A DNA stretch of 58,736 nt from an uncultured Spirochaetaceae bacterium (GTDB lineage: Bacteria > Spirochaetota > Spirochaetia > Sphaerochaetales > Sphaerochaetaceae), in NCBI GenBank assembly GCA_944392985.1, contig CALXYL010000014.1, forward strand, positions 1 through 58,736, written 5' to 3'. The number at the start of each line of letters is the position of its first letter. Within the stretch, counting starts at the first letter, position 1. Positions 1 to 58,736 of the stretch are shown piece after piece. The position numbers were made by a program, and so were the translations under genes. The notes beneath the pieces were generated by a model that saw nothing but the letters and a program-made list of their open reading frames with translations, searched no databases and was not told where the DNA came from.

Positions 1-44
1 TCAAACTGAAGAAGAGAATCGATGACTGCTAATCGCCTAGGACA

Positions 45-479
45 CTAGTTTTGCACCGAAACTTTGAAAGTCAGGTAATCATCAAGATAATGAATTCTTG
101 AATAATACGAAAGAATATCAGAAACACAAGGAATTTTGTGTCCATCAACAATGTAAGTGTGAGTTGAATCAATATATTCTACAGTATGTCCATTAATGGT
201 TATCTTTGAATTCTTGCCACTAAGGTGATTGGAATTTGTGGGAGAGTATGAAGGCTGGTAAATATGATTTGCATTTGTCCGAGTGCTTGTGTTTTGTGAT
301 ATTCTTTCTTGCTGAGTCCTTATAGATTCTTTTGAATTTACCTGCTCTGATTGAAATTGTGATTCTGAGGTATCGTTATTCCTGTATTTTGATTTGTCAT
401 CTTTGTTTGTATCATTGTTCTTAGAGCTGATAGTGACCAGCATAATGACTATGGCAATAAATAATATGATAAAACCCAT
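45..479 (-). CDS. small membrane-anchored protein, possible nuclease-domain fragment
   Basis: Not assigned to a family with certainty. The protein is 144 residues: an N-terminal hydrophobic helix (about residues 2-18), a long Ser/Thr/Asn/Gln-rich low-complexity linker (about 20-90), and a short C-terminal module. That module reads INGHTVEYIDSTHTYIVDGH and then KIPCVSDIL. The pattern YxVDGxxxPSVTxIL is typical of the start of phage-type PD-(D/E)XK exonucleases, but here the protein stops soon after it, so no catalytic core is present. The gene is AT-rich and divergent from the helicase. It may be a truncated remnant or a stand-alone membrane protein using that small fold. The stop codon lies inside the window, so it is not cut by the edge. 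Confidence 0.55.
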   Translation of the reverse strand: MGFIILFIAIVIMLVTISSKNNDTNKDDKSKYRNNDTSESQFQSEQVNSKESIRTQQERISQNTSTRTNANHIYQPSYSPTNSNHLSGKNSKITINGHTVEYIDSTHTYIVDGHKIPCVSDILSYYSRIHYLDDYLTFKVSVQN

Positions 480-547
480 ATATTGATCCCCAATTTATGC
501 TTATGCTTTGGGAATAATAGTTATTTTGTTTATGCTTGAGAAGTATT

Positions 548-574
548 ATGAAAAGCATAACAGTTGATTATTGA
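548..574 (+). CDS. possible 8-codon leader ORF overlapping the helicase start
   Basis: An ATG at 548 opens an eight-codon frame, MKSITVDY, whose TGA stop (572-574) overlaps the alternative TTG start of the helicase at 571. It lies 9 bases ahead of the GTG start at 583. The Shine-Dalgarno sequence is weak. It could couple translation to the helicase or be chance. Confidence 0.2.
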   Translation: MKSITVDY

Positions 575-582
575 GGTATTCG

Positions 583-3297
583 GTGGATAGATCGGAATGT
601 TTGATATTCCTTAAGGGTCAGGAAAAGACCGAACAGATTCTGTCTTTGGCTGAAGATCACAAGACTGGATTGTATCATGTCCGATTCAAAGGATCGGATG
701 AGAAGGAATATAGTTACAGAGCTGAGGATGTAAAGATTTATAAACCCGATGTCCTAAGCCCCGATTTCTACACGGTCTATCTCGATGGAAAAGAGTTCAA
801 TGGTCTTAATGCAATATACAGATATGCAGAGGCCGGATACTTCTATCTTGAACGTGGTGGAAAATCTTATCTGATTAATGATAGTAAGCTGAAGATTTCT
901 CATTCAGCTCTTGAAAACAAGAATGCTTCTGCTGTTCTTTCATACCTGAAAGAAGTATCTTTTGTAAGCTCAATAAGAGATGAGGAAGGTAATAGAATAC
1001 TTTCTAAGCGATACAATAAGATAAACTTTATAGATGATGGGTCAGTGCTTGCTGATTATCTTTCCGGAAATAGTGGTGTTCAAATACATTCTGCTCCGGC
1101 TCTTGTCATATATCCATTTGGCATAAATAAAAGCCAGAAGAAAGCTGTTATCAATGCTTTATCGAATAAAATGAGCGTGATTCAAGGTCCTCCCGGAACT
1201 GGGAAGACACAGACAATTCTCACTATCATTGCCAACCTCATATTGCAGAAGAAAACTGTGGAGGTCGTTTCAAATAACAATTCAGCTGTTGATAATGTGA
1301 AAGAGAAACTTGAAGGATATGGTCTTTCATTTCTATTGGCAACTCTTGGCAGTGCTGAGAACAAGAAAAGGTTCATTTCCTCCCAGACTGGTGATTATCC
1401 TGATATTTCTGATTGGGAAATCGATGAGGATGGTATAAAGGATCTTTGTTCAAGGATACAGGAAACAAGCAATGCATTGGATGAATACTATGCCATTCAG
1501 GAGGAGATGCAGAGAAAACGATTGGAGCTTTCGGAACTTGATATCGAGATGCTCCATTTTTCGGCTATCTGTTCTTTTTCATCTGATGGGAAGAGAAATG
1601 AATTGCCATCAGAGCGTCTTATGGAATTGCTGCAGGAATATAGTTTCTACTTTCAGAGACATGATGTTTTCTCGTTCTTCAGGAGGGTCGTTGCAGCTTT
1701 TGCTCAGAAAAGCATGGGGTGGAAAGAATCAGGAGAACCCGGAATGGATATTATCCAGCATCTCCAATGGCGGTATTACTGCAAGAGAAAGAATGAGCTT
1801 CAGCAGCAAATTGAGTCTCTGGATAGGCAGATTGCAGATTTTGATATGCATGGCAAGGAAAACCAGCTGTCGGATTATTCCATTAAACTCCTTAAAGGGA
1901 TTCTGTATGGAAGGTTGAAAGGAAAAACAGCTAGACCAATACTTGCAGAAGAGGATTTATGGAGAAATCCAGATTCTATTATCGCAGAGTATCCAATAGT
2001 CACAAGTACTGCATTCTCTTCATCTTCATCGTTAGAAAACATAATGTATGACTATGTGATTATAGATGAAGCATCTCAATGTGATATAGCAGCAGGAGCG
2101 CTTTCTCTTTTTTCTGCAAGGAATGCTGTAATAGTCGGAGATATTAAGCAGCTGCAGAATGTAGTGACTGAAGATGACAGAAAATATGCGGAATCTGTTT
2201 TCAGGAAATATTCTATACCTGAAGCCTATAGATATTCTTCATTCTCTTTTCTTGCCTCTGTTTTGAAACTCTTTCCTGCTGTACCAACCGTCCTGCTTTC
2301 TGAGCATTATAGATGCCTGCCGCGGATAATAGGTTTCTGCAATGAGAAGTTCTATGAGAACAACCTTATCATAATGACGAATGATAAGAGTAAGGATGAA
2401 CTTGGACTGTTCCTTACAGCTCCAGGGTACCACAGCAGAGAACATGCGAATCTACGGCAGGCTGAAGTCATTGCAAAGGAGATTCTTCCAACTCTTGAAA
2501 AGGAGGATGGAAGCGTTGGAATCATTACGCCTTACCAGAATAATGCAAGACTGATAAGAGAGATAATAAAACGGGATGATATAAAGGTTGACACGATCCA
2601 TAGTTTTCAGGGACGGGAGATGGATACAATAATCTTCTCAACTTCTGATGATGTGGTTACTGATTTCTCTGATTCTCCAATGCTTATCAACGTGGCGGTA
2701 TCACGAGCGAAAAAACGATTCATACTGGTAGCTTCATCAGATCCTCAGCCAGCTAGGAGCAATGTGCATGATCTTATCTCATATATCTCTTACAACAGTT
2801 TCAAACCAATCAGATCTGGTATCGTTTCAATCTTTGATATGCTGTATGAACAATCAACATCTGCAAGGATTGCGTTTCTATCAAAGCATAGAAAGGTATC
2901 GGATTATGATTCGGAGAACCTGATGTTCTCCGCACTTGAGGACATTATCAATTCAAAATCATTTCAGAGATACGGTTTCAGAATAGCCTGCCATTATCCA
3001 ATAAGGTATCTCTTCCGTGATACCGAACTTCTTGGAGAAGAGGAGAGAATTTATCTATCAAGGTCTGGAACTCATGTTGATTTCCTGATTTACAGGGCAA
3101 TAGGCAGGATTCCCGTTGTTGCTATTGAAGTCGATGGTTTTCATTATCATAAGAAGGGTAGCAGGCAGCATGAGAGGGATATCATGAAGGATTCGATCTT
3201 CTCAGGATATGGCTTGCCGCTTTTGAGATTCGCCACAAATGGAAGTGGAGAAATCGAAGAGATCAGCGGTTTCCTGAGGGAATATATCTCTCGGTGA
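583..3297 (+). CDS. SF1 (Dna2/UPF1-like) helicase with C-terminal PD-(D/E)XK-type nuclease domain
   Basis: About 904 residues. An uncharacterised N-terminal region (about 1-190) precedes an AAA_11/AAA_12-type superfamily 1 helicase core: Walker A GPPGTGKTQT near residue 205, Walker B VIIDEASQCD near 495, and later motifs VDTIHSFQGREMDTI and NVAVSRAKKRF. A coiled insertion (about 280-440) lies between motif I and motif II. The last 130 residues resemble DUF2726/REase-type nucleases: HVDFLI, then AIEVDGFHYH and a Q-ERD-KD pattern. The fusion suggests nucleic-acid unwinding coupled to cleavage, as in several phage-defence proteins; that role is inference. GTG at 583 is chosen because GAGG sits 6 nt upstream; TTG 571 in the same frame lacks a ribosome site. 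Base composition is clearly more AT-rich than the rest of the window, a sign of transfer. Confidence 0.8.
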   Translation: MDRSECLIFLKGQEKTEQILSLAEDHKTGLYHVRFKGSDEKEYSYRAEDVKIYKPDVLSPDFYTVYLDGKEFNGLNAIYRYAEAGYFYLERGGKSYLINDSKLKISHSALENKNASAVLSYLKEVSFVSSIRDEEGNRILSKRYNKINFIDDGSVLADYLSGNSGVQIHSAPALVIYPFGINKSQKKAVINALSNKMSVIQGPPGTGKTQTILTIIANLILQKKTVEVVSNNNSAVDNVKEKLEGYGLSFLLATLGSAENKKRFISSQTGDYPDISDWEIDEDGIKDLCSRIQETSNALDEYYAIQEEMQRKRLELSELDIEMLHFSAICSFSSDGKRNELPSERLMELLQEYSFYFQRHDVFSFFRRVVAAFAQKSMGWKESGEPGMDIIQHLQWRYYCKRKNELQQQIESLDRQIADFDMHGKENQLSDYSIKLLKGILYGRLKGKTARPILAEEDLWRNPDSIIAEYPIVTSTAFSSSSSLENIMYDYVIIDEASQCDIAAGALSLFSARNAVIVGDIKQLQNVVTEDDRKYAESVFRKYSIPEAYRYSSFSFLASVLKLFPAVPTVLLSEHYRCLPRIIGFCNEKFYENNLIIMTNDKSKDELGLFLTAPGYHSREHANLRQAEVIAKEILPTLEKEDGSVGIITPYQNNARLIREIIKRDDIKVDTIHSFQGREMDTIIFSTSDDVVTDFSDSPMLINVAVSRAKKRFILVASSDPQPARSNVHDLISYISYNSFKPIRSGIVSIFDMLYEQSTSARIAFLSKHRKVSDYDSENLMFSALEDIINSKSFQRYGFRIACHYPIRYLFRDTELLGEEERIYLSRSGTHVDFLIYRAIGRIPVVAIEVDGFHYHKKGSRQHERDIMKDSIFSGYGLPLLRFATNGSGEIEEISGFLREYISR

Positions 3298-3386
3298 AAA
3301 TCATCCGCAGCTTCCTCATCCCATTCCATACAGTATTCGTCATATCATCAAGCTCGATCTGTCTGTTGTCAGGAGGCTGGGAGAAG

Positions 3387-3896
3387 ATGAAGATTCATGA
3401 AGTATCGGACAGGATGCCGGGACTGGTGGAAACACTGCTTTCCGTCTGGGAGTCATCGGTGAGGGCTACCCATCACTTCCTCTCTGATCCAGAGATCATG
3501 GTGATCAGGGAATATGTGCCAGTGGCGATTGCCGGCAGTGAACATCTTGTGATAACAGAGGACGATGATGGCAATGCTGTCGCTTTCATGGGTATACAGG
3601 ATCGCTCTCTTGAGATGCTTTTCGTGCGTGCTGATGAACGAGGGAAAGGCATTGGCAGGCAGCTTATGGAGAAAGCGATCAATGAGTATTCAGTGGACAG
3701 CCTTGCCGTGAATGAGCAGAACCCACAGGCTAGGGGATTCTATGAGCATATGGGGTTCAGGGTTATCATGCGCACTGATCTGGATGAGCAGGGAAATCCC
3801 TATCCGATACTGTACATGAAGCTGCAGACGGACACGGCATCCACTGATCTGTGCAAAACAGGCTTCCTTAGGAATTCACTTACGCAGTTCTTATGA
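3387..3896 (+). CDS. GNAT-family N-acetyltransferase (YjaB-like)
   Basis: About 169 residues. The core resembles Escherichia coli YjaB: SVRATHHFLSD near the N-terminus, the acetyl-CoA loop FVRADERGKGIGRQLMEKA, and the C-terminal NEQNPQARGFYEHMGF followed by GNPYPILYMKL. The pyrophosphate-binding R/Q-x-x-G-x-G/A signature is RGKGIG. It probably acetylates a small amine or protein amine in the cytoplasm; the substrate is not known. The ATG at 3387 is preceded by AGGAGG about 10 nt away and matches the family start. A longer frame open upstream has no family similarity. About 20 extra residues follow the usual family end. Confidence 0.85.
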   Translation: MKIHEVSDRMPGLVETLLSVWESSVRATHHFLSDPEIMVIREYVPVAIAGSEHLVITEDDDGNAVAFMGIQDRSLEMLFVRADERGKGIGRQLMEKAINEYSVDSLAVNEQNPQARGFYEHMGFRVIMRTDLDEQGNPYPILYMKLQTDTASTDLCKTGFLRNSLTQFL

Positions 3897-3920
3897 TAGA
3901 ATCATGCAAAAGGTGGTTCT

Positions 3921-5054
3921 ATGAAAAAGATCGCGGCTTTGATGCTTTTGGCGGCATTGGCATTGGCAGGAGCCAGTGCAGCATATGAATTCGGTTCATC
4001 AGGTGTCACTTTCACATGGGCTCCGATGGATCCTCTCTATCAGGAGGGAAGAGCGTACCCATTCGCAGACAATGTCGCATTCCGCTATATGATAGCCCCG
4101 GAGAACACCGAATACCTTCCTACGGACATCCTTGTCTCAGACAATACCCTGAATGACGGCAAAGGTGGATACAAGCGCCTGTCGTTCAGGGATCCTGATA
4201 CAGGGAACAACACCTACTGGAATCTGAAGGCTGCAGTGAATGCAGGGCTCTTCCGCTTCGCATGGGAGGATCGGCTCGCTCTCGAGATGTACCTCCATGG
4301 AGGTCTGAACACAGTGTTCGGGGCCTATGGAGGTGTTGATGTCCTTGGATTCGATGGGTTCTATGGCGCCGGTGTTTCCTTTGATGTCTATGATATCGTG
4401 ACATTCCGATTCGGTTTCCATCACTTCTCAGGGCACTGGGGAGACGAGGCTCTGAATGATTTCTACAGCAGGAACAGCAATAGCGACTACAGCGCGCTTA
4501 CCGAATACACACGTAACAACTCATGGCTTTTCGGCATCTCGATCAAGCCTGTAAGGTATTTCCGCGTATATGCGGAGCTTGATCTGCCACAGCATGTGGG
4601 ATGGATCCGTCCGGCAGCACATGTTCCTGCGGATACGATCAAGAACACATCTGAGGAAAGCCCGGATGCGAACAAGCCGCTGTCAGGATACATCTATGAG
4701 CAGGAAGGGCTTTCGGGAAGGAACAACAATGACTATCCATCATCCTACAAGGCGATGAGGATCGGCCTTGGTGCTGAGCTGGAGATTCCTGTCCCGACTG
4801 TAGGGCTTGCATACCTTGCCTTCGATATGCAGCTGCATCAGGATGGCAAGATCAATCTGGATACGCTTGAATACGAGAAGGACCGGCCATGGGATATGGA
4901 GTATACAGTCGCTCTGGGCCTCAGCTTGCAGGAGCGGCCTGACATGCCTGAAGTGGCACTGGAGATAGCCTATCATGATGGGCGCTTCCCCCTGTTGAAT
5001 TACTTCTTCCAGCACACCCGTTACTTCTCCGCGGGAATCATCCTGACAATCTGA
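3921..5054 (+). CDS. DUF1207-like outer-membrane beta-barrel protein (first of tandem pair)
   Basis: 377 residues with a signal peptide (MKKIAALMLLAALALAGASA) and alternating aromatic/polar strands consistent with an outer-membrane barrel. Motifs RFGFHHFSGHWGDE, YRV-type strand RYFRVYAELDLP, FDMQLHQDGK and the C-terminal AYHDGRFPLLNYFF match the DUF1207 pattern (H-x-S-x-H-x-GDE in the middle, a late G-R strand). The function of this family is unknown. The chain ends in a hydrophobic strand, FSAGIILTI. The next gene is a paralogue 13 nt downstream, so the two are probably co-transcribed. AGGTGG lies before the ATG. Confidence 0.8.
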   Translation: MKKIAALMLLAALALAGASAAYEFGSSGVTFTWAPMDPLYQEGRAYPFADNVAFRYMIAPENTEYLPTDILVSDNTLNDGKGGYKRLSFRDPDTGNNTYWNLKAAVNAGLFRFAWEDRLALEMYLHGGLNTVFGAYGGVDVLGFDGFYGAGVSFDVYDIVTFRFGFHHFSGHWGDEALNDFYSRNSNSDYSALTEYTRNNSWLFGISIKPVRYFRVYAELDLPQHVGWIRPAAHVPADTIKNTSEESPDANKPLSGYIYEQEGLSGRNNNDYPSSYKAMRIGLGAELEIPVPTVGLAYLAFDMQLHQDGKINLDTLEYEKDRPWDMEYTVALGLSLQERPDMPEVALEIAYHDGRFPLLNYFFQHTRYFSAGIILTI

Positions 5055-5067
5055 TCGGAGGTGGGTC

Positions 5068-6150
5068 ATGAAGAAGCTCATGATAACTGTTTCCTGTCTG
5101 TTGCTTGCCATTGGAAGCGTTTTCGCATCGTTCACATTCTCCTTCGGGCCCCATGAGCCGTATTTCAATCCATACACACTTGATCCATATGGATTCAATG
5201 GATCACGTCTCAAGGCTTTCTACATGACCGGAAGCAATCATCTCGGGAACAATATGATGATCGAGGACTTCAATAAGCCTGTAGATGACCCGGATCATTA
5301 CAGGATCGTGGAATACCGCGATTTCAATGACAAGTTCCGCCTGATGCTGAATCTCCGTACAGGATTCGGTGCATCGGTTCTCCGAATGGGATGGCCGGAA
5401 TACTTCATGGTTGACTTCGCTGTACACGGGTCGCTCAATACCGTTTTCGCCACGACAGGCGGCGCGGATAATCTCGGATTCGATGGGTCGTTCTTCGTAG
5501 GCGGGGAGATGCGGATCATGGATATGTTCACGCTCCATGCTGGGATCAGGCATTTCTCCGGCCATGTCGGGGATGAGATTTCAAATGATATCATGAAGGA
5601 TATAGGGCATCTGAACTGGGAACCTGTCAGCTATACCCGCGACAATATGCTCGAGATAGGGCTTGGCTATGATGGCTGCAGGTATTTCGATATCTGGGCT
5701 TCATTCATCATGCCGCTTCCCGGCATGTGGTGGTCACCATACTTCAGCCAGCCTGACTGGATCCATACCACCGGTGGAAATCCTCAGTACACGCCTGACC
5801 GCAATCCTGCGCAGTGGGCTGTGCGCGGTGCTTATGGGGATGGCTATGGAGGCTATATCATCCAGCTTGATGCCAATGTCCGCTATCCATTTCTCGAGAG
5901 ATATGAGGTTTACGCCACTGGGGAGCTGAAGCTGCATCAGGATGGCATGACGAACCACACCCTTTCCCCGGATGATGATACAGCGAGATGGGAGCCTGAG
6001 TTCTCCGCGGCTATCGGATTCTCCTTCGTGAATGCAGTTGAGAACCTGGATCTCACGATTGAGCTCGGATACCACAATGGACGCTTCCCATTGCTGAACT
6101 TCTTCTGGAAGAGGATAGAGAGCTTCTCCCTGTCATTCATCATCAGATAG
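5068..6150 (+). CDS. DUF1207-like outer-membrane beta-barrel protein (second of tandem pair)
   Basis: 360 residues with signal peptide MKKLMITVSCLLLAIGSVFA. It shares with the preceding gene the motifs GLNTVFA/GSLNTVFA, GFDG, IRHFSGHVGDE, the Tyr-Thr-Arg strand, LKLHQDG and YHNGRFPLLNFFWKR. It is therefore a duplicated paralogue that has diverged mainly in loops. Placement in the outer membrane is inferred from the signal peptide and amphipathic strands. GGAGG lies 8 nt ahead of the ATG. The 3' end overlaps the convergent methyltransferase gene by 18 bp, so the two operons meet here without an obvious terminator. Confidence 0.8.
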   Translation: MKKLMITVSCLLLAIGSVFASFTFSFGPHEPYFNPYTLDPYGFNGSRLKAFYMTGSNHLGNNMMIEDFNKPVDDPDHYRIVEYRDFNDKFRLMLNLRTGFGASVLRMGWPEYFMVDFAVHGSLNTVFATTGGADNLGFDGSFFVGGEMRIMDMFTLHAGIRHFSGHVGDEISNDIMKDIGHLNWEPVSYTRDNMLEIGLGYDGCRYFDIWASFIMPLPGMWWSPYFSQPDWIHTTGGNPQYTPDRNPAQWAVRGAYGDGYGGYIIQLDANVRYPFLERYEVYATGELKLHQDGMTNHTLSPDDDTARWEPEFSAAIGFSFVNAVENLDLTIELGYHNGRFPLLNFFWKRIESFSLSFIIR

Positions 6151-7065
6151 CTGTTCCATTGGAATATCTTCCTTGATCCTCTTCTCTGCGGTTCTGACAT
6201 TGGCATCGTCGATGTCGATTCCTATGAATCTGCGTCCCAGCCGTTCTGCCGCAAGGCATGTCGTCCCTGACCCCATGAAAGGATCAAGGACTGTCTGTCC
6301 CGGCAATGTCACGAGATCGATGAGCATCTCCATAAGCTGAAGCGGCTTCTGCGCTATGTGAAGGCCGTGGTCGCTGGAATCGGTGTGGACCTTGAGCATG
6401 TTTGAGAATACCGCGGCAGACGAATGCTGTCTGTTGTATTCGCCAAGAGCTTTCTCGTTCCAGGCGCCAACCCCGAATTCGCGGACATTGTCAGCGATTG
6501 TGCCACCAGTGCGGTAAGGCTTCTGAAACCATAGGATCGGTTCAAAGAGCGGTCTGGGATTTGCCACTCTCCAGCCACTCCAGGCTGCTGCATTCCTGTC
6601 ATCACCCCTTCTTTCATAGATGGCTGACAATCTCTGCGCCCTGTTGGGAGCGGCTTCCTTCTCCCATGCAAGCATCTCCTTGAAGGTGAATCCGCTGTCC
6701 TCCATCGCCGCGATGCAGCGGTGTGCGAATCGTCTCCCTGCGAAGATCAGGCAGCTGCTTCCCGGCTTGAGCACCCGTAGCCATTCCGGCGCCCACGAAG
6801 CGCACCATTCCTGATATTCCAGTGGGATCCTCTTGTCGGCTTCGCTCCAACCATTCAAAGGCTTGCCCCTTCTTCTGAAAAGAGCGCCATTCTGGCATTG
6901 TGCGGCGGAGCTTCCACCATAGGCGGAGTTTGTATTCCTATGAAGCACATCCCAGTCATCGCATCCGATGCCATATGGGATATCCGAAATGATCGCATGT
7001 ATCGAGGAGCTCTCGATTTCCTTGATGATGGAGATCGAATCGCCGGTAATCAGTTTCCCGTTCAT
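6133..7065 (-). CDS. DNA N6-adenine methyltransferase of a HindIII-type R-M system
   Basis: 310 residues, close to the usual size for a type II beta-class amino-methyltransferase. Motif IV is near the N-terminus as SDIPYGIGCDDW (DIPY instead of the common DPPY). The S-adenosylmethionine motif I is C-terminal: VLDPFMGSGTTCLAAERLG followed by RFIGIDID. This order defines the beta arrangement. Its ATG overlaps the stop of the restriction gene (ATGA, 7062-7065), so the pair is translated together with the endonuclease first. From the partner enzyme the target is inferred to be AAGCTT, protecting the host from its own endonuclease. No controller protein is seen. Confidence 0.88.
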   Translation of the reverse strand: MNGKLITGDSISIIKEIESSSIHAIISDIPYGIGCDDWDVLHRNTNSAYGGSSAAQCQNGALFRRRGKPLNGWSEADKRIPLEYQEWCASWAPEWLRVLKPGSSCLIFAGRRFAHRCIAAMEDSGFTFKEMLAWEKEAAPNRAQRLSAIYERRGDDRNAAAWSGWRVANPRPLFEPILWFQKPYRTGGTIADNVREFGVGAWNEKALGEYNRQHSSAAVFSNMLKVHTDSSDHGLHIAQKPLQLMEMLIDLVTLPGQTVLDPFMGSGTTCLAAERLGRRFIGIDIDDANVRTAEKRIKEDIPMEQLSDDE

Positions 7066-7925
7066 TCGGAGATTCCCTCCATGTATTTCCTGATCTGCGC
7101 TATCCTTTCGGAGATCCTTCTCTGCTTCAGCAGTTCCTCGATAGCCTCTTCCCTTGAAAGCTGCTTGATCCTATCGATTTCAGATTTCCAGAATGAGATC
7201 GCCTCATCGCCTTTTTCCTTTATCCTGTCTCTGGAACCCTTCAGAAAATCCTGAAATCCATCGCTATCCAAGCCGCATGAGGTCAGAAGGAAGTCTGTGA
7301 ATGGCCCGATAAGGCATTTCTTCCTTTCGCTGAACAGTATTTTTTCCCCATATGAACGGCTGAAATCCCATATGCATGATAAGGGGAAAGCAACTGTTTC
7401 CCTGATTCCATTCTTGATAAGGAATGAAAGATGTTCCCAGCTCAGGAGGCAGACATTCCTGTCCAGTGCCTGAGAATAGATCTGGCTGGATAATCGAGGA
7501 TATTGGAAATATGGGGAGCAGAGCACGGCAAACTTGGCATCCTGCCGCCAGTCGGAAAGTGCATTTACCTTGAAATCCTTCTGGTTCTTCGCTGTACGGC
7601 TCAGCCTGAATGCCTTTGCATCCGCAACCAGTGAATAATCATGATAAATGGACGCACATAGCACATCAGCTGAATCAGCTCGTTCCCTAAGAACGGTGGC
7701 TTTCAGGCCAAGTTCCCTGAAAGCCCTTGCAAGCACGGCATCAGTTGCTTTTGAGTAGAGCTTTTCCTCGGTGGAATCATGCTGTATTTCCTCCGGGATG
7801 ATCGATGCCTCATCCAATAGGGCAGGGAAGTCATCATATGAATCGATGAACTCCTCGATCCTGAGCGATGCAGAATCGAAATCCATCCCAGCTAGTTCCT
7901 GAATCCTTCCTACAAGTGTTCCCAT
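7062..7925 (-). CDS. HindIII-like type II restriction endonuclease
   Basis: 287 residues from ATG 7925 (294 from the in-frame GTG at 7946). It resembles HindIII over nearly its whole length: HDSTEEKLYSKATDAVLARAF, LVADAKAFRLSRTAKNQKDF, YFQYP, LLSWEHLSFL and the C-terminal TREEAIEALLK-like segment SREEAIEELLKQ. The HindIII catalytic residues Asp108, Lys110 and Asp123 correspond here to Asp and Lys of VADAK and the Asp of QKDFK, all present, so the enzyme should be active and should cut AAGCTT. The ATG start aligns with the HindIII start; both starts have weak ribosome sites. The gene is more AT-rich than its neighbours, suggesting acquisition. Confidence 0.9.
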   Translation of the reverse strand: MGTLVGRIQELAGMDFDSASLRIEEFIDSYDDFPALLDEASIIPEEIQHDSTEEKLYSKATDAVLARAFRELGLKATVLRERADSADVLCASIYHDYSLVADAKAFRLSRTAKNQKDFKVNALSDWRQDAKFAVLCSPYFQYPRLSSQIYSQALDRNVCLLSWEHLSFLIKNGIRETVAFPLSCIWDFSRSYGEKILFSERKKCLIGPFTDFLLTSCGLDSDGFQDFLKGSRDRIKEKGDEAISFWKSEIDRIKQLSREEAIEELLKQRRISERIAQIRKYMEGISE

Positions 7926-7979
7926 GTGCAGCCTGCTATCAATCACTCTAGCATGTTGCGCCTGTTTTGCGCCACATCA

Positions 7980-8687
7980 TCAGTGGGTGAGAATGGCTGT
8001 GGCCGGAAGGATGAGGCAGCATAGCACAGTGAATGCCACATCACGTTTGTGGATCTGGATAGGCATGGCATCAGTCCTTTCCGCCTTGGCGGAGAAGCCC
8101 TTTGACTCCATTGCTATCGAGAGCTCCTCTGACCATCTGACTGATTTCACAAGAAGCGGGGCAAGGAGCGATGGGGATATCGGGAATACCTTTATGCCAC
8201 GGGCCCGGAATGCCGCCTTCGTCCTCCTGTACTCCAGGGCCATATGCGGGAAGATCCCCCATGCTGCCAGAAGGCCATATGCGAATACCTGTGGAAGATG
8301 AAGTTGCTTCTGGAAGGATCGGACCATGATTATCCTGTCAGTCGTCAGAGCGAAAAGATAGCCAATGCCTGCATATGCCAGTACGCGGCTGAGCTGGGTG
8401 ATGCCGTTCATGATATGGCTGTTCCCGGCAATGAGGAATGCATCAGGGCGTACAGGCATCGCGCTTTCAGCTGTGAATCTATAGCCTGTGAAGAACATGC
8501 CGATCGCTGCAAGGAAAACAGGGACAAGGAGCAGGAGGAGCGTCTTTGGCTTCACTCCGGATGCAAGTATCAGCAGCATGCTTATGGCGAAGGCTGAGAG
8601 ATTCCAGAATGGATCCCTTATCGAAGCAAGGATCATCGTCACAGCAAGGAGCGATAGGAACTTACAGGCTGGATTCAGGGATCTCAT
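7980..8687 (-). CDS. ykoC: ECF transporter T component (YkoC/CbiQ-like)
   Basis: 235 residues with about five hydrophobic segments. The cytoplasmic loop RRTKAAFRARG and the C-terminal coupling-helix motif SEELSIAMESKGF are the paired Ala-Arg-Gly-type motifs of energy-coupling-factor transmembrane (T) subunits, which transmit ATPase movements to the substrate-binding S subunit. It is the last gene of a four-gene operon below a TPP riboswitch and overlaps the ATPase gene by 26 bp. By analogy with Bacillus ykoFEDC it is predicted to serve uptake of the thiamine pyrimidine HMP or thiamine. It sits in the inner membrane. Confidence 0.85.
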   Translation of the reverse strand: MRSLNPACKFLSLLAVTMILASIRDPFWNLSAFAISMLLILASGVKPKTLLLLLVPVFLAAIGMFFTGYRFTAESAMPVRPDAFLIAGNSHIMNGITQLSRVLAYAGIGYLFALTTDRIIMVRSFQKQLHLPQVFAYGLLAAWGIFPHMALEYRRTKAAFRARGIKVFPISPSLLAPLLVKSVRWSEELSIAMESKGFSAKAERTDAMPIQIHKRDVAFTVLCCLILPATAILTH

Positions 8688-10092
8688 ACAGCTTTCCCTC
8701 CTTTATGCCGAGTATCATGTCCGCATAGTCACGCGCAAGCTGCCTGTCATGCGTCGAGAATATCAGGGCGATACGCTTTTCCCTTGCCTGACGGCAGAGG
8801 GAATCCATTATAGCCATCGTGTTTCTCCTGTCCTGTGCGTAGGTAGGTTCATCACAGATAAGGCAGTGGCAGTCATAGGCGATCAGTGCCGCGGTCCCGA
8901 GCCTCCTCTGCTGTCCTTGGCTGAGAAGGTAAGGGGATACATCACGGTAGCGCCATAGCTTTATCGAGCGGAGTATCTCCTCGCTTTTCGACTCCGCTTC
9001 CGCCTCCCTTCTCAGGCTGGCGAGTATCTCTTCCCTGACAGTGCCGCCCACGAACTGATCCTGTGGATTCTGGGTGATGAATCCGATCCTGCCTATATCC
9101 GATCGGCGGAGGTGCTTCATGTTCCTTCCTTCAAGGATCGCTTTCCCTTCATATGGGAATATTCCTGAAAGCGTTCCGAACAGCGTGCTTTTCCCCGCTC
9201 CGCTTTCCCCGATGATCGCATATATCATCCCTCGGCGGAATGAAGCGGAAATGCCATTGAGAATCAGCTGATGTCCCCTTCTGACGGTCAGCTCCTCAAG
9301 CTCAAGCACCGTCTCCCCGGCTTCCAGAGGTTCAAGTGAGGGGGAGTAGGATCCACCGGGGGCGATGATGCCGCGGCTTTCAAGCCTTTCTGCTTCCAGA
9401 TGGGATGCATCGAGCCTTTCCTCCAGTATCTTCCCATCCTCCATCACGCATATGGAATCTGCTATCCCGATCCAGTTGTCCAGCCTGTGATCCACTGCGA
9501 GCACTCCAACGCCTTTCTCCCTGTGGAGCCTTCCTATGGCAGATGCAATCGCGCGCGCGGAATCATCATCTATGTTGGCGAATGGCTCATCGAGAAGGAG
9601 CCACTTCGGATCTATTGCAACAAGGCATGCGAGCGCGGCCTTCTGCTTCTCTCCGCCTGACAGGCTCAGGAGTGTCCTCTGCTCTAGCTCCTCGATGCCG
9701 CAGAATGAGAGGGCATGATGCAGCCTTTCCTCCATCTCCTCCTTCGGTACCGCGATGTTCTCCATGCAGAAGAGCAGCTCATTCCTCACAGTGTCCATGC
9801 AGAACTGCAGTTCAGGATTCTGGAACATCATTCCTGCAAGGCGGCACCTTTCTGGCGGTGCCAGTTCAGAGAGATCCCTTCCTTCCAGCAGCACCCGGCC
9901 CTCCAGAAGCGATCCCGCATTCTCAGGATAGAGCCCCGCCGCGATATACAGCAGCGTGGATTTGCCGCAGCCCGATGCTCCCGTGAGCACGGTGATGCCA
10001 GAGCTGTCGAAACTGCATGACAGGCCATCCAGCACTGGCTTGAGGCCCTCTGAATAGGAGAACCTCAGCCTGTCAAGGAGGATCATTCCCAT
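8662..10092 (-). CDS. ykoD: ECF transporter duplicated ATPase (YkoD-like, two ABC domains)
   Basis: 476 residues containing two fused ABC ATPase domains. The first has Walker A GASGCGKSTLL, signature LSGGEKQKAALA and Walker B WLLLDEPFAN. The second (from about residue 250) has GESGAGKSTLF, the variant signature LSQGQQRRLGTAAL and CLICDEPTYAQDR. Single-chain A1-A2 fusions of this length are the YkoD type that drives YkoE/YkoC vitamin uptake. Its ATG shares one base with the stop of the upstream ThiY-like gene. The adjacent T and S component genes complete the transporter. Confidence 0.88.
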   Translation of the reverse strand: MGMILLDRLRFSYSEGLKPVLDGLSCSFDSSGITVLTGASGCGKSTLLYIAAGLYPENAGSLLEGRVLLEGRDLSELAPPERCRLAGMMFQNPELQFCMDTVRNELLFCMENIAVPKEEMEERLHHALSFCGIEELEQRTLLSLSGGEKQKAALACLVAIDPKWLLLDEPFANIDDDSARAIASAIGRLHREKGVGVLAVDHRLDNWIGIADSICVMEDGKILEERLDASHLEAERLESRGIIAPGGSYSPSLEPLEAGETVLELEELTVRRGHQLILNGISASFRRGMIYAIIGESGAGKSTLFGTLSGIFPYEGKAILEGRNMKHLRRSDIGRIGFITQNPQDQFVGGTVREEILASLRREAEAESKSEEILRSIKLWRYRDVSPYLLSQGQQRRLGTAALIAYDCHCLICDEPTYAQDRRNTMAIMDSLCRQAREKRIALIFSTHDRQLARDYADMILGIKEGKLYEIPESSL

Positions 10093-10976
10093 CAGTCAAA
10101 ATACCTGTTGGTGTACTCGTTGCTGCGGCGATGCGAGATCACTCCGGCAAGGCACATGTAATCAGCCATCCTTTCCCACCGTTCAGGCTTTATGCGTCCC
10201 CATCTGCCTTCCTCATCGAGAAGGATGGGTGCAAGATGCTTCTGGCTTCTTATCAGGAGGGAGGCAGTCGAATCCTCCGGCATCATGTCCCTGACCTCAA
10301 GCACTGCCGCCTCCGGATCCGATGCGGCCTCGCGGTATGCATTGTCCAGCGCCCTCAGGAATCTCCTGACGGCATCCTCCTTGTTCCTGAGCGTCTCAGG
10401 TGAGGCGGCCATGGCAGGTGCGCAGAAGTCGAAGATGGGATCAATATCCCCAAGATTGAAGTAGTTGATCTCCTTCCCCGCTTCAAGAAGGACCTGGTTC
10501 TCCCAGTTCTCGTATACCCATGTGGCATCGGCTTCCTTCCCGAGCGTTGACAGGATATCACCGACATCCATGTTGATCAGCTTCACCTTTGAATAGTCTC
10601 CGCCGTCCTTCTCTACGATCCTGCCGATTGCCTTGTGGAACCATTCGGGAGACCAGTGCGTAAGTCTCTTTCCCTCAAGCTCCCTTGGCCTTGTGATTCC
10701 TGCTTCCTTCAGCGAGACGATGCCGGAATCGCATTTCTGCGTCAGCACGGCGATGCATGTCATTTCCTCCCCGTGCTCCATGCAGTCGAGCATCGATATC
10801 TCGGGGCCGCAGACGAAATCCGCATCCCCGAGGTGCATCGCGCCATGCACCTTCCCTGAGATCTCCACATCAAGACCTGCATCCCTGAACCATCCTCTCT
10901 TCTGGGCAAGAAGGAATCCTGTATGATTCGTATTCGGAAACCAGTCGAGTATTACCTTGAGCCTGTCCATCGTCAT
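10092..10976 (-). CDS. ThiY/NMT1-like pyrimidine-binding protein without signal peptide
   Basis: 294 residues of the NMT1/THI5-like periplasmic-binding-protein fold: VILDWFPNTNHTGFLLAQKRGWF at the N-terminus, then GDADFVCGPEISML, LEGKRLTHWSPE, ATWVYENWE and FDFCAPAMAAS. ThiY proteins bind N-formyl-4-amino-5-aminomethyl-2-methylpyrimidine or HMP. The protein starts directly with the first beta strand (MTMDRLKVILDW); there is no signal peptide or lipobox, so it is predicted to be cytoplasmic. It lacks the PLP lysine and CCCFC motif of yeast THI5, so it is unlikely to be the HMP-P synthase. The start overlaps the YkoE stop by 4 nt (ATGA). In Bacillus the comparable operon carries cytoplasmic YkoF instead. 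Confidence 0.8.
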   Translation of the reverse strand: MTMDRLKVILDWFPNTNHTGFLLAQKRGWFRDAGLDVEISGKVHGAMHLGDADFVCGPEISMLDCMEHGEEMTCIAVLTQKCDSGIVSLKEAGITRPRELEGKRLTHWSPEWFHKAIGRIVEKDGGDYSKVKLINMDVGDILSTLGKEADATWVYENWENQVLLEAGKEINYFNLGDIDPIFDFCAPAMAASPETLRNKEDAVRRFLRALDNAYREAASDPEAAVLEVRDMMPEDSTASLLIRSQKHLAPILLDEEGRWGRIKPERWERMADYMCLAGVISHRRSNEYTNRYFD

Positions 10977-11593
10977 TCCTCCTCTTCATCGTATACCCTG
11001 CCAATATCAGCAGAGGCCCCGATGGCATAGTTCCTGACGACGCCTGTTCTCGCCAGTGCGTTGCCAGACAGCGTACAGACCACGCCCGAGAAGAGCGCCG
11101 CGCTTATGAAGCGCACGGAAAGCTGACCGATAAGCAGGGAAGGGGAGAGTGTTATGTAGTTCAGGTAGTACAGCTCATAGCAGAAGATGAGCAATGCGGA
11201 TGCGATGCCTGCCAGAACCATGGAAATGATATTCCACTTCCTGTATCTGAATGCGGCGAATACGGCTTCTGCGCCAAGGCCCTGGATAAATCCTGTAAGC
11301 ACGACTGTCAGCCCGCCTGAATTCCCCATCAGCAGCTCTATCGCTGATGCCAGCATCTCCGTGATGAGAGCGACGCCCGGTTTCCTTATTATATATGCAG
11401 CGAGTGTAGCCGCCATGAACCAGACACCATAGATGATCTCGAATCCGAAGTTCGCAAGCCCAAATGGCGTCAATGCCGTAGAGAGTGCAAGCCCTCCCTG
11501 GAATACAGCCATGTAGACTGCCGCGAACACTACGCCAAGGATCGCCATCATTATGACATCCTTGAGCTCCCACGCTTTCCTTTCCTTTGCCAT
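10973..11593 (-). CDS. ykoE: ECF transporter S component, HMP/thiamine (YkoE-like)
   Basis: 206 residues, first gene of the operon. After a charged start (MAKERKAWELKDVIMMAI) there are about five to six transmembrane helices; the segments FGFEIIYGVWFMAATLAAYI, GLTVVLTGFIQGLGAEAVFA and FRYRKW match the YkoE family of integral-membrane substrate-capture subunits for hydroxymethylpyrimidine or thiamine. ATG 11593 is preceded by AGGAGG about 10 nt away; frame open further upstream runs into the riboswitch and is not coding. A TPP riboswitch and attenuator directly precede it. Confidence 0.88.
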   Translation of the reverse strand: MAKERKAWELKDVIMMAILGVVFAAVYMAVFQGGLALSTALTPFGLANFGFEIIYGVWFMAATLAAYIIRKPGVALITEMLASAIELLMGNSGGLTVVLTGFIQGLGAEAVFAAFRYRKWNIISMVLAGIASALLIFCYELYYLNYITLSPSLLIGQLSVRFISAALFSGVVCTLSGNALARTGVVRNYAIGASADIGRVYDEEEE

Positions 11594-11621
11594 TTCCTTA
11601 AAACCTCCTGGCAGGATGATT

Positions 11622-11653
11622 GAAAAAAGCCGCACAGCCTTCGCTGAGCGACT
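11622..11653 (-). terminator. Attenuator terminator of TPP riboswitch
   Basis: On the minus strand AGTCGC-T-CAGC, loop GAAG, GCTG-T-GCGGCT forms a strong hairpin followed by six T. It lies between the TPP aptamer and the ykoE start, the position of an expression-platform terminator that would stop transcription when TPP is bound. Confidence 0.85.
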
Positions 11654-11675
11654 TTGCGTGCAGATGTGCACGGAA

Positions 11676-11770
11676 TCTTCCCTACGATGGCATTACCCAA
11701 CAGGTTCAGAGGGTCATCGGCAGTATCATCCGATATCTCAGCCAGGTTCTCCCGGCTCCCCAGAAAAGTG
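11676..11770 (-). promoter_or_regulatory. TPP riboswitch upstream of ykoE operon
   Basis: The minus strand carries the conserved THI-box sequences in order: GGGGAGCC, GGCTGAGAT, CGATGACCCTCTGAACCTG, and GGGTAATGCCATCGTAGGGA. The flanks CTTTTC and GGGAAG can close helix P1. It is followed by an intrinsic terminator, indicating transcriptional control. It predicts that the downstream ECF operon transports a thiamine precursor or thiamine. Confidence 0.95.
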
Positions 11771-11787
11771 CGGTTTGTTTCGCTAGA

Positions 11788-11816
11788 ATTAGAGCACACA
11801 GGACTGGTTTGTTCAA
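11788..11816 (-). promoter_or_regulatory. Predicted promoter for the riboswitch-ykoE operon
   Basis: Minus-strand TTGAAC and TCTAAT separated by 17 nt resemble a sigma-70 promoter; transcription would start just ahead of the TPP aptamer. The 180 bases between this promoter and the divergent porin promoter at 11997 hold nothing recognised except a short CAATCT-GGCT-AGATTG inverted repeat. Confidence 0.55.
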
Positions 11817-11996
11817 TATCAGCCACCGAGGCATGCGCTTTCTTACCCTCACATCTCCGGCAATCTGGCTAGATTGGCTGTCAGACTGCCGAGAGAATGA
11901 CGAAAACGAACAGTTGTATACGAAACTGTATTGATAACTTAAGAAAAAAACCCTGAAAAATCGATGTAGAGCACATGTAGCGAATATGAATTTAAC

Positions 11997-12026
11997 TTGA
12001 CAACTGAATGAAGCGGTTGCTACAAT
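11997..12026 (+). promoter_or_regulatory. Strong sigma-70-type promoter of the porin-like gene
   Basis: TTGACA (perfect -35) and TACAAT (-10) are separated by 18 nt. Transcription would begin about 65 bases before the ATG at 12099. The leader then contains an inverted repeat (GGGC..GCCC around CTTCA-TTT-TGAAG, 12058-12080), which may stabilise the mRNA. Confidence 0.75.
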
Positions 12027-12098
12027 CTTTGCAAGAATAACGGAAAAGGGGATTTTCGGGCTTCATTTTGAAGTTCGCCCCAAATTTTGGAGGAAGTA

Positions 12099-13190
12099 AT
12101 GAAAAAAGTACTTGTATCTCTGCTCGTTCTCGCTCTGGCAATGTCCAGCGTATTCGCTGCAGTGAATTTCTCTGGCGAGTTCAAGGGTGGTTACCAGTTC
12201 CAGTACAAGAATGATGCTTGGACAGGACATGTTCAGGGTCAGGATGGTGATGACACCAACACAACAAAGCTCAACCTTGGCATCGCTGATGACAATGGCG
12301 TATGGTCCGTTGGAATCGAGGGTGCTCTTGTTGCTGATGGCCGTGTAACTGGTGATATCTCCATCGATATGATTAAGCTCTTCGGTATTGATTCCGACCT
12401 TTCTGTGAAGTTCGGTCTTGCTGCTAACGACGAGCAGACTGTTCTCAGGGCATATGCAAACCCGACAGGAAAGAACCTTGATAGGATCAGGACATCTGCA
12501 CCTGGCGTATGGGCAAACGTTGCTGTTGGCTATGGAGACTATGTAACTGTTCAGGTTGCTGGTTCTCCGAAGACTCTTGCGGTTGCGGATGGCGGCGATA
12601 TGAATCCCGGCGGAACAACTAATGGTAAGTATACTGGCTTTGGTGCTTGCGTAGGCGATCTTGCTATTTCTGCTCTTGGAAAGCCAATGGATGGTCTTGA
12701 GATTTCTGCTGGCTGGGTTCTCAAGGGAGATGGCCAGAACAAATCCGGAAACAAGGGAGCGTTCACAGCTGCTGTCGATGCTAATGTCGGTGCAATGGCT
12801 GAGCTCGGATTTGATCTTGGTGTTTCTGCTTCTTATATCTATGGTATTGATCCTAAGAACCATGTTGTATCCGCTGCCGTCTATGGTGGTGTCGATATGG
12901 TAGACGCATATGTTGAGTATTCTTACAACACAGTTGAAGATGCTGATCGCCAGAACTTCCTCGCAGTCGGTGCAAACTTCAACCTTGTTGAGAACATGCT
13001 CCTTGATGTCTACTTCGGTTCCAACAAGCTGTCAACCTTTGCTGACAACCTCTTCGTTGGTGGTGACATTGGCTACACAGTCAACAATGTTACATTTGCT
13101 CTTGGCGTAGAGTACAGCGCTGGTGCAAAGTCTCTTAAGTATGATAACACTGGTCTTGTTATCGTACCGACAGTTGGAGTTTCCTTCTAA
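12099..13190 (+). CDS. Major outer-membrane porin-like beta-barrel protein
   Basis: 363 residues: signal peptide MKKVLVSLLVLALAMSSVFA, then AVNFSGEFKGGYQFQ, a run of short amphipathic strands and a C-terminal VPTVGVSF ending in Phe, the usual outer-membrane assembly signal. No specific family is recognised. It has features of high expression: a near-consensus promoter, GGAGG 5 nt before ATG 12099, a narrow set of codons unlike the surrounding genes, and a strong terminator. It is probably a major surface porin; transport specificity cannot be judged. It is monocistronic. Confidence 0.85.
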   Translation: MKKVLVSLLVLALAMSSVFAAVNFSGEFKGGYQFQYKNDAWTGHVQGQDGDDTNTTKLNLGIADDNGVWSVGIEGALVADGRVTGDISIDMIKLFGIDSDLSVKFGLAANDEQTVLRAYANPTGKNLDRIRTSAPGVWANVAVGYGDYVTVQVAGSPKTLAVADGGDMNPGGTTNGKYTGFGACVGDLAISALGKPMDGLEISAGWVLKGDGQNKSGNKGAFTAAVDANVGAMAELGFDLGVSASYIYGIDPKNHVVSAAVYGGVDMVDAYVEYSYNTVEDADRQNFLAVGANFNLVENMLLDVYFGSNKLSTFADNLFVGGDIGYTVNNVTFALGVEYSAGAKSLKYDNTGLVIVPTVGVSF

Positions 13191-13216
13191 TAAGAAGCTA
13201 CAGCTTTGTAACAAAA

Positions 13217-13246
13217 ATGGCCGCAGGAAACTGCGGTCATTTCTTT
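13217..13246 (+). terminator. Intrinsic terminator of the porin gene
   Basis: ATGGCCGCAG, loop GAAA, CTGCGGTCAT forms a 10-bp stem followed by TTCTTT, 27 nt after the stop codon. Confidence 0.85.
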
Positions 13247-13302
13247 GTCTTTACCCTCCTCTGTTTTCCGCTTTTGATTCAACAAAGTATGAATCAAGAA
13301 AG

Positions 13303-13327
13303 AAGAGGATCCAGAAAGAATCCTCTT
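13303..13327 (-). terminator. Intrinsic terminator of ybaK
   Basis: Minus-strand AAGAGGAT and ATCCTCTT form an 8-bp hairpin followed by CTTTCTT, just past the ybaK stop and facing the porin terminator. Confidence 0.65.
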
Positions 13328-13348
13328 GTGTTGGATAATGATCTTCCC

Positions 13349-13822
13349 TTACGCCTCTGGCAGTTTCGTGACATCTATCCAGCCAGTGCATTCAGAGGTT
13401 TCCTCGAGCTCTGGGATTGTCAGCTTGATAGCACTGTTTCGAGTACCTGCGGCGGGGTAGACGAAGTCGTATCTTTTAAGGGATTCGTCAAGATAGACCT
13501 TCACTCCTTCCTTTGTGCCGAATGGGCATACACCTCCCACTGGATGTCCTGTAAGAGGTTCTACATCCTCCGCTCCTATCATCTTCGCTTTCTCATGGAA
13601 GGTGTCCTTGAACTTCCTGTTGTCGATTCTGGCATCTCCTGCCGCGACAATTATCACGGGGCCTGTGGAAAGGAGGAATGACATGCTTTTTGCGATCCTT
13701 CCTTCCTCAGTGTGCAGATCCGCGGCTGCTTCCTTCACAGTAGCGCTTGATTCGTCAAACAGGATGATGTCTCCATCCTTGCCGTATTTTTTTAGATGAT
13801 TCCTTGCGTTCTCCAATGACAT
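13349..13822 (-). CDS. ybaK: YbaK/EbsC-family aminoacyl-tRNA deacylase
   Basis: 157 residues, the usual size for a free-standing YbaK/ProX-like editing domain. Motifs include SATVKEAAADLHTEEGRIAKS, VAAGDARIDNRKF, and the glycine loop TGHPVGGVCPFG. The lysine of GRIAKS corresponds to the conserved family lysine used for deacylation. Such proteins hydrolyse misacylated tRNA, typically Cys-tRNA(Pro) or Ala-tRNA(Pro), in the cytoplasm. Monocistronic, ending at its own terminator; divergent from the ATPase gene. Confidence 0.9.
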   Translation of the reverse strand: MSLENARNHLKKYGKDGDIILFDESSATVKEAAADLHTEEGRIAKSMSFLLSTGPVIIVAAGDARIDNRKFKDTFHEKAKMIGAEDVEPLTGHPVGGVCPFGTKEGVKVYLDESLKRYDFVYPAAGTRNSAIKLTIPELEETSECTGWIDVTKLPEA

Positions 13823-13957
13823 GCCTTGATTCTACTCCTTTCTGCTTCCTTGTTTCATCTGCCTGTTGTGAGGTTTTTGATATCTGGATGAAATTGATTA
13901 TAAAAATCGATAGTAGTAGTTACGAATTTTGTAATATAATGTCAGTAGAGGTTTCAT

Positions 13958-15130
13958 ATGGAGAATTATGTACAGCGCATCATAGACATTCAGAACAGAT
14001 TGAGGAATAGGTCCATGTTCCTTTTCGGTCCGAGGCAGACGGGAAAAAGCTCTCTGATCAGCAATCAGATCCAGGATGATGTGAAGCTGTCATGGTCGCT
14101 TCTTAATGCAAGGATAAGACGGAGGTGCCAATCCGATCCTGGGGTTCTTCGTGATGAGCTTGAGACGAGAGGAATCCGCGATGGTCTTGTAATCATCGAT
14201 GAGATACAGAAAGTTCCTGAGCTCTTGGATGAAGTTCATCTTCTGATTGAGGAAACTGGCATAAGATTCCTTCTGACGGGCTCAAGCGCAAGGCGGCTCA
14301 AGGAACAAGGCGTGAATCTCCTTGGAGGAAGGGCTGGAAAGATGAATCTCCATCCATTTGTCTGGCCGGAGATCAGAGAGTTCAATCCAACGCTGGACAG
14401 GATTCTGCAATATGGGATGCTTCCCTCCGTGTTCCTTTCCGATACCCCTGATGATGTTCTTGATGATTACATCAATGTCTACCTTCAGGAAGAAATTGCC
14501 GGAGAAGGGCTTGTAAGACAGCTTCCGAAGTTTGAACGCTTTTTAGAGGTTGCAGCCCTTACCAATGCGGAAGAGATAAATTACTCCAATATCGCAAGTG
14601 ATGTGATGATGAGCAGAGTCTCCATAGCTGAATGGTACGGCATCCTCTATGACACGATAATAGGCTTCTCTGTCCCTCCGTATACGAAAACGAAGAAAAG
14701 AAAGGCTGTTGAGACTGAGCGTTTCTACTACTTTGATGTCGGGCTTGTCCGTTTCCTCCTCGGGCTTGGTGATCTTGTTGATACTCAGACTGAATACGGC
14801 AAGCTGTTTGAGACCTACATCGCTGAAGAGTTATCAGCATACCTCGACTATAACAAGCGGAAGGAGAAACTCTCATACTGGCGTACTCGTCAGTCTTCAT
14901 TTGAAGTGGACTTCGTGATCGGTGATGAAGTTGCCATTGAGACAAAGACAACGAAGCTCGTGAATGAGAAGAAGGATCTCAGGGGTCTTAGAGCGTTGAA
15001 GGAAGAAGGTATATTCAAGAAGTACATCGTAGTCTCCAGGGACAGCATCGCAAGGACGACAGATGATGGGATAACACTTCTTCCATGGAATCTTTTCCTT
15101 TCATGGCTCTGGGACGGGAAGATCCTCTAA
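13958..15130 (+). CDS. AAA ATPase with C-terminal DUF4143 domain
   Basis: 390 residues. The N-terminal AAA_14 domain has Walker A FGPRQTGKSSL, Walker B LVIIDEIQKVPEL and sensor LLTGSSARRLK. The C-terminal DUF4143 part contains YFDVGLVRFLLGL and EVDFVIGDEVAIETK, which resembles a PD-(D/E)XK-type fold (EVDF then ETK). The role of this widespread accessory family is not established. A TATAAT box at 13935-13940 and GAGG before the ATG suggest it has its own promoter. It stands alone between ybaK and the heat-shock operon. Confidence 0.88.
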   Translation: MENYVQRIIDIQNRLRNRSMFLFGPRQTGKSSLISNQIQDDVKLSWSLLNARIRRRCQSDPGVLRDELETRGIRDGLVIIDEIQKVPELLDEVHLLIEETGIRFLLTGSSARRLKEQGVNLLGGRAGKMNLHPFVWPEIREFNPTLDRILQYGMLPSVFLSDTPDDVLDDYINVYLQEEIAGEGLVRQLPKFERFLEVAALTNAEEINYSNIASDVMMSRVSIAEWYGILYDTIIGFSVPPYTKTKKRKAVETERFYYFDVGLVRFLLGLGDLVDTQTEYGKLFETYIAEELSAYLDYNKRKEKLSYWRTRQSSFEVDFVIGDEVAIETKTTKLVNEKKDLRGLRALKEEGIFKKYIVVSRDSIARTTDDGITLLPWNLFLSWLWDGKIL

Positions 15131-15175
15131 GGGCTTTCCTTTTTGTCCCGGAATGCATGTCAATGGCAAGTCGGT

Positions 15176-15190
15176 GGGTCATTTTGACCC
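15176..15190 (+). promoter_or_regulatory. Perfect dyad, possible enhancer-binding-protein site
   Basis: GGGTCA-TTT-TGACCC is a perfect inverted repeat about 107 bases upstream of the sigma-54-type promoter. That distance is usual for the upstream activator sites of sigma-54 systems. It could instead be a weak hairpin at the end of the ATPase transcript, but no T-run follows. The remainder of 15131-15296 holds no other recognised element. Confidence 0.4.
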
Positions 15191-15296
15191 GGATTCGTTG
15201 GCAGAATGTGATGATGTGCCGGAATGATCCGTGGAATGAGTGGCTGTAAGAGGTTTGCCCTTTTGTAATTATCTGTATTGTAATCAATTGCTGTAT

Positions 15297-15313
15297 TTGG
15301 CACGGATTGTGCA
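15297..15313 (+). promoter_or_regulatory. Sigma-54-type promoter for the hsp20 pair
   Basis: TTGGCACGGATTGTGCA contains GG and GC separated by exactly 10 nt and matches the RpoN consensus TTGGCACG-N4-TTGCA at all but one position. It lies 56 bases before the first hsp20 ATG. No good sigma-70 promoter is seen in the same gap. Confidence 0.65.
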
Positions 15314-15368
15314 TGTATGTTTGTGTCCCGATAGGACAATGAATATGGATATACAAGGAGGCCTTGAT

Positions 15369-15797
15369 ATGGCACACGATGTAACCAGATACAATGACAA
15401 GAGAAGGGATCTTTCCTTCTTCGATGATTTCTTTGACACGATGCTTGGAGCATGGGACAACTACTCTTCACGCGTTCCCGCTGTTGATATCGAGGAGACG
15501 GGTGAGGCGTTCATCATAAAGGCAGAGATGCCGGGCTTCGATGAGAAGAATGTGAGCATCACCGTTGACAAACATGTCCTCCGCATCTCCGGTTCTGTTG
15601 ATGAGGAGTCGGCGGATGGCAGGAAGTACCTTGTCAAGGAGCGCAGGCATGAGGCGTTTGATAGGTCATTCAGCCTTCCTGATGGACTTGATGAGAGCGC
15701 GATAAGCGCATCGTTCGAGAATGGCATCCTCACTGTCACGCTTCCGAAGAAGCCGGAAGAGCAGCCGAAGAGGATTGAGGTGAAGATCGGCAGATAA
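15369..15797 (+). CDS. Small heat-shock protein, Hsp20 family (first)
   Basis: 142 residues. A short N-terminal segment (RRDLSFFDDFFDTML) is followed by an alpha-crystallin domain from PAVDIEETGEAFIIKAEMPGF through ENGILTVTLPKK, with the usual C-terminal extension ending IEVKIGR. These ATP-independent chaperones bind unfolding proteins in the cytoplasm. ATG 15369 has AAGGAGG 7 nt upstream; the frame continues upstream but without similarity. It is followed 22 nt later by a second hsp20, so the two form an operon, apparently under sigma-54 control. Confidence 0.9.
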   Translation: MAHDVTRYNDKRRDLSFFDDFFDTMLGAWDNYSSRVPAVDIEETGEAFIIKAEMPGFDEKNVSITVDKHVLRISGSVDEESADGRKYLVKERRHEAFDRSFSLPDGLDESAISASFENGILTVTLPKKPEEQPKRIEVKIGR

Positions 15798-15819
15798 GCC
15801 GCATATTGGAGGGATTAGG

Positions 15820-16251
15820 ATGAGATACGTTATAACAAGGGCTTCAATGCCGCACCTTTCGGACACAGATGCGTTCTTCAATGATTTCTTCGTCGGGCCG
15901 TCGTCGAAGAAGATCCCGCCTGTGGATATCTACTCGACTGCGTCAGCCTATGTGATCGAGGCGGAGACTGCCGGATACAGCGAGAAGGACATCAAGGTGG
16001 TGCTCAAGGACAATGTCCTCACGATCTCCACGGAGGAAAGCTGGAAGGAGAGGCGTGAGAGGGAGAAGGAAAGGAAGAGCATGATCGTCTCTGAGATCCG
16101 CCTGCCTGAGTTCTCCCGCTCGTTCAGGCTTCCCGAGGATGCCGATGCTGAGAACATCGCAGCAGAGTGCAGGAATGGAGTCCTTGCCGTGACGATACCG
16201 CGCCTCAAGCCCGCCGTGCCTTCGAGGATCGAGGTGAAGATCGGCAAATAA
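15820..16251 (+). CDS. Small heat-shock protein, Hsp20 family (second)
   Basis: 143 residues. The alpha-crystallin domain runs from PPVDIYSTASAYVIEAETAGY to CRNGVLAVTIPR and ends SRIEVKIGK, almost the same tail as its neighbour. It differs in a charge-rich middle loop (SWKERREREKERKSM). It is presumably a duplicated partner that co-assembles with the first protein. GGAGG is placed ahead of the ATG, and a strong terminator follows. Confidence 0.9.
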   Translation: MRYVITRASMPHLSDTDAFFNDFFVGPSSKKIPPVDIYSTASAYVIEAETAGYSEKDIKVVLKDNVLTISTEESWKERREREKERKSMIVSEIRLPEFSRSFRLPEDADAENIAAECRNGVLAVTIPRLKPAVPSRIEVKIGK

Positions 16252-16268
16252 GCCGATAGAGAGTGAAG

Positions 16269-16298
16269 CGCTGCCAGCAGTATTGCCGGCAGCGTTTT
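16269..16298 (+). terminator. Intrinsic terminator of hsp20 operon
   Basis: CGCTGCC-A-GCA, loop GTAT, TGC-C-GGCAGCG followed by TTTT. Confidence 0.85.
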
Positions 16299-16365
16299 CT
16301 ACATACATGGGCATGCCCTTTCATCATCAGCCTGCTTTTCGCTATACTTCCAGAAAGAGGTTGAT

Positions 16366-17214
16366 ATGTACAGGATCGTCAGAAAGGAGCAGCTCTCCGA
16401 AGAAGTATTCCTGATGGAGATCGAGGCTCCCATGATAGCCCGCGAGCGCAAGGCGGGACAGTTCGTCATCATACAGAAGGGTGGTGACTATAACGAGCGC
16501 ATCCCGCTCACGATTGCTGATGCGGATCCGGAGCGCGGAACCATCACCATCGTGTTCCAGCGTGTCGGCGCATCCACTTACCTCCTGGCTGAGCTGGGAG
16601 AAGGGGATGCTTTCGAGAATGTCCTCGGCCCGCTTGGCACTCCTACCCATATAGAGAACTATGGCCGCGTTGTCTGCGTTGGCGGCGGGATCGGGGTTGC
16701 CCCGCTTTTCCCTATCGCACAGGCGATGAAGGCAGCTGGCAATGATGTCCGCATCATAATAGGCGCAAGGAACAGGGAACTCATCATCGAAGAGGATCGC
16801 ATGCGCACTATAGATCCCGATCTGACGATAGTCACAGATGATGGATCCTATGGTGAGAAAGGTGTTGTCACCGTTCCCCTTGAGCGCATGCTCAGCGAGG
16901 GCGGGGTGGATCATGTTGTGTCCATCGGTCCTGCCATAATGATGAAGTTCTGCACAAAGACTGCGGAGAAATATGATGTGCCGATCACGGTGTCCCTCAA
17001 TTCGATCATGATCGATGGCACCGGCATGTGCGGTGGCTGCCGTGTGGATATCGGGGGAGAGATGAAGTTCGTCTGCGTCGATGGCCCGGAATTCGATGGG
17101 CACCTCGTCAATTGGGATAACCTGATGATGAGGCAGAGGACATACAAGGCGCAGGAGAAGGAAGATTATGACAAATGCCGCGGTGGTATCTGCGGAAAGC
17201 TGGGGCTGAGATGA
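16366..17214 (+). CDS. nfnA: NADH-dependent reduced ferredoxin:NADP+ oxidoreductase, small subunit (NfnA/SudB-like)
   Basis: 282 residues. FAD-binding FNR-type domain with GQFVIIQ and ERIPLTIAD, an NAD-binding stretch VCVGGGIGVAPLFPIAQA, and a C-terminal [2Fe-2S] site GTGMCGGCRVDIGGE with a following FVCVDGPEFDGH. This architecture is shared with PyrK, but the downstream GltA-like partner indicates the electron-bifurcating Nfn complex, which couples NADH, NADPH and ferredoxin. The end overlaps the next ATG by 4 nt (ATGA). Confidence 0.88.
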   Translation: MYRIVRKEQLSEEVFLMEIEAPMIARERKAGQFVIIQKGGDYNERIPLTIADADPERGTITIVFQRVGASTYLLAELGEGDAFENVLGPLGTPTHIENYGRVVCVGGGIGVAPLFPIAQAMKAAGNDVRIIIGARNRELIIEEDRMRTIDPDLTIVTDDGSYGEKGVVTVPLERMLSEGGVDHVVSIGPAIMMKFCTKTAEKYDVPITVSLNSIMIDGTGMCGGCRVDIGGEMKFVCVDGPEFDGHLVNWDNLMMRQRTYKAQEKEDYDKCRGGICGKLGLR

Positions 17215-18689
17215 AAACACCTGATATGATCGAGAAGGAGGCGAGGGAAGTCCTCGCTTCAATGCCGGAGACGCTTTCCCCGAAGGACAGGGCCGCCATT
17301 CCACATATGGACATGCCGACGCAGGATCCGAAGGAGAGGATCCGCAATATGTCGGAAGTCGCTCTGGGATACACTGAGGAAGAGGCCCTTGTCGAGGCAT
17401 CGCGCTGTCTGCAATGCAAAAACAAGCCGTGTGTCGCGGGATGCCCTGTCGGTATTGATATCCCCGGCTTCATCAGCAGGATCGCGGAGAAGGACTACAG
17501 CGGAGCGCTTTCAGTCATACAGTGCTCAAGCCTGCTTCCGTCCATCTGCGGCCGTGTATGCCCCCAGGAGAACCAGTGCCAGAAGTTCTGCACAGTGGGG
17601 AAGATGAAGAAGGATGTCGATCAGGCCGTAGGGATCGGACGTCTTGAGCGCTTTGTCGCGGATCATGAGGCCGAGAGTGCATCGGTGCCTGAGGTCGCTC
17701 CTGAGACTGGGAAGCGCGTCGCGATCGTTGGATCAGGGCCTGCATCGATTGCATGCGCGGCTGATGTCAGGAGAGCTGGTCATAGCGTGACAGTATTCGA
17801 GGCACTTCACAAGATGGGAGGGGTCCTCAGCTATGGCATCCCGGAGTTCCGCCTTCCGAAGCGCCTTGTCGAGAAGGAGCTTTCCAAGCTGGAGGCGATG
17901 GGCATCAGGTTCGAGCGCAATGTGCTTGTAGGCCGCACCAGGACGATCAGGGAGCTGATGGAGGAGGATGGCTATGATGCCGTATTCGTCGGCACAGGCG
18001 CAGGGCTTCCGAAGTTCATGGGAATCCCGGGAGAGGATCTTGTCTCGGTGTTCTCCGCGAATGAATACCTCACACGCTCCAACCTGATGAAGGCATATGA
18101 CACAGAGCATTCGCTCACCCCGTATTTCCATTCGCATCGCGTCGCTGTATTCGGCGGCGGGAATGTCGCGATGGATGCGGCGCGCACCGCGCTGCGTCTC
18201 GGGGCGGAGACTGTCGATATAATCTACAGAAGATCCAGGGAGGAGATGCCCGCCAGGAAGGAGGAGATCGAGCACGCAGTGGAGGAGGGGTGCAACCTGC
18301 GCCTCCTCTCGCAGCCTGTCGAGATCCTCGGCGATGAGAATGGAATCGTCAAGGGCGTCGTGATCCGCCGCTGTGAGCTTGGTGAGCCGGATGCCTCTGG
18401 ACGCCGTTCCCCTGTGGAGATCCCTGGCTCTGACTACACAGTCGATTACGACACTGTGATCGTCTCGATCGGCAATGCATCGAATCCGCTTATAAAGAAA
18501 ACCACACCGGAGATCGAGACGAACAGGAGAGGCAATTTCATCGTCAACGAAGAGACCTGCGAGACATCCCTCAAGGGAGTCTATGCCGGTGGTGATATCG
18601 TTCTTGGTGCGGCGACTGTAATCCTTGCGATGGGACAGGGCAGGAAGGCTGCCGCTGCCATCAATGAGTATCTCAAGGCAGGAAAGTGA
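17211..18689 (+). CDS. nfnB: NADH-dependent reduced ferredoxin:NADP+ oxidoreductase, large subunit (NfnB/GltA-like)
   Basis: 492 residues. The N-terminal domain carries two [4Fe-4S] Cys sets (CLQCKNKPCVAGCPVGID and CGRVCPQENQCQKFC), then the FAD-binding VAIVGSGPASIACAADV and the NADPH-binding VAVFGGGNVAMDAARTA, ending AGGDIVLGAATVILAMGQG. This is the GltD-like flavoprotein class. Translational overlap with nfnA supports the Nfn complex rather than glutamate synthase; no large glutamate synthase subunit is nearby. ATG 17211 is chosen because it overlaps the nfnA stop. Confidence 0.9.
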   Translation: MKTPDMIEKEAREVLASMPETLSPKDRAAIPHMDMPTQDPKERIRNMSEVALGYTEEEALVEASRCLQCKNKPCVAGCPVGIDIPGFISRIAEKDYSGALSVIQCSSLLPSICGRVCPQENQCQKFCTVGKMKKDVDQAVGIGRLERFVADHEAESASVPEVAPETGKRVAIVGSGPASIACAADVRRAGHSVTVFEALHKMGGVLSYGIPEFRLPKRLVEKELSKLEAMGIRFERNVLVGRTRTIRELMEEDGYDAVFVGTGAGLPKFMGIPGEDLVSVFSANEYLTRSNLMKAYDTEHSLTPYFHSHRVAVFGGGNVAMDAARTALRLGAETVDIIYRRSREEMPARKEEIEHAVEEGCNLRLLSQPVEILGDENGIVKGVVIRRCELGEPDASGRRSPVEIPGSDYTVDYDTVIVSIGNASNPLIKKTTPEIETNRRGNFIVNEETCETSLKGVYAGGDIVLGAATVILAMGQGRKAAAAINEYLKAGK

Positions 18690-19153
18690 CGGATTCGCTG
18701 GAGAGGGTATTCCGCATACTGGAGGCGGTGGAGAAGCATGAGGCAATCGATGAGATCATTGCCTCGTGCTCAATATTCTCCTCCCTTCCTGACAGGGATC
18801 GCTTTGCGCGTGCTGTCCATAGGCGCGAGAGGGAGCAGTCAACTGGAATAGGGCATGGGGTTGCCATCGCGCATGGCCGCCTGCCGCATCTGGAGAAGCC
18901 CCTGATCGCGCTGGGATTCTCAGAGAATGGTATCCCCTTCGACGATGCCTATCCCGAGCCCGTCAGGCTCGTGTTCGTCATAGCATCTTCGCAGAACAGG
19001 GATTCAGATTACCTCCGGGCTGTCTCCTCGATCCTCACATGGGTCCATGATCCGGGTTTCCGCCACCTGCTTGTCGGGAAGTCGTGGGAGGATGAAAGCG
19101 TCATCACTTTCCTCTCCATGCTTGAGAAGCAGGATTTCCATCCAAGGGACTGA
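18686..19153 (+). CDS. PTS EIIA-like (fructose/Ntr type) domain protein
   Basis: 155 residues. The segment STGIGHGVAIAHGRLPHLEKP matches the active-site region of PTS_EIIA_2 domains, with the His of IAHGR as the expected phosphorylated residue, and later RLVFVIASSQNRDSDYLRAVSSI matches the family. No EIIB or EIIC domain is attached or nearby, so a regulatory EIIA-Ntr role is plausible but not shown. It starts at GTG 18686, overlapping the nfnB stop by 4 nt (GTGA), so it is translated with the Nfn subunits. The 3' end overlaps the convergent next gene by 50 bp. Confidence 0.8.
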   Translation: MTDSLERVFRILEAVEKHEAIDEIIASCSIFSSLPDRDRFARAVHRREREQSTGIGHGVAIAHGRLPHLEKPLIALGFSENGIPFDDAYPEPVRLVFVIASSQNRDSDYLRAVSSILTWVHDPGFRHLLVGKSWEDESVITFLSMLEKQDFHPRD

Positions 19154-19640
19154 AGATCATATCAAGCCGCTCATCGTGTGCTGCAGGTATGTAGCGCGGT
19201 TCATATGACACAGAGAAGGCGACACCCGCAGTGAGAAGCCTCTCCCTGTTCTCTGCAATATACCTGTCATAGAAGCCACCGCCGCGGCCAAGCCTGTAAT
19301 GACCATTGTATGCCAGCAGGGGAACAAGCATCAGAGCGCTGCTGAATCCCTCTTCCACATGCTCAGGCTCCATGAAGCCGAATGCTGATAATGATAGCTT
19401 CCTGGAGGAGGAGAAGCGCATCACCCCATCCTCGATGTATGGAAGGAGGATCCTCTCATCCTCAAGGAGGGGGGATATATCCGGTTCGGAGGGAAGGGGA
19501 TGGAAGGCGAGGATCGTCTCTGCTTCCTGCCATTGTCTGGACGAGCGTATCATCTCCACGATTTCCGATGATTCCTCCGCCTTCCCTTGGAAAGCCTTCA
19601 CCCGGGAGATCATCTCCTTCCTCAGTTCCTTCCTGTCCAT
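19104..19640 (-). CDS. 5-formyltetrahydrofolate cyclo-ligase
   Basis: 178 residues. It has the basic N-terminal DRKELRKEMISRV, the substrate strand ILAFHPLPSEPDISPLL, VPLLAYNGHYRLGRGGGFYDRYI (the glycine-rich ATP/phosphate loop) and a late DMIF motif. The enzyme converts 5-formyl-THF to 5,10-methenyl-THF using ATP. The start at ATG 19640 follows family length; the frame open upstream runs through the putP terminator and has no similarity. In many bacteria this gene follows 6S RNA; here 6S RNA is elsewhere (47.8 kb). Confidence 0.9.
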   Translation of the reverse strand: MDRKELRKEMISRVKAFQGKAEESSEIVEMIRSSRQWQEAETILAFHPLPSEPDISPLLEDERILLPYIEDGVMRFSSSRKLSLSAFGFMEPEHVEEGFSSALMLVPLLAYNGHYRLGRGGGFYDRYIAENRERLLTAGVAFSVSYEPRYIPAAHDERLDMIFSPLDGNPASQAWRGK

Positions 19641-19669
19641 ATCATGATTGTACCCCGGGACTCTCGGAA

Positions 19670-19702
19670 AAGGAAAGGCTGGAAAGCAGTGCTCCCCAGC
19701 CT
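19670..19702 (-). terminator. Intrinsic terminator of putP
   Basis: Minus-strand AGGCTGG and CCAGCCT pair around a 13-nt loop, followed by TTTCCTTTT. Confidence 0.75.
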
Positions 19703-19707
19703 CGCTC

Positions 19708-21261
19708 TCAGCCCTTAGCGGCCTCGAATTCATCCTGTATCGTCTTGTCAGGTGCCTTTGAAAGCAGGGAGACAATGACGATGAACGCGGACGAGACGAT
19801 GAACGCTGGAAGCAGCTCATAGATGCCCCAGATCCCGCCCATCGGCTTTATGAGGAAGTTCCAGATGAATACCATCGCGCCGCCTGAGATCATGCCGGCG
19901 ATAGCTCCGCTTCTTGTCGTCCTCTTCCAGAAGAGGGAGAAGAGCATCAGAGGGCCGAATGTCGCTCCGAAGCCAGCCCAGGCGAAGCTGACGATTGTGA
20001 ATATCACGCTGTTCTCATCCATCGCGATGATAGCGCCGAGGAATGCGATGATAAGCAGCGCCGCGCGTCCGACATGCATGATCTCCTTGTCGGAAGCCTC
20101 CTTCCTGAAGAGTCTCTGCCAGAGGTTCTTCGAGAAGGCCGAGGCTGCGATGAGAAGGTATGAATCAGAGCTTGAGATCGTCGCCGCGAGGATTCCTGCG
20201 CTTACAAGACCAGCGAAAAGCGGGTGCAGAAGAATCGATGCAAGGAACGAGAAGATGTTCTCCGCATCGGAGTTTGTCGCGAATGCGGTGGGGGCGTATG
20301 CCCTTCCAATAAGGCCGATCATGATGGCGGCGAACAGCGAGATGATGACCCATACAGTCGCGATACGGCGGCTCTTCGTCAGCTCCTCCTTCCTCCTGAT
20401 CGCCATGAACCTGAGAAGCACCTGCGGCATTCCGAAGTACCCAAGGCCCCAGGCAAGCATGGAAAGCGCGCTGATGAAGCTGTATGGCGAGGCGTCCCCG
20501 AAAAGAGGAGCTCCATTCTGCATGATCTGCTCTCCTGTCTCGCTCAGCACAGGTGTGGCCTGGCTGAAGAGGCCAAGGTATCCAGGGATTGCCTTGAGAT
20601 TGCTGAACACCTCCCCGGGACCGCCCGCGGCAACAGTTCCAAGTGTCAGTATGATGACAAGGGCAAGTACCATGATCACGGCCTGCATGAAGTCGCTCGC
20701 GCTCTCTGCCAGGAAGCCTCCAAGGAAGGTGTACACAACGACGAATACCGCTCCGACGATCATCATGATGTGGTAATCCACGCCGAAAAGCGACGAGAAG
20801 AGCTTTCCGCATGTGACAAAGCAGCTGGATGCATAGACACAGAAGAAGATGAGGATGAAAAGGGACGAGATCGTCATCAGCACCTTTTTCCTCTCGTGGA
20901 AGCGGTTGCTGAAGAAATCAGGCAGCGTGATGGCGTTGCCTGCGATCTCCGAGTAATGCCGGAGGCGCTTCGCGACGATGAGCCAGTTGATGTACGTTCC
21001 TATTGCAAGGCCAGCTGCAGTCCAGAAGGCATCTGCAAGCCCTGTCCAGTATGCAAGTCCGGGCAAGCCCATGAGCAGCCATCCGCTCATATCAGAGGCT
21101 TCTGCGCTGAATGCTGCCACCCACGGTCCGAGCGACCTGCCGCCAAGATAGTAGTTCTCAGAGTTCTCATTTGCGCGCTTGGCGAAATATACACCGATGC
21201 CTATGACAACCCCGATATAGAGGATCATAGTGATCAGTGTCTGTATCTGGCTGGATTCCAT
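19708..21261 (-). CDS. putP: Sodium/proline symporter (PutP-like)
   Basis: 517 residues with about 13 hydrophobic helices (sodium:solute symporter family). The PutP features NYYLGGRSLGPWVAAFSAEASDMSGWLLMGLPG and, later, SSSDSYLLIAASAF are present, so proline uptake driven by Na+ is the likely role. ATG 21261 is chosen because GGAGGG lies 5 nt upstream; a second in-frame ATG sits at 21273. Monocistronic with its own terminator. Divergent from the alkaline phosphatase gene, with a 235-base gap. Confidence 0.9.
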   Translation of the reverse strand: MESSQIQTLITMILYIGVVIGIGVYFAKRANENSENYYLGGRSLGPWVAAFSAEASDMSGWLLMGLPGLAYWTGLADAFWTAAGLAIGTYINWLIVAKRLRHYSEIAGNAITLPDFFSNRFHERKKVLMTISSLFILIFFCVYASSCFVTCGKLFSSLFGVDYHIMMIVGAVFVVVYTFLGGFLAESASDFMQAVIMVLALVIILTLGTVAAGGPGEVFSNLKAIPGYLGLFSQATPVLSETGEQIMQNGAPLFGDASPYSFISALSMLAWGLGYFGMPQVLLRFMAIRRKEELTKSRRIATVWVIISLFAAIMIGLIGRAYAPTAFATNSDAENIFSFLASILLHPLFAGLVSAGILAATISSSDSYLLIAASAFSKNLWQRLFRKEASDKEIMHVGRAALLIIAFLGAIIAMDENSVIFTIVSFAWAGFGATFGPLMLFSLFWKRTTRSGAIAGMISGGAMVFIWNFLIKPMGGIWGIYELLPAFIVSSAFIVIVSLLSKAPDKTIQDEFEAAKG

Positions 21262-21383
21262 AGTTCCCTCCATTTTCCGGATTTTTCCTATCAATAATAA
21301 CTTAAAAGAAAAAGAGATGATACCCCTATCCTTATTGGTTTCACCATATTGCGGCAATCGTGATTCTTCCCTCTGCCTTAACA

Positions 21384-21482
21384 GTTGGGGCTGTTGCTTA
21401 CCGTCGATTTAACGGAGGTGTAACCACAGCAGGAGGGAAGAGAGCTTCCGGTTCTGGTAGCCTTCAGGCTGTAAATCCCAAT
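21384..21482 (+). promoter_or_regulatory. Candidate structured leader RNA upstream of alkaline phosphatase
   Basis: A closing stem GTTGGG (21384-21389) with CCCAAT (21477-21482) can enclose three further helices: GCTGT/ACAGC plus TTAC/GTAA (21390-21430), GGAAG-AGAG-CTTCC (21436-21449) and GTAGCC-TTCA-GGCTGT (21457-21472). Several pairs are G-U on the plus strand and would be A-C on the minus strand, favouring the phoA orientation. The closing stem ends directly before the GGAGG ribosome site. I do not recognise a known riboswitch class. Confidence 0.45.
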
Positions 21483-21495
21483 ACGGAGGATCAAG

Positions 21496-22959
21496 ATGAG
21501 AAGATTTTCAGCAGTTCTCATGACTATGCTCCTCATTCTCTCTGTGGTGAGCGCAGCAGGGGATGCGGAGACGGAGAAGGCTATAAGGGCCGCGGCGGAG
21601 GAGGCATCGCCGAAGTATGTGTTCATGTTCATCGGAGATGGAATGAGCTCTCCGCAGACGAATTCAGCACAGGTATACAATGGACGGAATGAGTCCGGTC
21701 TTGTGGAGCTTGAGGAGCTGACATTCACACAGTTCCCGGTCGTGGGCCTCCAGTACACGCAGGACTCCACATCATTCTGCCCGGATTCAGCTTCGACGGC
21801 GACATCCCTCTCTTCCGGCTTCAAGACACACAGCGGAGTCATCGGAATGGGTGTTGACAGGGTCACTCCCGGCACAACGATCGCGGAGATGCTTCACGAC
21901 AAGGGCTGGAAGATCGGTATCGTCTCCACTGTGACGATCAACCACGCGACCCCGGCTGCGTTCTATGCCCACATCGCTTCCAGGAATGATTACTATGACA
22001 TCGGCATCCAGATGGCGGAATCAGGATTCGAGTATTTCGCTGGTGGATCCGTGAACAAGGCCGATGATGGCGACAAGTCGATCTATGAGGTTCTTGAGGA
22101 TAATGGGTACCTCGTGACGAATGACAGGGACACGATCCTCAGCCTCAACAGCGACAGCGGCAAGGTCTACGCCTACAGCCCGGTACTTCAGGATGATGGA
22201 GCGATGCCGTATGACATCGATGCACCTGCCGACTCCCTCAGGCTCAAGGACTTCGTGAAGAAGGGAATCGATGTCCTGGACAATGAGACAGGCTTCTTCA
22301 TGATGGTGGAAGGCGGCAAGATCGACTGGGCAGGACACGCAAATGATGCTGTTGCGAACATGAGCGACACGCTTGCCCTTGACGAGGCTGTCGAGGTTGC
22401 CCTTGATTTCGCTAAGGATCACCCAGATGAGACACTCATCATCGTCACTGGTGACCATGAGACTGGCGGTATGACGATTGGCTATGCTGCAACTGGCTAC
22501 AACACCGCATTCGATATCCTTCGCGCCCAGAAGTGCTCCTATGTCCAGTTCGACTCCTATGTGGAGGAGGCGAAGGCAGATGGATCCTTCACCTTCGATG
22601 ACATGATGGCGATGGTCGAGGAGTATTTCGGCCTTGTCGCGCCGGGAGAGGAAGCTGAGGTTGAGGCTCTTGTGATGAATGACTATGAGTACGCTAAGCT
22701 CCAGAAGGCATACGCTGATGACCAGAGCGGCAATGTCGATGGCTATGAGGAGTCACTCCTCTACGGCGGCTACAGTCCGATCAGCGTCACGCTGACGCAC
22801 ATCATCAACAACAAGGCCGGTATCGGCTGGACAAGCTATGCCCATACTGGCCTTCCGGTTCCTGTATACGCATACGGAGAGGGCGCAGAGCTCTTCATCG
22901 GTGCCTACGACAACACCGAAGTCGCACATAAGCTCATGGATCTTACTGACGCAAGGTAA
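21496..22959 (+). CDS. phoA: Alkaline phosphatase
   Basis: 487 residues with signal peptide (MRRFSAVLMTMLLILSVVSA). Motifs of the alkaline phosphatase family: metal-binding FMFIGDGMSSPQ, the nucleophile serine in CPDSASTATSLSSG, EGGKIDWAGHAND, VTGDHETGGMTIG and a late YAHTG. It hydrolyses phosphate monoesters in the periplasm using Zn/Mg. GGAGG lies 6 nt before the ATG. The gene is preceded by a structured leader and followed by a strong terminator. Whether it responds to phosphate cannot be told; no clear Pho box is seen. Confidence 0.93.
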   Translation: MRRFSAVLMTMLLILSVVSAAGDAETEKAIRAAAEEASPKYVFMFIGDGMSSPQTNSAQVYNGRNESGLVELEELTFTQFPVVGLQYTQDSTSFCPDSASTATSLSSGFKTHSGVIGMGVDRVTPGTTIAEMLHDKGWKIGIVSTVTINHATPAAFYAHIASRNDYYDIGIQMAESGFEYFAGGSVNKADDGDKSIYEVLEDNGYLVTNDRDTILSLNSDSGKVYAYSPVLQDDGAMPYDIDAPADSLRLKDFVKKGIDVLDNETGFFMMVEGGKIDWAGHANDAVANMSDTLALDEAVEVALDFAKDHPDETLIIVTGDHETGGMTIGYAATGYNTAFDILRAQKCSYVQFDSYVEEAKADGSFTFDDMMAMVEEYFGLVAPGEEAEVEALVMNDYEYAKLQKAYADDQSGNVDGYEESLLYGGYSPISVTLTHIINNKAGIGWTSYAHTGLPVPVYAYGEGAELFIGAYDNTEVAHKLMDLTDAR

Positions 22960-22977
22960 GATGGGACTGATTGGAAA

Positions 22978-23003
22978 GGGGAGGTTCGCGCCTCCCCGCT
23001 TTT
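22978..23003 (+). terminator. Intrinsic terminator of alkaline phosphatase gene
   Basis: GGGGAGG, loop TTCGCG, CCTCCCC followed by GCTTTTT. Confidence 0.9.
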
Positions 23004-23005
23004 TG

Positions 23006-24133
23006 ATGAACATGGTTTTCAAGGATAGAAAAAGCATCGCGTTCATCGCGGCATTCATCATCGCTTCTGCTGTGCTTCTCCTCATCCCTACAGGTTTTGA
23101 GCGTAGCATCTACGTCAATGCGGAAGGGGCAAGGGCACTTGTGCTGTCTACCGACGACAGCACCATAATACAGACTGGGCTTTTCAGGACAGGCGATCAG
23201 CGCTGCATGGTACGCATCCTCTCCGGGGAGCATAAGGGGCTGGAGATGGAAGGCATCAACCTGCTTTCAGGCAGCCTCCGAGATGACAAGGTATTCGTTC
23301 CAGGGGATACAGCATGGGTCCTCGTCGAGCGTGACAGTGAGGGCAATCCGATCTTCATCAACATGATCGATATATGCCGTCTGGGGAAGGAGGCATTCCT
23401 TGCCATCCTTTTCGCGGCAGTCCTCATCGCGTTCAGCGGATTGAGAGGCATACGCATGATCCTCTCATTCGTCTTTGCCTTCCTCGCTATATGGAAGCTC
23501 CTGATCCCTACGATCCTCCGCGGTGCCAATCCGCTCCTGATGTGCATCTCCGTGATGGTGCTCCTGACGCTCGTGACGCTTCCGATGGTTTCCGGCATCA
23601 ACCGGCGAAGCCTCGCCGCAATCTTCGGATCGGTAAGTGCGATGCTGCTGACGATGCTCGTGTCGCTTTTCATGACCTGGTATCTCGGCATCCATGGCTC
23701 TGTGATGGAGATGAGTGAGTCGCTTCTCTACAGCGGCTTCATGGATCTTGATCTCACGTCTCTCTTCTCAGGCGTCGTATGCCTCTCCGCGGGCGGTGCG
23801 ATCATGGATCTCTCGATCGATGTGTCTGCGGCGATGTGGGAAGTCAGGGAGCATGCGCCGGATATGTCGCGTAAGGCGCTCTTTGCATCAGCGATGGAAG
23901 TGGGGAGGGCAGGGGTCGGCACTCAGATCACGACGCTGCTTCTTGCCTATGTGGGAAGCTATCTGACGCTTATGATGGTCTATATGGCACAGGCAACCCC
24001 GATTCCCAATATCCTCACATCCAAATCAATCGCGGCGGAGATCATGCAGACGCTTTCTGGTTCCATAGGCATCGTACTCGTCACTCCGCTTACCGCGCTG
24101 ATAGGCATGTTCCTTTTCAGGAAGGATGGCTGA
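23006..24133 (+). CDS. YibE/F-family multipass membrane protein
   Basis: About 375 residues. An N-terminal membrane helix and a soluble beta-rich part (residues about 30-110, including VRILSGEHKGLEMEGINLL) precede seven or so helices; GGAIMDLSIDVSAAMWEV and EVGRAGVGTQITTLLLAYVG are hallmark YibE/F stretches. The function is unknown; the fold suggests transport. ATG 23006 immediately follows the upstream terminator and has no ribosome site. An alternative in-frame ATG at 22961 has AAGG upstream but would put the terminator hairpin inside the coding region. Its 3' end overlaps rfbB by 17 bp. Confidence 0.8.
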   Translation: MNMVFKDRKSIAFIAAFIIASAVLLLIPTGFERSIYVNAEGARALVLSTDDSTIIQTGLFRTGDQRCMVRILSGEHKGLEMEGINLLSGSLRDDKVFVPGDTAWVLVERDSEGNPIFINMIDICRLGKEAFLAILFAAVLIAFSGLRGIRMILSFVFAFLAIWKLLIPTILRGANPLLMCISVMVLLTLVTLPMVSGINRRSLAAIFGSVSAMLLTMLVSLFMTWYLGIHGSVMEMSESLLYSGFMDLDLTSLFSGVVCLSAGGAIMDLSIDVSAAMWEVREHAPDMSRKALFASAMEVGRAGVGTQITTLLLAYVGSYLTLMMVYMAQATPIPNILTSKSIAAEIMQTLSGSIGIVLVTPLTALIGMFLFRKDG

Positions 24134-25130
24134 AGGCTCTGCGGTAGAACGCGGCAGCCTCCTCCAGTCGGCGATGGAATGAATCCTCCGGCACCGAGAA
24201 CCCGAGCTCTTCCCTGATCCTGGAGGAGTCGAGCGCGTATCGTAGGTCATGGCCGGGCCTGTCAGGTACATACTCAATGAGGCTTTCATCCTTGCCGAGG
24301 ATGGACAGCAGCTGCTTTATAAGGCTGATGTTGCTGATCTCCACGCCGCTGCCGACGTTGTAGATCCTTCCGCTCTCCCCGTGCGCGAGAACGCTCTCCA
24401 CCGCCCTGCAATGATCCTCTGCAGATATCCATTCCCTCACATTCAGTCCGTTTCCGTAGACAGGGATCGGGAGGCCGTGCAGTGCATTCCATATGACCTT
24501 TGGAATGAGCTTCTCCCTGTGCTGATACGCTCCGAAGTTGTTTGTGCACCTCGTGATCGTAGCCTTGATGCCATAGGTGCGGCAGTAGGACAGGACAAGG
24601 AGATCGGCGGCGGCTTTTGACGCGCTGTATGGGGAGCTTGGGCGGAGAGGGGAGTTTTCAGTGAAGCGCTCACTGCACTCCAGAAGGAGGTCTCCATAGA
24701 CCTCATCTGTGGAAACCTGATGGAAACGCACCCCATGGCGTACGGCAGCATCCAGAAGGACACCGGTGCCGAGGACATTCGTCTCAAGGAAGAGGGATGG
24801 ATTGCTGATCGAATTGTCGACATGGCTTTCGGCTGCGAAGTTCACGACAGCATCCGGCTTCTCGCGGCAGAACGTTTCTTCCACCGCCTCCTTCTCCCTG
24901 ATATCCCCCTTGATGAATGTGAAGCGGCTGTTTTTGAGGCAGCCATCGAGATTCTCCAGGCTTCCTGCGTATGTCAGGGAATCGAATCCTGCGATATGGA
25001 GATCAGGATGCCAAGAAAGCATCAGGGATGTGAAGTTCGCTCCGATGAAACCCGCGGCACCTGTGACGATTATCCTCTGAAAAGGAAAGCCGGCACTCTG
25101 TACCGGCCTTGTCCTTTTTGTCTCTTCCAT
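24117..25130 (-). CDS. rfbB: dTDP-glucose 4,6-dehydratase
   Basis: 337 residues, extended SDR fold. NAD-binding IIVTGAAGFIGANF, the substrate region FAAESHVDNSI, the active-site STDEVYGDLL and YSASKAAADLLV, and TRCTNNFGAYQHREKLIPK are all typical of RfbB/RmlB. It makes dTDP-4-keto-6-deoxyglucose for surface sugars. No other rml gene is nearby. ATG 25130 overlaps the stop of the upstream gene (ATGA). It adds about 18 residues before the usual family start, and these extra codons contain a terminator-like hairpin. Confidence 0.9.
   Translation of the reverse strand: MEETKRTRPVQSAGFPFQRIIVTGAAGFIGANFTSLMLSWHPDLHIAGFDSLTYAGSLENLDGCLKNSRFTFIKGDIREKEAVEETFCREKPDAVVNFAAESHVDNSISNPSLFLETNVLGTGVLLDAAVRHGVRFHQVSTDEVYGDLLLECSERFTENSPLRPSSPYSASKAAADLLVLSYCRTYGIKATITRCTNNFGAYQHREKLIPKVIWNALHGLPIPVYGNGLNVREWISAEDHCRAVESVLAHGESGRIYNVGSGVEISNISLIKQLLSILGKDESLIEYVPDRPGHDLRYALDSSRIREELGFSVPEDSFHRRLEEAAAFYRRAFSHPS
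25084..25110 (-). terminator. Terminator-like hairpin inside 5' coding region of rfbB
   Basis: Minus-strand GGCCGG, 7-nt loop, then TGCCGGCTTTCCTTTT forms a GC-rich stem with a T-rich tail. It lies after the VPVE-repeat gene but within the first codons of rfbB. Confidence 0.5.
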
Positions 25131-26140
25131 CAGAAGCGTGAAGCCTCCCTGATGAACTCCTCTGGCTCGATTTCCCTTCCGGAGATGGTGGCGACGTTCC
25201 TTGGCTCCAATGACGCTGTCGCCTTTTCTGCCTCTTCCTTCGAGAAGAGAGGAAGGATCGCGTAGAAGCATCCATCCTCGCTGAACACGAGCGTATCCTC
25301 TTCAAACGCGGCTTCGATCGTCTCCTCCGTCAATCCTTCGCGTTCCTTTATCGCGACAAGCGAGAGATCATAGTCCATCTCGCAGGCAGAGCGTGTCTCC
25401 TCCTTAAGGACATCGTGGAACGAGAGCATCACCGGAGCCTCCTCCATCGGTACAGGCTTCTCGGTCTCGACAGTCCTTACGATCTCAACAGGGACTTCCT
25501 TCTCGACGATCCTCTCCACAGGGACTTCCTTCACGACCTCGATCGGAACCTCCCTGATGACTTCCTTCTCAACGATGCGCTCGACCGGAATCTCCTTTAT
25601 GACCTCAACAGGCACTTCCTTTATCACTTCAACGGGGACTTCCTTCACGACTTCGACAGGAACCTGTATCTCCCTGATGCGTTCGATCGGAACCTCGACT
25701 TCCCTCACGACCTCAACGGGAACTTCCTTCACAACCTCGACAGGGACTTCCTTTATCGTTTCCCTGACCGTTTCCGCACCACTTGATGCTGAGGATGCTG
25801 CGCCCTTGCCGAATACATCAGCCTGCGGGGAGGCACGGCGCATCGGATCATCCTTCGGTGCTGTGTAGAGCGCGCTGTCATAAGCGTTGGGTGAGAGCTT
25901 GTCGATCGTATCCTTGTATTCTGGTTCTCCCTTCTTGGCGGCCATTATACCGATCTGTATGAGCACAAGTCCGATCAGGACCGGGAATAGCCTGATAAGC
26001 ACAGTGTAGATCTGCTCCTCAGTGATCTGATAGGCAGGTACGATGAAGTTTATGAAGATCAATGTGAATGCCGCCAGCACGATGAGTGTGATCACTATGC
26101 TGGTAACGACGAGCTTAGCTGTTTTTGAGGGTCGAGCCAT
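25130..26140 (-). CDS. Membrane protein with VPVE octapeptide repeats and degenerate GGDEF-like domain
   Basis: 336 residues, family not recognised. Two N-terminal transmembrane helices (about 10-33 and 48-66) are followed by a cytoplasmic linker and a stretch of about 100 residues with an eight-residue period (KEVPVEVV, KEVPVEVI, KEIPVERI, REVPIEVV). The C-terminal 90 residues (SFHDVLKEE, DYDLSLVAIKERE, TLVFSEDGCFYAILPLFSKEEAEK) resemble a GGDEF domain in which the motif is EDGCF, so diguanylate cyclase activity is not expected. ATG 26140 has GGGAGGT 4 nt upstream. The repeats at DNA level are about 24 bp and span roughly 25470-25760. Confidence 0.75.
   Translation of the reverse strand: MARPSKTAKLVVTSIVITLIVLAAFTLIFINFIVPAYQITEEQIYTVLIRLFPVLIGLVLIQIGIMAAKKGEPEYKDTIDKLSPNAYDSALYTAPKDDPMRRASPQADVFGKGAASSASSGAETVRETIKEVPVEVVKEVPVEVVREVEVPIERIREIQVPVEVVKEVPVEVIKEVPVEVIKEIPVERIVEKEVIREVPIEVVKEVPVERIVEKEVPVEIVRTVETEKPVPMEEAPVMLSFHDVLKEETRSACEMDYDLSLVAIKEREGLTEETIEAAFEEDTLVFSEDGCFYAILPLFSKEEAEKATASLEPRNVATISGREIEPEEFIREASRF
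25470..25760 (-). repeat. Tandem 24-bp coding repeats (VPVE octapeptides)
   Basis: Repeated imperfect units such as GAGGTCGTGAAGGAAGTTCC on the minus strand encode the Lys-Glu-Val-Pro-Val-Glu period. They are in frame and belong to the membrane protein at 25130-26140. Confidence 0.8.
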
Positions 26141-26233
26141 AATACCTCCCAAGGCGTTCATCACGCTTGGATGTATTATATCAGTGCTATATGATGTTAA
26201 GCAAGGAATTAATGTTTTTCACCTGATTTCATC

Positions 26234-26284
26234 GCCTGGAACGGAGGTTTTTCCGTGCAGGACTTGATTTCCAGGCGTCCTGCA
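26234..26284 (+). promoter_or_regulatory. Interlocked inverted repeats around the sua5 start
   Basis: Two exact 8-bp inverted repeats are interleaved: GCCTGGAA (26234-26241) with TTCCAGGC (26269-26276), and TGCAGGAC (26256-26263) with GTCCTGCA (26277-26284). They can form a pseudoknot or two exclusive hairpins. The ribosome site GGAGG (26243-26247) and the GTG start (26255) lie inside the first loop. Confidence 0.5.
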
Positions 26285-26845
26285 ATGTATTCCAGAGCCA
26301 TGGCAGACATTATTGAATACACTCCTTCCTCCGCCATGGAGGTTGGCAGGCGCCTCAGAAGGGGCGAAGTCGGGATCATCCCGTGCGATACGATCTACGG
26401 ACTGTGCGCGCATGCTGACAGCAGGAATGCCGAGCGGCTGTATGAGATCAAGAAAAGACCAGCCTCGAAGTCATTCATAACGCTTATGACAAAGGAGCAG
26501 ATCTCTGAGCGCGGCCTGGATGTGCCTGAGGACATACTGTCCATATGGCCGGCGCCTCTTACTGCCGTGCTTCCCGATGGGGAAGGCGGCACGATCGCGG
26601 TGCGCGTCCCTGACGATGGCTATCTTCTCTCCCTTCTACCTGTATCCGGCCCGATCTTCTCCACATCAGTGAATCTCTCGGGCGAGAGCAGCCTGCTGAC
26701 ATATGATGAGATCATTCCGGTGTTCGGGGAAAGCGTCGATTTCATCGTCCGTGACATCGAGGCAGGAGGCTCGGTGGCATCAACGCTGATCGATGCCACC
26801 GTGAAGCCCTATAAGGTGATCAGGCAGGGAGCGTGCATCATCTGA
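26255..26845 (+). CDS. Threonylcarbamoyl-AMP synthase (Sua5/YrdC/YciO family)
   Basis: 196 residues. The YrdC fold is seen in SAMEVGRRLRRGEVGIIPCDTIYGL, YEIKKRPASKSF, WPAPLTAVLP, VRVPDDGYLLSLLP and STSVNLSGE. The enzyme makes the threonylcarbamoyl adenylate needed for t6A37 of tRNA; TsaB and TsaE of the same pathway are encoded at 45-46 kb. GTG 26255 is preferred because GGAGG lies 7 nt upstream; ATGs at 26285 and 26300 lack ribosome sites. It overlaps the convergent DUF1015 gene by 8 bp. YciO-type paralogues cannot be excluded. Confidence 0.85.
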   Translation: MQDLISRRPAMYSRAMADIIEYTPSSAMEVGRRLRRGEVGIIPCDTIYGLCAHADSRNAERLYEIKKRPASKSFITLMTKEQISERGLDVPEDILSIWPAPLTAVLPDGEGGTIAVRVPDDGYLLSLLPVSGPIFSTSVNLSGESSLLTYDEIIPVFGESVDFIVRDIEAGGSVASTLIDATVKPYKVIRQGACII

Positions 26846-28112
26846 TGCGGCGCGCCTCGATGTAATAGCGCTTCTCCTCCGCGTGCCCGATTGAGAATGT
26901 CTTGCGCGGGAATGCCTTGTCGCTGAGTATCGAGCGGAAGAAGGTCTCCTTTGAGATATCCGGGAGGATGATCCCCAGGGCTCCCTTTACGGCAAGGGAC
27001 GCGACTGCATCCACGCCATGGATGTAATCCACGCTTCCGCGGTCGGTGCTGAGCATCTCATCGATCACGCTCTGTATCGTCCATGCCGGCATCTCCCGTT
27101 TAGTGCCATCCAGCGTGTAGGTCCAGATATCGCCTGCTGAAAGCAGCACGAAGCTCTGCTTCTTCCTGTTGATGTCCTTTATTGCATTCTCCAGGGAAGC
27201 GGCCTTCTCCTTCTCGATGTGCATCGCGTGGTGGGAGAGGATGTCATCAAAACTGCCTTGGTCTATTGAGAAGAATGCGCGGTGTATCGGTTCAAAGAGG
27301 AGCCCCGGATCGAAGATGTTCTCGATCTCAACAAGGGCATAGCGCGCGGGGTGCTCCCTGTCCTTGCCGATCTTCCTCTTTATGTCCTCCCACGCGCTTT
27401 TCGCCGCAGCGAGGCTGTGGTTCCCATCCCCCATGGCAAAGAGGAGCGGATTGAGTGGGTCCAGCGAATCGCTTATTGCTGCAAGCGCGCTGTTTATGGC
27501 GGCCTTGTCCTCCTCGCTGGACACGAGATAGCCCTCAACATGCCCGCCTCCAAGCATCAGGGGCGAGTCATAGACCTTCTCAAGTGCCTCGCGCTTTGCC
27601 GCGATAGGTTCGATGACGCTCCTCCTGCTGTCGGAGATCAGCACCATGATGTGCGGCAGTTCCAGCATCGCGTTCTTCCTGATCTCCTTGCGAGGCGGGA
27701 TGCGTGAAAGGATCGTTCCTTCCGTTGCCCTTATCGGGGAGACGGAGGAAGGGGAGTAGTCATACTTCTCCAGATCCAGCTTGCCTACAAGGCCATAGCG
27801 TGTCCCTGATCCAGTGTCGCGCTTCACAAGTATGAAGCAGTCCTTCATCTCCCGGAAGATCCCATTTCTGAGATACTCTTCCATTGTCCTGTCAACAGCC
27901 TGGATACGCTCTTCCTTCCCGCTTTCCTCCAGATAGCATTCGGGAAGGATCATGCGGAGCGTGGATGGTGAATCGCCGGCTATCCTGTCCGCCTCCTCCC
28001 AGTATTCCTTCTGGGATGTGAACTGATCGCATGCAACGACTGCCCAGCGCTCCATATCGATACCCTCCTTCGGCAGGAGTATATCGGCAGGAGAGAATCC
28101 TACGTCTTTCAT
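26838..28112 (-). CDS. DUF1015 family protein
   Basis: 424 residues, the normal DUF1015 length. Recognisable stretches are RWAVVACDQFTSQKEYWEEA, YLRNGIFREMKDCFILVKR, LLFAMGDGNHSLAAAKSAWE (strong family signature) and VDYIHGVDAVASLAVKG. The biochemical function is not established. GGAGG lies 6 nt before ATG 28112. It is divergent from the thiamine pyrophosphokinase gene with a gap of only 32 bases, so promoters must overlap the start regions. Confidence 0.88.
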   Translation of the reverse strand: MKDVGFSPADILLPKEGIDMERWAVVACDQFTSQKEYWEEADRIAGDSPSTLRMILPECYLEESGKEERIQAVDRTMEEYLRNGIFREMKDCFILVKRDTGSGTRYGLVGKLDLEKYDYSPSSVSPIRATEGTILSRIPPRKEIRKNAMLELPHIMVLISDSRRSVIEPIAAKREALEKVYDSPLMLGGGHVEGYLVSSEEDKAAINSALAAISDSLDPLNPLLFAMGDGNHSLAAAKSAWEDIKRKIGKDREHPARYALVEIENIFDPGLLFEPIHRAFFSIDQGSFDDILSHHAMHIEKEKAASLENAIKDINRKKQSFVLLSAGDIWTYTLDGTKREMPAWTIQSVIDEMLSTDRGSVDYIHGVDAVASLAVKGALGIILPDISKETFFRSILSDKAFPRKTFSIGHAEEKRYYIEARRIR

Positions 28113-28144
28113 CTATGTCCTCCGGGATATATTATAGCATCACT

Positions 28145-28777
28145 ATGAAGGATCTGGTCATCATCGGAGGCAAGGCACCTGGGCATCTTCAGGTAAGGAG
28201 GGATCGCTACCGCCGCATCATCGCGGCTGATTCCGGCTATGACACAGCGTGCCGCCTCTCCATCACACCCGATGAGGTCGTCGGTGATTTCGATTCCACG
28301 GACCGTGCCGATGAGCTGATTGCGATGGGCTATAAGCCCTGTCCGCGTGATAAGGACGATACGGATGCCGCTATCGCCATAAGGCGTTCCTCCGGGATCT
28401 ACGATCTCATCGGCGGGGGAGAGGGCAGGATAGACCACACGCTCTCGCTCCTTGCCGCATTCCGCACCATCGCACCGCCATCGATATGGTACATGCTCTC
28501 CGATACACTCGTTTCTGTTTCCGGATGCATTTCATTCACTGCACCTCGTGGAACTGATGTATCGATCATCCCCCTTGATGAAGCTGCCGTCACCACCGAT
28601 GGGCTGAAGTGGGATATGGCGAATGTGCTTCTTTCCGGTACATTCATCTCCCAGTCGAACAGGGTCGAGTGTGAGCGTGTCTGCATCGAGGCTGCAAGCA
28701 CTGTGTTCCTCCGCTTCTTCCCTTCTGATTTCCCATCCGTGAGGTTCTTCGATGGAAAGGAGATGCTATGCTTGTAA
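28145..28777 (+). CDS. Thiamine pyrophosphokinase
   Basis: 210 residues, usual TPK size. DLVIIGGKAPGHL at the start, then IIAADSGYDTACRLSITPDEVVGDFDST (aspartate-rich Mg/thiamine site), DKDDTDAAIAI, GGGEGRIDHTLSLLAAF and a C-terminal beta domain with FISQSNR. It converts thiamine to thiamine pyrophosphate, the ligand of the two riboswitches in this window, and would finish the salvage route fed by the transporters at 8-11 kb and 34-38 kb. The ATG has no ribosome site. TATTAT at about 28130 suggests a very short or absent leader. A longer in-frame start exists. Confidence 0.88.
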   Translation: MKDLVIIGGKAPGHLQVRRDRYRRIIAADSGYDTACRLSITPDEVVGDFDSTDRADELIAMGYKPCPRDKDDTDAAIAIRRSSGIYDLIGGGEGRIDHTLSLLAAFRTIAPPSIWYMLSDTLVSVSGCISFTAPRGTDVSIIPLDEAAVTTDGLKWDMANVLLSGTFISQSNRVECERVCIEAASTVFLRFFPSDFPSVRFFDGKEMLCL

Positions 28778-29676
28778 TCACTGTAGGCAGGAAGGATGAG
28801 GATTATACATCGATACAGGAGGCAATAAACGCCGTCCCGTATGGTATGAAAGCGGAGATACTCATCAGCGAGGGATTCTACAGCGGGAAGCTCTTTTCCG
28901 AGAAGGCTGATCTGACGATCCGCGGGCTGGGCAATGTCGTGATCGCCTGTTCTGAGTGCGGATACGAGATACTGGACAGGGGCAGGAAGCGCGGGACGTT
29001 CCGTTCCTATACAGCCTTCTTCGGCGGTGAGCGGATTCATCTTGAGAATCTCACGATCATGAACGGTGCGGGGGATGGGCGGGATGCCGGGCAGGCTATC
29101 GCCCTCTATCTCGATGCGGCAGAGGCGGAGCTTTCCTCTGTCCGCCTCCTCGGACATCAGGATACGCTCTTTCTCGCACCTCTTCCTGACGAGGAGAGGG
29201 AGAAGCATGGCTTCTATGGCCCGAGACACCTCATCCCAAGGAGAAGGTGCCGCTCCCATTTCCGTTCGTGCCTCATCGAAGGAACGGTGGATTTCATCTT
29301 CGGCGGAGGGGACGCGTTCTTCGAGGATTGCGAGATAAGGAGCGTCGGCGAAGGCTATGTAACCGCACCGTCAGGAAGGAAGGAGTGGACGGGATTCGTA
29401 TTCAGCGGCTGCCGCTTCACTTCCAGGGGAGTGGAGGAAGGCTCTGTATTCCTGATGAGACCATGGCGCAAGGAGGGGAAGGCTGCATTCATCGGATGCA
29501 GTATCGGGGACCATATCGCGGCGGAGGGGCTTACCCCCTGGCCGGGACGGGAGGATGAGGCTGGCGAGTGCACGTTCATCGTCTCCGGCTGTTCATTCGA
29601 TGGGGAATGCCGCATAGGGGAGGATCATATGATAAGCCGCGAGGAAGCAGCAGGTATTATCGCATCCTGCTGTTGA
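28768..29676 (+). CDS. Pectin methylesterase (carbohydrate esterase family 8), cytoplasmic
   Basis: 302 residues of right-handed beta-helix. YTSIQEAINAVPYG, GHQDTLFL, the catalytic-region IEGTVDFIFGGGDAFFEDC (with its Asp) and MRPWRKEGKA are the four CE8 signatures. It removes methyl esters from pectin-derived oligogalacturonides. There is no signal peptide, which fits an enzyme acting on imported oligomers. The ATG overlaps the end of the thiamine pyrophosphokinase gene by 10 nt, so the two are co-transcribed despite unrelated roles. Confidence 0.88.
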   Translation: MLVITVGRKDEDYTSIQEAINAVPYGMKAEILISEGFYSGKLFSEKADLTIRGLGNVVIACSECGYEILDRGRKRGTFRSYTAFFGGERIHLENLTIMNGAGDGRDAGQAIALYLDAAEAELSSVRLLGHQDTLFLAPLPDEEREKHGFYGPRHLIPRRRCRSHFRSCLIEGTVDFIFGGGDAFFEDCEIRSVGEGYVTAPSGRKEWTGFVFSGCRFTSRGVEEGSVFLMRPWRKEGKAAFIGCSIGDHIAAEGLTPWPGREDEAGECTFIVSGCSFDGECRIGEDHMISREEAAGIIASCC

Positions 29677-29710
29677 CGCCGCACCCTCTTGGCTGTATGT
29701 TTCCTTTGAT

Positions 29711-30967
29711 ATGAAGAAGAGAGCGCGTTCTGGCAAGGAGATAGCATTGATCTCTGCCTCTGTGGCAGCAGGTATTGCCGTGTTCATCCTCCTCTTTGCC
29801 TGGACGGCTGCGCTCAGTGATCAGCGCCGTACCTCAATGCTCAAGGAAGCCATCGCTGAAATCGTGGAGAAGGATGGCGAGAAAGGGCTGCTTGAACTGG
29901 CGGGAGTTCCCATCGACGACATCCATTACGGGTACGAGGATCTTCCTCTTTTTTCAGGGGATATCCCTGTCTGGCAGCTTACAGATGAGGAACGGAGGGC
30001 TGCCGCGATATACGAGGGAGCCAAAGGCTATGTTGTCCAGATCGTATCCGCGTCAGAGCTTTCCGATACAGGTCAGGGCGCTGGTGTCGTGATATCTCCC
30101 GATGGCTACATCGTCACGAACCGCCATGTTGTCGGCAATGGCACCGATTTCATCGTAAGGCTCCATGATGGCACCGTCCTTGATGCCACAGCCATAGGTA
30201 CCGATCCCCTCTCTGATATCGCGGTGATCAAGGCTGAAGCAGAGGCGCTTGAAGCCGCTGCAATCGGCTCCTCGTCAGAACTCACGGTAGGGAGCTCTGT
30301 CTATGCGATAGGCCATCCGTACGGCTATGCGTGGTCAATGACACAGGGTATCGTCTCAGGTCTGGACCGTATGGTCACTACGGACAGCGGCGGAATCATC
30401 CCATCGATGATCCAGTCTGATGCGCTTATAAATCCTGGGAACAGCGGCGGCCCGCTCATCTCATCCCAAGGCAGGATGGTCGGACTTGTTAGCTCGATAC
30501 ATTCACGCTCCGGCGGTGCTGAAGGGGTCTCATTCGCGCTTCCTTCGGAAATCGTGATGGATACTGCTGAGCAGATCATAAAGAACGGAAGCGTGCAGCG
30601 CGGCTGGCTCGATATCCTTTCTGTTGAGCTCAATCCGCAGATCGCGGGCTATTCCGGGCTTCCGATTTCAAGCGGTATCCTTGTCTCGCAGGTCGTTCCC
30701 GGAGGCGAGGCCGATAAAGGAGGGCTGAAGGGAGGCTCAGAGGCTGTGCAGTATGGGCAGAGCGTCATATACCTCGGCGGTGATGTGATCACCGCGATAA
30801 ACGACCACCCTGTGAATAGCTACAGCGACTACTTTGCCGCTCTCTTCGATACAAAGAAAGGTGAGAAGGTTTCGGTCACCGTGATGAGGAATGGCCGTAC
30901 ACTCGTTCTGAAGGACATCGCTCTTGTGCAGCAGACGGAGGGCAATTCACGATGGCTGGTGAGGTAG
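29711..30967 (+). CDS. HtrA/DegP-like serine protease with PDZ domain
   Basis: 418 residues. One N-terminal transmembrane helix (about 10-34) anchors the protein with the rest in the periplasm. The trypsin-like domain has the triad His in IVTNRHVVGN, Asp in DPLSDIAVI and Ser in NPGNSGGPLIS. A single PDZ domain follows (SSGILVSQVVPGGEADKGG, VITAINDHPVNS). It presumably degrades misfolded envelope proteins. The last 16 nt overlap uvrB. Confidence 0.92.
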   Translation: MKKRARSGKEIALISASVAAGIAVFILLFAWTAALSDQRRTSMLKEAIAEIVEKDGEKGLLELAGVPIDDIHYGYEDLPLFSGDIPVWQLTDEERRAAAIYEGAKGYVVQIVSASELSDTGQGAGVVISPDGYIVTNRHVVGNGTDFIVRLHDGTVLDATAIGTDPLSDIAVIKAEAEALEAAAIGSSSELTVGSSVYAIGHPYGYAWSMTQGIVSGLDRMVTTDSGGIIPSMIQSDALINPGNSGGPLISSQGRMVGLVSSIHSRSGGAEGVSFALPSEIVMDTAEQIIKNGSVQRGWLDILSVELNPQIAGYSGLPISSGILVSQVVPGGEADKGGLKGGSEAVQYGQSVIYLGGDVITAINDHPVNSYSDYFAALFDTKKGEKVSVTVMRNGRTLVLKDIALVQQTEGNSRWLVR

Positions 30968-33018
30968 ACAAGGATTACAGCATTGCCGGCGAGCCTTTCA
31001 TAAACTTCCAGGCGGGCTTCTCCAAGCCATTCCATGTCGTTGCAGACTATGACCTCGCAGGTGATCAGGGGGAGGCTGTCGAGAAGCTCTACGAGGGCTA
31101 TCTCCGGGGGGATCGCGCACAGACGCTGAAAGGTGTCACCGGATCTGGAAAGACATTCACCATGGCGAAGCTGATCGAGCGGATACAGAAGCCGACGCTC
31201 GTGCTCTCCCACAACAAGACGCTTTCCGCACAGCTTTACAGGGAATTCAAGTCATTCTTCCCTGAGAATGCTGTTACTTATTTCGTTTCGACATACGACT
31301 ACTACCAGCCGGAGGCATACGTTCCCGGAAAGGATCTTTATATCGAGAAGGAGGTCGACATCAACGACGAGATCGACCGCCTGAGGCTTAATGCATCCTT
31401 TTCCCTGATGGAAAGGCGGGATGTGATCGTTGTCGCTACCGTCAGCTGCATCTATGGACTTGGCAATCCCGTTTCCCTCCGTGATATGCTCTTCACGTTC
31501 CGCAAGGGCGATGATTTCAACCAGAACAAGGTGTTCGGACAGCTTACTAGGATGCTCTATGACAGGAATGACATGATCCTTGAGCGGGGTACATTCCGGC
31601 CACGTGGAGAGACGGTTGAGATCTATCCCGCGTACCTTGAGACGGCTTTCAGGATCTACCTCGACTGGGATACGATCTCGGATATCGTGTGGTTCAATCC
31701 CCTTACAGGGGAGCGCATTGCCAGCGTGGATGTCGTGACGCTCTATCCTGCGAAGCAGTTCGTGATGCCGCATGATCAGGTGAAGAGGGCAATCGATCAG
31801 ATCAACCAGGAGAAGGAGGAGCGTGTCCAGTATTTCCTCTCCAATGGCAAACCTGTCGAGGCGGAGAGGATCAAAAGCCGTGTGGAGTATGACCTTGAGA
31901 TGCTTGAGGAGGTCGGCTACTGCTCCGGCATCGAGAACTACTCAAGGATCCTTTCCGGGCGCGCGCCGGGAGAGCGTCCTGCTGTCCTCCTCGATTACTT
32001 CCCCGATGATTTCGTGACATTCATCGATGAGTCCCATGTCACGCTGCCCCAGATCGGCGCGATGTATGAAGGTGACAGGTCGCGAAAGACCAATCTCGTC
32101 AATTACGGCTTCCGCCTGCCTTCTGCACTGGACAACAGGCCCCTTAAGTATGATGAGTTCGATCACAAGGTCGGGCAGCGCATCTATGTATCTGCGACAC
32201 CGGGGGATCGCGAGAGGCAGGAATCCAGCCAGATCGTTGAGCAGCTGATCCGCCCTACAGGGCTTCTTGACCCGAAGATCGAGGTGAGGGCAACGGAAGG
32301 GCAGATGGAGGATCTCTATGGGGAAATCAGAAAGACGATCGAGAAGGATGAGCGTGTGCTTGTCACCACGCTGACAAAGCGCATGGCGGAGGATCTGACT
32401 GAATACCTTTCGGGCCTTGGGCTGAATGTACGCTATCTGCATTCCGAGGTGGAGACGATCGAGCGTGTCGAGATACTCAGGGATCTGAGGCTCGGCAGAT
32501 TCGATGTCCTTGTCGGCATCAACCTCCTCAGGGAGGGCCTTGACCTGCCGGAAGTCTCCCTTGTCGCGATACTCGATGCAGACAAGATCGGGTTCCTGCG
32601 CTCTGCCACATCGCTGATACAGACCATTGGACGCGCCGCAAGGAATGCTGACGGGCGCGTCATCATGTATGCTGACAGGATGAGCGAGGCGATGGCAGAG
32701 GCCATCGATGAAACAGAGCATAGGCGCTCTGTCCAGATGGCCTACAATGAAGCGCATGGCATCACTCCAAAGACGATAAAGAAGGCTGTCGAGGATATCC
32801 TTGAGCGCGAGAAGTCGGATGATGAGGCGATCGCCAAGGAGGAGATCCGCATCGTCAGCTCGAACTACAACCTCCTCGTCGAACGCGACAGGAAGCGCTA
32901 TATCGCCGACCTGACGAAGCAGATGACGGAGCTTGCCAAGAACCTTGAATTCGAGAAGGCCGCCCTCATCAGGGATGAGATCCAGCGTATCAAGGACAGG
33001 AAGGACCTTTCTGACTGA
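30952..33018 (+). CDS. uvrB: UvrABC system protein B
   Basis: 688 residues, full length. Walker A GVTGSGKTFTMAKLIE, the beta-hairpin region YDYYQPEAYVPGKDLYIEKE, DIDESH-type FIDESHVTLPQIGAMYEGD, helicase motifs VGINLLREGLDLPEVSLV and QTIGRAARNADGRVIMYAD, and a C-terminal UVR domain (ADLTKQMTELAKNLEFEKAA). It verifies DNA lesions delivered by UvrA. It starts inside the htrA end. Confidence 0.98.
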   Translation: MAGEVDKDYSIAGEPFINFQAGFSKPFHVVADYDLAGDQGEAVEKLYEGYLRGDRAQTLKGVTGSGKTFTMAKLIERIQKPTLVLSHNKTLSAQLYREFKSFFPENAVTYFVSTYDYYQPEAYVPGKDLYIEKEVDINDEIDRLRLNASFSLMERRDVIVVATVSCIYGLGNPVSLRDMLFTFRKGDDFNQNKVFGQLTRMLYDRNDMILERGTFRPRGETVEIYPAYLETAFRIYLDWDTISDIVWFNPLTGERIASVDVVTLYPAKQFVMPHDQVKRAIDQINQEKEERVQYFLSNGKPVEAERIKSRVEYDLEMLEEVGYCSGIENYSRILSGRAPGERPAVLLDYFPDDFVTFIDESHVTLPQIGAMYEGDRSRKTNLVNYGFRLPSALDNRPLKYDEFDHKVGQRIYVSATPGDRERQESSQIVEQLIRPTGLLDPKIEVRATEGQMEDLYGEIRKTIEKDERVLVTTLTKRMAEDLTEYLSGLGLNVRYLHSEVETIERVEILRDLRLGRFDVLVGINLLREGLDLPEVSLVAILDADKIGFLRSATSLIQTIGRAARNADGRVIMYADRMSEAMAEAIDETEHRRSVQMAYNEAHGITPKTIKKAVEDILEREKSDDEAIAKEEIRIVSSNYNLLVERDRKRYIADLTKQMTELAKNLEFEKAALIRDEIQRIKDRKDLSD

Positions 33019-33019
33019 A

Positions 33020-33922
33020 TCAGAATCCAAAGAGGATGAGATCGAGCGGGATGAGAGTCGCCTGCGGCGTCGCGATCATTCTCAGCGTGCTGTCCATTCC
33101 ATCCCTTATTCCATCATAAATGCCGTAGAACGTGACTGTGCCTCCTCCTGTCGGGATCGTCGGTGTATCAGCATCCATGTCATAGCCAAGCTCTGAAAGA
33201 AGGAAATAGGTGAATGCCCCGTACTTTTCCTGATTCGGCTCTCCGCCGTTCCATCTGTCGTATGATTTCTGGTTCTCCGTCGCGGCGGCAAGCACCCATA
33301 TGCTATCGTTTCCGATTCCGCTCTGGGAGAAGGCAAGCTCAAGCGATGGCAGGAATGATGCAGCCGGCGCATCCTTTTCCAGGTACCCATTGCCGTTGAA
33401 TTCCTCCCCGTTCTCCATAGGGTATGAATCCCTGATGAATGAACCGGAGTAGCATGAGTCGAGGAAGAGGCATTTCTTCCCATCTGCAGAGGCTGCGGCA
33501 TCAAGAAGCATTTCCGGTGTCAGACTGAAGGAGATGTCGATATCGGTGACGAGGCTCCCATCATCAAGGCCATGGCCTGAGTAGTGGATGATGATCAGGT
33601 CGCCAGAGACAGTGTCCAGTGATCTGATGAGATCAAGCACATCGTCATGGTTCCATCGGTATTCCGTACCATTGATATACCGCATTCCATCTTCTTCCAA
33701 GAAGAGGTGTTCCTCGTAGATCTCTCCGCTGCGTTCGGCAAGGGCCCTGATCTGTCCCGCCAATGCCTTCTGGTCGGAAGGTGGTGTCGTAAGGACGTAT
33801 TCTGGATTGAGCGAGTAGTCGATCGCCATTGAGATGAATATGACCTTTCCCTGCTCCTTCTCAAGCTCACAGGACATGAGCAGGATGACTATGGCTGAAA
33901 CAAGCATGGCGATCTTCCTCAT
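33020..33922 (-). CDS. Caspase-like (clan CD, C14) lipoprotein
   Basis: 300 residues. The N-terminus MRKIAMLVSAIVILLMSC carries a lipobox (LMSC), so the mature protein is a lipid-anchored envelope protein. A caspase p20-like fold follows: the catalytic His in LIIIHYSGHGLDDG and the catalytic Cys in CLFLDSCYSGSF are both present. It is therefore a metacaspase or orthocaspase-type peptidase; substrates are unknown. AGGAGG lies 6 nt before ATG 33922. The ATG overlaps the stop of the barrel protein gene (ATGA), so the two are translationally coupled. It converges on uvrB with one base between stops. Confidence 0.85.
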   Translation of the reverse strand: MRKIAMLVSAIVILLMSCELEKEQGKVIFISMAIDYSLNPEYVLTTPPSDQKALAGQIRALAERSGEIYEEHLFLEEDGMRYINGTEYRWNHDDVLDLIRSLDTVSGDLIIIHYSGHGLDDGSLVTDIDISFSLTPEMLLDAAASADGKKCLFLDSCYSGSFIRDSYPMENGEEFNGNGYLEKDAPAASFLPSLELAFSQSGIGNDSIWVLAAATENQKSYDRWNGGEPNQEKYGAFTYFLLSELGYDMDADTPTIPTGGGTVTFYGIYDGIRDGMDSTLRMIATPQATLIPLDLILFGF

Positions 33923-34455
33923 GACAATCCTCCTGGTAGGAACCGGATCATGATTCCCGCGCTTATGGAGAGGGCACCTCTGCCTGTCAGGAGGGTTATC
34001 GGAAGCTCGATGGCGAGAGAGGGCAGGGGATAGAACGCGGCTGCGGCACTGCCGCCGAAGCGCCATTCGGAGGCGTGCTGCTTCGGATACCACAGGAGCG
34101 CTGCATCGGAGGAGATGGAGAGTTCCAGCCAATCCGTGGCGAGGAACCCATAGCGCAGGGAGGCTTTCCATTCAGAGTATGGAGAGACTGCCATCCTGTC
34201 GCTGGTAGCGGAAGTGAATGCCTGGGACAGCGTGAAAGGCAGCGATAGGGTATGCCGGTCATTGATGGAGAGGGCAGGAAGCGAAAGCTCTGCCCTGAAA
34301 TAGGTCGAGTGCCAGACAGTTCCTGGAATCGCGGGGCCGGATGAGTACATTGTCCCGATGTATCCTGCGCCCAGAGCGGCTGATGGCCTCCATTCAGCCT
34401 TCCCGAAAAGCAGTGTGGGAAGCATCAATAGCATTAAGAGAAGTATTCGTCTCAT
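33919..34455 (-). CDS. Predicted outer-membrane beta-barrel protein
   Basis: 178 residues, family not recognised. Signal peptide MRRILLLMLLMLPTLLFG is followed by short amphipathic strands rich in Tyr, Trp, Ser and Leu, ending SAGIMIRFLPGGLS. A small porin- or OmpW-like barrel is likely. ATG 34455 gives a good signal peptide; the frame extends to a TTG at 34503 overlapping thiQ. It lies between thiQ and the caspase-like gene and overlaps both operon neighbours closely, so it probably belongs to the thiBPQ transcript. Confidence 0.65.
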   Translation of the reverse strand: MRRILLLMLLMLPTLLFGKAEWRPSAALGAGYIGTMYSSGPAIPGTVWHSTYFRAELSLPALSINDRHTLSLPFTLSQAFTSATSDRMAVSPYSEWKASLRYGFLATDWLELSISSDAALLWYPKQHASEWRFGGSAAAAFYPLPSLAIELPITLLTGRGALSISAGIMIRFLPGGLS

Positions 34456-34499
34456 ACTTCTATATGCGCCGCTCCTGCTCCATGAGGTGAATGATTCAT
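34452..34499 (-). CDS. Possible 15-codon coupling ORF between thiQ and barrel gene
   Basis: MNHSPHGAGAAHIEV begins at an ATG that overlaps the thiQ TGA and ends at a TGA that overlaps the ATG of the next gene (ATGA at both ends). No homology is recognisable. It could carry ribosomes from thiQ to the barrel gene, which otherwise has only a weak ribosome site. Confidence 0.25.
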   Translation of the reverse strand: MNHSPHGAGAAHIEV

Positions 34500-35476
34500 T
34501 CAAGGTTCAGCACGCTTTCCCTTAGAATCATCACGGTGACTGTCTTGCGTCTCGGCTTTGTCGCGCTCATCGACAGCAGAGGATACCCTTGGTATTCAAG
34601 GCCGAGCAGATACCCTGATCCAGTGAATTCGCATGAGATGATCTGCGCATCATTGAGGATCAGATGCATTGTGTACATGTCAGGGTTTATCGGCTCTTCG
34701 GAGATCACGGCATCCTCCGGGCGGAAGAAGATCGATCCTGTCATGTTCTCATAGACAAGATGCGCCGGCAGTGAAGTTCCCTCTCCCGTGAAGAAAGCAG
34801 TGAACAGATCCTTCGGATGGCGATACAGCTCCTCAGCCGTTCCCATGGCGACTGTCGCTCCATCGTGCATTATCAGGATGGAATCCGAGATGGCGAATGC
34901 CTCCTCCCTGTCGTGCGTGACGTATATCATCGTCGTTCCAAGTGTATCGTGGATTGCCCTGATCGAGCTTCTGATGCTCTTCCTGAGGGGCGCATCAAGG
35001 GCGGAAAGAGGCTCATCCAGAAGCAGTATCCGCGGCTCTGCTGCCAGAGCCCTTGCAAGCTGCACACGCTGTGCCTCCCCTCCGGAGAGGGATGTGACAG
35101 AGCGCTTGCCATAGCCTTCAAGCCCGACAAGGGAAAGCAGCGCATCCGACAGCTTCTTCCTCTCCGATGCCTTCTTCTCCTTCATGCCGAACTGGATGTT
35201 GCGCTCAGTGTTCATGGAAGTGAAGAGAGTGAAATCCTGGAATACCATCCCGATTCCCCTGTCCTGTATCCTCTCGTTCGTGATGTCCTTCCCATCGAGC
35301 GTGATCGTTCCTCCATCCGGCTTGTCAAGGCCGGCGATGAGCGACAGCAGTGTTGATTTGCCCGATCCGGAAGGGCCTATGACGCACAGGAACTCCCCCT
35401 CGTCGATGCCGAATGAAGCGGATAGCGTGAAATTCCTGTATCTGCGTTCAAGGTTCCTGATCTCAAGAAACGGCAT
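34496..35476 (-). CDS. thiQ: Thiamine ABC transporter ATP-binding protein
   Basis: 326 residues. ABC domain with Walker A GPSGSGKSTLLSLIAG, signature LSGGEAQRVQLARAL, Walker B RILLLDEPLSALD and the switch His in YVTHDREEAFA. A C-terminal TOBE-like extension (residues about 240-326: IFFRPEDAVI) makes it longer than E. coli ThiQ and similar to Fe3+/sulfate-type ATPases. Its place below thiB and thiP and a TPP riboswitch indicates thiamine uptake. ATG 35476 has AAGGAGG 5 nt upstream and overlaps thiP by 14 nt. Confidence 0.88.
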   Translation of the reverse strand: MPFLEIRNLERRYRNFTLSASFGIDEGEFLCVIGPSGSGKSTLLSLIAGLDKPDGGTITLDGKDITNERIQDRGIGMVFQDFTLFTSMNTERNIQFGMKEKKASERKKLSDALLSLVGLEGYGKRSVTSLSGGEAQRVQLARALAAEPRILLLDEPLSALDAPLRKSIRSSIRAIHDTLGTTMIYVTHDREEAFAISDSILIMHDGATVAMGTAEELYRHPKDLFTAFFTGEGTSLPAHLVYENMTGSIFFRPEDAVISEEPINPDMYTMHLILNDAQIISCEFTGSGYLLGLEYQGYPLLSMSATKPRRKTVTVMILRESVLNLE

Positions 35477-37091
35477 TCTTCCTTCCTCCTTCTCCAATCC
35501 AGAAGATGATCAGGGCACAGCTTAGAAGTATCGTGCCAAGAGCGGCAGCACCCTGGTAGTTATATGAGCTGATCATCCGGTAGATCAGTACCGGCAGCGT
35601 CGTCACATGGCCATCGGAAAGCGTCAGTGTCGAGTTCACCTCCCCAAGGGACAGGGCGAATGAGAACGCGAACGCCTTCCTCATATATGGCCTGAGCATC
35701 GGCATCTCGATCCTCCTTGCAGTCCTTGATGGGGATACGCCAAGAGTGTAGGATGCCGCGGCGAGGGAAGGTGGTACCGTCCTTGCCCCCGGCAGGATGG
35801 TCCTCACTGCAAATGGAAGCACTATCGTGAGATGCGCTGCCGTCACCATTAGATATGAGATGATGATCGAATCATGTGCAAGGAACACGGCAAGCAGCGA
35901 GAAGCCAAGGCCCAGCATCACCGAGCCCGTAGCCATCGGAAGTGACGCGAATACCGGAAGGATCCTTGAGCCGGTCTTTGCTGCGGAGAGCGCGATGCGG
36001 GATCCGATGAGAACGGACAGCAGCGATGTGGCAAGCGCGATGCAGAAGCTGTTGATGATGCCGTTCATAGCCGTCCCCATCATACCCGTGCCACCCTTCG
36101 CGATATCCTCCCATGCCTTGAGAGTGAATGCCCCTGCCTTCGTGAAGAATGCCCTGTAGACGATGGAGAGCATCGGGGGAAGTATGAAGAGGAGGATCAG
36201 CATGGAAAGAAGAAGAGCGGCAACAGCATTCCTCCCTTTCGCCTTTGAAAGCTCCTTCTGCCTTCTTGAGGCTTTCGCTTCCCTCCTTGTCCTGCTTGAC
36301 GCGATGAGCAGCAGTCCTGTCACGAAGAAGGAGAACAGCGAGAGAGCCGCGGCGCCTTCCCTGTCCACGCTGATATGCACCCTCCTGTAGATCTCCGTCT
36401 CGAATGTTGAGTACGCGGGGCTTCCTCCCAGCACGAGGATGATGGAGAAGGAAGAGAAGCAGAAGAGGAAGATGAGGACGAACGCCGAGATGATCGATGG
36501 TGAAAGACGTGGAAGCGTGACGGTGAGGAATGTCCTGAAACGTCCCGCGCCAAGCGTGTATGCCGCCTTCTCCGGGGTATCCGGGAGCTCTGTCCACGCA
36601 TTCGTGATCAGAAGGAATGCGATCGGGAAGTTGAGATACACATGGGCGAGGATTATCGCCTTGAACGAGTAGAGGATCGATATGACTGTGTAATCCCTCC
36701 CTGTCAGGCGCATCAGGAATCCATTGAGGAAACCATTGTTGCCATACCATATGACAAAGCCAAGCACGACGAGTATGGATGGTATGGTGAACGCCAGTCC
36801 GGAAAGTGTCAGGAGCGCGCGCCTGCCGGGGAATGTGTAATGGGAGAAGAAGGCAGAAAGCGGCAGTGCCACCGCCGTGGATATCAGCGCGGAGAGGAGG
36901 GATTCCTCAATGGTGAAACCAAGCAGCCGATAGGTATAGCCGTCGTTGACGACATCCACCAGTGCCTTGCCGCCATCCTTCAGCGCATAGCTGAAATTGA
37001 ATAGAAGAGGTATCAGGAAGAGGATGAGGAGCAGCAGAAGCCCCGGAAGCGCTCTGAGCCTGTAGTATGCGGAACCTGCTTTCCTCATCAT
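35463..37091 (-). CDS. thiP: Thiamine ABC transporter permease
   Basis: 542 residues with about 12 transmembrane helices arranged as two fused permease halves, each with a conserved cytoplasmic EAA loop (AAYTLGAGRFRTFLTVTLPRLSP and AAASYTLGVSPSRTARRIEMP). This double-permease form is the ThiP/CysTW-like type. Inner membrane. GGAGGAGG directly precedes the paired ATGs at 37091 and 37088. Confidence 0.9.
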   Translation of the reverse strand: MMRKAGSAYYRLRALPGLLLLLILFLIPLLFNFSYALKDGGKALVDVVNDGYTYRLLGFTIEESLLSALISTAVALPLSAFFSHYTFPGRRALLTLSGLAFTIPSILVVLGFVIWYGNNGFLNGFLMRLTGRDYTVISILYSFKAIILAHVYLNFPIAFLLITNAWTELPDTPEKAAYTLGAGRFRTFLTVTLPRLSPSIISAFVLIFLFCFSSFSIILVLGGSPAYSTFETEIYRRVHISVDREGAAALSLFSFFVTGLLLIASSRTRREAKASRRQKELSKAKGRNAVAALLLSMLILLFILPPMLSIVYRAFFTKAGAFTLKAWEDIAKGGTGMMGTAMNGIINSFCIALATSLLSVLIGSRIALSAAKTGSRILPVFASLPMATGSVMLGLGFSLLAVFLAHDSIIISYLMVTAAHLTIVLPFAVRTILPGARTVPPSLAAASYTLGVSPSRTARRIEMPMLRPYMRKAFAFSFALSLGEVNSTLTLSDGHVTTLPVLIYRMISSYNYQGAAALGTILLSCALIIFWIGEGGRKNAVS

Positions 37092-37103
37092 CTCCTCCTC
37101 CTG

Positions 37104-38111
37104 TCAGTCAGTCATTATGGCAAGCCAGGCTTCCTGAAGCTCCTCCGTTTTCTCAGGAGAGGTCGCACCGCTCCTGAAGAGGATCTCCGGCTTCGGCGCA
37201 TAGTCGAATGCGCTCGGAAGCTCGATGGCGCCATTGGCGGGGTACATCGAGTTCGCAATCGCGATATCGAGCTGGGCCTCTGTGAGGATGAAGTCAACGA
37301 ATCTCTCCGCTTCCTCCCTCATGTCGGTGCCCTTGACGATGCCGATGCCCTCGATCGTTGCCTCGTGCCCCTCTGGGAATACAAGCGCCTGGAAGCGCGT
37401 CGTATCCTCATTCATTACATGATACACAGGGCTTGTCGTATAGGAAAGCACTATCGGAGCCTCTCCCTCTGTGAAAAGCCCATATGCTGAGGACCATCCA
37501 TCGGCAATCGTCAGCGCATTCTCCTTCATCGTTTCCCACCATGCCTCGAACTCAGCACCATCTCCAAGGATGTTGTATGTCCAGAGCAGCAGTCCGAGTC
37601 CGACAGAGGAAGTGCGCGGATCGATGAGGATGACCTTGTCCCTGTATTCGGGGGAAGTGAGATCGCTGAGCGACTCCGGCTTGTCCAGTCCGCACTCAGA
37701 GTCCCATACGAAGGCGAAGGCACCGTAATCGAATGGAAGAAGGCGGTTCTCAGGATCGAACTTCAGCTCCTCCGGGATATCGGCAAGGCAAGGGGAGTCA
37801 TAGCTTTCAAGATATGGATATGCCCTGTAAGCGAAATCATCCGTGATTCCGAGGATGACATCTGCATCGGTTGCTTCTCCTTCAAGCTCAACGCGGGAGA
37901 TCATCTCAAGTGCGTCGCCTGCGGTGACGAGATTGACGCGGATGCCCGTCTCTTCCTCGAACTTAGGCACGAGAGTGCCACCGGGACCCCAGTCGCCGGA
38001 GAATGAGTCATAGGAATAGACAGTGAGGACATCCTCCTCAGCTGCTCCTTCAGCAGCAAGCGTAGCAGCTGACAGAAGCACGATCAATACGGCAAAGAGT
38101 GCTTTCTTCAT
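37104..38111 (-). CDS. thiB: Thiamine ABC transporter substrate-binding protein
   Basis: 335 residues. Cleavable signal peptide MKKALFAVLIVLLSAATLAA without a lipobox Cys, so the protein is a soluble periplasmic binder. VYSYDSFSGDWGPGG, KFEEETGIRVNLVTAGDALEM, LPFDYGAFAFVWDSE and YTTSPVYHVM are ThiB/TbpA features. AAGGAG is placed 7 nt before the ATG. It is the first gene of thiBPQ and directly follows a TPP riboswitch. Confidence 0.93.
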   Translation of the reverse strand: MKKALFAVLIVLLSAATLAAEGAAEEDVLTVYSYDSFSGDWGPGGTLVPKFEEETGIRVNLVTAGDALEMISRVELEGEATDADVILGITDDFAYRAYPYLESYDSPCLADIPEELKFDPENRLLPFDYGAFAFVWDSECGLDKPESLSDLTSPEYRDKVILIDPRTSSVGLGLLLWTYNILGDGAEFEAWWETMKENALTIADGWSSAYGLFTEGEAPIVLSYTTSPVYHVMNEDTTRFQALVFPEGHEATIEGIGIVKGTDMREEAERFVDFILTEAQLDIAIANSMYPANGAIELPSAFDYAPKPEILFRSGATSPEKTEELQEAWLAIMTD

Positions 38112-38149
38112 AGGAAGCTCCTTGATGTGGATTATCCGGGGATTGGGAA

Positions 38150-38222
38150 TATGCCGTTCCCTTCGCTGGTATTACCCAGATCAGGTTCGAGGGTATGATC
38201 TCAGGCTTACGCCACCCCTAGA
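38150..38222 (-). promoter_or_regulatory. TPP riboswitch upstream of thiBPQ
   Basis: Minus-strand THI-box: GGGGTGGCGTAAGCCTGAGA, then TACCCTCGAACCTGATCTGG and GGTAATACCAGCGAAGGGAA. No T-tailed hairpin separates it from thiB, so control is probably at translation initiation, unlike the first riboswitch. Confidence 0.95.
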
Positions 38223-38230
38223 CAGCTGCA

Positions 38231-38259
38231 ACACTAGAACGTAACGGGGCCTAAGTCAA
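38231..38259 (-). promoter_or_regulatory. Predicted promoter for thiBPQ
   Basis: TTGACT on the minus strand, 17 nt, then TAGTGT; transcription would start just before the TPP aptamer. The -35 is good, the -10 weak. Confidence 0.4.
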
Positions 38260-38302
38260 GCGGAAAGTGACAAAGATGGCCTTCAGGTTGTATCATGGCA
38301 CC

Positions 38303-39667
38303 ATGCAGCCTGTTCTGTCTCTGGAATCATCGAAATCACTTGATCATCAGCTCATTGCCCGCTTCTCCCTTTCGGAGAGCAAGCTGATTGATGGGGCAGC
38401 GGAGGGCATATTCCGCCTGACAGCGCCGATGATCCACGGCCGTATCCTCATAGCAGCCGGCCCCGGCAACAACGGAAGCGATGGGCTTGCACTTGCAAAC
38501 ATACTTGCCCGTCACGGCTATGACGTGGATGTCCTCCTGCCTTACGGGAAGGGGAACAAGGAGAACATGAGGCGTCGTTCGGAGCTTCACGCTTCTGTGG
38601 GGATCGCGCGTTCGGCAGAAGGCTATGATATCATCTATGACGCCCTCTTCGGATTCGGCTATCATGGCGAGGCGGATGGGAATGTGCGCTCTATAGCCAG
38701 CAGCATATCCAAGGAGAGCACTGTCATCGCCATAGATGTGCCTTCCGCGGGCCTTGTCCGCGCTGATGCGACTGTTGCTTTGATGTCGCTCAAGGATGTG
38801 CTGTTCGAGCCGGCCGGAAGGAACCTTGCAGGAAAGGTGATGCTGCATAATCCCGGATTCCCAGAAGCCGAGCTCACGGAGAGTCCAGATGGGCTCTATC
38901 TCCTTTCTGACAGCGATTCGTCGATCCGCGGGCTTTCCATCACCGACTACAAGAACACGAGGGGGCATGTCGCGATAATAGGCGGATCAGACAGGTACAC
39001 CGGGGCTCCCAGGCTCTCTGCCCGGGCAGCATTCTTCTCCGGTGCGGGCCTTGTCACCATCGTGACGCATTCTGCTCGTATCCGTGACTGCAATCCCGCT
39101 GTGATGATAGAGGAAGGGGCGGGGGATTTCTCCCGCTTCTCCTCATTCGTGATCGGGCCGGGATGGGACAGCGGGGATGAGGAGCATCTTGATAAAGCCA
39201 CCGCAACAGGCCGTCCCGCCGTGCTCGATGCCGATGCCCTGCGCTTCGTTCCAGGCCGGCGGTTCTTCAACAGGGCTGTCCTTACGCCTCACATCGGTGA
39301 GTACAGGAGGCTCATGGCATCTCTCTCCATCCCCGATGGCCTGGGGGATGCGGCTTCTCTTGCATCATCGCTTCGCCGTCTTGCCACTGATACAGAGAGC
39401 GTCGTGGTGCTCAAGAGCTCCGTTGTGTGGATTACCGATGGCTCAGACATATTCATATATGATGGATGCAACCCATCCCTTGGTGTCGCTGGATCAGGGG
39501 ATGTGCTTGCTGGAATCATCGGTGCCCTGCTTGCGGAGGGAGAGGATCCGCTCCGTGCCGCCATCGATGGCGTGATCCTTCATCAGCGCGCGGGACGAAG
39601 TGCGCATGAACGCTACGGATTCTACTCCGCGGAGGAGCTGATCGAGGAGACAGGGAGGTGCAGATGA
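38303..39667 (+). CDS. nnr: Bifunctional NAD(P)H-hydrate epimerase/dehydratase
   Basis: About 454 residues. The N-terminal YjeF_N part shows the epimerase motif AAGPGNNGSDGLALANIL and AIDVPSAGL. The C-terminal carbohydrate-kinase-like part shows ITDYKNTRGHVAIIGGSDRYTGAP, AVLDADALRF, LTPHIGEYRRLM and NPSLGVAGSGDVLAGIIGALL. Together these repair damaged NAD(P)H hydrates, using ADP or ATP in the dehydratase step. ATG 38303 best fits the family; an in-frame ATG at 38276 is possible. The stop overlaps the next ATG (ATGA). Confidence 0.92.
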   Translation: MQPVLSLESSKSLDHQLIARFSLSESKLIDGAAEGIFRLTAPMIHGRILIAAGPGNNGSDGLALANILARHGYDVDVLLPYGKGNKENMRRRSELHASVGIARSAEGYDIIYDALFGFGYHGEADGNVRSIASSISKESTVIAIDVPSAGLVRADATVALMSLKDVLFEPAGRNLAGKVMLHNPGFPEAELTESPDGLYLLSDSDSSIRGLSITDYKNTRGHVAIIGGSDRYTGAPRLSARAAFFSGAGLVTIVTHSARIRDCNPAVMIEEGAGDFSRFSSFVIGPGWDSGDEEHLDKATATGRPAVLDADALRFVPGRRFFNRAVLTPHIGEYRRLMASLSIPDGLGDAASLASSLRRLATDTESVVVLKSSVVWITDGSDIFIYDGCNPSLGVAGSGDVLAGIIGALLAEGEDPLRAAIDGVILHQRAGRSAHERYGFYSAEELIEETGRCR

Positions 39668-40065
39668 TCCAGCTTTACCTTCTTTCTGTCGCGTTCCTCG
39701 TGTTCTCAGCCCTCGTGCTTCTCGTCGATTCATACCGCCGTCCGCTTTCCTTCATGCTGAAGGCGAAGTCGAAGCTCCGTGAAAGCAGCAGGTTCCTCTC
39801 AGCATTCTTCATCTCAGGGATTGTCCTTGCGCTGCTGCTTCTCTTCTTTCCGATGTATCCTGGCCCTGCCATCATCGGGGACATCCTTCCCTCTGCCGCC
39901 ATGTTCTATACATCCTTCTTCTTCCGTTTCCTGTATGGTGAGAAGAACAAGGAGCGTTCCAATTCCTACTTCACGCTCAGGAAGGCAAGGCTGAGGCATA
40001 CAGGATTCTTCCTTCTTTCTGCTGCGCTTATCCATTTCCTCTTCCCATGGATCATCGTGCTATAA
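39664..40065 (+). CDS. Conserved hypothetical four-helix membrane protein
   Basis: 133 residues, not recognised. Four hydrophobic segments (about 3-22, 42-62, 65-85 and 110-131) separated by basic loops (SYRRPLSFMLKAKSKLRESS, RFLYGEKNKERS). GGGAGG lies 5 nt before ATG 39664, which overlaps the nnr stop. Only 7 nt separate it from the nudix gene, so it belongs to an nnr-nudix operon. Confidence 0.7.
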   Translation: MIQLYLLSVAFLVFSALVLLVDSYRRPLSFMLKAKSKLRESSRFLSAFFISGIVLALLLLFFPMYPGPAIIGDILPSAAMFYTSFFFRFLYGEKNKERSNSYFTLRKARLRHTGFFLLSAALIHFLFPWIIVL

Positions 40066-40072
40066 TCCTTCC

Positions 40073-40471
40073 ATGGATGAACGTGTCACAACGGCAGGCA
40101 TCGCCATAAAGGATGGCCGCGTATTCGTCGCCCGTAGGGAGAAAGGCGGGCCGCTGTCCTGCAGATGGGAGTTCCCCGGAGGCAAGCAGCGCTGGGGAGA
40201 AAGCGATGCCGACACCCTCAGAAGGGAGTACATGGAGGAGCTGGAAGCCCTCGTTGAAGTCGGGGAGGAGGTCGTGTCCTTCGATTTCGAGAACAAGGGC
40301 ACGCTGTACCATCTGAGGGCGCATCTCATCTCATTCATAACGGAGCCTAAAAGGCTCTCCGTCCATACTGAAGCAAAGTGGGTGAGCCTTGAAGAGCTGT
40401 TTCTGCTGGATATGGCCCCATCGGATGGAAGAATCAGGAAAGCCGTGGCCTCTCTTCTCTTGAACAGCTGA
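40073..40471 (+). CDS. NUDIX hydrolase (MutT-like)
   Basis: 132 residues. The nudix box is complete: GGKQRWGESDADTLRREYME followed by EL, matching G-x5-E-x7-REUxEExG. N-terminal GIAIKDGRVFVARREKGGPL resembles 8-oxo-dGTP diphosphatase MutT. It probably sanitises oxidised nucleotides; substrate choice within the family is uncertain. It follows the membrane protein gene closely. Confidence 0.9.
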   Translation: MDERVTTAGIAIKDGRVFVARREKGGPLSCRWEFPGGKQRWGESDADTLRREYMEELEALVEVGEEVVSFDFENKGTLYHLRAHLISFITEPKRLSVHTEAKWVSLEELFLLDMAPSDGRIRKAVASLLLNS

Positions 40472-40512
40472 ACCTGTAGTTCTACTATCAAAGAAAATCC
40501 TGAGAGGTGATT

Positions 40513-41538
40513 ATGGAAAAGAAGGATATCAAATGGGGTGAAATCGGTTTCGGATACATGCCGACAGATTATCGCTTCTACGCTGAATGGAAGGATGGGA
40601 AGTGGGATGAAGGCAGGCTGACTGCTGACAACACTGTGACGATCTCGGAGTGCGCTGGTGTCCTGCAGTATGCACAGACCTGCTTTGAGGGCCTCAAGGC
40701 ATATACGCAGAAGGACGGAAGCATCGTGACATTCCGCCCTGATCTCAATGCTGAGCGCATGCAGAGCTCTGCTCGCCGCCTCCTGATACCGGAGGTACCG
40801 ACGGAGATGTTCCTCCGTGCCCTTGATGAGACCGTGAAGGCCAATGCCGCCTGGGTTCCCCCATATGGCACAGGCGCAACGCTCTATGTGCGCCCGTTCA
40901 TCTTCGGTTCAGGCCCTGTCATCGGCGTCGCTCCTGCTCCTTATTACCAGTTCAGGCTCTTCTGCACGCCAGTAGGCCCATATTTCAAGGGTGGCGTGAA
41001 GCCGATCACGATCTGTGTTTCCGATTACGACAGGGCAGCGCCCCATGGTACCGGGGATATCAAGGCGGGACTGAACTATGCCATGTCCCTCTATCCGGGA
41101 GAGCTTGCCCACAGGAATGGCTATGCGGAGAACATGTATCTTGATGCCGCGACACGCACCAATGTCGAGGAGACCGGTGGTGCGAACTTCCTCTTCGTCA
41201 CAAAGAGCGGCAAGCTCGTCACTCCAAAGTCCCCCACGATACTTCCATCCATCACCAGGCGCTCCCTTGTCTATGTTGCACAGAAGTATCTCGGCCTTGA
41301 AGTCGAGGAAAGGGTGGTGCCATTCGAGGAAGTGAGCGAATTCGCGGAGATCGGAGTCTGCGGTACCGCTGCAGTCATCTCGCCGGTAGGGGAGATCGAC
41401 GATCACGGGAAGAGGATCCTTGTGCCATCCGGCAAGGAGGATTTCGGCCCTGTGCTCGGATCGCTGAGAAAGACGCTGACAGGTATCCAGAATGGTGATA
41501 TCGAGGCGCCGGAAGGATGGATCAGGAAGATCTGCTGA
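40513..41538 (+). CDS. ilvE: Branched-chain amino acid aminotransferase
   Basis: 341 residues, fold-type IV PLP enzyme of the longer eukaryotic/BCAT-2 group. YAQTCFEGLKAYTQKDGSI, RPFIFGSGPVIGV, the PLP-lysine region GDIKAGLNYAMSL, NVEETGGANFLFV and ICGTAAVISPV are all present. It interconverts branched-chain amino acids and 2-oxo acids. GAGAGG lies 6 nt before ATG 40513. Monocistronic, ending in a terminator shared with glgC. Confidence 0.95.
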   Translation: MEKKDIKWGEIGFGYMPTDYRFYAEWKDGKWDEGRLTADNTVTISECAGVLQYAQTCFEGLKAYTQKDGSIVTFRPDLNAERMQSSARRLLIPEVPTEMFLRALDETVKANAAWVPPYGTGATLYVRPFIFGSGPVIGVAPAPYYQFRLFCTPVGPYFKGGVKPITICVSDYDRAAPHGTGDIKAGLNYAMSLYPGELAHRNGYAENMYLDAATRTNVEETGGANFLFVTKSGKLVTPKSPTILPSITRRSLVYVAQKYLGLEVEERVVPFEEVSEFAEIGVCGTAAVISPVGEIDDHGKRILVPSGKEDFGPVLGSLRKTLTGIQNGDIEAPEGWIRKIC

Positions 41539-41560
41539 TCACCTGGCAAAGTGAAGAAGA

Positions 41561-41588
41561 AGCCCTCCCCGGAACCGAGGAGGGTTTT
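41561..41588. terminator. Bidirectional terminator between ilvE and glgC
   Basis: CCCTCC, 10-nt loop, GGAGGG followed by TTTT on the plus strand and by CTTCTTCTTC on the minus strand; it serves two convergent genes. Confidence 0.8.
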
Positions 41589-41604
41589 CCATTTGATACG
41601 GATT

Positions 41605-42900
41605 TCACATCACAGTGCCATCTGGAATGATAGCGTTCTTGTTGATGACGATGATCCCATCATGCACCGAGTACATCTCGAAGTCTCCATCTGGGCGCGG
41701 GATGTTGTCGATACCGATGCGGCAGTTGGAACCGATCCTGGCGTTCTGGTCGATGATCGCCCTCTTGATGATCGTTGCCTTGCCGATACCGATGTTCGGA
41801 ATGCCCTTCTTTGCATTCTCTGCCTTCTCTTCCTCTGTCTCGTAGAAGGTAGCACCCATGCAGTATACGCCATCGAGAGAGGCTCCTGCCTCAATGAATG
41901 TACGTACACCAACGATTGAGTTCACGATGTATGCATTCGTGATGATCGATCCTTCCGATGTGAGCGAGCATGAGATGTTGCAGAAGTTCGCCTTCGTCGC
42001 AGGAAGGTGCCTTCTGTGCGTGTAGATCGGCATCTCCTCATCGTAGAAATTGAACGCAGGCTTCTCTGAAGCGAGGTTGAGGTTCGTCTCATAGAATGCC
42101 TTGATCGTTCCGATGTCCTCCCAGAAGTCGCTGAAGAGGTAAGCGGATACGCGGCGTGTCTTGATGATCTCGGGGATGATCTCCTTTCCGAAGTCGGTCT
42201 TGTCGTTGTTCAGCGCTTCCTCCATCGTCTGGGCGTTGAAGATGTAGATACCCATTGAGGCGAGGTATTCATTGTCACAGCCAAGCTCGAGGCCAAGCTG
42301 GTCCTTGAGGCACTCTGCCGGAACCTTGTACTCCGAGATATCCATATCAGGAGCAGGCTTCTCGTAGAACTTCCTGATGATTCCCTCCTCATCTGCTCCG
42401 ATGATTCCAAGACCTGTTGCCTGCTGCCTTGAGATCGGCTTTGCGGCTATCGTGAGCTCTGCGCCGGATTTAATATGCCTGTCGAGCATCTTCTCGAAGT
42501 CCATCCTGTAGAGCTGATCGCCGGAGAGGATGATGTAGTAGTCGGCGTTCTGGTCATGGAAGTGCTTGAGGTTCTTCCTGACAGCGTCAGCCGTTCCCTG
42601 ATACCAGCTCTCGCTTGCGTAGGTCTGCTCTGCGGCGAGGATCTCTACGAATCCGCCAGAGAACTGATCGAACTGATACGTGTTCGCAATATGGTTGTGC
42701 AGGGATGCACTGTTGAACTGCGTAAGGACATAGATCTGCCTGATGCCGCTGTTGATGCAGTTCGAGATAGGGATGTCGACGAGCCTGTACTTGCCTGCAA
42801 ACGGGACAGCCGGCTTCGCCCTGTCCATTGTGAGCGGATAAAGCCTTGTGCCGCGTCCGCCGCCAAGGACAATCGCTATCGCTTTCTTCTTGTTCTTCAT
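41605..42900 (-). CDS. glgC: Glucose-1-phosphate adenylyltransferase
   Basis: 431 residues. AIVLGGGRGTRLYPLTMDRAKPAVPF, the ADP-glucose signature WYQGTADAVRKNL, YYIILSGDQLYRMDF and FWEDIGTIKAFYE are typical GlgC; a left-handed beta-helix domain makes the C-terminus. It makes ADP-glucose for glycogen. GGAGG lies 7 nt before ATG 42900. The glycogen synthase gene is 24 nt upstream on the same strand, giving a glgA-glgC operon. Confidence 0.97.
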   Translation of the reverse strand: MKNKKKAIAIVLGGGRGTRLYPLTMDRAKPAVPFAGKYRLVDIPISNCINSGIRQIYVLTQFNSASLHNHIANTYQFDQFSGGFVEILAAEQTYASESWYQGTADAVRKNLKHFHDQNADYYIILSGDQLYRMDFEKMLDRHIKSGAELTIAAKPISRQQATGLGIIGADEEGIIRKFYEKPAPDMDISEYKVPAECLKDQLGLELGCDNEYLASMGIYIFNAQTMEEALNNDKTDFGKEIIPEIIKTRRVSAYLFSDFWEDIGTIKAFYETNLNLASEKPAFNFYDEEMPIYTHRRHLPATKANFCNISCSLTSEGSIITNAYIVNSIVGVRTFIEAGASLDGVYCMGATFYETEEEKAENAKKGIPNIGIGKATIIKRAIIDQNARIGSNCRIGIDNIPRPDGDFEMYSVHDGIIVINKNAIIPDGTVM

Positions 42901-42924
42901 TTCCAATCCTCCTCGTGTATTCTT

Positions 42925-44364
42925 CTATTTTCCTTTATTAGACAATGAATAATAAAGACTTATATATTCCTCAGCTGATCTATCCCAGCTCAGATCCTCC
43001 GTCATGGCACGCCTGATCGCCTTCCTCATCCCTTCCTTGTCGGCGTAGAAATCGACAGCCCTCTTCACCGCATCGATGATGGATTCCGAAGAGAGGTTCT
43101 CCATAAGGAATCCCGTGCCTGTATCGGGATGCTCTGTCAGATCGACGATCGTATCAGCGAGCCCTCCCGTCCTGTGGGCAACCGGAAGCGTGCCGTAGTG
43201 AAGCGAATACATCTGATTGAGGCCGCAAGGTTCGTAACGCGAGGGCATCAGGAAGAAATCCGCGGCACCTTCAGCCTCATGCGCCGTTGTGCTGCTGAAT
43301 GCGATCTTCACGCTGAGGTTGGGATAACGCCCAGCCATCTCCATCAGCTTTTCCTCGTAGTGCCTGTCGCCTGTGCCTATGATGATCATCTGCATCGAGC
43401 CAGTGAGGAGCAGCTCCTCCAGCACTGGATGGTTGCCGCCAAGGAGTTCTGCGTAGCCTTTCTGGTCTGCAAGGCGCGATACCATGGAGAAAAGCGGAAT
43501 CGATGGATCCACATCAAGCCCCGCTTCCTTCTGGACCCTTGCCTTGAGCGCGGCCTTGCCTGAGAGATCCCTTGAGGAGTAGTGCTCGGGGAAGAAGCTG
43601 TCGGCCTTTGGATTCCATTCATGCGTATCCATTCCGTTGAGGATTCCTGAAAGATCGCCGCTTCTCTCCCTCAGCAGCCAGTCGAGGCCGCAGCCGTATT
43701 TCTCTGTCTGTATCTCCCTCGCATATGTCGGTGAGACTGTCGTGATCCTGTCAGCGCACTCAAGCCCGCCTTTGAGCATGTTGAGCCGTTCGCTGCCGGC
43801 ATTGCCGGAGAACATCTCCTGCGGGAGGCGGTCTGCGCCGAAAACGGCATCGAAACGGGAGAAATCCCCTTGGTATGCAAGATTGTGGATCGTGAATACC
43901 GTCTTTGCCTTCTCGCCGGCTTCCTTGAGGTAGAAAGGAACGAATCCCGCAGTCCAGTCATGGCAATGGACGATGTCAGCCTTCCAGCCGGAAGCCTTCG
44001 GGTAGAGCGCGGCCGCCTTGGCAAAGAGCATGAAGCGCTCCGCGTTGTCAGGATAGGGCGTGAATGACGTGTCGCCGTAGATACCCTTCCTCTCGGTGAA
44101 ATACGGATGGACAAGGCCGATGTACTCCACGCCGCTTACCTTCCGTGAAAGCGTTGAGACGGCAATCTCACCGCTCAGCATCGGGACTGTGTAGGATGTG
44201 TCCTTCCTGAATCCCTTCCGGTTTATGAATGAGTACATCGGCATGAATATACGCACATTCTCTCCCTTCTTTGCCAGAGCAGGGGAGAGCGCGCCTAAAA
44301 CATCAGCCAGTCCCCCCGATTTTGAGAAGGGGACAGCCTCACTTGAAACCATCAGGATATTCAT
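42925..44364 (-). CDS. glgA: Glycogen synthase (ADP-glucose)
   Basis: 479 residues, GT5 family. The ADP-glucose-binding KSGGLADVLGALSPAL near the N-terminus, VHCHDWTAGFVPFYL, AYQGDFSRF, and the C-terminal nucleotide site RYEPCGLNQMYSLHYGTLP and TGGLADTI are diagnostic. It extends alpha-1,4-glucan and forms an operon with glgC. CAGGA lies just before the ATG. Confidence 0.97.
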   Translation of the reverse strand: MNILMVSSEAVPFSKSGGLADVLGALSPALAKKGENVRIFMPMYSFINRKGFRKDTSYTVPMLSGEIAVSTLSRKVSGVEYIGLVHPYFTERKGIYGDTSFTPYPDNAERFMLFAKAAALYPKASGWKADIVHCHDWTAGFVPFYLKEAGEKAKTVFTIHNLAYQGDFSRFDAVFGADRLPQEMFSGNAGSERLNMLKGGLECADRITTVSPTYAREIQTEKYGCGLDWLLRERSGDLSGILNGMDTHEWNPKADSFFPEHYSSRDLSGKAALKARVQKEAGLDVDPSIPLFSMVSRLADQKGYAELLGGNHPVLEELLLTGSMQMIIIGTGDRHYEEKLMEMAGRYPNLSVKIAFSSTTAHEAEGAADFFLMPSRYEPCGLNQMYSLHYGTLPVAHRTGGLADTIVDLTEHPDTGTGFLMENLSSESIIDAVKRAVDFYADKEGMRKAIRRAMTEDLSWDRSAEEYISLYYSLSNKGK

Positions 44365-44400
44365 ATTCCTGATTATCCTTCACACTGTTGCCAAAGGCAA

Positions 44401-44452
44401 GGAAAAAACGACGCGCAGAATGGCATTTAACGCGTACAATGGGCGTTTTTCC
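44401..44452 (-). terminator. Probable terminator of the trxB operon
   Basis: Minus-strand GGAAAAACG and CGTTTTTTCC frame an inner ACGCG/CGCGT hairpin; a run of six T is included. It lies between trxB and glgA. Confidence 0.5.
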
Positions 44453-44464
44453 TGGCTGCAGAAC

Positions 44465-45367
44465 CTATGCCTTCAGTGACTGGATGTATTCATCGGCACT
44501 ATGGGCTGCGAGGGCTCCGTCCCCTGCCGCGGTGACGACCTGCCTGAATGGCGTGTCCCTCACATCCCCTGCCGCAAAAAGGCCTGGGACTGATGTCCTC
44601 ATGCCGGAGTCAGTCACGACAAAGCCACCTGAAAGCTCTGCGAAACCTTCAAGCAGCTCTGAATTCGGCGTGATCCCGACGAAGATGAAAGCCGCATCTG
44701 CAGGAAGCTCCTCTCCGCTTGTCAGAGTGAGTGAGGAGACGGTCTTTCCATTGCCGTTGATGCTCAGGACGTTCCTGTTCATATGGAGGATGATGTTGCC
44801 AGCGGCCCTGACCCTGTCCTGCAGTGCCTTCTGCCCCCTGAACTCATCCCTCCGGTGTATGAGATGCACTTCCCGTCCGATGCGTGAGAGATAGAGGGCA
44901 TCGGTGAGGGCTGTGTCCCCTCCGCCTACGACTGCGATGCTTTTCCCTTTGAAGAACGGCCCGTCGCATGTGGCGCAGTAGCTGACGCCCTTGCCCTGGT
45001 ATTCCTCCTCTCCTGGACATCCAAGATGGCGGTGTCGTGCGCCGGATGCGAAGATGACCGCCTTCGCCCTGATTGCATCGCTGTCTGTGGTGACGATGAA
45101 TGTGCTTCCTTCCTTTGTGATCGACTTCGCTTCCATGAATTCGATGCGCACCCCGAATGAAGCGGCCTGCTTCTCAAAGGACTCCGCGAGCGCATATCCA
45201 GACATGCTGCCCGCTCCGGGGTAGTTCTCGATCTCGTGGATGTAGAGAAGCTGTCCACCCGGGGCAAGGGAGTCGATCGCGATGACGCTGTAGCCAGCAC
45301 GGGCAGAGTATCCAGCCGCCGCCAGTCCCGCCGGTCCGCATCCTATGACAAGTACATCACACTCCAT
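44465..45367 (-). CDS. trxB: Thioredoxin reductase
   Basis: 300 residues. FAD-binding VLVIGCGPAGLAAAGYSAR and GGQL, redox-active YCATCDGPFF, NADPH-binding VVGGGDTALTDALYLS and C-terminal AAGDVRDTPFRQVVTAAGDG. It reduces thioredoxin with NADPH. Last gene of the TPR-tsaE-tsaB-trxB set; it overlaps tsaB by 11 nt. Confidence 0.95.
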   Translation of the reverse strand: MECDVLVIGCGPAGLAAAGYSARAGYSVIAIDSLAPGGQLLYIHEIENYPGAGSMSGYALAESFEKQAASFGVRIEFMEAKSITKEGSTFIVTTDSDAIRAKAVIFASGARHRHLGCPGEEEYQGKGVSYCATCDGPFFKGKSIAVVGGGDTALTDALYLSRIGREVHLIHRRDEFRGQKALQDRVRAAGNIILHMNRNVLSINGNGKTVSSLTLTSGEELPADAAFIFVGITPNSELLEGFAELSGGFVVTDSGMRTSVPGLFAAGDVRDTPFRQVVTAAGDGALAAHSADEYIQSLKA

Positions 45368-46058
45368 CCTTCCTCTCCTTCATCCTGCGCTCCAGCGCTT
45401 CCTCTGCATCGGAACGTCTGATGTAAACGGGGCCTTCGCCCGGATCATCAGCGCCTTCTTCCATGAATTTCCTCCTGCCAAGGGCAAGGAATGCCTTCGA
45501 GAGATTCCTCGGCGCCTCGCCGTCGACAAGGATCCTTATGCGGCTGTCCTCTTCAAGCAGCCTCTGGGCGAATGCTGCCGCATCAGGGCCGGTGATGAGC
45601 GTCGGCATATCCTCCTTCCTGATTGCATCAATGACATCCCCGGTGTTTCCATCGGTGTCAGGGATGATCGTGCATCCCCCCTTCTTCATGGAAAGATAGT
45701 ATCTCTGCTTCTTCGCGTCGATCACAGAGAGTACCGCTCCCGGATAGAAACTGACAGCCTCTGCTGTCGCATCCAGCGTCGGAACGGAGACAAGTGGGAT
45801 TGAGAGGGCGGAGGAGATGCCTTTCATGGAGGCCATCCCGATCCTCAGTCCGGTGAATGATCCCGGTCCTTTTGCCGTGATCAGGAGATCGAGATCCTTC
45901 ATCGTGATCCCGGCCCTGCTGAGCAGTGCCTCAATCTCAGGAAGAAGATCCTCTGAATGCCTGAATGCGCCGCTTACGAGGCGCTCCTCATATGAAGTGT
46001 CGGTGGAGAGGGCTATCGAAAGCGTCTCCGTTGATGTATCAGATAAGAGAACATTCAT
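45357..46058 (-). CDS. tsaB: tRNA t6A biosynthesis protein TsaB
   Basis: 233 residues, ASKHA fold. LLSDTSTETLSIAL, HSEDLLPEIEALL and the family signature ITAKGPGSFTGLRIGMASMKG are clear. TsaB is the scaffold partner of TsaD in adding threonylcarbamoyl to tRNA A37. It overlaps tsaE by 20 nt upstream and trxB downstream. Confidence 0.95.
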   Translation of the reverse strand: MNVLLSDTSTETLSIALSTDTSYEERLVSGAFRHSEDLLPEIEALLSRAGITMKDLDLLITAKGPGSFTGLRIGMASMKGISSALSIPLVSVPTLDATAEAVSFYPGAVLSVIDAKKQRYYLSMKKGGCTIIPDTDGNTGDVIDAIRKEDMPTLITGPDAAAFAQRLLEEDSRIRILVDGEAPRNLSKAFLALGRRKFMEEGADDPGEGPVYIRRSDAEEALERRMKERKDGV

Positions 46059-46467
46059 GGCTTCCTCCTTCTATCGTGATCTCCCTTGATCCGTCGCTGA
46101 GGATGCCGATGCTGACGCGGAAGGCCGAGCGTGGCATCATCGTTCCGATCTTCTCTGCCCATTCTATCAGCGTGATTCCATCTGGATAGAGGAATTCCTC
46201 TCCTCCCATCGACTCGAACTCATCCTCTCCTGAGAGCCTGTAGAGATCAAGGTGGTAGAGCTTCTCAGTTCCATCATATTCCTGTACAAGGGTAAACGTC
46301 GGGGAGACGATCGCCTCCTGGATGCCCAGGGCGCGTGCAATGCCTTTCGCGAGCACTGTCTTTCCGGCTCCGAGGGAACCGATGAGCGAGACGGTATCGC
46401 CACGCCTGAGCTCCTTCCCGAATCTGTATCCTATATCCTCTGTCTCTTTCTCAGAATGGGAGATCAT
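46039..46467 (-). CDS. tsaE: tRNA t6A biosynthesis ATPase TsaE
   Basis: 142 residues. P-loop SLIGSLGAGKTVLAKGIARAL, SPTFTLVQEYDG, YHLDLYRL and ITLIEWAEKIG are typical of TsaE. It drives the TsaB-TsaD cycle with ATP. AAGGAGG overlaps the preceding TPR stop region; ATGs at 46470 and 46467 are adjacent and 46467 has the better spacing. Confidence 0.95.
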   Translation of the reverse strand: MISHSEKETEDIGYRFGKELRRGDTVSLIGSLGAGKTVLAKGIARALGIQEAIVSPTFTLVQEYDGTEKLYHLDLYRLSGEDEFESMGGEEFLYPDGITLIEWAEKIGTMMPRSAFRVSIGILSDGSREITIEGGSHECSLI

Positions 46468-46478
46468 CATTCCTCCTT

Positions 46479-47756
46479 TCAATGATGGTGATGGTGGCCG
46501 CAGTTGCACTCATCCTCTTCAGGGATTCCATCCTTCTCGATCTCTGCAATCTCCGCGGCATAGGCATCGTCATCATCATCTTCTTCCTTGCTGTCCTTCG
46601 AGTCATCATGGACGATTTCCTCGTGTATGAGATCCCCGATCCTATCGCCTGTCCTCTTCTCGTACTCCCCGATCAGGTTCTTCACGATGCTGTCATCTCC
46701 GGAGAGGTAACGGGCCTTCTCAAGGTACTCCCTGGCCTCATCGAAGCGTCCATCCTGCAGGTAGAGGTAGGCGAGGTTGGAGGCGACTGTGAGGTTCTCG
46801 GGGTCGAGATCAGCAGCTGTCTCAAGATATGTCTCGGCAAGCGTCCTGTCGCCGATCTCAAGCTCAGAGATCGAAAGCTCGTTGTAGATATCAGCGGAGC
46901 GTTCACCAAGCTCAAGGCATTTCATCAGATCCTTGCGGGCATCCTCGTATCTGCCGTTCTTGCGCTCTGCCCATGCACGGAGGAAGTAGCCGTTCCATAC
47001 ACCGCTGTTGCGGCTGATGAATGAGGAGGCGGCCTCTATTGCCTTGTCATTCTCCCCGAGCATTATGAAGTCGTATGCCTCCTTGATCGCCTCGTCGTTG
47101 GCAAGCTGGAGATCGATCCGTGACATGAGCTTCTTCATCTCCTGCTTCTTCTCCCCCTCCTCGGCGACGCGCATGTAGCGTTCAAGGTACTCCCTTGCCT
47201 CCTCAAGGTTGCCCATGAAGGCCTCGAATGAGGATATCTCCGCCAGCACTTCAGGGTTCTCCCCAAAGCGTCTGAGGCCATCGGAGAGCGTGTGCTTTGC
47301 ACGAAGGAGGAATCCATCCTCCATCTCCTCGTCGCCCCTGTCGCGTGCATCGACGGCAGCCGCCGAATAAAGCGTCGCGAGATTGATGCAGGATGCGGAC
47401 TGCGGAAGCAGGTGGTAGACGGCAAGGAAGAGCTCCTCAGCAAAGCTGTAGTCCTTCTGCTGCTCCTTCGCGATCGCTGCCTGGCAGAGCTTCTCCGGCA
47501 GTGTCGGATCAATGGTAAAGACGAAATCCTTGTAATACTGGACATCCTTGTGGTTCTCGTCGTATGCGATGAGCGTAAGCATCCCGGAGACGATCGATTC
47601 CAGCGATATCCCATCGGCTGTGAGTCGTGTCTCGCCCTCCCTGAGCTGGACAGGCAGCATGATGCCAGGATCGAGCCTGAACGTATCGCTTTCGACGCGC
47701 ATTCCCTTCGGGACCTTGATGTATCTGATGGATCTGAGGCTTTCTTCCTTCTTCAT
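46479..47756 (-). CDS. TPR-repeat protein with acidic C-terminus and poly-His tail
   Basis: 425 residues, no known family beyond TPR. An N-terminal globular part (about 1-95) is followed by at least six TPR-like helix pairs (for example AEELFLAVYHLLPQSASCIN, AETYLETAADLDPENLTVAS, FDEAREYLEKARYLSGDD). The tail is very acidic (KEEDDDDDAYAAE) and ends EECNCG-type residues then five His: CNCGHHHHH. That end could bind Zn or Ni. No signal peptide, so cytoplasmic. It heads the tsaE-tsaB-trxB operon and directly follows the 6S RNA gene. Confidence 0.8.
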   Translation of the reverse strand: MKKEESLRSIRYIKVPKGMRVESDTFRLDPGIMLPVQLREGETRLTADGISLESIVSGMLTLIAYDENHKDVQYYKDFVFTIDPTLPEKLCQAAIAKEQQKDYSFAEELFLAVYHLLPQSASCINLATLYSAAAVDARDRGDEEMEDGFLLRAKHTLSDGLRRFGENPEVLAEISSFEAFMGNLEEAREYLERYMRVAEEGEKKQEMKKLMSRIDLQLANDEAIKEAYDFIMLGENDKAIEAASSFISRNSGVWNGYFLRAWAERKNGRYEDARKDLMKCLELGERSADIYNELSISELEIGDRTLAETYLETAADLDPENLTVASNLAYLYLQDGRFDEAREYLEKARYLSGDDSIVKNLIGEYEKRTGDRIGDLIHEEIVHDDSKDSKEEDDDDDAYAAEIAEIEKDGIPEEDECNCGHHHHH

Positions 47757-47774
47757 TGGACCCCCGATAAGCAA

Positions 47775-47944
47775 AGAAAAGTCCTATAGATACGGCTGCT
47801 GGTTGCTCTTGAACTATTGTTCAAGGGGGGATCTTTGTTGCCCGCTTTCTGTTCCCATGGGGAGCAATGCCGCTAAGGCTATACCGGATCCCGATTATAT
47901 GGTTTGCTCCAAGAGGCTTCAGATGAGCCGTTCTATAGGTGAGG
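47775..47944 (-). ncRNA. ssrS: 6S RNA
   Basis: On the minus strand CCTATAG-A-ACGGCT at the 5' side pairs with AGCCGT-AT-CTATAGG at the 3' side to close a long rod (47783-47939). An apical stem GGAGCAA/TTGCTCC and the 3'-half hairpin CCTTGAAC-AATA-GTTCAAG followed by GCAACCAGCAGCC correspond to the conserved E. coli 6S segment CCTTGAAC..GTTCAAGG..CAGCC. Length (about 160-170 nt) and rod shape with a central open region fit 6S RNA, which binds RNA polymerase. A T-rich stretch follows. No similarity to SRP RNA or tmRNA is seen. Confidence 0.8.
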
Positions 47945-48005
47945 AAATTCTATCATAGTTTTCCCAAGGGTGGAAGAGAGGGAATGAATCGGCTATCATC
48001 TGGAT

Positions 48006-48473
48006 ATGGAAATGTTCATTTACGGTATCCTTATCGGTCTTGCTGTCGCGGCAGTCATCGCAGCGGTCCTCTCCAGCCGCCTTTCCAGGGTCAGGAAGGA
48101 GAAGGAGAGCGAGGTGCAGAAGTATAAGACGATGCTTACCGATCGCATGGAGCTTGAAGCTGAGGGCCTGAAGAAGGTCAAGGAGGAGAATGAGGAGCTG
48201 AAGCGGATCAACGAGAACCTCCGCGTCTCCCTCATGGCCCTGCGCGACAAGCCGGGGCGCAAGGAGCTCCAGCGCCTCCAGGTGATGCAGAAGGCTGCGG
48301 ATCGTCTGACTCTCAACAGCCCTGGTTTCGGCCCTGTATGGCAGGCGGCTCTGAAGGAGAGCGAGGATGAGTTCCAGAAGGTCTATTCCGGCTTCATGCC
48401 TTTCATAAAGCGCCATATCCCACGCCCAACCGACGCAGCCCTCATCGATGCTCAGGATGACGGCTCTTCCTGA
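48006..48473 (+). CDS. Membrane-anchored coiled-coil protein of unknown function
   Basis: 155 residues, not recognised. One N-terminal transmembrane helix (residues about 4-22), then a basic coiled coil (about 30-75: KEKESEVQKYKTML, EELKRINENLRVSL), then a compact tail with SPGFGPVWQAALKESEDEF. It would sit in the inner membrane facing the cytoplasm. It is divergent from the 6S RNA gene. The 3' end overlaps the convergent barrel gene by 22 bp. Confidence 0.7.
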   Translation: MEMFIYGILIGLAVAAVIAAVLSSRLSRVRKEKESEVQKYKTMLTDRMELEAEGLKKVKEENEELKRINENLRVSLMALRDKPGRKELQRLQVMQKAADRLTLNSPGFGPVWQAALKESEDEFQKVYSGFMPFIKRHIPRPTDAALIDAQDDGSS

Positions 48474-49228
48474 CGGATGGCCTCTGTCTGCCCCTGGAAC
48501 AGCTCCGGCGAGCGCGTCGAGTACCTGTATGTTATATCGCCTGTGTGCTGGCGGAACGTGTGTCCGAGGCTGATGTAGCCTTCTGCCGACATCGGGCTCT
48601 TCTGCCCCTTTGGAAGGAATATGTTCGGGATCATCTCCGCAACGGTATTGCTTTCAGCTTCCTTCCTGTAGGCTGTCGTCGATGTGTTTATCGAGAAGAA
48701 CGTGAACCCGGTATGGACGCCGATCCTTATCGTCGTGTGGCCTTCTAGATCGATCCTTATGCCCATGTCCATATCTGCTCCGAAGTCCATGTTCATCAGG
48801 GTGTGCTGGATGTCAGGATTGCCTGAGCTGCGGGTGAGGTAATCAAGGGTGAATGCGGCCCCCAGTCCCATATACCAGATCGCCTCATCACCGATGGCCT
48901 TGCGGAATGCCGGTCCGAGGTTGAAGGAGAAGATGAACGAACGCTCAAGATTCTCTGCAGCTTCCTCTGGGCTTTCCGATGGATCAGAGAAGATTGACAG
49001 CAGGCTGGAGTAGGGGGCCTGTATTCCCACTCTGATGTATATGCCCGTCCTGGATTCCCCTCCTATGTATCCATATCCTGTGTAGTCCACCCCGATCGCA
49101 TCCCCCTCGAATGACATGAGGGAATCAGCGACAGTCTCGGAGAAAGTGAAGTCGTATCCCGGGAACAGAGCGCCGAAGAGGAGGGAGGGCAGGAAAAGCA
49201 GAATGGCAATCTGGAGGAATCTTCTCAT
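48452..49228 (-). CDS. Predicted outer-membrane beta-barrel protein
   Basis: 258 residues, family not recognised. Signal peptide MRRFLQIAILLFLPSLLFG, then repeated amphipathic strands (GYGYIGGESRTGIYIRVGI, IWYMGLGAAFTLDYL, MGIRIDLEGHTTIRIGVHTG), ending with strand GHTFRQHTGDITYRY and a charged tail. An outer-membrane porin-like role is probable. It is the third type of barrel protein in the window besides the major porin and DUF1207 pair. Confidence 0.7.
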   Translation of the reverse strand: MRRFLQIAILLFLPSLLFGALFPGYDFTFSETVADSLMSFEGDAIGVDYTGYGYIGGESRTGIYIRVGIQAPYSSLLSIFSDPSESPEEAAENLERSFIFSFNLGPAFRKAIGDEAIWYMGLGAAFTLDYLTRSSGNPDIQHTLMNMDFGADMDMGIRIDLEGHTTIRIGVHTGFTFFSINTSTTAYRKEAESNTVAEMIPNIFLPKGQKSPMSAEGYISLGHTFRQHTGDITYRYSTRSPELFQGQTEAIRQEEPSS

Positions 49229-49311
49229 ATCCTAATCGCAATGATTATAACCTTCTTCAGCATCGGGGGGCAATATTGGACAATAGCGCATTCTGAAGGC
49301 ATAATAATGAA

Positions 49312-49346
49312 GAAAACCCCATTCCCATTATGGAAACGAGGTTTTC
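49312..49346 (-). terminator. Terminator downstream of tRNA-Pro
   Basis: Minus-strand GAAAACCTCGTTTCC and GGGAATGGGGTTTTC pair almost fully around ATAAT, followed by a T-rich stretch. Confidence 0.75.
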
Positions 49347-49350
49347 GCAG

Positions 49351-49423
49351 TCGGGATGAATGGACTCGAACCATCGATATCCTGCTCCCAAAGCAGGCGC
49401 CATAGCCGCTAGGCGACATCCCG
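49351..49423 (-). tRNA. tRNA-Pro (TGG anticodon)
   Basis: Full cloverleaf on the minus strand: acceptor CGGGATG/CATCCCG, D arm with TAGCGG, anticodon stem CCTGC/GCAGG around loop TTTGGGA (anticodon TGG), and T arm GGTTCGAGTCC. The discriminator base is A and the CCA end is not encoded. Confidence 0.97.
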
Positions 49424-49447
49424 TAACAGAGGGGGATTATAAGGAAA

Positions 49448-50074
49448 ATGGAATGTACGGTCAACAAGATATGGAGCACTCTTGATTCCTCTTCGCCCAG
49501 AACGATATCCTTCCTCAGCGAGAAGGATCCCTGGCGCTACCTTCTTACCGTGATGCTCTCTGCATCCACGACCGACCGTCAGGCGGAGAAGGCCGCGGCT
49601 TCGCTGTTCGCTCTCTATCCTGATCCTCCTTCCGTGGCTTCGGCTCCCATCCCCATGATAGAGGAGCTTATTCGGCCCGCGGGGCTGTCCCGGTCGAAGG
49701 CACCGAGGCTGAAGGCGGTTTCCTCATATATCGCTATGCATGGTCTGCCTGGCTCCGAGGAGGAGCTGATGTCCCTTCCTGGAATCGGGGAGAAAACAGC
49801 TGCGTGCTATCTCGATCATGTCCTCGGCCTGCCGGCTGTCATCGCCGATACCCATTTCGTCCGTGTTGCAAGACGCCTTGGCTTTACCGACACGGTGGAT
49901 AGGAACAAGGCGGCGAAGGAGATCAGGGAACGCTTTCCGTCATCCGTCTGGAGCCGTATGTCGATGGTGCTCAATCTCCATGGAAGGACTGTATGCAGGC
50001 CATCGCCCCATTGCACTGAATGCCCCGTCAGAGGTCTTTGTCCCTCTTCAGAGGCCTGTAGCGTAGGATCCTGA
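49448..50074 (+). CDS. nth: Endonuclease III
   Basis: 208 residues. HhH motif LPGIGEKTAACYL with the catalytic Lys, catalytic Asp in VIADTHFVRVARRLG, and a [4Fe-4S] set CRPSPHCTECPVRGLC. The first cysteine spacing is five residues rather than the usual six. It removes oxidised pyrimidines and nicks abasic DNA. The start ATG 49448 lies 24 bases past the tRNA gene on the opposite strand. The end overlaps a convergent gene by 47 bp. Confidence 0.93.
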   Translation: MECTVNKIWSTLDSSSPRTISFLSEKDPWRYLLTVMLSASTTDRQAEKAAASLFALYPDPPSVASAPIPMIEELIRPAGLSRSKAPRLKAVSSYIAMHGLPGSEEELMSLPGIGEKTAACYLDHVLGLPAVIADTHFVRVARRLGFTDTVDRNKAAKEIRERFPSSVWSRMSMVLNLHGRTVCRPSPHCTECPVRGLCPSSEACSVGS

Positions 50075-50435
50075 ACGATGATCCGTCGGTTTCGATGAGG
50101 GCAATTCCCTTTATAGTGGTTGCAATCTGCGGAAAGACGTAATCGTGGGCTTCCTTCTTCCATGATACGAAGAGTCCCGGTTCTATCACCGTTCCAGGCA
50201 GTCTGCCATCAAGCACAGGGAGGATGGATGCAATGCCATTCCATAAAGGGCGGCTCCCGATGACCAGCTTCCCGTTTCCTATGTCTATGTGCTTCTGGAA
50301 CAGATCACCTTCAGAAAGGATGATGCATGGAGGCATGGAGTATGGATCATAGTTGCCTGTTACCTGGAAGAAGAGCGTCAGCTCCTTTCTCCAGCTGAGT
50401 CTGGATCCTTCCTCAAGTGTCAGCACCGTCAGCAT
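50028..50435 (-). CDS. Hypothetical protein
   Basis: 135 residues, not recognised. Begins MLTVLTLEEGSRLSWRKEL; contains FFQVTGNYDPYSMPPCIILSE and ends RYRPLKRDKDL. No signal peptide, membrane helix or known motif; the predicted pattern is mostly beta strand with several Pro/Gly turns. GGAGG lies 5 nt before ATG 50435, supporting a real gene. It converges with nth and its start lies next to the rpmB promoter. Confidence 0.6.
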   Translation of the reverse strand: MLTVLTLEEGSRLSWRKELTLFFQVTGNYDPYSMPPCIILSEGDLFQKHIDIGNGKLVIGSRPLWNGIASILPVLDGRLPGTVIEPGLFVSWKKEAHDYVFPQIATTIKGIALIETDGSSFRILRYRPLKRDKDL

Positions 50436-50452
50436 TGCATCCTCCAAGGCTA

Positions 50453-50481
50453 TTTACAAAGATCACCGCTTGAGGTATAGT
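50453..50481 (+). promoter_or_regulatory. Sigma-70-type promoter of rpmB
   Basis: TTTACA, 17 nt, TATAGT; transcription would start about 60 bases before the rpmB ATG. Confidence 0.7.
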
Positions 50482-50550
50482 CTCTTAGCTGTGACTGGCA
50501 ACCCAACGGGAAGCCTCTCGTTCAGATAATAATAGAAGGTGGAAGATAAC

Positions 50551-50781
50551 ATGGCAAGAAGATGTGATATCTGCGGCAAGGGAACTATCTCGGGTAGCAT
50601 CGTACCCCGCAAGGGACAGGCTAAGAAGAAGGGCGGTGTCGGTCAGCATATCGGCGTGACCAAGAAGCGCACATTCAAGCCCAATCTCGTTTCCGTCAAG
50701 GCCCTCATCAACGGTACGCCGAGGACTATCAAGGTCTGCACACGCTGCCTCAGGAGCGGAAAGATCGAGAAGGTCGTATAA
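50551..50781 (+). CDS. rpmB: Ribosomal protein L28
   Basis: 76 residues. RRCDICGKGTISGSIVPRKGQAKK, GVTKKRTFKPNLVSV and VCTRCLRSGKIEKV match L28. Two CxxC pairs (CDIC and CTRC) make this the zinc-binding form. Start ATG 50551 follows a GGAAG ribosome site. It has its own promoter and a strong terminator. Confidence 0.97.
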   Translation: MARRCDICGKGTISGSIVPRKGQAKKKGGVGQHIGVTKKRTFKPNLVSVKALINGTPRTIKVCTRCLRSGKIEKVV

Positions 50782-50802
50782 GAGACTATCGCGAAAGGAA
50801 TG

Positions 50803-50824
50803 GAGCTCCCGAAAGGGAGCTTTT
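50803..50824 (+). terminator. Intrinsic terminator of rpmB
   Basis: GCTCCC, loop GAAA, GGGAGC, TTTT; it lies 22 bases before the thrA ATG. Confidence 0.85.
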
Positions 50825-50845
50825 CCTGAATATGGAGAAAAACCT

Positions 50846-53245
50846 ATGAGCAAAGTCCGTATCCATGCCCTAGAAGGCTCGATGCTCTCCCATCCATCGG
50901 GAGTGAGGAAGATGATCGATCTCTACAGGAAAGGAGAGGAGGAGACGGATGTCTTCGTTCTTTCTCCTGTATCCGCATCTGACTATCGTCTTGACGGTCT
51001 GCTTACCGCTGCCGCTGACAACGAGGAGAAGCTCTGGAGCCGCCTGGAACGTAGCCAGGGGATCTGGAACGAGCTTGCGGAGAGAGCCCTTTCGTCCCCT
51101 TCCGGTGTCCAGGAGGAGATGAATGCCGCGTTCTCCGATCTGGAGGAGGTGCTCAGGGCTGTATGGATCATGCGCTCAGTTCCCCATTCCTCGATTTCCT
51201 ACGCAGACGGACTTACAGTCTCCTTCCTTTCCCGGCTGCTCTCTGCAGCGTTCACTGAGGAAGGGATCCCATGTTCGGAAATGTCCCCACGGGAAGCAAT
51301 CGAGGCATCGTCACTGCCGGAAGGGGCAGTGTTCGTTGCCGGGGATCTCTATACGATCCCCGCTTCCACAGATGCCGCAGGAAAGGAGAGGAAGGAAGGA
51401 GAGAGCGAGTATACAGCTTCCCTGATCGCCGCTTCCCATAAATCTCCTGTCACATTCTGGAATTCCCGTTCACCTCTCTGCACTGCATCGCGCAAGGATG
51501 TACCATCCGCCCATGTCATAAAGCATCTGACATACAATGAGGCGACAGAGCTTTCATTCTTCGGCGCGCCCATCATCCATCCGCAGTCATTCCAGCCCGC
51601 ATCGGATGCACGGATCCCTATCACTTTGAGATGCTGGGGAGACAGCGACGGGGAAGCGACGCTCATCACAGGGGATGCTGATGATGATGGACTTTCCGTG
51701 AAGGCATTCTCCGTTGTCAGGAACGTTGCCCTGATCAACGTCGAGGGATCTGGGATGTCGGGTGTGCCAGGGTTCTCATCACGTCTTTTCACTGCGCTGA
51801 GGAATGAGCGTATCTCCGTGATACTCATCTCCCAGGCTTCCTCGGAATACTCGATCTGCTTCTGTGTGCCGCAGCGGCAGTCATCCGATGCCATCCGCAC
51901 GATCCGCGCCGAGTTCTCACGGGAAATCGCGGAGAAGGGTATCTCCGCCATCGACAGCGAAAGCGATCTCGCCATCATCGCCGCAGTAGGCGAAGGCATG
52001 CCGGGCCACCTTGGAACTGCAGGTGCGTTCCTCTCTTCCCTTGGCAAGGCAGGTATCAACATCCGCGCCATTGCGCAGGGCTCCTCTGAAAGGAACATCA
52101 GCGCCGTCATCAGGGCTGATGAGAGCGGAAGGGCCCTCAGAGCGCTCCATTCGGTGTTCTTCCTTTCCCAGCAGACGCTTTCCGTCGGCCTTTTCGGGCC
52201 AGGGAACATCGGAGGGACTCTTCTTGACCAGCTTTCATGCGAGAGCGACAGGCTCCGCAGGGATTTCGACCTTGATATAAGGGTACGCGGCATCGCGACC
52301 TCGAAGAAGATGCTGCTTTCTGAGGAGGGAATCGATCTCCAGTCATGGCGTGAGCGCTTCAGGAATGAGGCGGTTGCATACAATGAAAGCGTGTTCCTCT
52401 CGCATATCGCGGCTCAGTATTATCCTCATAAGGTCATCATCGACTGCACCTCATCGGAGGCTCGGGCAATGCAGTACCAGAAGCTCATCGAGGGCGGTTT
52501 CCATATCATCACGCCGAACAAGAAGGCAGGTTCCGGACCATATGACTACTACAGAAGCCTGATGGAGAGCGTGAGGCGCACAGGACGCAAGTTCCTTTAT
52601 GAGACGACTGTCGGCGCGGGACTTCCTGTCATCTGCACGCTCAAGGACCTGCGTGAGACAGGGGATCGTGTCATAAGCGTTGAAGGCATGGTTTCCGGAA
52701 CGCTCTGCTGGCTCTTCTCCGAGTATGATGGAACCGTGCCTTTCTCAGAGCTTGTCAGGAAGGCAAGGAGCCTTGGCTACACCGAGCCTGATCCGCGTGA
52801 TGATCTTTCCGGAATGGATGTCGCAAGGAAAACAGTCATCCTTGCCCGTGAGCTGGGATACACGACTGAAACTGATGATATAGATGTACAGTCGCTTGTG
52901 CCGGAGCATATGAGGGGCCTTTCAAGCGAGGAGTTCCTTTCGCGCCTTGAGGAGATGGATGAGCATATGCTTTCCCTCTACAGGGATGCGGCCTCCCGCG
53001 GTATGAAGCTCAGGTACGTGGGCAAGGTGGAGGATGGCACATGCTCCGTCTCGCTGAAGGAGTATCCTGAGGATCATCCTTTCTCACAGGCACGCGGCAC
53101 TGACAATGTCATTTCCTTCCGCACCGCGCGCTATGATAGGCAGCCTTTGGTGATCAAGGGGCCTGGTGCCGGTCCTGAAGTCACGGCGGGAGGGGTTTTT
53201 GCTGATATCCTGCGTCTGAGCGCATATCTTGGATCGAAGGTATAA
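50846..53245 (+). CDS. thrA: ThrA-type homoserine dehydrogenase with ACT domains and degenerate aspartokinase domain
   Basis: 799 residues, similar in length and order to E. coli ThrA. The regulatory ACT part (SSEYSICFCVPQ, AIAQGSSERNISAVIRAD) and the homoserine dehydrogenase part (VGLFGPGNIGGTLLDQL, HIITPNKKAGS, FLYETTVGAGLPVI, GYTEPDPRDDLSGMDVARK, AGPEVTAGGVFADILR) are well kept. In the kinase domain, KFGGTSV is replaced by HALEGSM, GRNGSDYSAA by KEGESEYTAS, and WTDVDG by WNSRSP. Only the end of the domain (LSFFGAPIIHPQSF) is recognisable. Aspartokinase activity is therefore unlikely; homoserine dehydrogenase activity is expected. It is followed 10 nt later by thrC. Confidence 0.92.
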   Translation: MSKVRIHALEGSMLSHPSGVRKMIDLYRKGEEETDVFVLSPVSASDYRLDGLLTAAADNEEKLWSRLERSQGIWNELAERALSSPSGVQEEMNAAFSDLEEVLRAVWIMRSVPHSSISYADGLTVSFLSRLLSAAFTEEGIPCSEMSPREAIEASSLPEGAVFVAGDLYTIPASTDAAGKERKEGESEYTASLIAASHKSPVTFWNSRSPLCTASRKDVPSAHVIKHLTYNEATELSFFGAPIIHPQSFQPASDARIPITLRCWGDSDGEATLITGDADDDGLSVKAFSVVRNVALINVEGSGMSGVPGFSSRLFTALRNERISVILISQASSEYSICFCVPQRQSSDAIRTIRAEFSREIAEKGISAIDSESDLAIIAAVGEGMPGHLGTAGAFLSSLGKAGINIRAIAQGSSERNISAVIRADESGRALRALHSVFFLSQQTLSVGLFGPGNIGGTLLDQLSCESDRLRRDFDLDIRVRGIATSKKMLLSEEGIDLQSWRERFRNEAVAYNESVFLSHIAAQYYPHKVIIDCTSSEARAMQYQKLIEGGFHIITPNKKAGSGPYDYYRSLMESVRRTGRKFLYETTVGAGLPVICTLKDLRETGDRVISVEGMVSGTLCWLFSEYDGTVPFSELVRKARSLGYTEPDPRDDLSGMDVARKTVILARELGYTTETDDIDVQSLVPEHMRGLSSEEFLSRLEEMDEHMLSLYRDAASRGMKLRYVGKVEDGTCSVSLKEYPEDHPFSQARGTDNVISFRTARYDRQPLVIKGPGAGPEVTAGGVFADILRLSAYLGSKV

Positions 53246-53255
53246 GGAGGAGACG

Positions 53256-54512
53256 ATGAGATTCATTTCAACGCGTGCGGATAGCAATGCACCATCATTC
53301 TCGGCATCAGATGCCATCCTCAAGGGGCTTGCGCCTGATGGGGGCCTCTTCGTGCCGGAATCCTTTCCCCGCATTCCCCAGGGCTTCACTCTTGCAAAGG
53401 GCGCATGGTATGCGATGTACCAGTCCCTTCTTCCCTATTTTGAGGGCGATGAGCTGGAGGGAGAGCTTGAGGATATATGCAGAAACGCATTCAATTTCCC
53501 AGTTCCGTTCCACCGCAATGGCGGACGTGATACCCTCGAGCTCTATTTCGGTCCTACCGCCGCCTTCAAGGATTTCGGCGCGAGGTTCCTTGCATTCTCG
53601 ATGGAGAGGCTCCTTGCAAAGCGCAATGAGGATCTGACGATCCTTGTGGCGACATCCGGTGATACCGGTGGCGCGGTTGCCTCGGCATTCCATAACAGAT
53701 CGCATCTCAGCGTCAAGGTGCTCTTCCCGAAAGGACGTGTGGCAGAGCGCCAGCGCAGGCAGCTTACAGGATGGGATGGAAATGTCTCGAGCTATGAGGT
53801 CGAAGGCAGTTTCGATGATTGCCAGAGGATGGTGAAGGAAGCCTTCATGGATCCGGAGCTTTCCGGCCTCTCGAGCGCCAATTCGATCAATCTCGGACGG
53901 CTCCTGCCGCAGATGGCGTACTATGTCTATGCCTCCTCGATGTACCGCCTGATCTATGGAGAGGATCCTGTGATCGTCATTCCATCGGGCAATGTCGGGA
54001 ACGCGACCGGCGCTTACTGGGCGAAGGAGATGGGCGCACCGATAAGCCGTATCGTCCTCGCGGCAAATGCGAACAGGCCGATCACCGATTACCTTGAGAC
54101 AGGGAAGTATGAGCCGCGTCCATCTGTTATGACGCTTGCCAATGCCATGGATGTAGGAGCGCCATCGAATATCGAGAGGCTCTTCCACCTCTTCCCCGAT
54201 ATCTCATCATTCCGCGCATCTGTCAGCGCGGCCTCTGTATCAGATGAAGTGATCAGGGCGACGATCAAGGAGGTGTATGAGGAATCAGGCTATGTCATAT
54301 GCCCTCACACCGCATGTGGAGAGCGAGTGAGGAGGGACCTTGTCAGCGAGCCTTGGTCCATAGTCGTTTCAACAGCCCATCCTGCAAAGTTCAATGACAC
54401 TGTTGAAAGTCTGATCGGAAGGACTGTAGCGATTCCTGAGAGCCTCTATGGAATAATGCAGAGGCCATCGGTGGCAAAGAGCATCGCCGCTGATTACCAC
54501 CTACTTTTCTGA
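53256..54512 (+). CDS. thrC: Threonine synthase
   Basis: 418 residues of the ThrC type close to E. coli. LKGLAPDGGLFVPESFP, the PLP lysine in PTAAFKDFGARF, ATSGDTGGAVASAFH, IPSGNVGNATGAYWAKEMG and VICPHTACGE are seen. It converts O-phosphohomoserine to threonine. No homoserine kinase gene is in this window. GGAGG lies 5 nt before ATG 53256, 10 nt after thrA. It overlaps the convergent MATE gene by 12 bp. Confidence 0.96.
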   Translation: MRFISTRADSNAPSFSASDAILKGLAPDGGLFVPESFPRIPQGFTLAKGAWYAMYQSLLPYFEGDELEGELEDICRNAFNFPVPFHRNGGRDTLELYFGPTAAFKDFGARFLAFSMERLLAKRNEDLTILVATSGDTGGAVASAFHNRSHLSVKVLFPKGRVAERQRRQLTGWDGNVSSYEVEGSFDDCQRMVKEAFMDPELSGLSSANSINLGRLLPQMAYYVYASSMYRLIYGEDPVIVIPSGNVGNATGAYWAKEMGAPISRIVLAANANRPITDYLETGKYEPRPSVMTLANAMDVGAPSNIERLFHLFPDISSFRASVSAASVSDEVIRATIKEVYEESGYVICPHTACGERVRRDLVSEPWSIVVSTAHPAKFNDTVESLIGRTVAIPESLYGIMQRPSVAKSIAADYHLLF

Positions 54513-55868
54513 GACCTTCCACTTGTGTTCGTAGATCCGTCCCTTCCAGTAGTAGAGGATGAAGAGGACGGATGTGACGACCCATGAGAATGGATAGGAT
54601 GCGAGGACTCCTGTCACAGTCGGGTTGAAGGATGGCACGGCGATGATCCAGACAATCCTCAGAAGGCAGATCCCGACGACGGAGATCAGCGTAGGAATGA
54701 GTGATTTGCCTGCCCCTCTTATTGCGCCCGAAAGCAGTTCTATCGCGATGTATGTGATGTACCATGGCACGATATAGCGCAGCATCGCCACTCCGATATC
54801 AAGCACGGCGCTGTCCGTGATGAAGAGCATCAGGCCATAGCGCCCTATGAGGAAGTAGCCGGCTTCAATGGCGAATGTCGAGACGATGGACATGAGCATT
54901 ACAGTCCTGACGCCCTTCCTTGCCCTGTCGATCCTGCCAGCGCCATAGTTCTGCCCGACGAACGTCGTGATGGCGATTCCGAATGCGTTGATGAACATCC
55001 AGAAGATCTGGTCGAGCTTTGACCATCCGGCCCATGCCGCCGCTGTATCGGTGCCGAACTGGTTGATCGAAGCCTGGATGATGAGGTTGGAGATCGTGTA
55101 CATGATTGACTGGATGCCGGCGGGAAGCCCGATCATCAGCATATGCAGAAGGAGCTTCCTGTCGAAGCGTATCCTCCGGAGCTGAAGCCTTGCAGCATCC
55201 TGCCGCCTCATCAGCGTGACGAAGATGAGCACCATCGAGAGCGCCTGCGAGATGACGGTGGCTATTGCTGCCCCCTCGACGTTCATTCCGAATCCACCGA
55301 CGAAGAGTATGTCCAGGACGATATTCGTCAGACAGCTGGCGATGAGGAAGTAGAATGGGCTCTTGCTGTCACCCATTGCGCGGAAGATCCCGGCTCCCAT
55401 GTTGTACATGACAACGGGAATGCCTCCGAGGAAGTAGATATGCATGTAGCTCACAGCAAGCGGCAGGATGTCATCAGGGGTGCCGATCATCTCCAGAAGG
55501 GGCCTGGTGAAGATATAGCCGATGACTGAGATCAGAAGGCCGCCCGCAAGGGCAAGTGCTATCGCTGTATGTATGGCTGCCGAGACCTTTTCCTCGTTCT
55601 TAGCGCCATAGTGCTGCGATATGACGACAGTGGCACCGGAGGAGAGTCCCGTGAAGAAACCTATCAGGAGGTTGATGGCTGTTCCCGTACCGCCTCCCAC
55701 AGCGGCCAGGGCTTCCTTTCCCAGGAACTGGCCAACGACGATTGCATCGACGGTGTTGTACAGCTGCTGGAAGAATGTTCCCAGCAGGATGGGGAAGAAG
55801 AATGCGAGGAGCTGTTTCCAGATCACGCCCTCTGTGATTCCGTTGCTGTTGATGGTACGCGCTTTCAC
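54501..55868 (-). CDS. MATE family efflux transporter
   Basis: 455 residues with 12 predicted helices. FFPILLGTFFQQLYNTVDAIVVGQFLG at the N-terminus, SGATVVISQHYGAKNEEKV, and NAFGIAITTFVGQNYGAGR in the second half are the repeated MATE motifs. It probably exports cationic compounds using an ion gradient. The start is GTG 55868 with no ribosome site; TATACT 7 nt upstream suggests a leaderless message. Confidence 0.9.
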   Translation of the reverse strand: MKARTINSNGITEGVIWKQLLAFFFPILLGTFFQQLYNTVDAIVVGQFLGKEALAAVGGGTGTAINLLIGFFTGLSSGATVVISQHYGAKNEEKVSAAIHTAIALALAGGLLISVIGYIFTRPLLEMIGTPDDILPLAVSYMHIYFLGGIPVVMYNMGAGIFRAMGDSKSPFYFLIASCLTNIVLDILFVGGFGMNVEGAAIATVISQALSMVLIFVTLMRRQDAARLQLRRIRFDRKLLLHMLMIGLPAGIQSIMYTISNLIIQASINQFGTDTAAAWAGWSKLDQIFWMFINAFGIAITTFVGQNYGAGRIDRARKGVRTVMLMSIVSTFAIEAGYFLIGRYGLMLFITDSAVLDIGVAMLRYIVPWYITYIAIELLSGAIRGAGKSLIPTLISVVGICLLRIVWIIAVPSFNPTVTGVLASYPFSWVVTSVLFILYYWKGRIYEHKWKVSEK

Positions 55869-55907
55869 AGAGGGGAGTATATCTTTACTATGGCCTTATG
55901 AGAAGAG

Positions 55908-57158
55908 CTAGAGGATCCTCGAGACCGGACGGCGCCTGATTGCGATCCTTATCGAGCAGCCAGCTCCGAAAAGCCTTTCCATTCCGCTGATGTAGTCATT
56001 TACAAGGCGTTCCGGCACATATGCCTGCACTGTGCCCGCGAATCCTCCTCCATGCACTCTCACAGCTCCCTCTCCCTGGAGGATCTCCTCTGAAAGAGCG
56101 ATCGCAAGGGAAAGACCCTGGTCCTTCGGCGATGATGAAGGATAGACGTTCTGCAGGAAGCGGAATGAGCTGTTTCCCGACTCCTCGACGAAGGCAAGGA
56201 AGCCATCGATATCCCCTTCGCGGAGCGTCTGCAGCATGAAGTCGACGCGCTTGTTCTCCGTGAAGAAGTGGTATGCCCTCAGCAGAGCCCTGTCATTCCC
56301 GATATCCTTGCGTATGCTGCCGATGTCACGGAGGAAATCATTGAAGTCAACCTCGCGCAGGTTCTTCTTGCCGTAATAAGCGGCTACTGCCCTCATCTCC
56401 GGCGGTACTGCAGCATACTCATCGGTGAGATCCGCATGGGAGCCCCTTGTGTCAGTGATGATCATGGTGTAGCCATAATCCTCGAAGGAGATATCAATCG
56501 GGGTCAGGACAGGATTGTCGCTGTCCTTGAAATCGATGCCGATGATGCCTCCATTCGCGCAGCATGCCTGATCCAGAAGCCCCGATGGCTTCCCGAAGTA
56601 GACGTTCTCCGCATATTTCCCGATCTTTGCGAGCTCTATCGGCAGAAGAGCATCATCGTTGTAGAGGCTGTTGAAGATCTCTGCGATCAGCACCTCAATA
56701 GCCGCTGAGGATGAAAGTCCAGATCCTCCGAGGACACGGGTTGTCGTATTCGCCTCCCATCCTCCGATTCTGAGCCCCCTGTCAAGGAACGCCTTCGCGA
56801 TTCCCCTGACAAGGCTGTCAGTGCCGTTCTTCTCATCCGCCTTGACCTCCAGATCGCTGATGTCCACATCGACGACGGGAAAGCCCTCGCTTGCGATGAT
56901 CACGCGGTTGTCCGCCCTTCTTGATACAGCCCCGATGGTATCGAGGTTGACTGATCCTCCGATCACCTTGCCGAGATTGTGGTCGGTATGGTTTCCACCT
57001 ATCTCAGTGCGTCCAGCAGCGGAGAATACCGCGGCATCCGCACCTCCGAACAGCTCCTTATGCTTTGCAAGAAGGCTTTCAAAGCGCCTGTCCATCTCCT
57101 TCTCATCGTATTCCTTGCCATAGAGGTCAGGATAGATACCGTGAAGATCAGCTATCAT
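55908..57158 (-). CDS. galK: Galactokinase
   Basis: 416 residues, GHMP kinase. Galactokinase signature SAAGRTEIGGNHTDHNLG, ATP loop VLGGSGLSSSAAIEVLIAE, GKPSGLLDQACCANGG and a C-terminal VHGGGFAGTVQAYVP. It phosphorylates galactose at C1. No other Leloir gene is adjacent. AAGGAG is placed 6 nt before ATG 57158. Confidence 0.95.
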   Translation of the reverse strand: MIADLHGIYPDLYGKEYDEKEMDRRFESLLAKHKELFGGADAAVFSAAGRTEIGGNHTDHNLGKVIGGSVNLDTIGAVSRRADNRVIIASEGFPVVDVDISDLEVKADEKNGTDSLVRGIAKAFLDRGLRIGGWEANTTTRVLGGSGLSSSAAIEVLIAEIFNSLYNDDALLPIELAKIGKYAENVYFGKPSGLLDQACCANGGIIGIDFKDSDNPVLTPIDISFEDYGYTMIITDTRGSHADLTDEYAAVPPEMRAVAAYYGKKNLREVDFNDFLRDIGSIRKDIGNDRALLRAYHFFTENKRVDFMLQTLREGDIDGFLAFVEESGNSSFRFLQNVYPSSSPKDQGLSLAIALSEEILQGEGAVRVHGGGFAGTVQAYVPERLVNDYISGMERLFGAGCSIRIAIRRRPVSRIL

Positions 57159-57233
57159 CTGGGACTCCTTTTTCGATTATTCTACCACACATGATGCCGT
57201 GTGAAGAAGCCTGTATGCATTCATGTGACCATC

Positions 57234-58628
57234 TCACCGGTTGTTTTTCCGGCCACAGGGCCTCATTGGCAGGACAAGATGCCCAGCTATCCTTCTTATC
57301 CTCCCTTCATCTGCAAGGATCCTGATTGCTTCAAGCGCTTCCTCCTCCTTCCAGCGTGGAAGCCGATGCCTTCTGAGGAACGGATGGCTGGCAGTAAGGG
57401 ATAAAGCCGCGTTTCCTTCCTTGATGAATGGGTGGAAGCGTATCCAGGACAGGATCTCATCCTCTCCCGCGCGCCTGTAATGATCGGGTATGCACACAGA
57501 GCAGGCAAGGCATCCCTCTGTCTCAGGATTTTCCCCCATCACCCTGAGCAGTGCTCTCCTTATGCATTTCCCGCTTGTGAATATCCTGGCGATGGGGGAA
57601 AGATCCTTATCTGAGTACAGAACATATGAATCCATCCTCTTACCGTCCCTTCCTCCGCGCCCCGCTTCCTGCAGGAAATCAGGTGCGGTTTCAGGGACTG
57701 AGAGATGCACTACTGTCCTTATGTCCTTCTTATCAACGCCAAGCCCGTATGCCTTTGTCGATGCAAGCACGCCGTCTGAGGAATGGAGGAACCACTTCTC
57801 CACCTCTTCCTTCCTCTCCCTCTCCATCCCCGCGTGGTAGCTCCTGATGGAGAAGGAAGGGGAGAGGGCTTCTGCAGTCCTTTCCGCCTCAAGCCTCGAT
57901 CTGCAGAAGATGACTGCGGGTCGGGAGCATCCTTTAGATAGTATTGCTTCTGTGTCCCTGATCTTCGAGAGGCTCTTCACTGCATGGTAGAAGATATTCT
58001 CCCTGTCCGCACTGCAGTGGACCATGTAAGGGGCGATCCCGGAGAAGATGTGCTTTTCGATTCCTTCCTCGATTGCACTGTCCATTGTTGCTGTGAACGC
58101 AAGGATGGATCTCGGCCTTATCCTGTTGATGATCCGCCCTATTTCAAGGTAGGACGGACGGAAGCTGCTGCCCCATGTGACAGCAGTATGCGCTTCGTCG
58201 ATGACAAGGAGTTCCGTGTCCTTCGCGATCACATCAATCCCATTTCCCTTCATAAGCGAAAGAAGTGTCTCAGGATTCGTTATCACTGCGGCAGCTTCAT
58301 TCTGCCTGATGCACTCGATCCTCCTCCTTCTTTCCTCCTGACCAAGCCCTCCTCTGAGGATGACGGCAGGAATCCCGGCTTCCCTGAACCGCTTCTCCTG
58401 GTCATTCATCAGGGAAAGCAGCGGATAGATGATGATGCATCTTCTCTCCAGTGCCGCTGCCGGGTACATGAAGCAAAGTGACTTTCCGCTTCCTGTTGGC
58501 ATGACTGCGAGTATCCTTGCATTCTTTCCATTCTCTGCGCATTCCATGATTCGCGAGATGATGAGCTCCTGATACGGGCGCAGATATGGTATCCCGAAGC
58601 GTTCCTTCAATAGCTGTGGATTGTACAT
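57234..58628 (-). CDS. recQ: RecQ-family ATP-dependent DNA helicase
   Basis: 464 residues, shorter than E. coli RecQ (about 610). RPYQELIISRIM (motif 0), MPTGSGKSLCFMYPA (Walker A), LLVIDEAHTAVTWGSSFRPSY (DEAH), AFTATM, KAYGLGVDKKDIRTVVH and QEAGRGGRDG are RecQ motifs. A zinc site follows (C of KCIRRALL, then CLACSVC). A short winged-helix-like tail is present, and the HRDC domain is missing. It unwinds DNA in repair and recombination. Confidence 0.9.
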   Translation of the reverse strand: MYNPQLLKERFGIPYLRPYQELIISRIMECAENGKNARILAVMPTGSGKSLCFMYPAAALERRCIIIYPLLSLMNDQEKRFREAGIPAVILRGGLGQEERRRRIECIRQNEAAAVITNPETLLSLMKGNGIDVIAKDTELLVIDEAHTAVTWGSSFRPSYLEIGRIINRIRPRSILAFTATMDSAIEEGIEKHIFSGIAPYMVHCSADRENIFYHAVKSLSKIRDTEAILSKGCSRPAVIFCRSRLEAERTAEALSPSFSIRSYHAGMERERKEEVEKWFLHSSDGVLASTKAYGLGVDKKDIRTVVHLSVPETAPDFLQEAGRGGRDGKRMDSYVLYSDKDLSPIARIFTSGKCIRRALLRVMGENPETEGCLACSVCIPDHYRRAGEDEILSWIRFHPFIKEGNAALSLTASHPFLRRHRLPRWKEEEALEAIRILADEGRIRRIAGHLVLPMRPCGRKNNR

Positions 58629-58667
58629 ATCCTATTTGCTCTCTATGTCCATAGTATTGGTCAACGA

Positions 58668-58688
58668 CCTTCAGGACAAGCCTGAAGG
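58668..58688. repeat. Inverted repeat near the right edge
   Basis: CCTTCAGG-ACAAG-CCTGAAGG is an exact 8-bp inverted repeat in the 108 bases upstream of recQ. The remaining sequence to the window edge holds no recognisable gene; it may be the end of a feature cut by the window. Confidence 0.5.
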
Positions 58689-58736
58689 CTTGGACGTGAG
58701 CGTTTTGCCCACAGGCTCCGTTTCCGGTCTGCCTGT

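Follow-up and report, generated by a model that had tools for sequence, protein, structure and literature searches.

Does a restriction enzyme leave a legible trace in the genome that acquires it? The question is raised by an operon resembling the HindIII restriction-modification (R-M) system in an uncultured Spirochaetaceae bacterium, located within a stretch of 58,736 nucleotides (here referred to as the window) that seemed on first reading to lack the recognition sequence AAGCTT. The analyses below make it very probable that the operon encodes an orthodox Type II R-M system belonging to the HindIII family, one that was horizontally acquired from gut bacteria and has been active long enough to purge AAGCTT.

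Identity of the Endonuclease and Methylase

The genes for the endonuclease (R) and the methylase (M) and the adjoining features are:

7062..7946, minus strand: restriction endonuclease gene R, HindIII family (PF09518 match and alignment to HindIII)
6133..7065, minus strand: DNA adenine methyltransferase gene M, predicted m6A at AAGCTT (PF01555)
7062..7065, minus strand: 4-bp overlap (ATGA) shared by the stop codon of R and the start codon of M
7980..8687, minus strand: CbiQ-type transporter gene (PF02361, E 9.6e-14)
5068..6150, plus strand: outer-membrane-like gene, convergent to M

The first-pass annotation had placed a HindIII-type operon at 6133-7946, and both open reading frames are indeed intact there, as separate genes side by side in the order R to M. 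R encodes 294 amino acids from a GTG start at 7946 (an alternative ATG lies at codon 8), and M encodes 310. R matches PF09518 with an E value of 8.7e-64 and 215.9 bits (curated cut-off 25.3 bits) over profile positions 16-282 of 285. The alignment to HindIII proposed in the first pass showed 116 of 284 aligned residues (41%) to be identical to the PDB chains of HindIII (E 1.5e-63), an enzyme of 300 amino acids from another host, Haemophilus influenzae (PF09518; PDB 2e52, 3a4k). VADAK and QKDFK of R align gap-free to HindIII, in line with the earlier statement that the three HindIII catalytic residues are kept; we take these to be catalytic residues of the PD-(D/E)XK type. The long matches to HindIII also noted at that time are represented by the block VADAK.FRLSRTAKNQKDFKV, in which there is a single mismatch. 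The catalytic residues of HindIII-type enzymes have been described previously (PMC12294265).

M matches PF01555 (E 2.3e-44) and carries motif IV, DIPY, at residue 28 and motif I, DPFMGSG, at residue 261, which is the beta-class order. DIPY is motif IV of AAGCTT methylases (PMC12294265), whose class and motif have been reported for M.HindIII, M.EcoVIII and M.LlaCI (PMC5974420; PMC12294265). M is 57% identical over 291 amino acids to the methylase of a HindIII-family system on an E. coli plasmid (CP098986.1), and is the only strong N6_N4 methylase in the genome (G000). Homology, supported by the genome composition described below, thus suggests that the R-M pair is specific for AAGCTT. R would cleave at A^AGCTT, as its homology and the specific loss of this hexamer indicate, and M is predicted to be an active enzyme forming m6A at the first A.

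The E. coli plasmid systems of the HindIII family (EcoVIII type) have an R about 41% identical to the one studied here, and the DIPY motif is common to both. In CP098986.1, however, a mobilizable plasmid of 4.3 kb, R and M are convergent and a small ORF precedes R, whereas the genes described here are in tandem with a 4-bp overlap and are chromosomal.

Operon Organization and Genomic Context

The CbiQ-type gene is located 33 bp upstream of R and closes an ECF/NMT1 transporter cluster (7980-11671), and the R-M genes may be transcribed from the transcript of this upstream transporter operon. Promoter-like sites between 5500 and 12500, including those before R or M, showed no excess over shuffled sequences. 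Between the R-M operon and its neighbours, no gene for a regulator was apparent. A riboswitch over the transporter operon was looked for and rejected. The sole TPP element, above the Rfam threshold, is at 38140-38229 on the minus strand, upstream of substrate-binding protein and ABC transporter genes (34496-38111).

On the other flank, the 3' ends of M and the outer-membrane-like gene overlap by 18 bp. In the congener G050 the outer-membrane-like gene is followed by other genes, without R-M. A clean insertion site for the R-M genes was not obtained; the ECF genes of G050 and G069 do not adjoin outer-membrane genes.

The operon had been described as more AT-rich than its neighbours, which is correct for R (48% G+C, compared with 50-56% in neighbouring genes) and does not extend to M (54%). 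The third-position G+C of both genes (0.54 in R and 0.61 in M) is near the values of their neighbours, and the genes have therefore partly adapted. A separate segment of the window at 45-3297, which holds a 908-aa ORF, has a G+C of 0.33-0.40, far below the rest of the window, and may be acquired.

Depletion of AAGCTT in the Window and the Genome

Counting confirmed that AAGCTT is absent from the window. Dinucleotide shuffles gave an expectation of 12.8 +/- 3.9, close to the dozen or so estimated in the first pass, and the maximal-order Markov and order-3 models gave 17.7 and 23.1, respectively. The one-base variants reported as occurring a few dozen times each do so, as do their complements (GAGCTT/AAGCTC 37/36; CAGCTT/AAGCTG 26/29). 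In a sample of 238.7 kb, consisting of the window and nine random 20-kb stretches, there was likewise no AAGCTT, although the maximal-order model predicted 86.6 copies and the order-3 model 107.4, and the z of AAGCTT was the most negative of all hexamers.

A count over the whole genome against a Markov expectation had been proposed; this was carried out in part, by direct counting, and yielded 25 AAGCTT in the 1.96 Mb of G000 (39 contigs, 96% complete), so that a normal frequency was not seen in the rest of the genome either. Genome-wide expectations, which rest on the sampled stretches, are ~710 (712, scaled from 86.6 per 238.7 kb) or ~430 (from base composition), and the observed/expected ratio (O/E) is therefore ~0.04-0.06. 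This is far below the avoidance limit of 0.78 used by Rusinov et al. (2015; PMC4687349), whose statistic differs from ours.

AAGCTT in Related Genomes

Among 139 genomes of the family, a PF09518 match was found in G000 only, and the methylase gave only weak, partial matches in the other members. The other genomes hold between 184 and 2980 AAGCTT each, with the sole exception of the congener G046 (74). The nearest relatives by UvrB (~95% identity) have 470-640 AAGCTT per Mb, and congeners with 93-95% identical UvrB have 279-874, compared with 13 in G000.

The same pattern was evident site by site. At aligned positions between the window and eight congeners, none of the 85 AAGCTT sites of the congeners is kept in G000, compared with retention rates of 17.5% for other hexamer palindromes, 29% for AAGCTC and 20% for AAGCTG. 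At 24 of the 85 positions G000 has AAGCTC or GAGCTT, one transition away. Because the relatives share ancestry the 85 sites are not independent, and we therefore attach no formal probability to them. These observations agree that AAGCTT has been eliminated from the core genome of the system's carrier and not from relatives without the system, G046 being the exception.

In G046, both R and M were undetected, and its stretches with a G+C of at least 0.50 contain 2 AAGCTT in 153 kb. This genome is ~87% complete, so a HindIII-type system may have been lost or may merely be unassembled. Trees of proteins and DNA from the window region place G046 as sister of G054 with support of 100/100 (91/93 with UvrB alone), which rules out that it is a sister of G000 sharing an ancestral system. 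The trace in G046 is therefore no evidence for an older system in the G000 lineage. Two further hexamers are rare in stretches L124-L133, L176, L194 and L195 of G046, GTATAC (0 vs. 21-27) and GGATCC (1 vs. 20-41), and all three depletions may be the trace of lost or unassembled systems. Avoidance can outlive an R-M system, leaving traces of systems since lost (Rusinov et al., 2015; PMC4687349).

Residual AAGCTT Sites

The 25 residual sites are unevenly spread, with 17 of them in mobile or defence genes:

6 sites: Tn7-like transposon of contig 4 and its flanks
4 sites: candidate defence pair PDC-M46 (32-34% G+C)
2 sites: Type I restriction subunit gene
1 site: PDC-S18
1 site: endonuclease gene adjoining a cytosine methylase and Vsr
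1 site: IS110 transposase gene
1 site: TnpB gene
1 site: ORF adjoining an apparent IS200 transposase gene (read by eye)

The other eight are found in ordinary or uncertain genes. The location of the sites and the composition of the surrounding DNA suggest that late-arriving DNA is still unpurged of AAGCTT.

The Tn7-like genes, for a TniB-like ATPase, an integrase-core protein and TniQ, span L104:3167-9684 and L105 (contig 4, ~39-58 kb), and HNH, D12 methylase and phospholipase-D-like restriction-type genes are found near them. On contig 19, L167:623-4495 is a low-G+C restriction island with a cytosine-5 methylase and Vsr, and with two different endonuclease-like proteins that both match PADLOC model PDLC03508 and are possibly the halves of a two-subunit endonuclease.

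Origin and Other Carriers

A homologue search with one genome per species recovered 80 homologous endonuclease loci, in most of which the methylase follows directly on the same strand. In the methylase tree, M is placed among animal-gut Oscillospiraceae, Lachnospiraceae and Synergistota. Since the system is unique among the 139 family genomes and its methylase is nested in gut Bacillota and Synergistota, it was most likely acquired horizontally. The first-pass annotation had called the system active and old in its lineage; activity is probable, and the age holds for the species branch and not for the genus, whose other sampled members lack the system. Tandem operons of gut Bacillota MAGs (L014, L016 and L023) have the same gene order, with M 70-73% and R 54-59% identical, in genomes of another phylum with AAGCTT O/E of 0.03-0.09.

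AAGCTT counts in 50 homologue-carrying genomes ranged from 3 to 1701. Using a rough expectation from the base composition at the locus (~10 kb each), O/E was <0.1 in 14, <0.3 in 25 and at least 0.6 in 17 of the 50, the last group indicating that possession alone does not predict avoidance. That half of the carriers fall below 0.3 fits the published rate, close to it, of avoidance in 47.9% of orthodox Type II systems (PMC4687349), and avoidance has been found to rise with the residence time of a system (PMC4687349). Rusinov et al. (2015; PMC4687349) likewise reported strong host avoidance tied to the presence of a system, as well as relatives in which the site is avoided but the system is missing. 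Our case does not differ in kind from theirs; specific to it are the site-by-site comparison and the map of residual sites.

Proposed Course of Events and Alternative Explanations

We propose that the species represented by G000 gained the operon from gut bacteria (e.g., Bacillota or Synergistota) once it had diverged from the relatives sampled here. R would cut incoming DNA wherever it carries unmethylated AAGCTT, and M, by methylating the first A on both strands, would protect the DNA of the host. Sites left under-methylated after replication or dilution of M might be cut now and then. Because protection would never be perfect, each chromosomal AAGCTT would carry a small self-cutting cost, and selection could then have replaced the sites, mostly via one transition to AAGCTC/GAGCTT. 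The core genome is now nearly AAGCTT-free, with leftover copies mainly in DNA that probably arrived later.

Both the family and the effect are known, and the known picture of R-M site avoidance stays unchanged. The case is an unusually clear one and offers a clean natural example of an acquired restriction enzyme reshaping a genome. Within a well-sampled genus, a single species has gained the system and lost some hundreds of sites and its relatives keep theirs, so that individual sites reveal how fast and by which route AAGCTT was lost and where mobile DNA came in late.

A possible reading, though we favour it considerably less, is that the operon behaves chiefly as a selfish addiction element from which the host has escaped by purging its sites, loss of the system being no longer lethal once few sites remain. 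The small number of residual sites (25, with only ~8 outside mobile and defence genes) is compatible with such an escape, and G046, with so few sites in its stretches of at least 0.50 G+C, could be the state after loss, although this genome is incomplete. A defence role predicts the same purge, however, and the data do not separate the two.

It is improbable that another AAGCTT enzyme, either a second unrelated one or one lost earlier, caused the depletion, with the operon seen today as no more than a recent or inactive passenger. Such a history would account for G046, which shows the same depletion with neither R nor M found, given that avoidance can persist after a system is gone (PMC4687349), and the low G+C of R relative to its neighbours would suit a recent or inactive passenger. 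Against it stand two intact ORFs in which all recognised motifs are present, an M at local G+C, the firm grouping of G046 with G054 instead of G000, and the single strong N6_N4 methylase found in G000. There is a negligible chance that the depletion merely follows from the genus's codon usage or base composition, which is excluded as the main cause, since AAGCTT is plentiful in congeners at 93-95% UvrB identity, AAGCTC and AAGCTG persist at aligned positions where AAGCTT does not, and no other hexamer of the random sample reaches so low a z, even though further hexamers (e.g., TTCGAA and GAAGAC) are low in G000.

Depletion of GAAGAC and TTCGAA

GAAGAC, a BbsI-type site, occurs 4 times in the window (at 1203, 12569, 14893 and 50951) compared with ~30 expected. 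Genome-wide there are 384 copies in G000 and 263 in G046, and at least 903 in each of the 46 other congeners; among these 48 genomes, the depletion of GAAGAC marks exactly the AAGCTT-depleted pair. Searches of G000 with PF01555, PF07669 and PF02384 gave no candidate for a GAAGAC enzyme, and a weak PF01555 match on C8 was rejected as its ORF resembles, by eye, an RNA methyltransferase. The shared depletion may reflect chance, a pair of systems travelling together or a shared pressure. We regard it as doubtful that AAGCTT and GAAGAC were purged together and independently in the non-sister genomes G000 and G046, with the HindIII-type and GAAGAC systems travelling or kept as a pair and with G046 shedding the HindIII-type system after its sites were lost. 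If the GAAGAC depletion holds up, it would point to a second system. TTCGAA is also scarce: it is missing from the window, where 8-13 copies would be expected, and occurs 153 times in the genome; at aligned positions, 0 of 35 sites of the relatives are kept.
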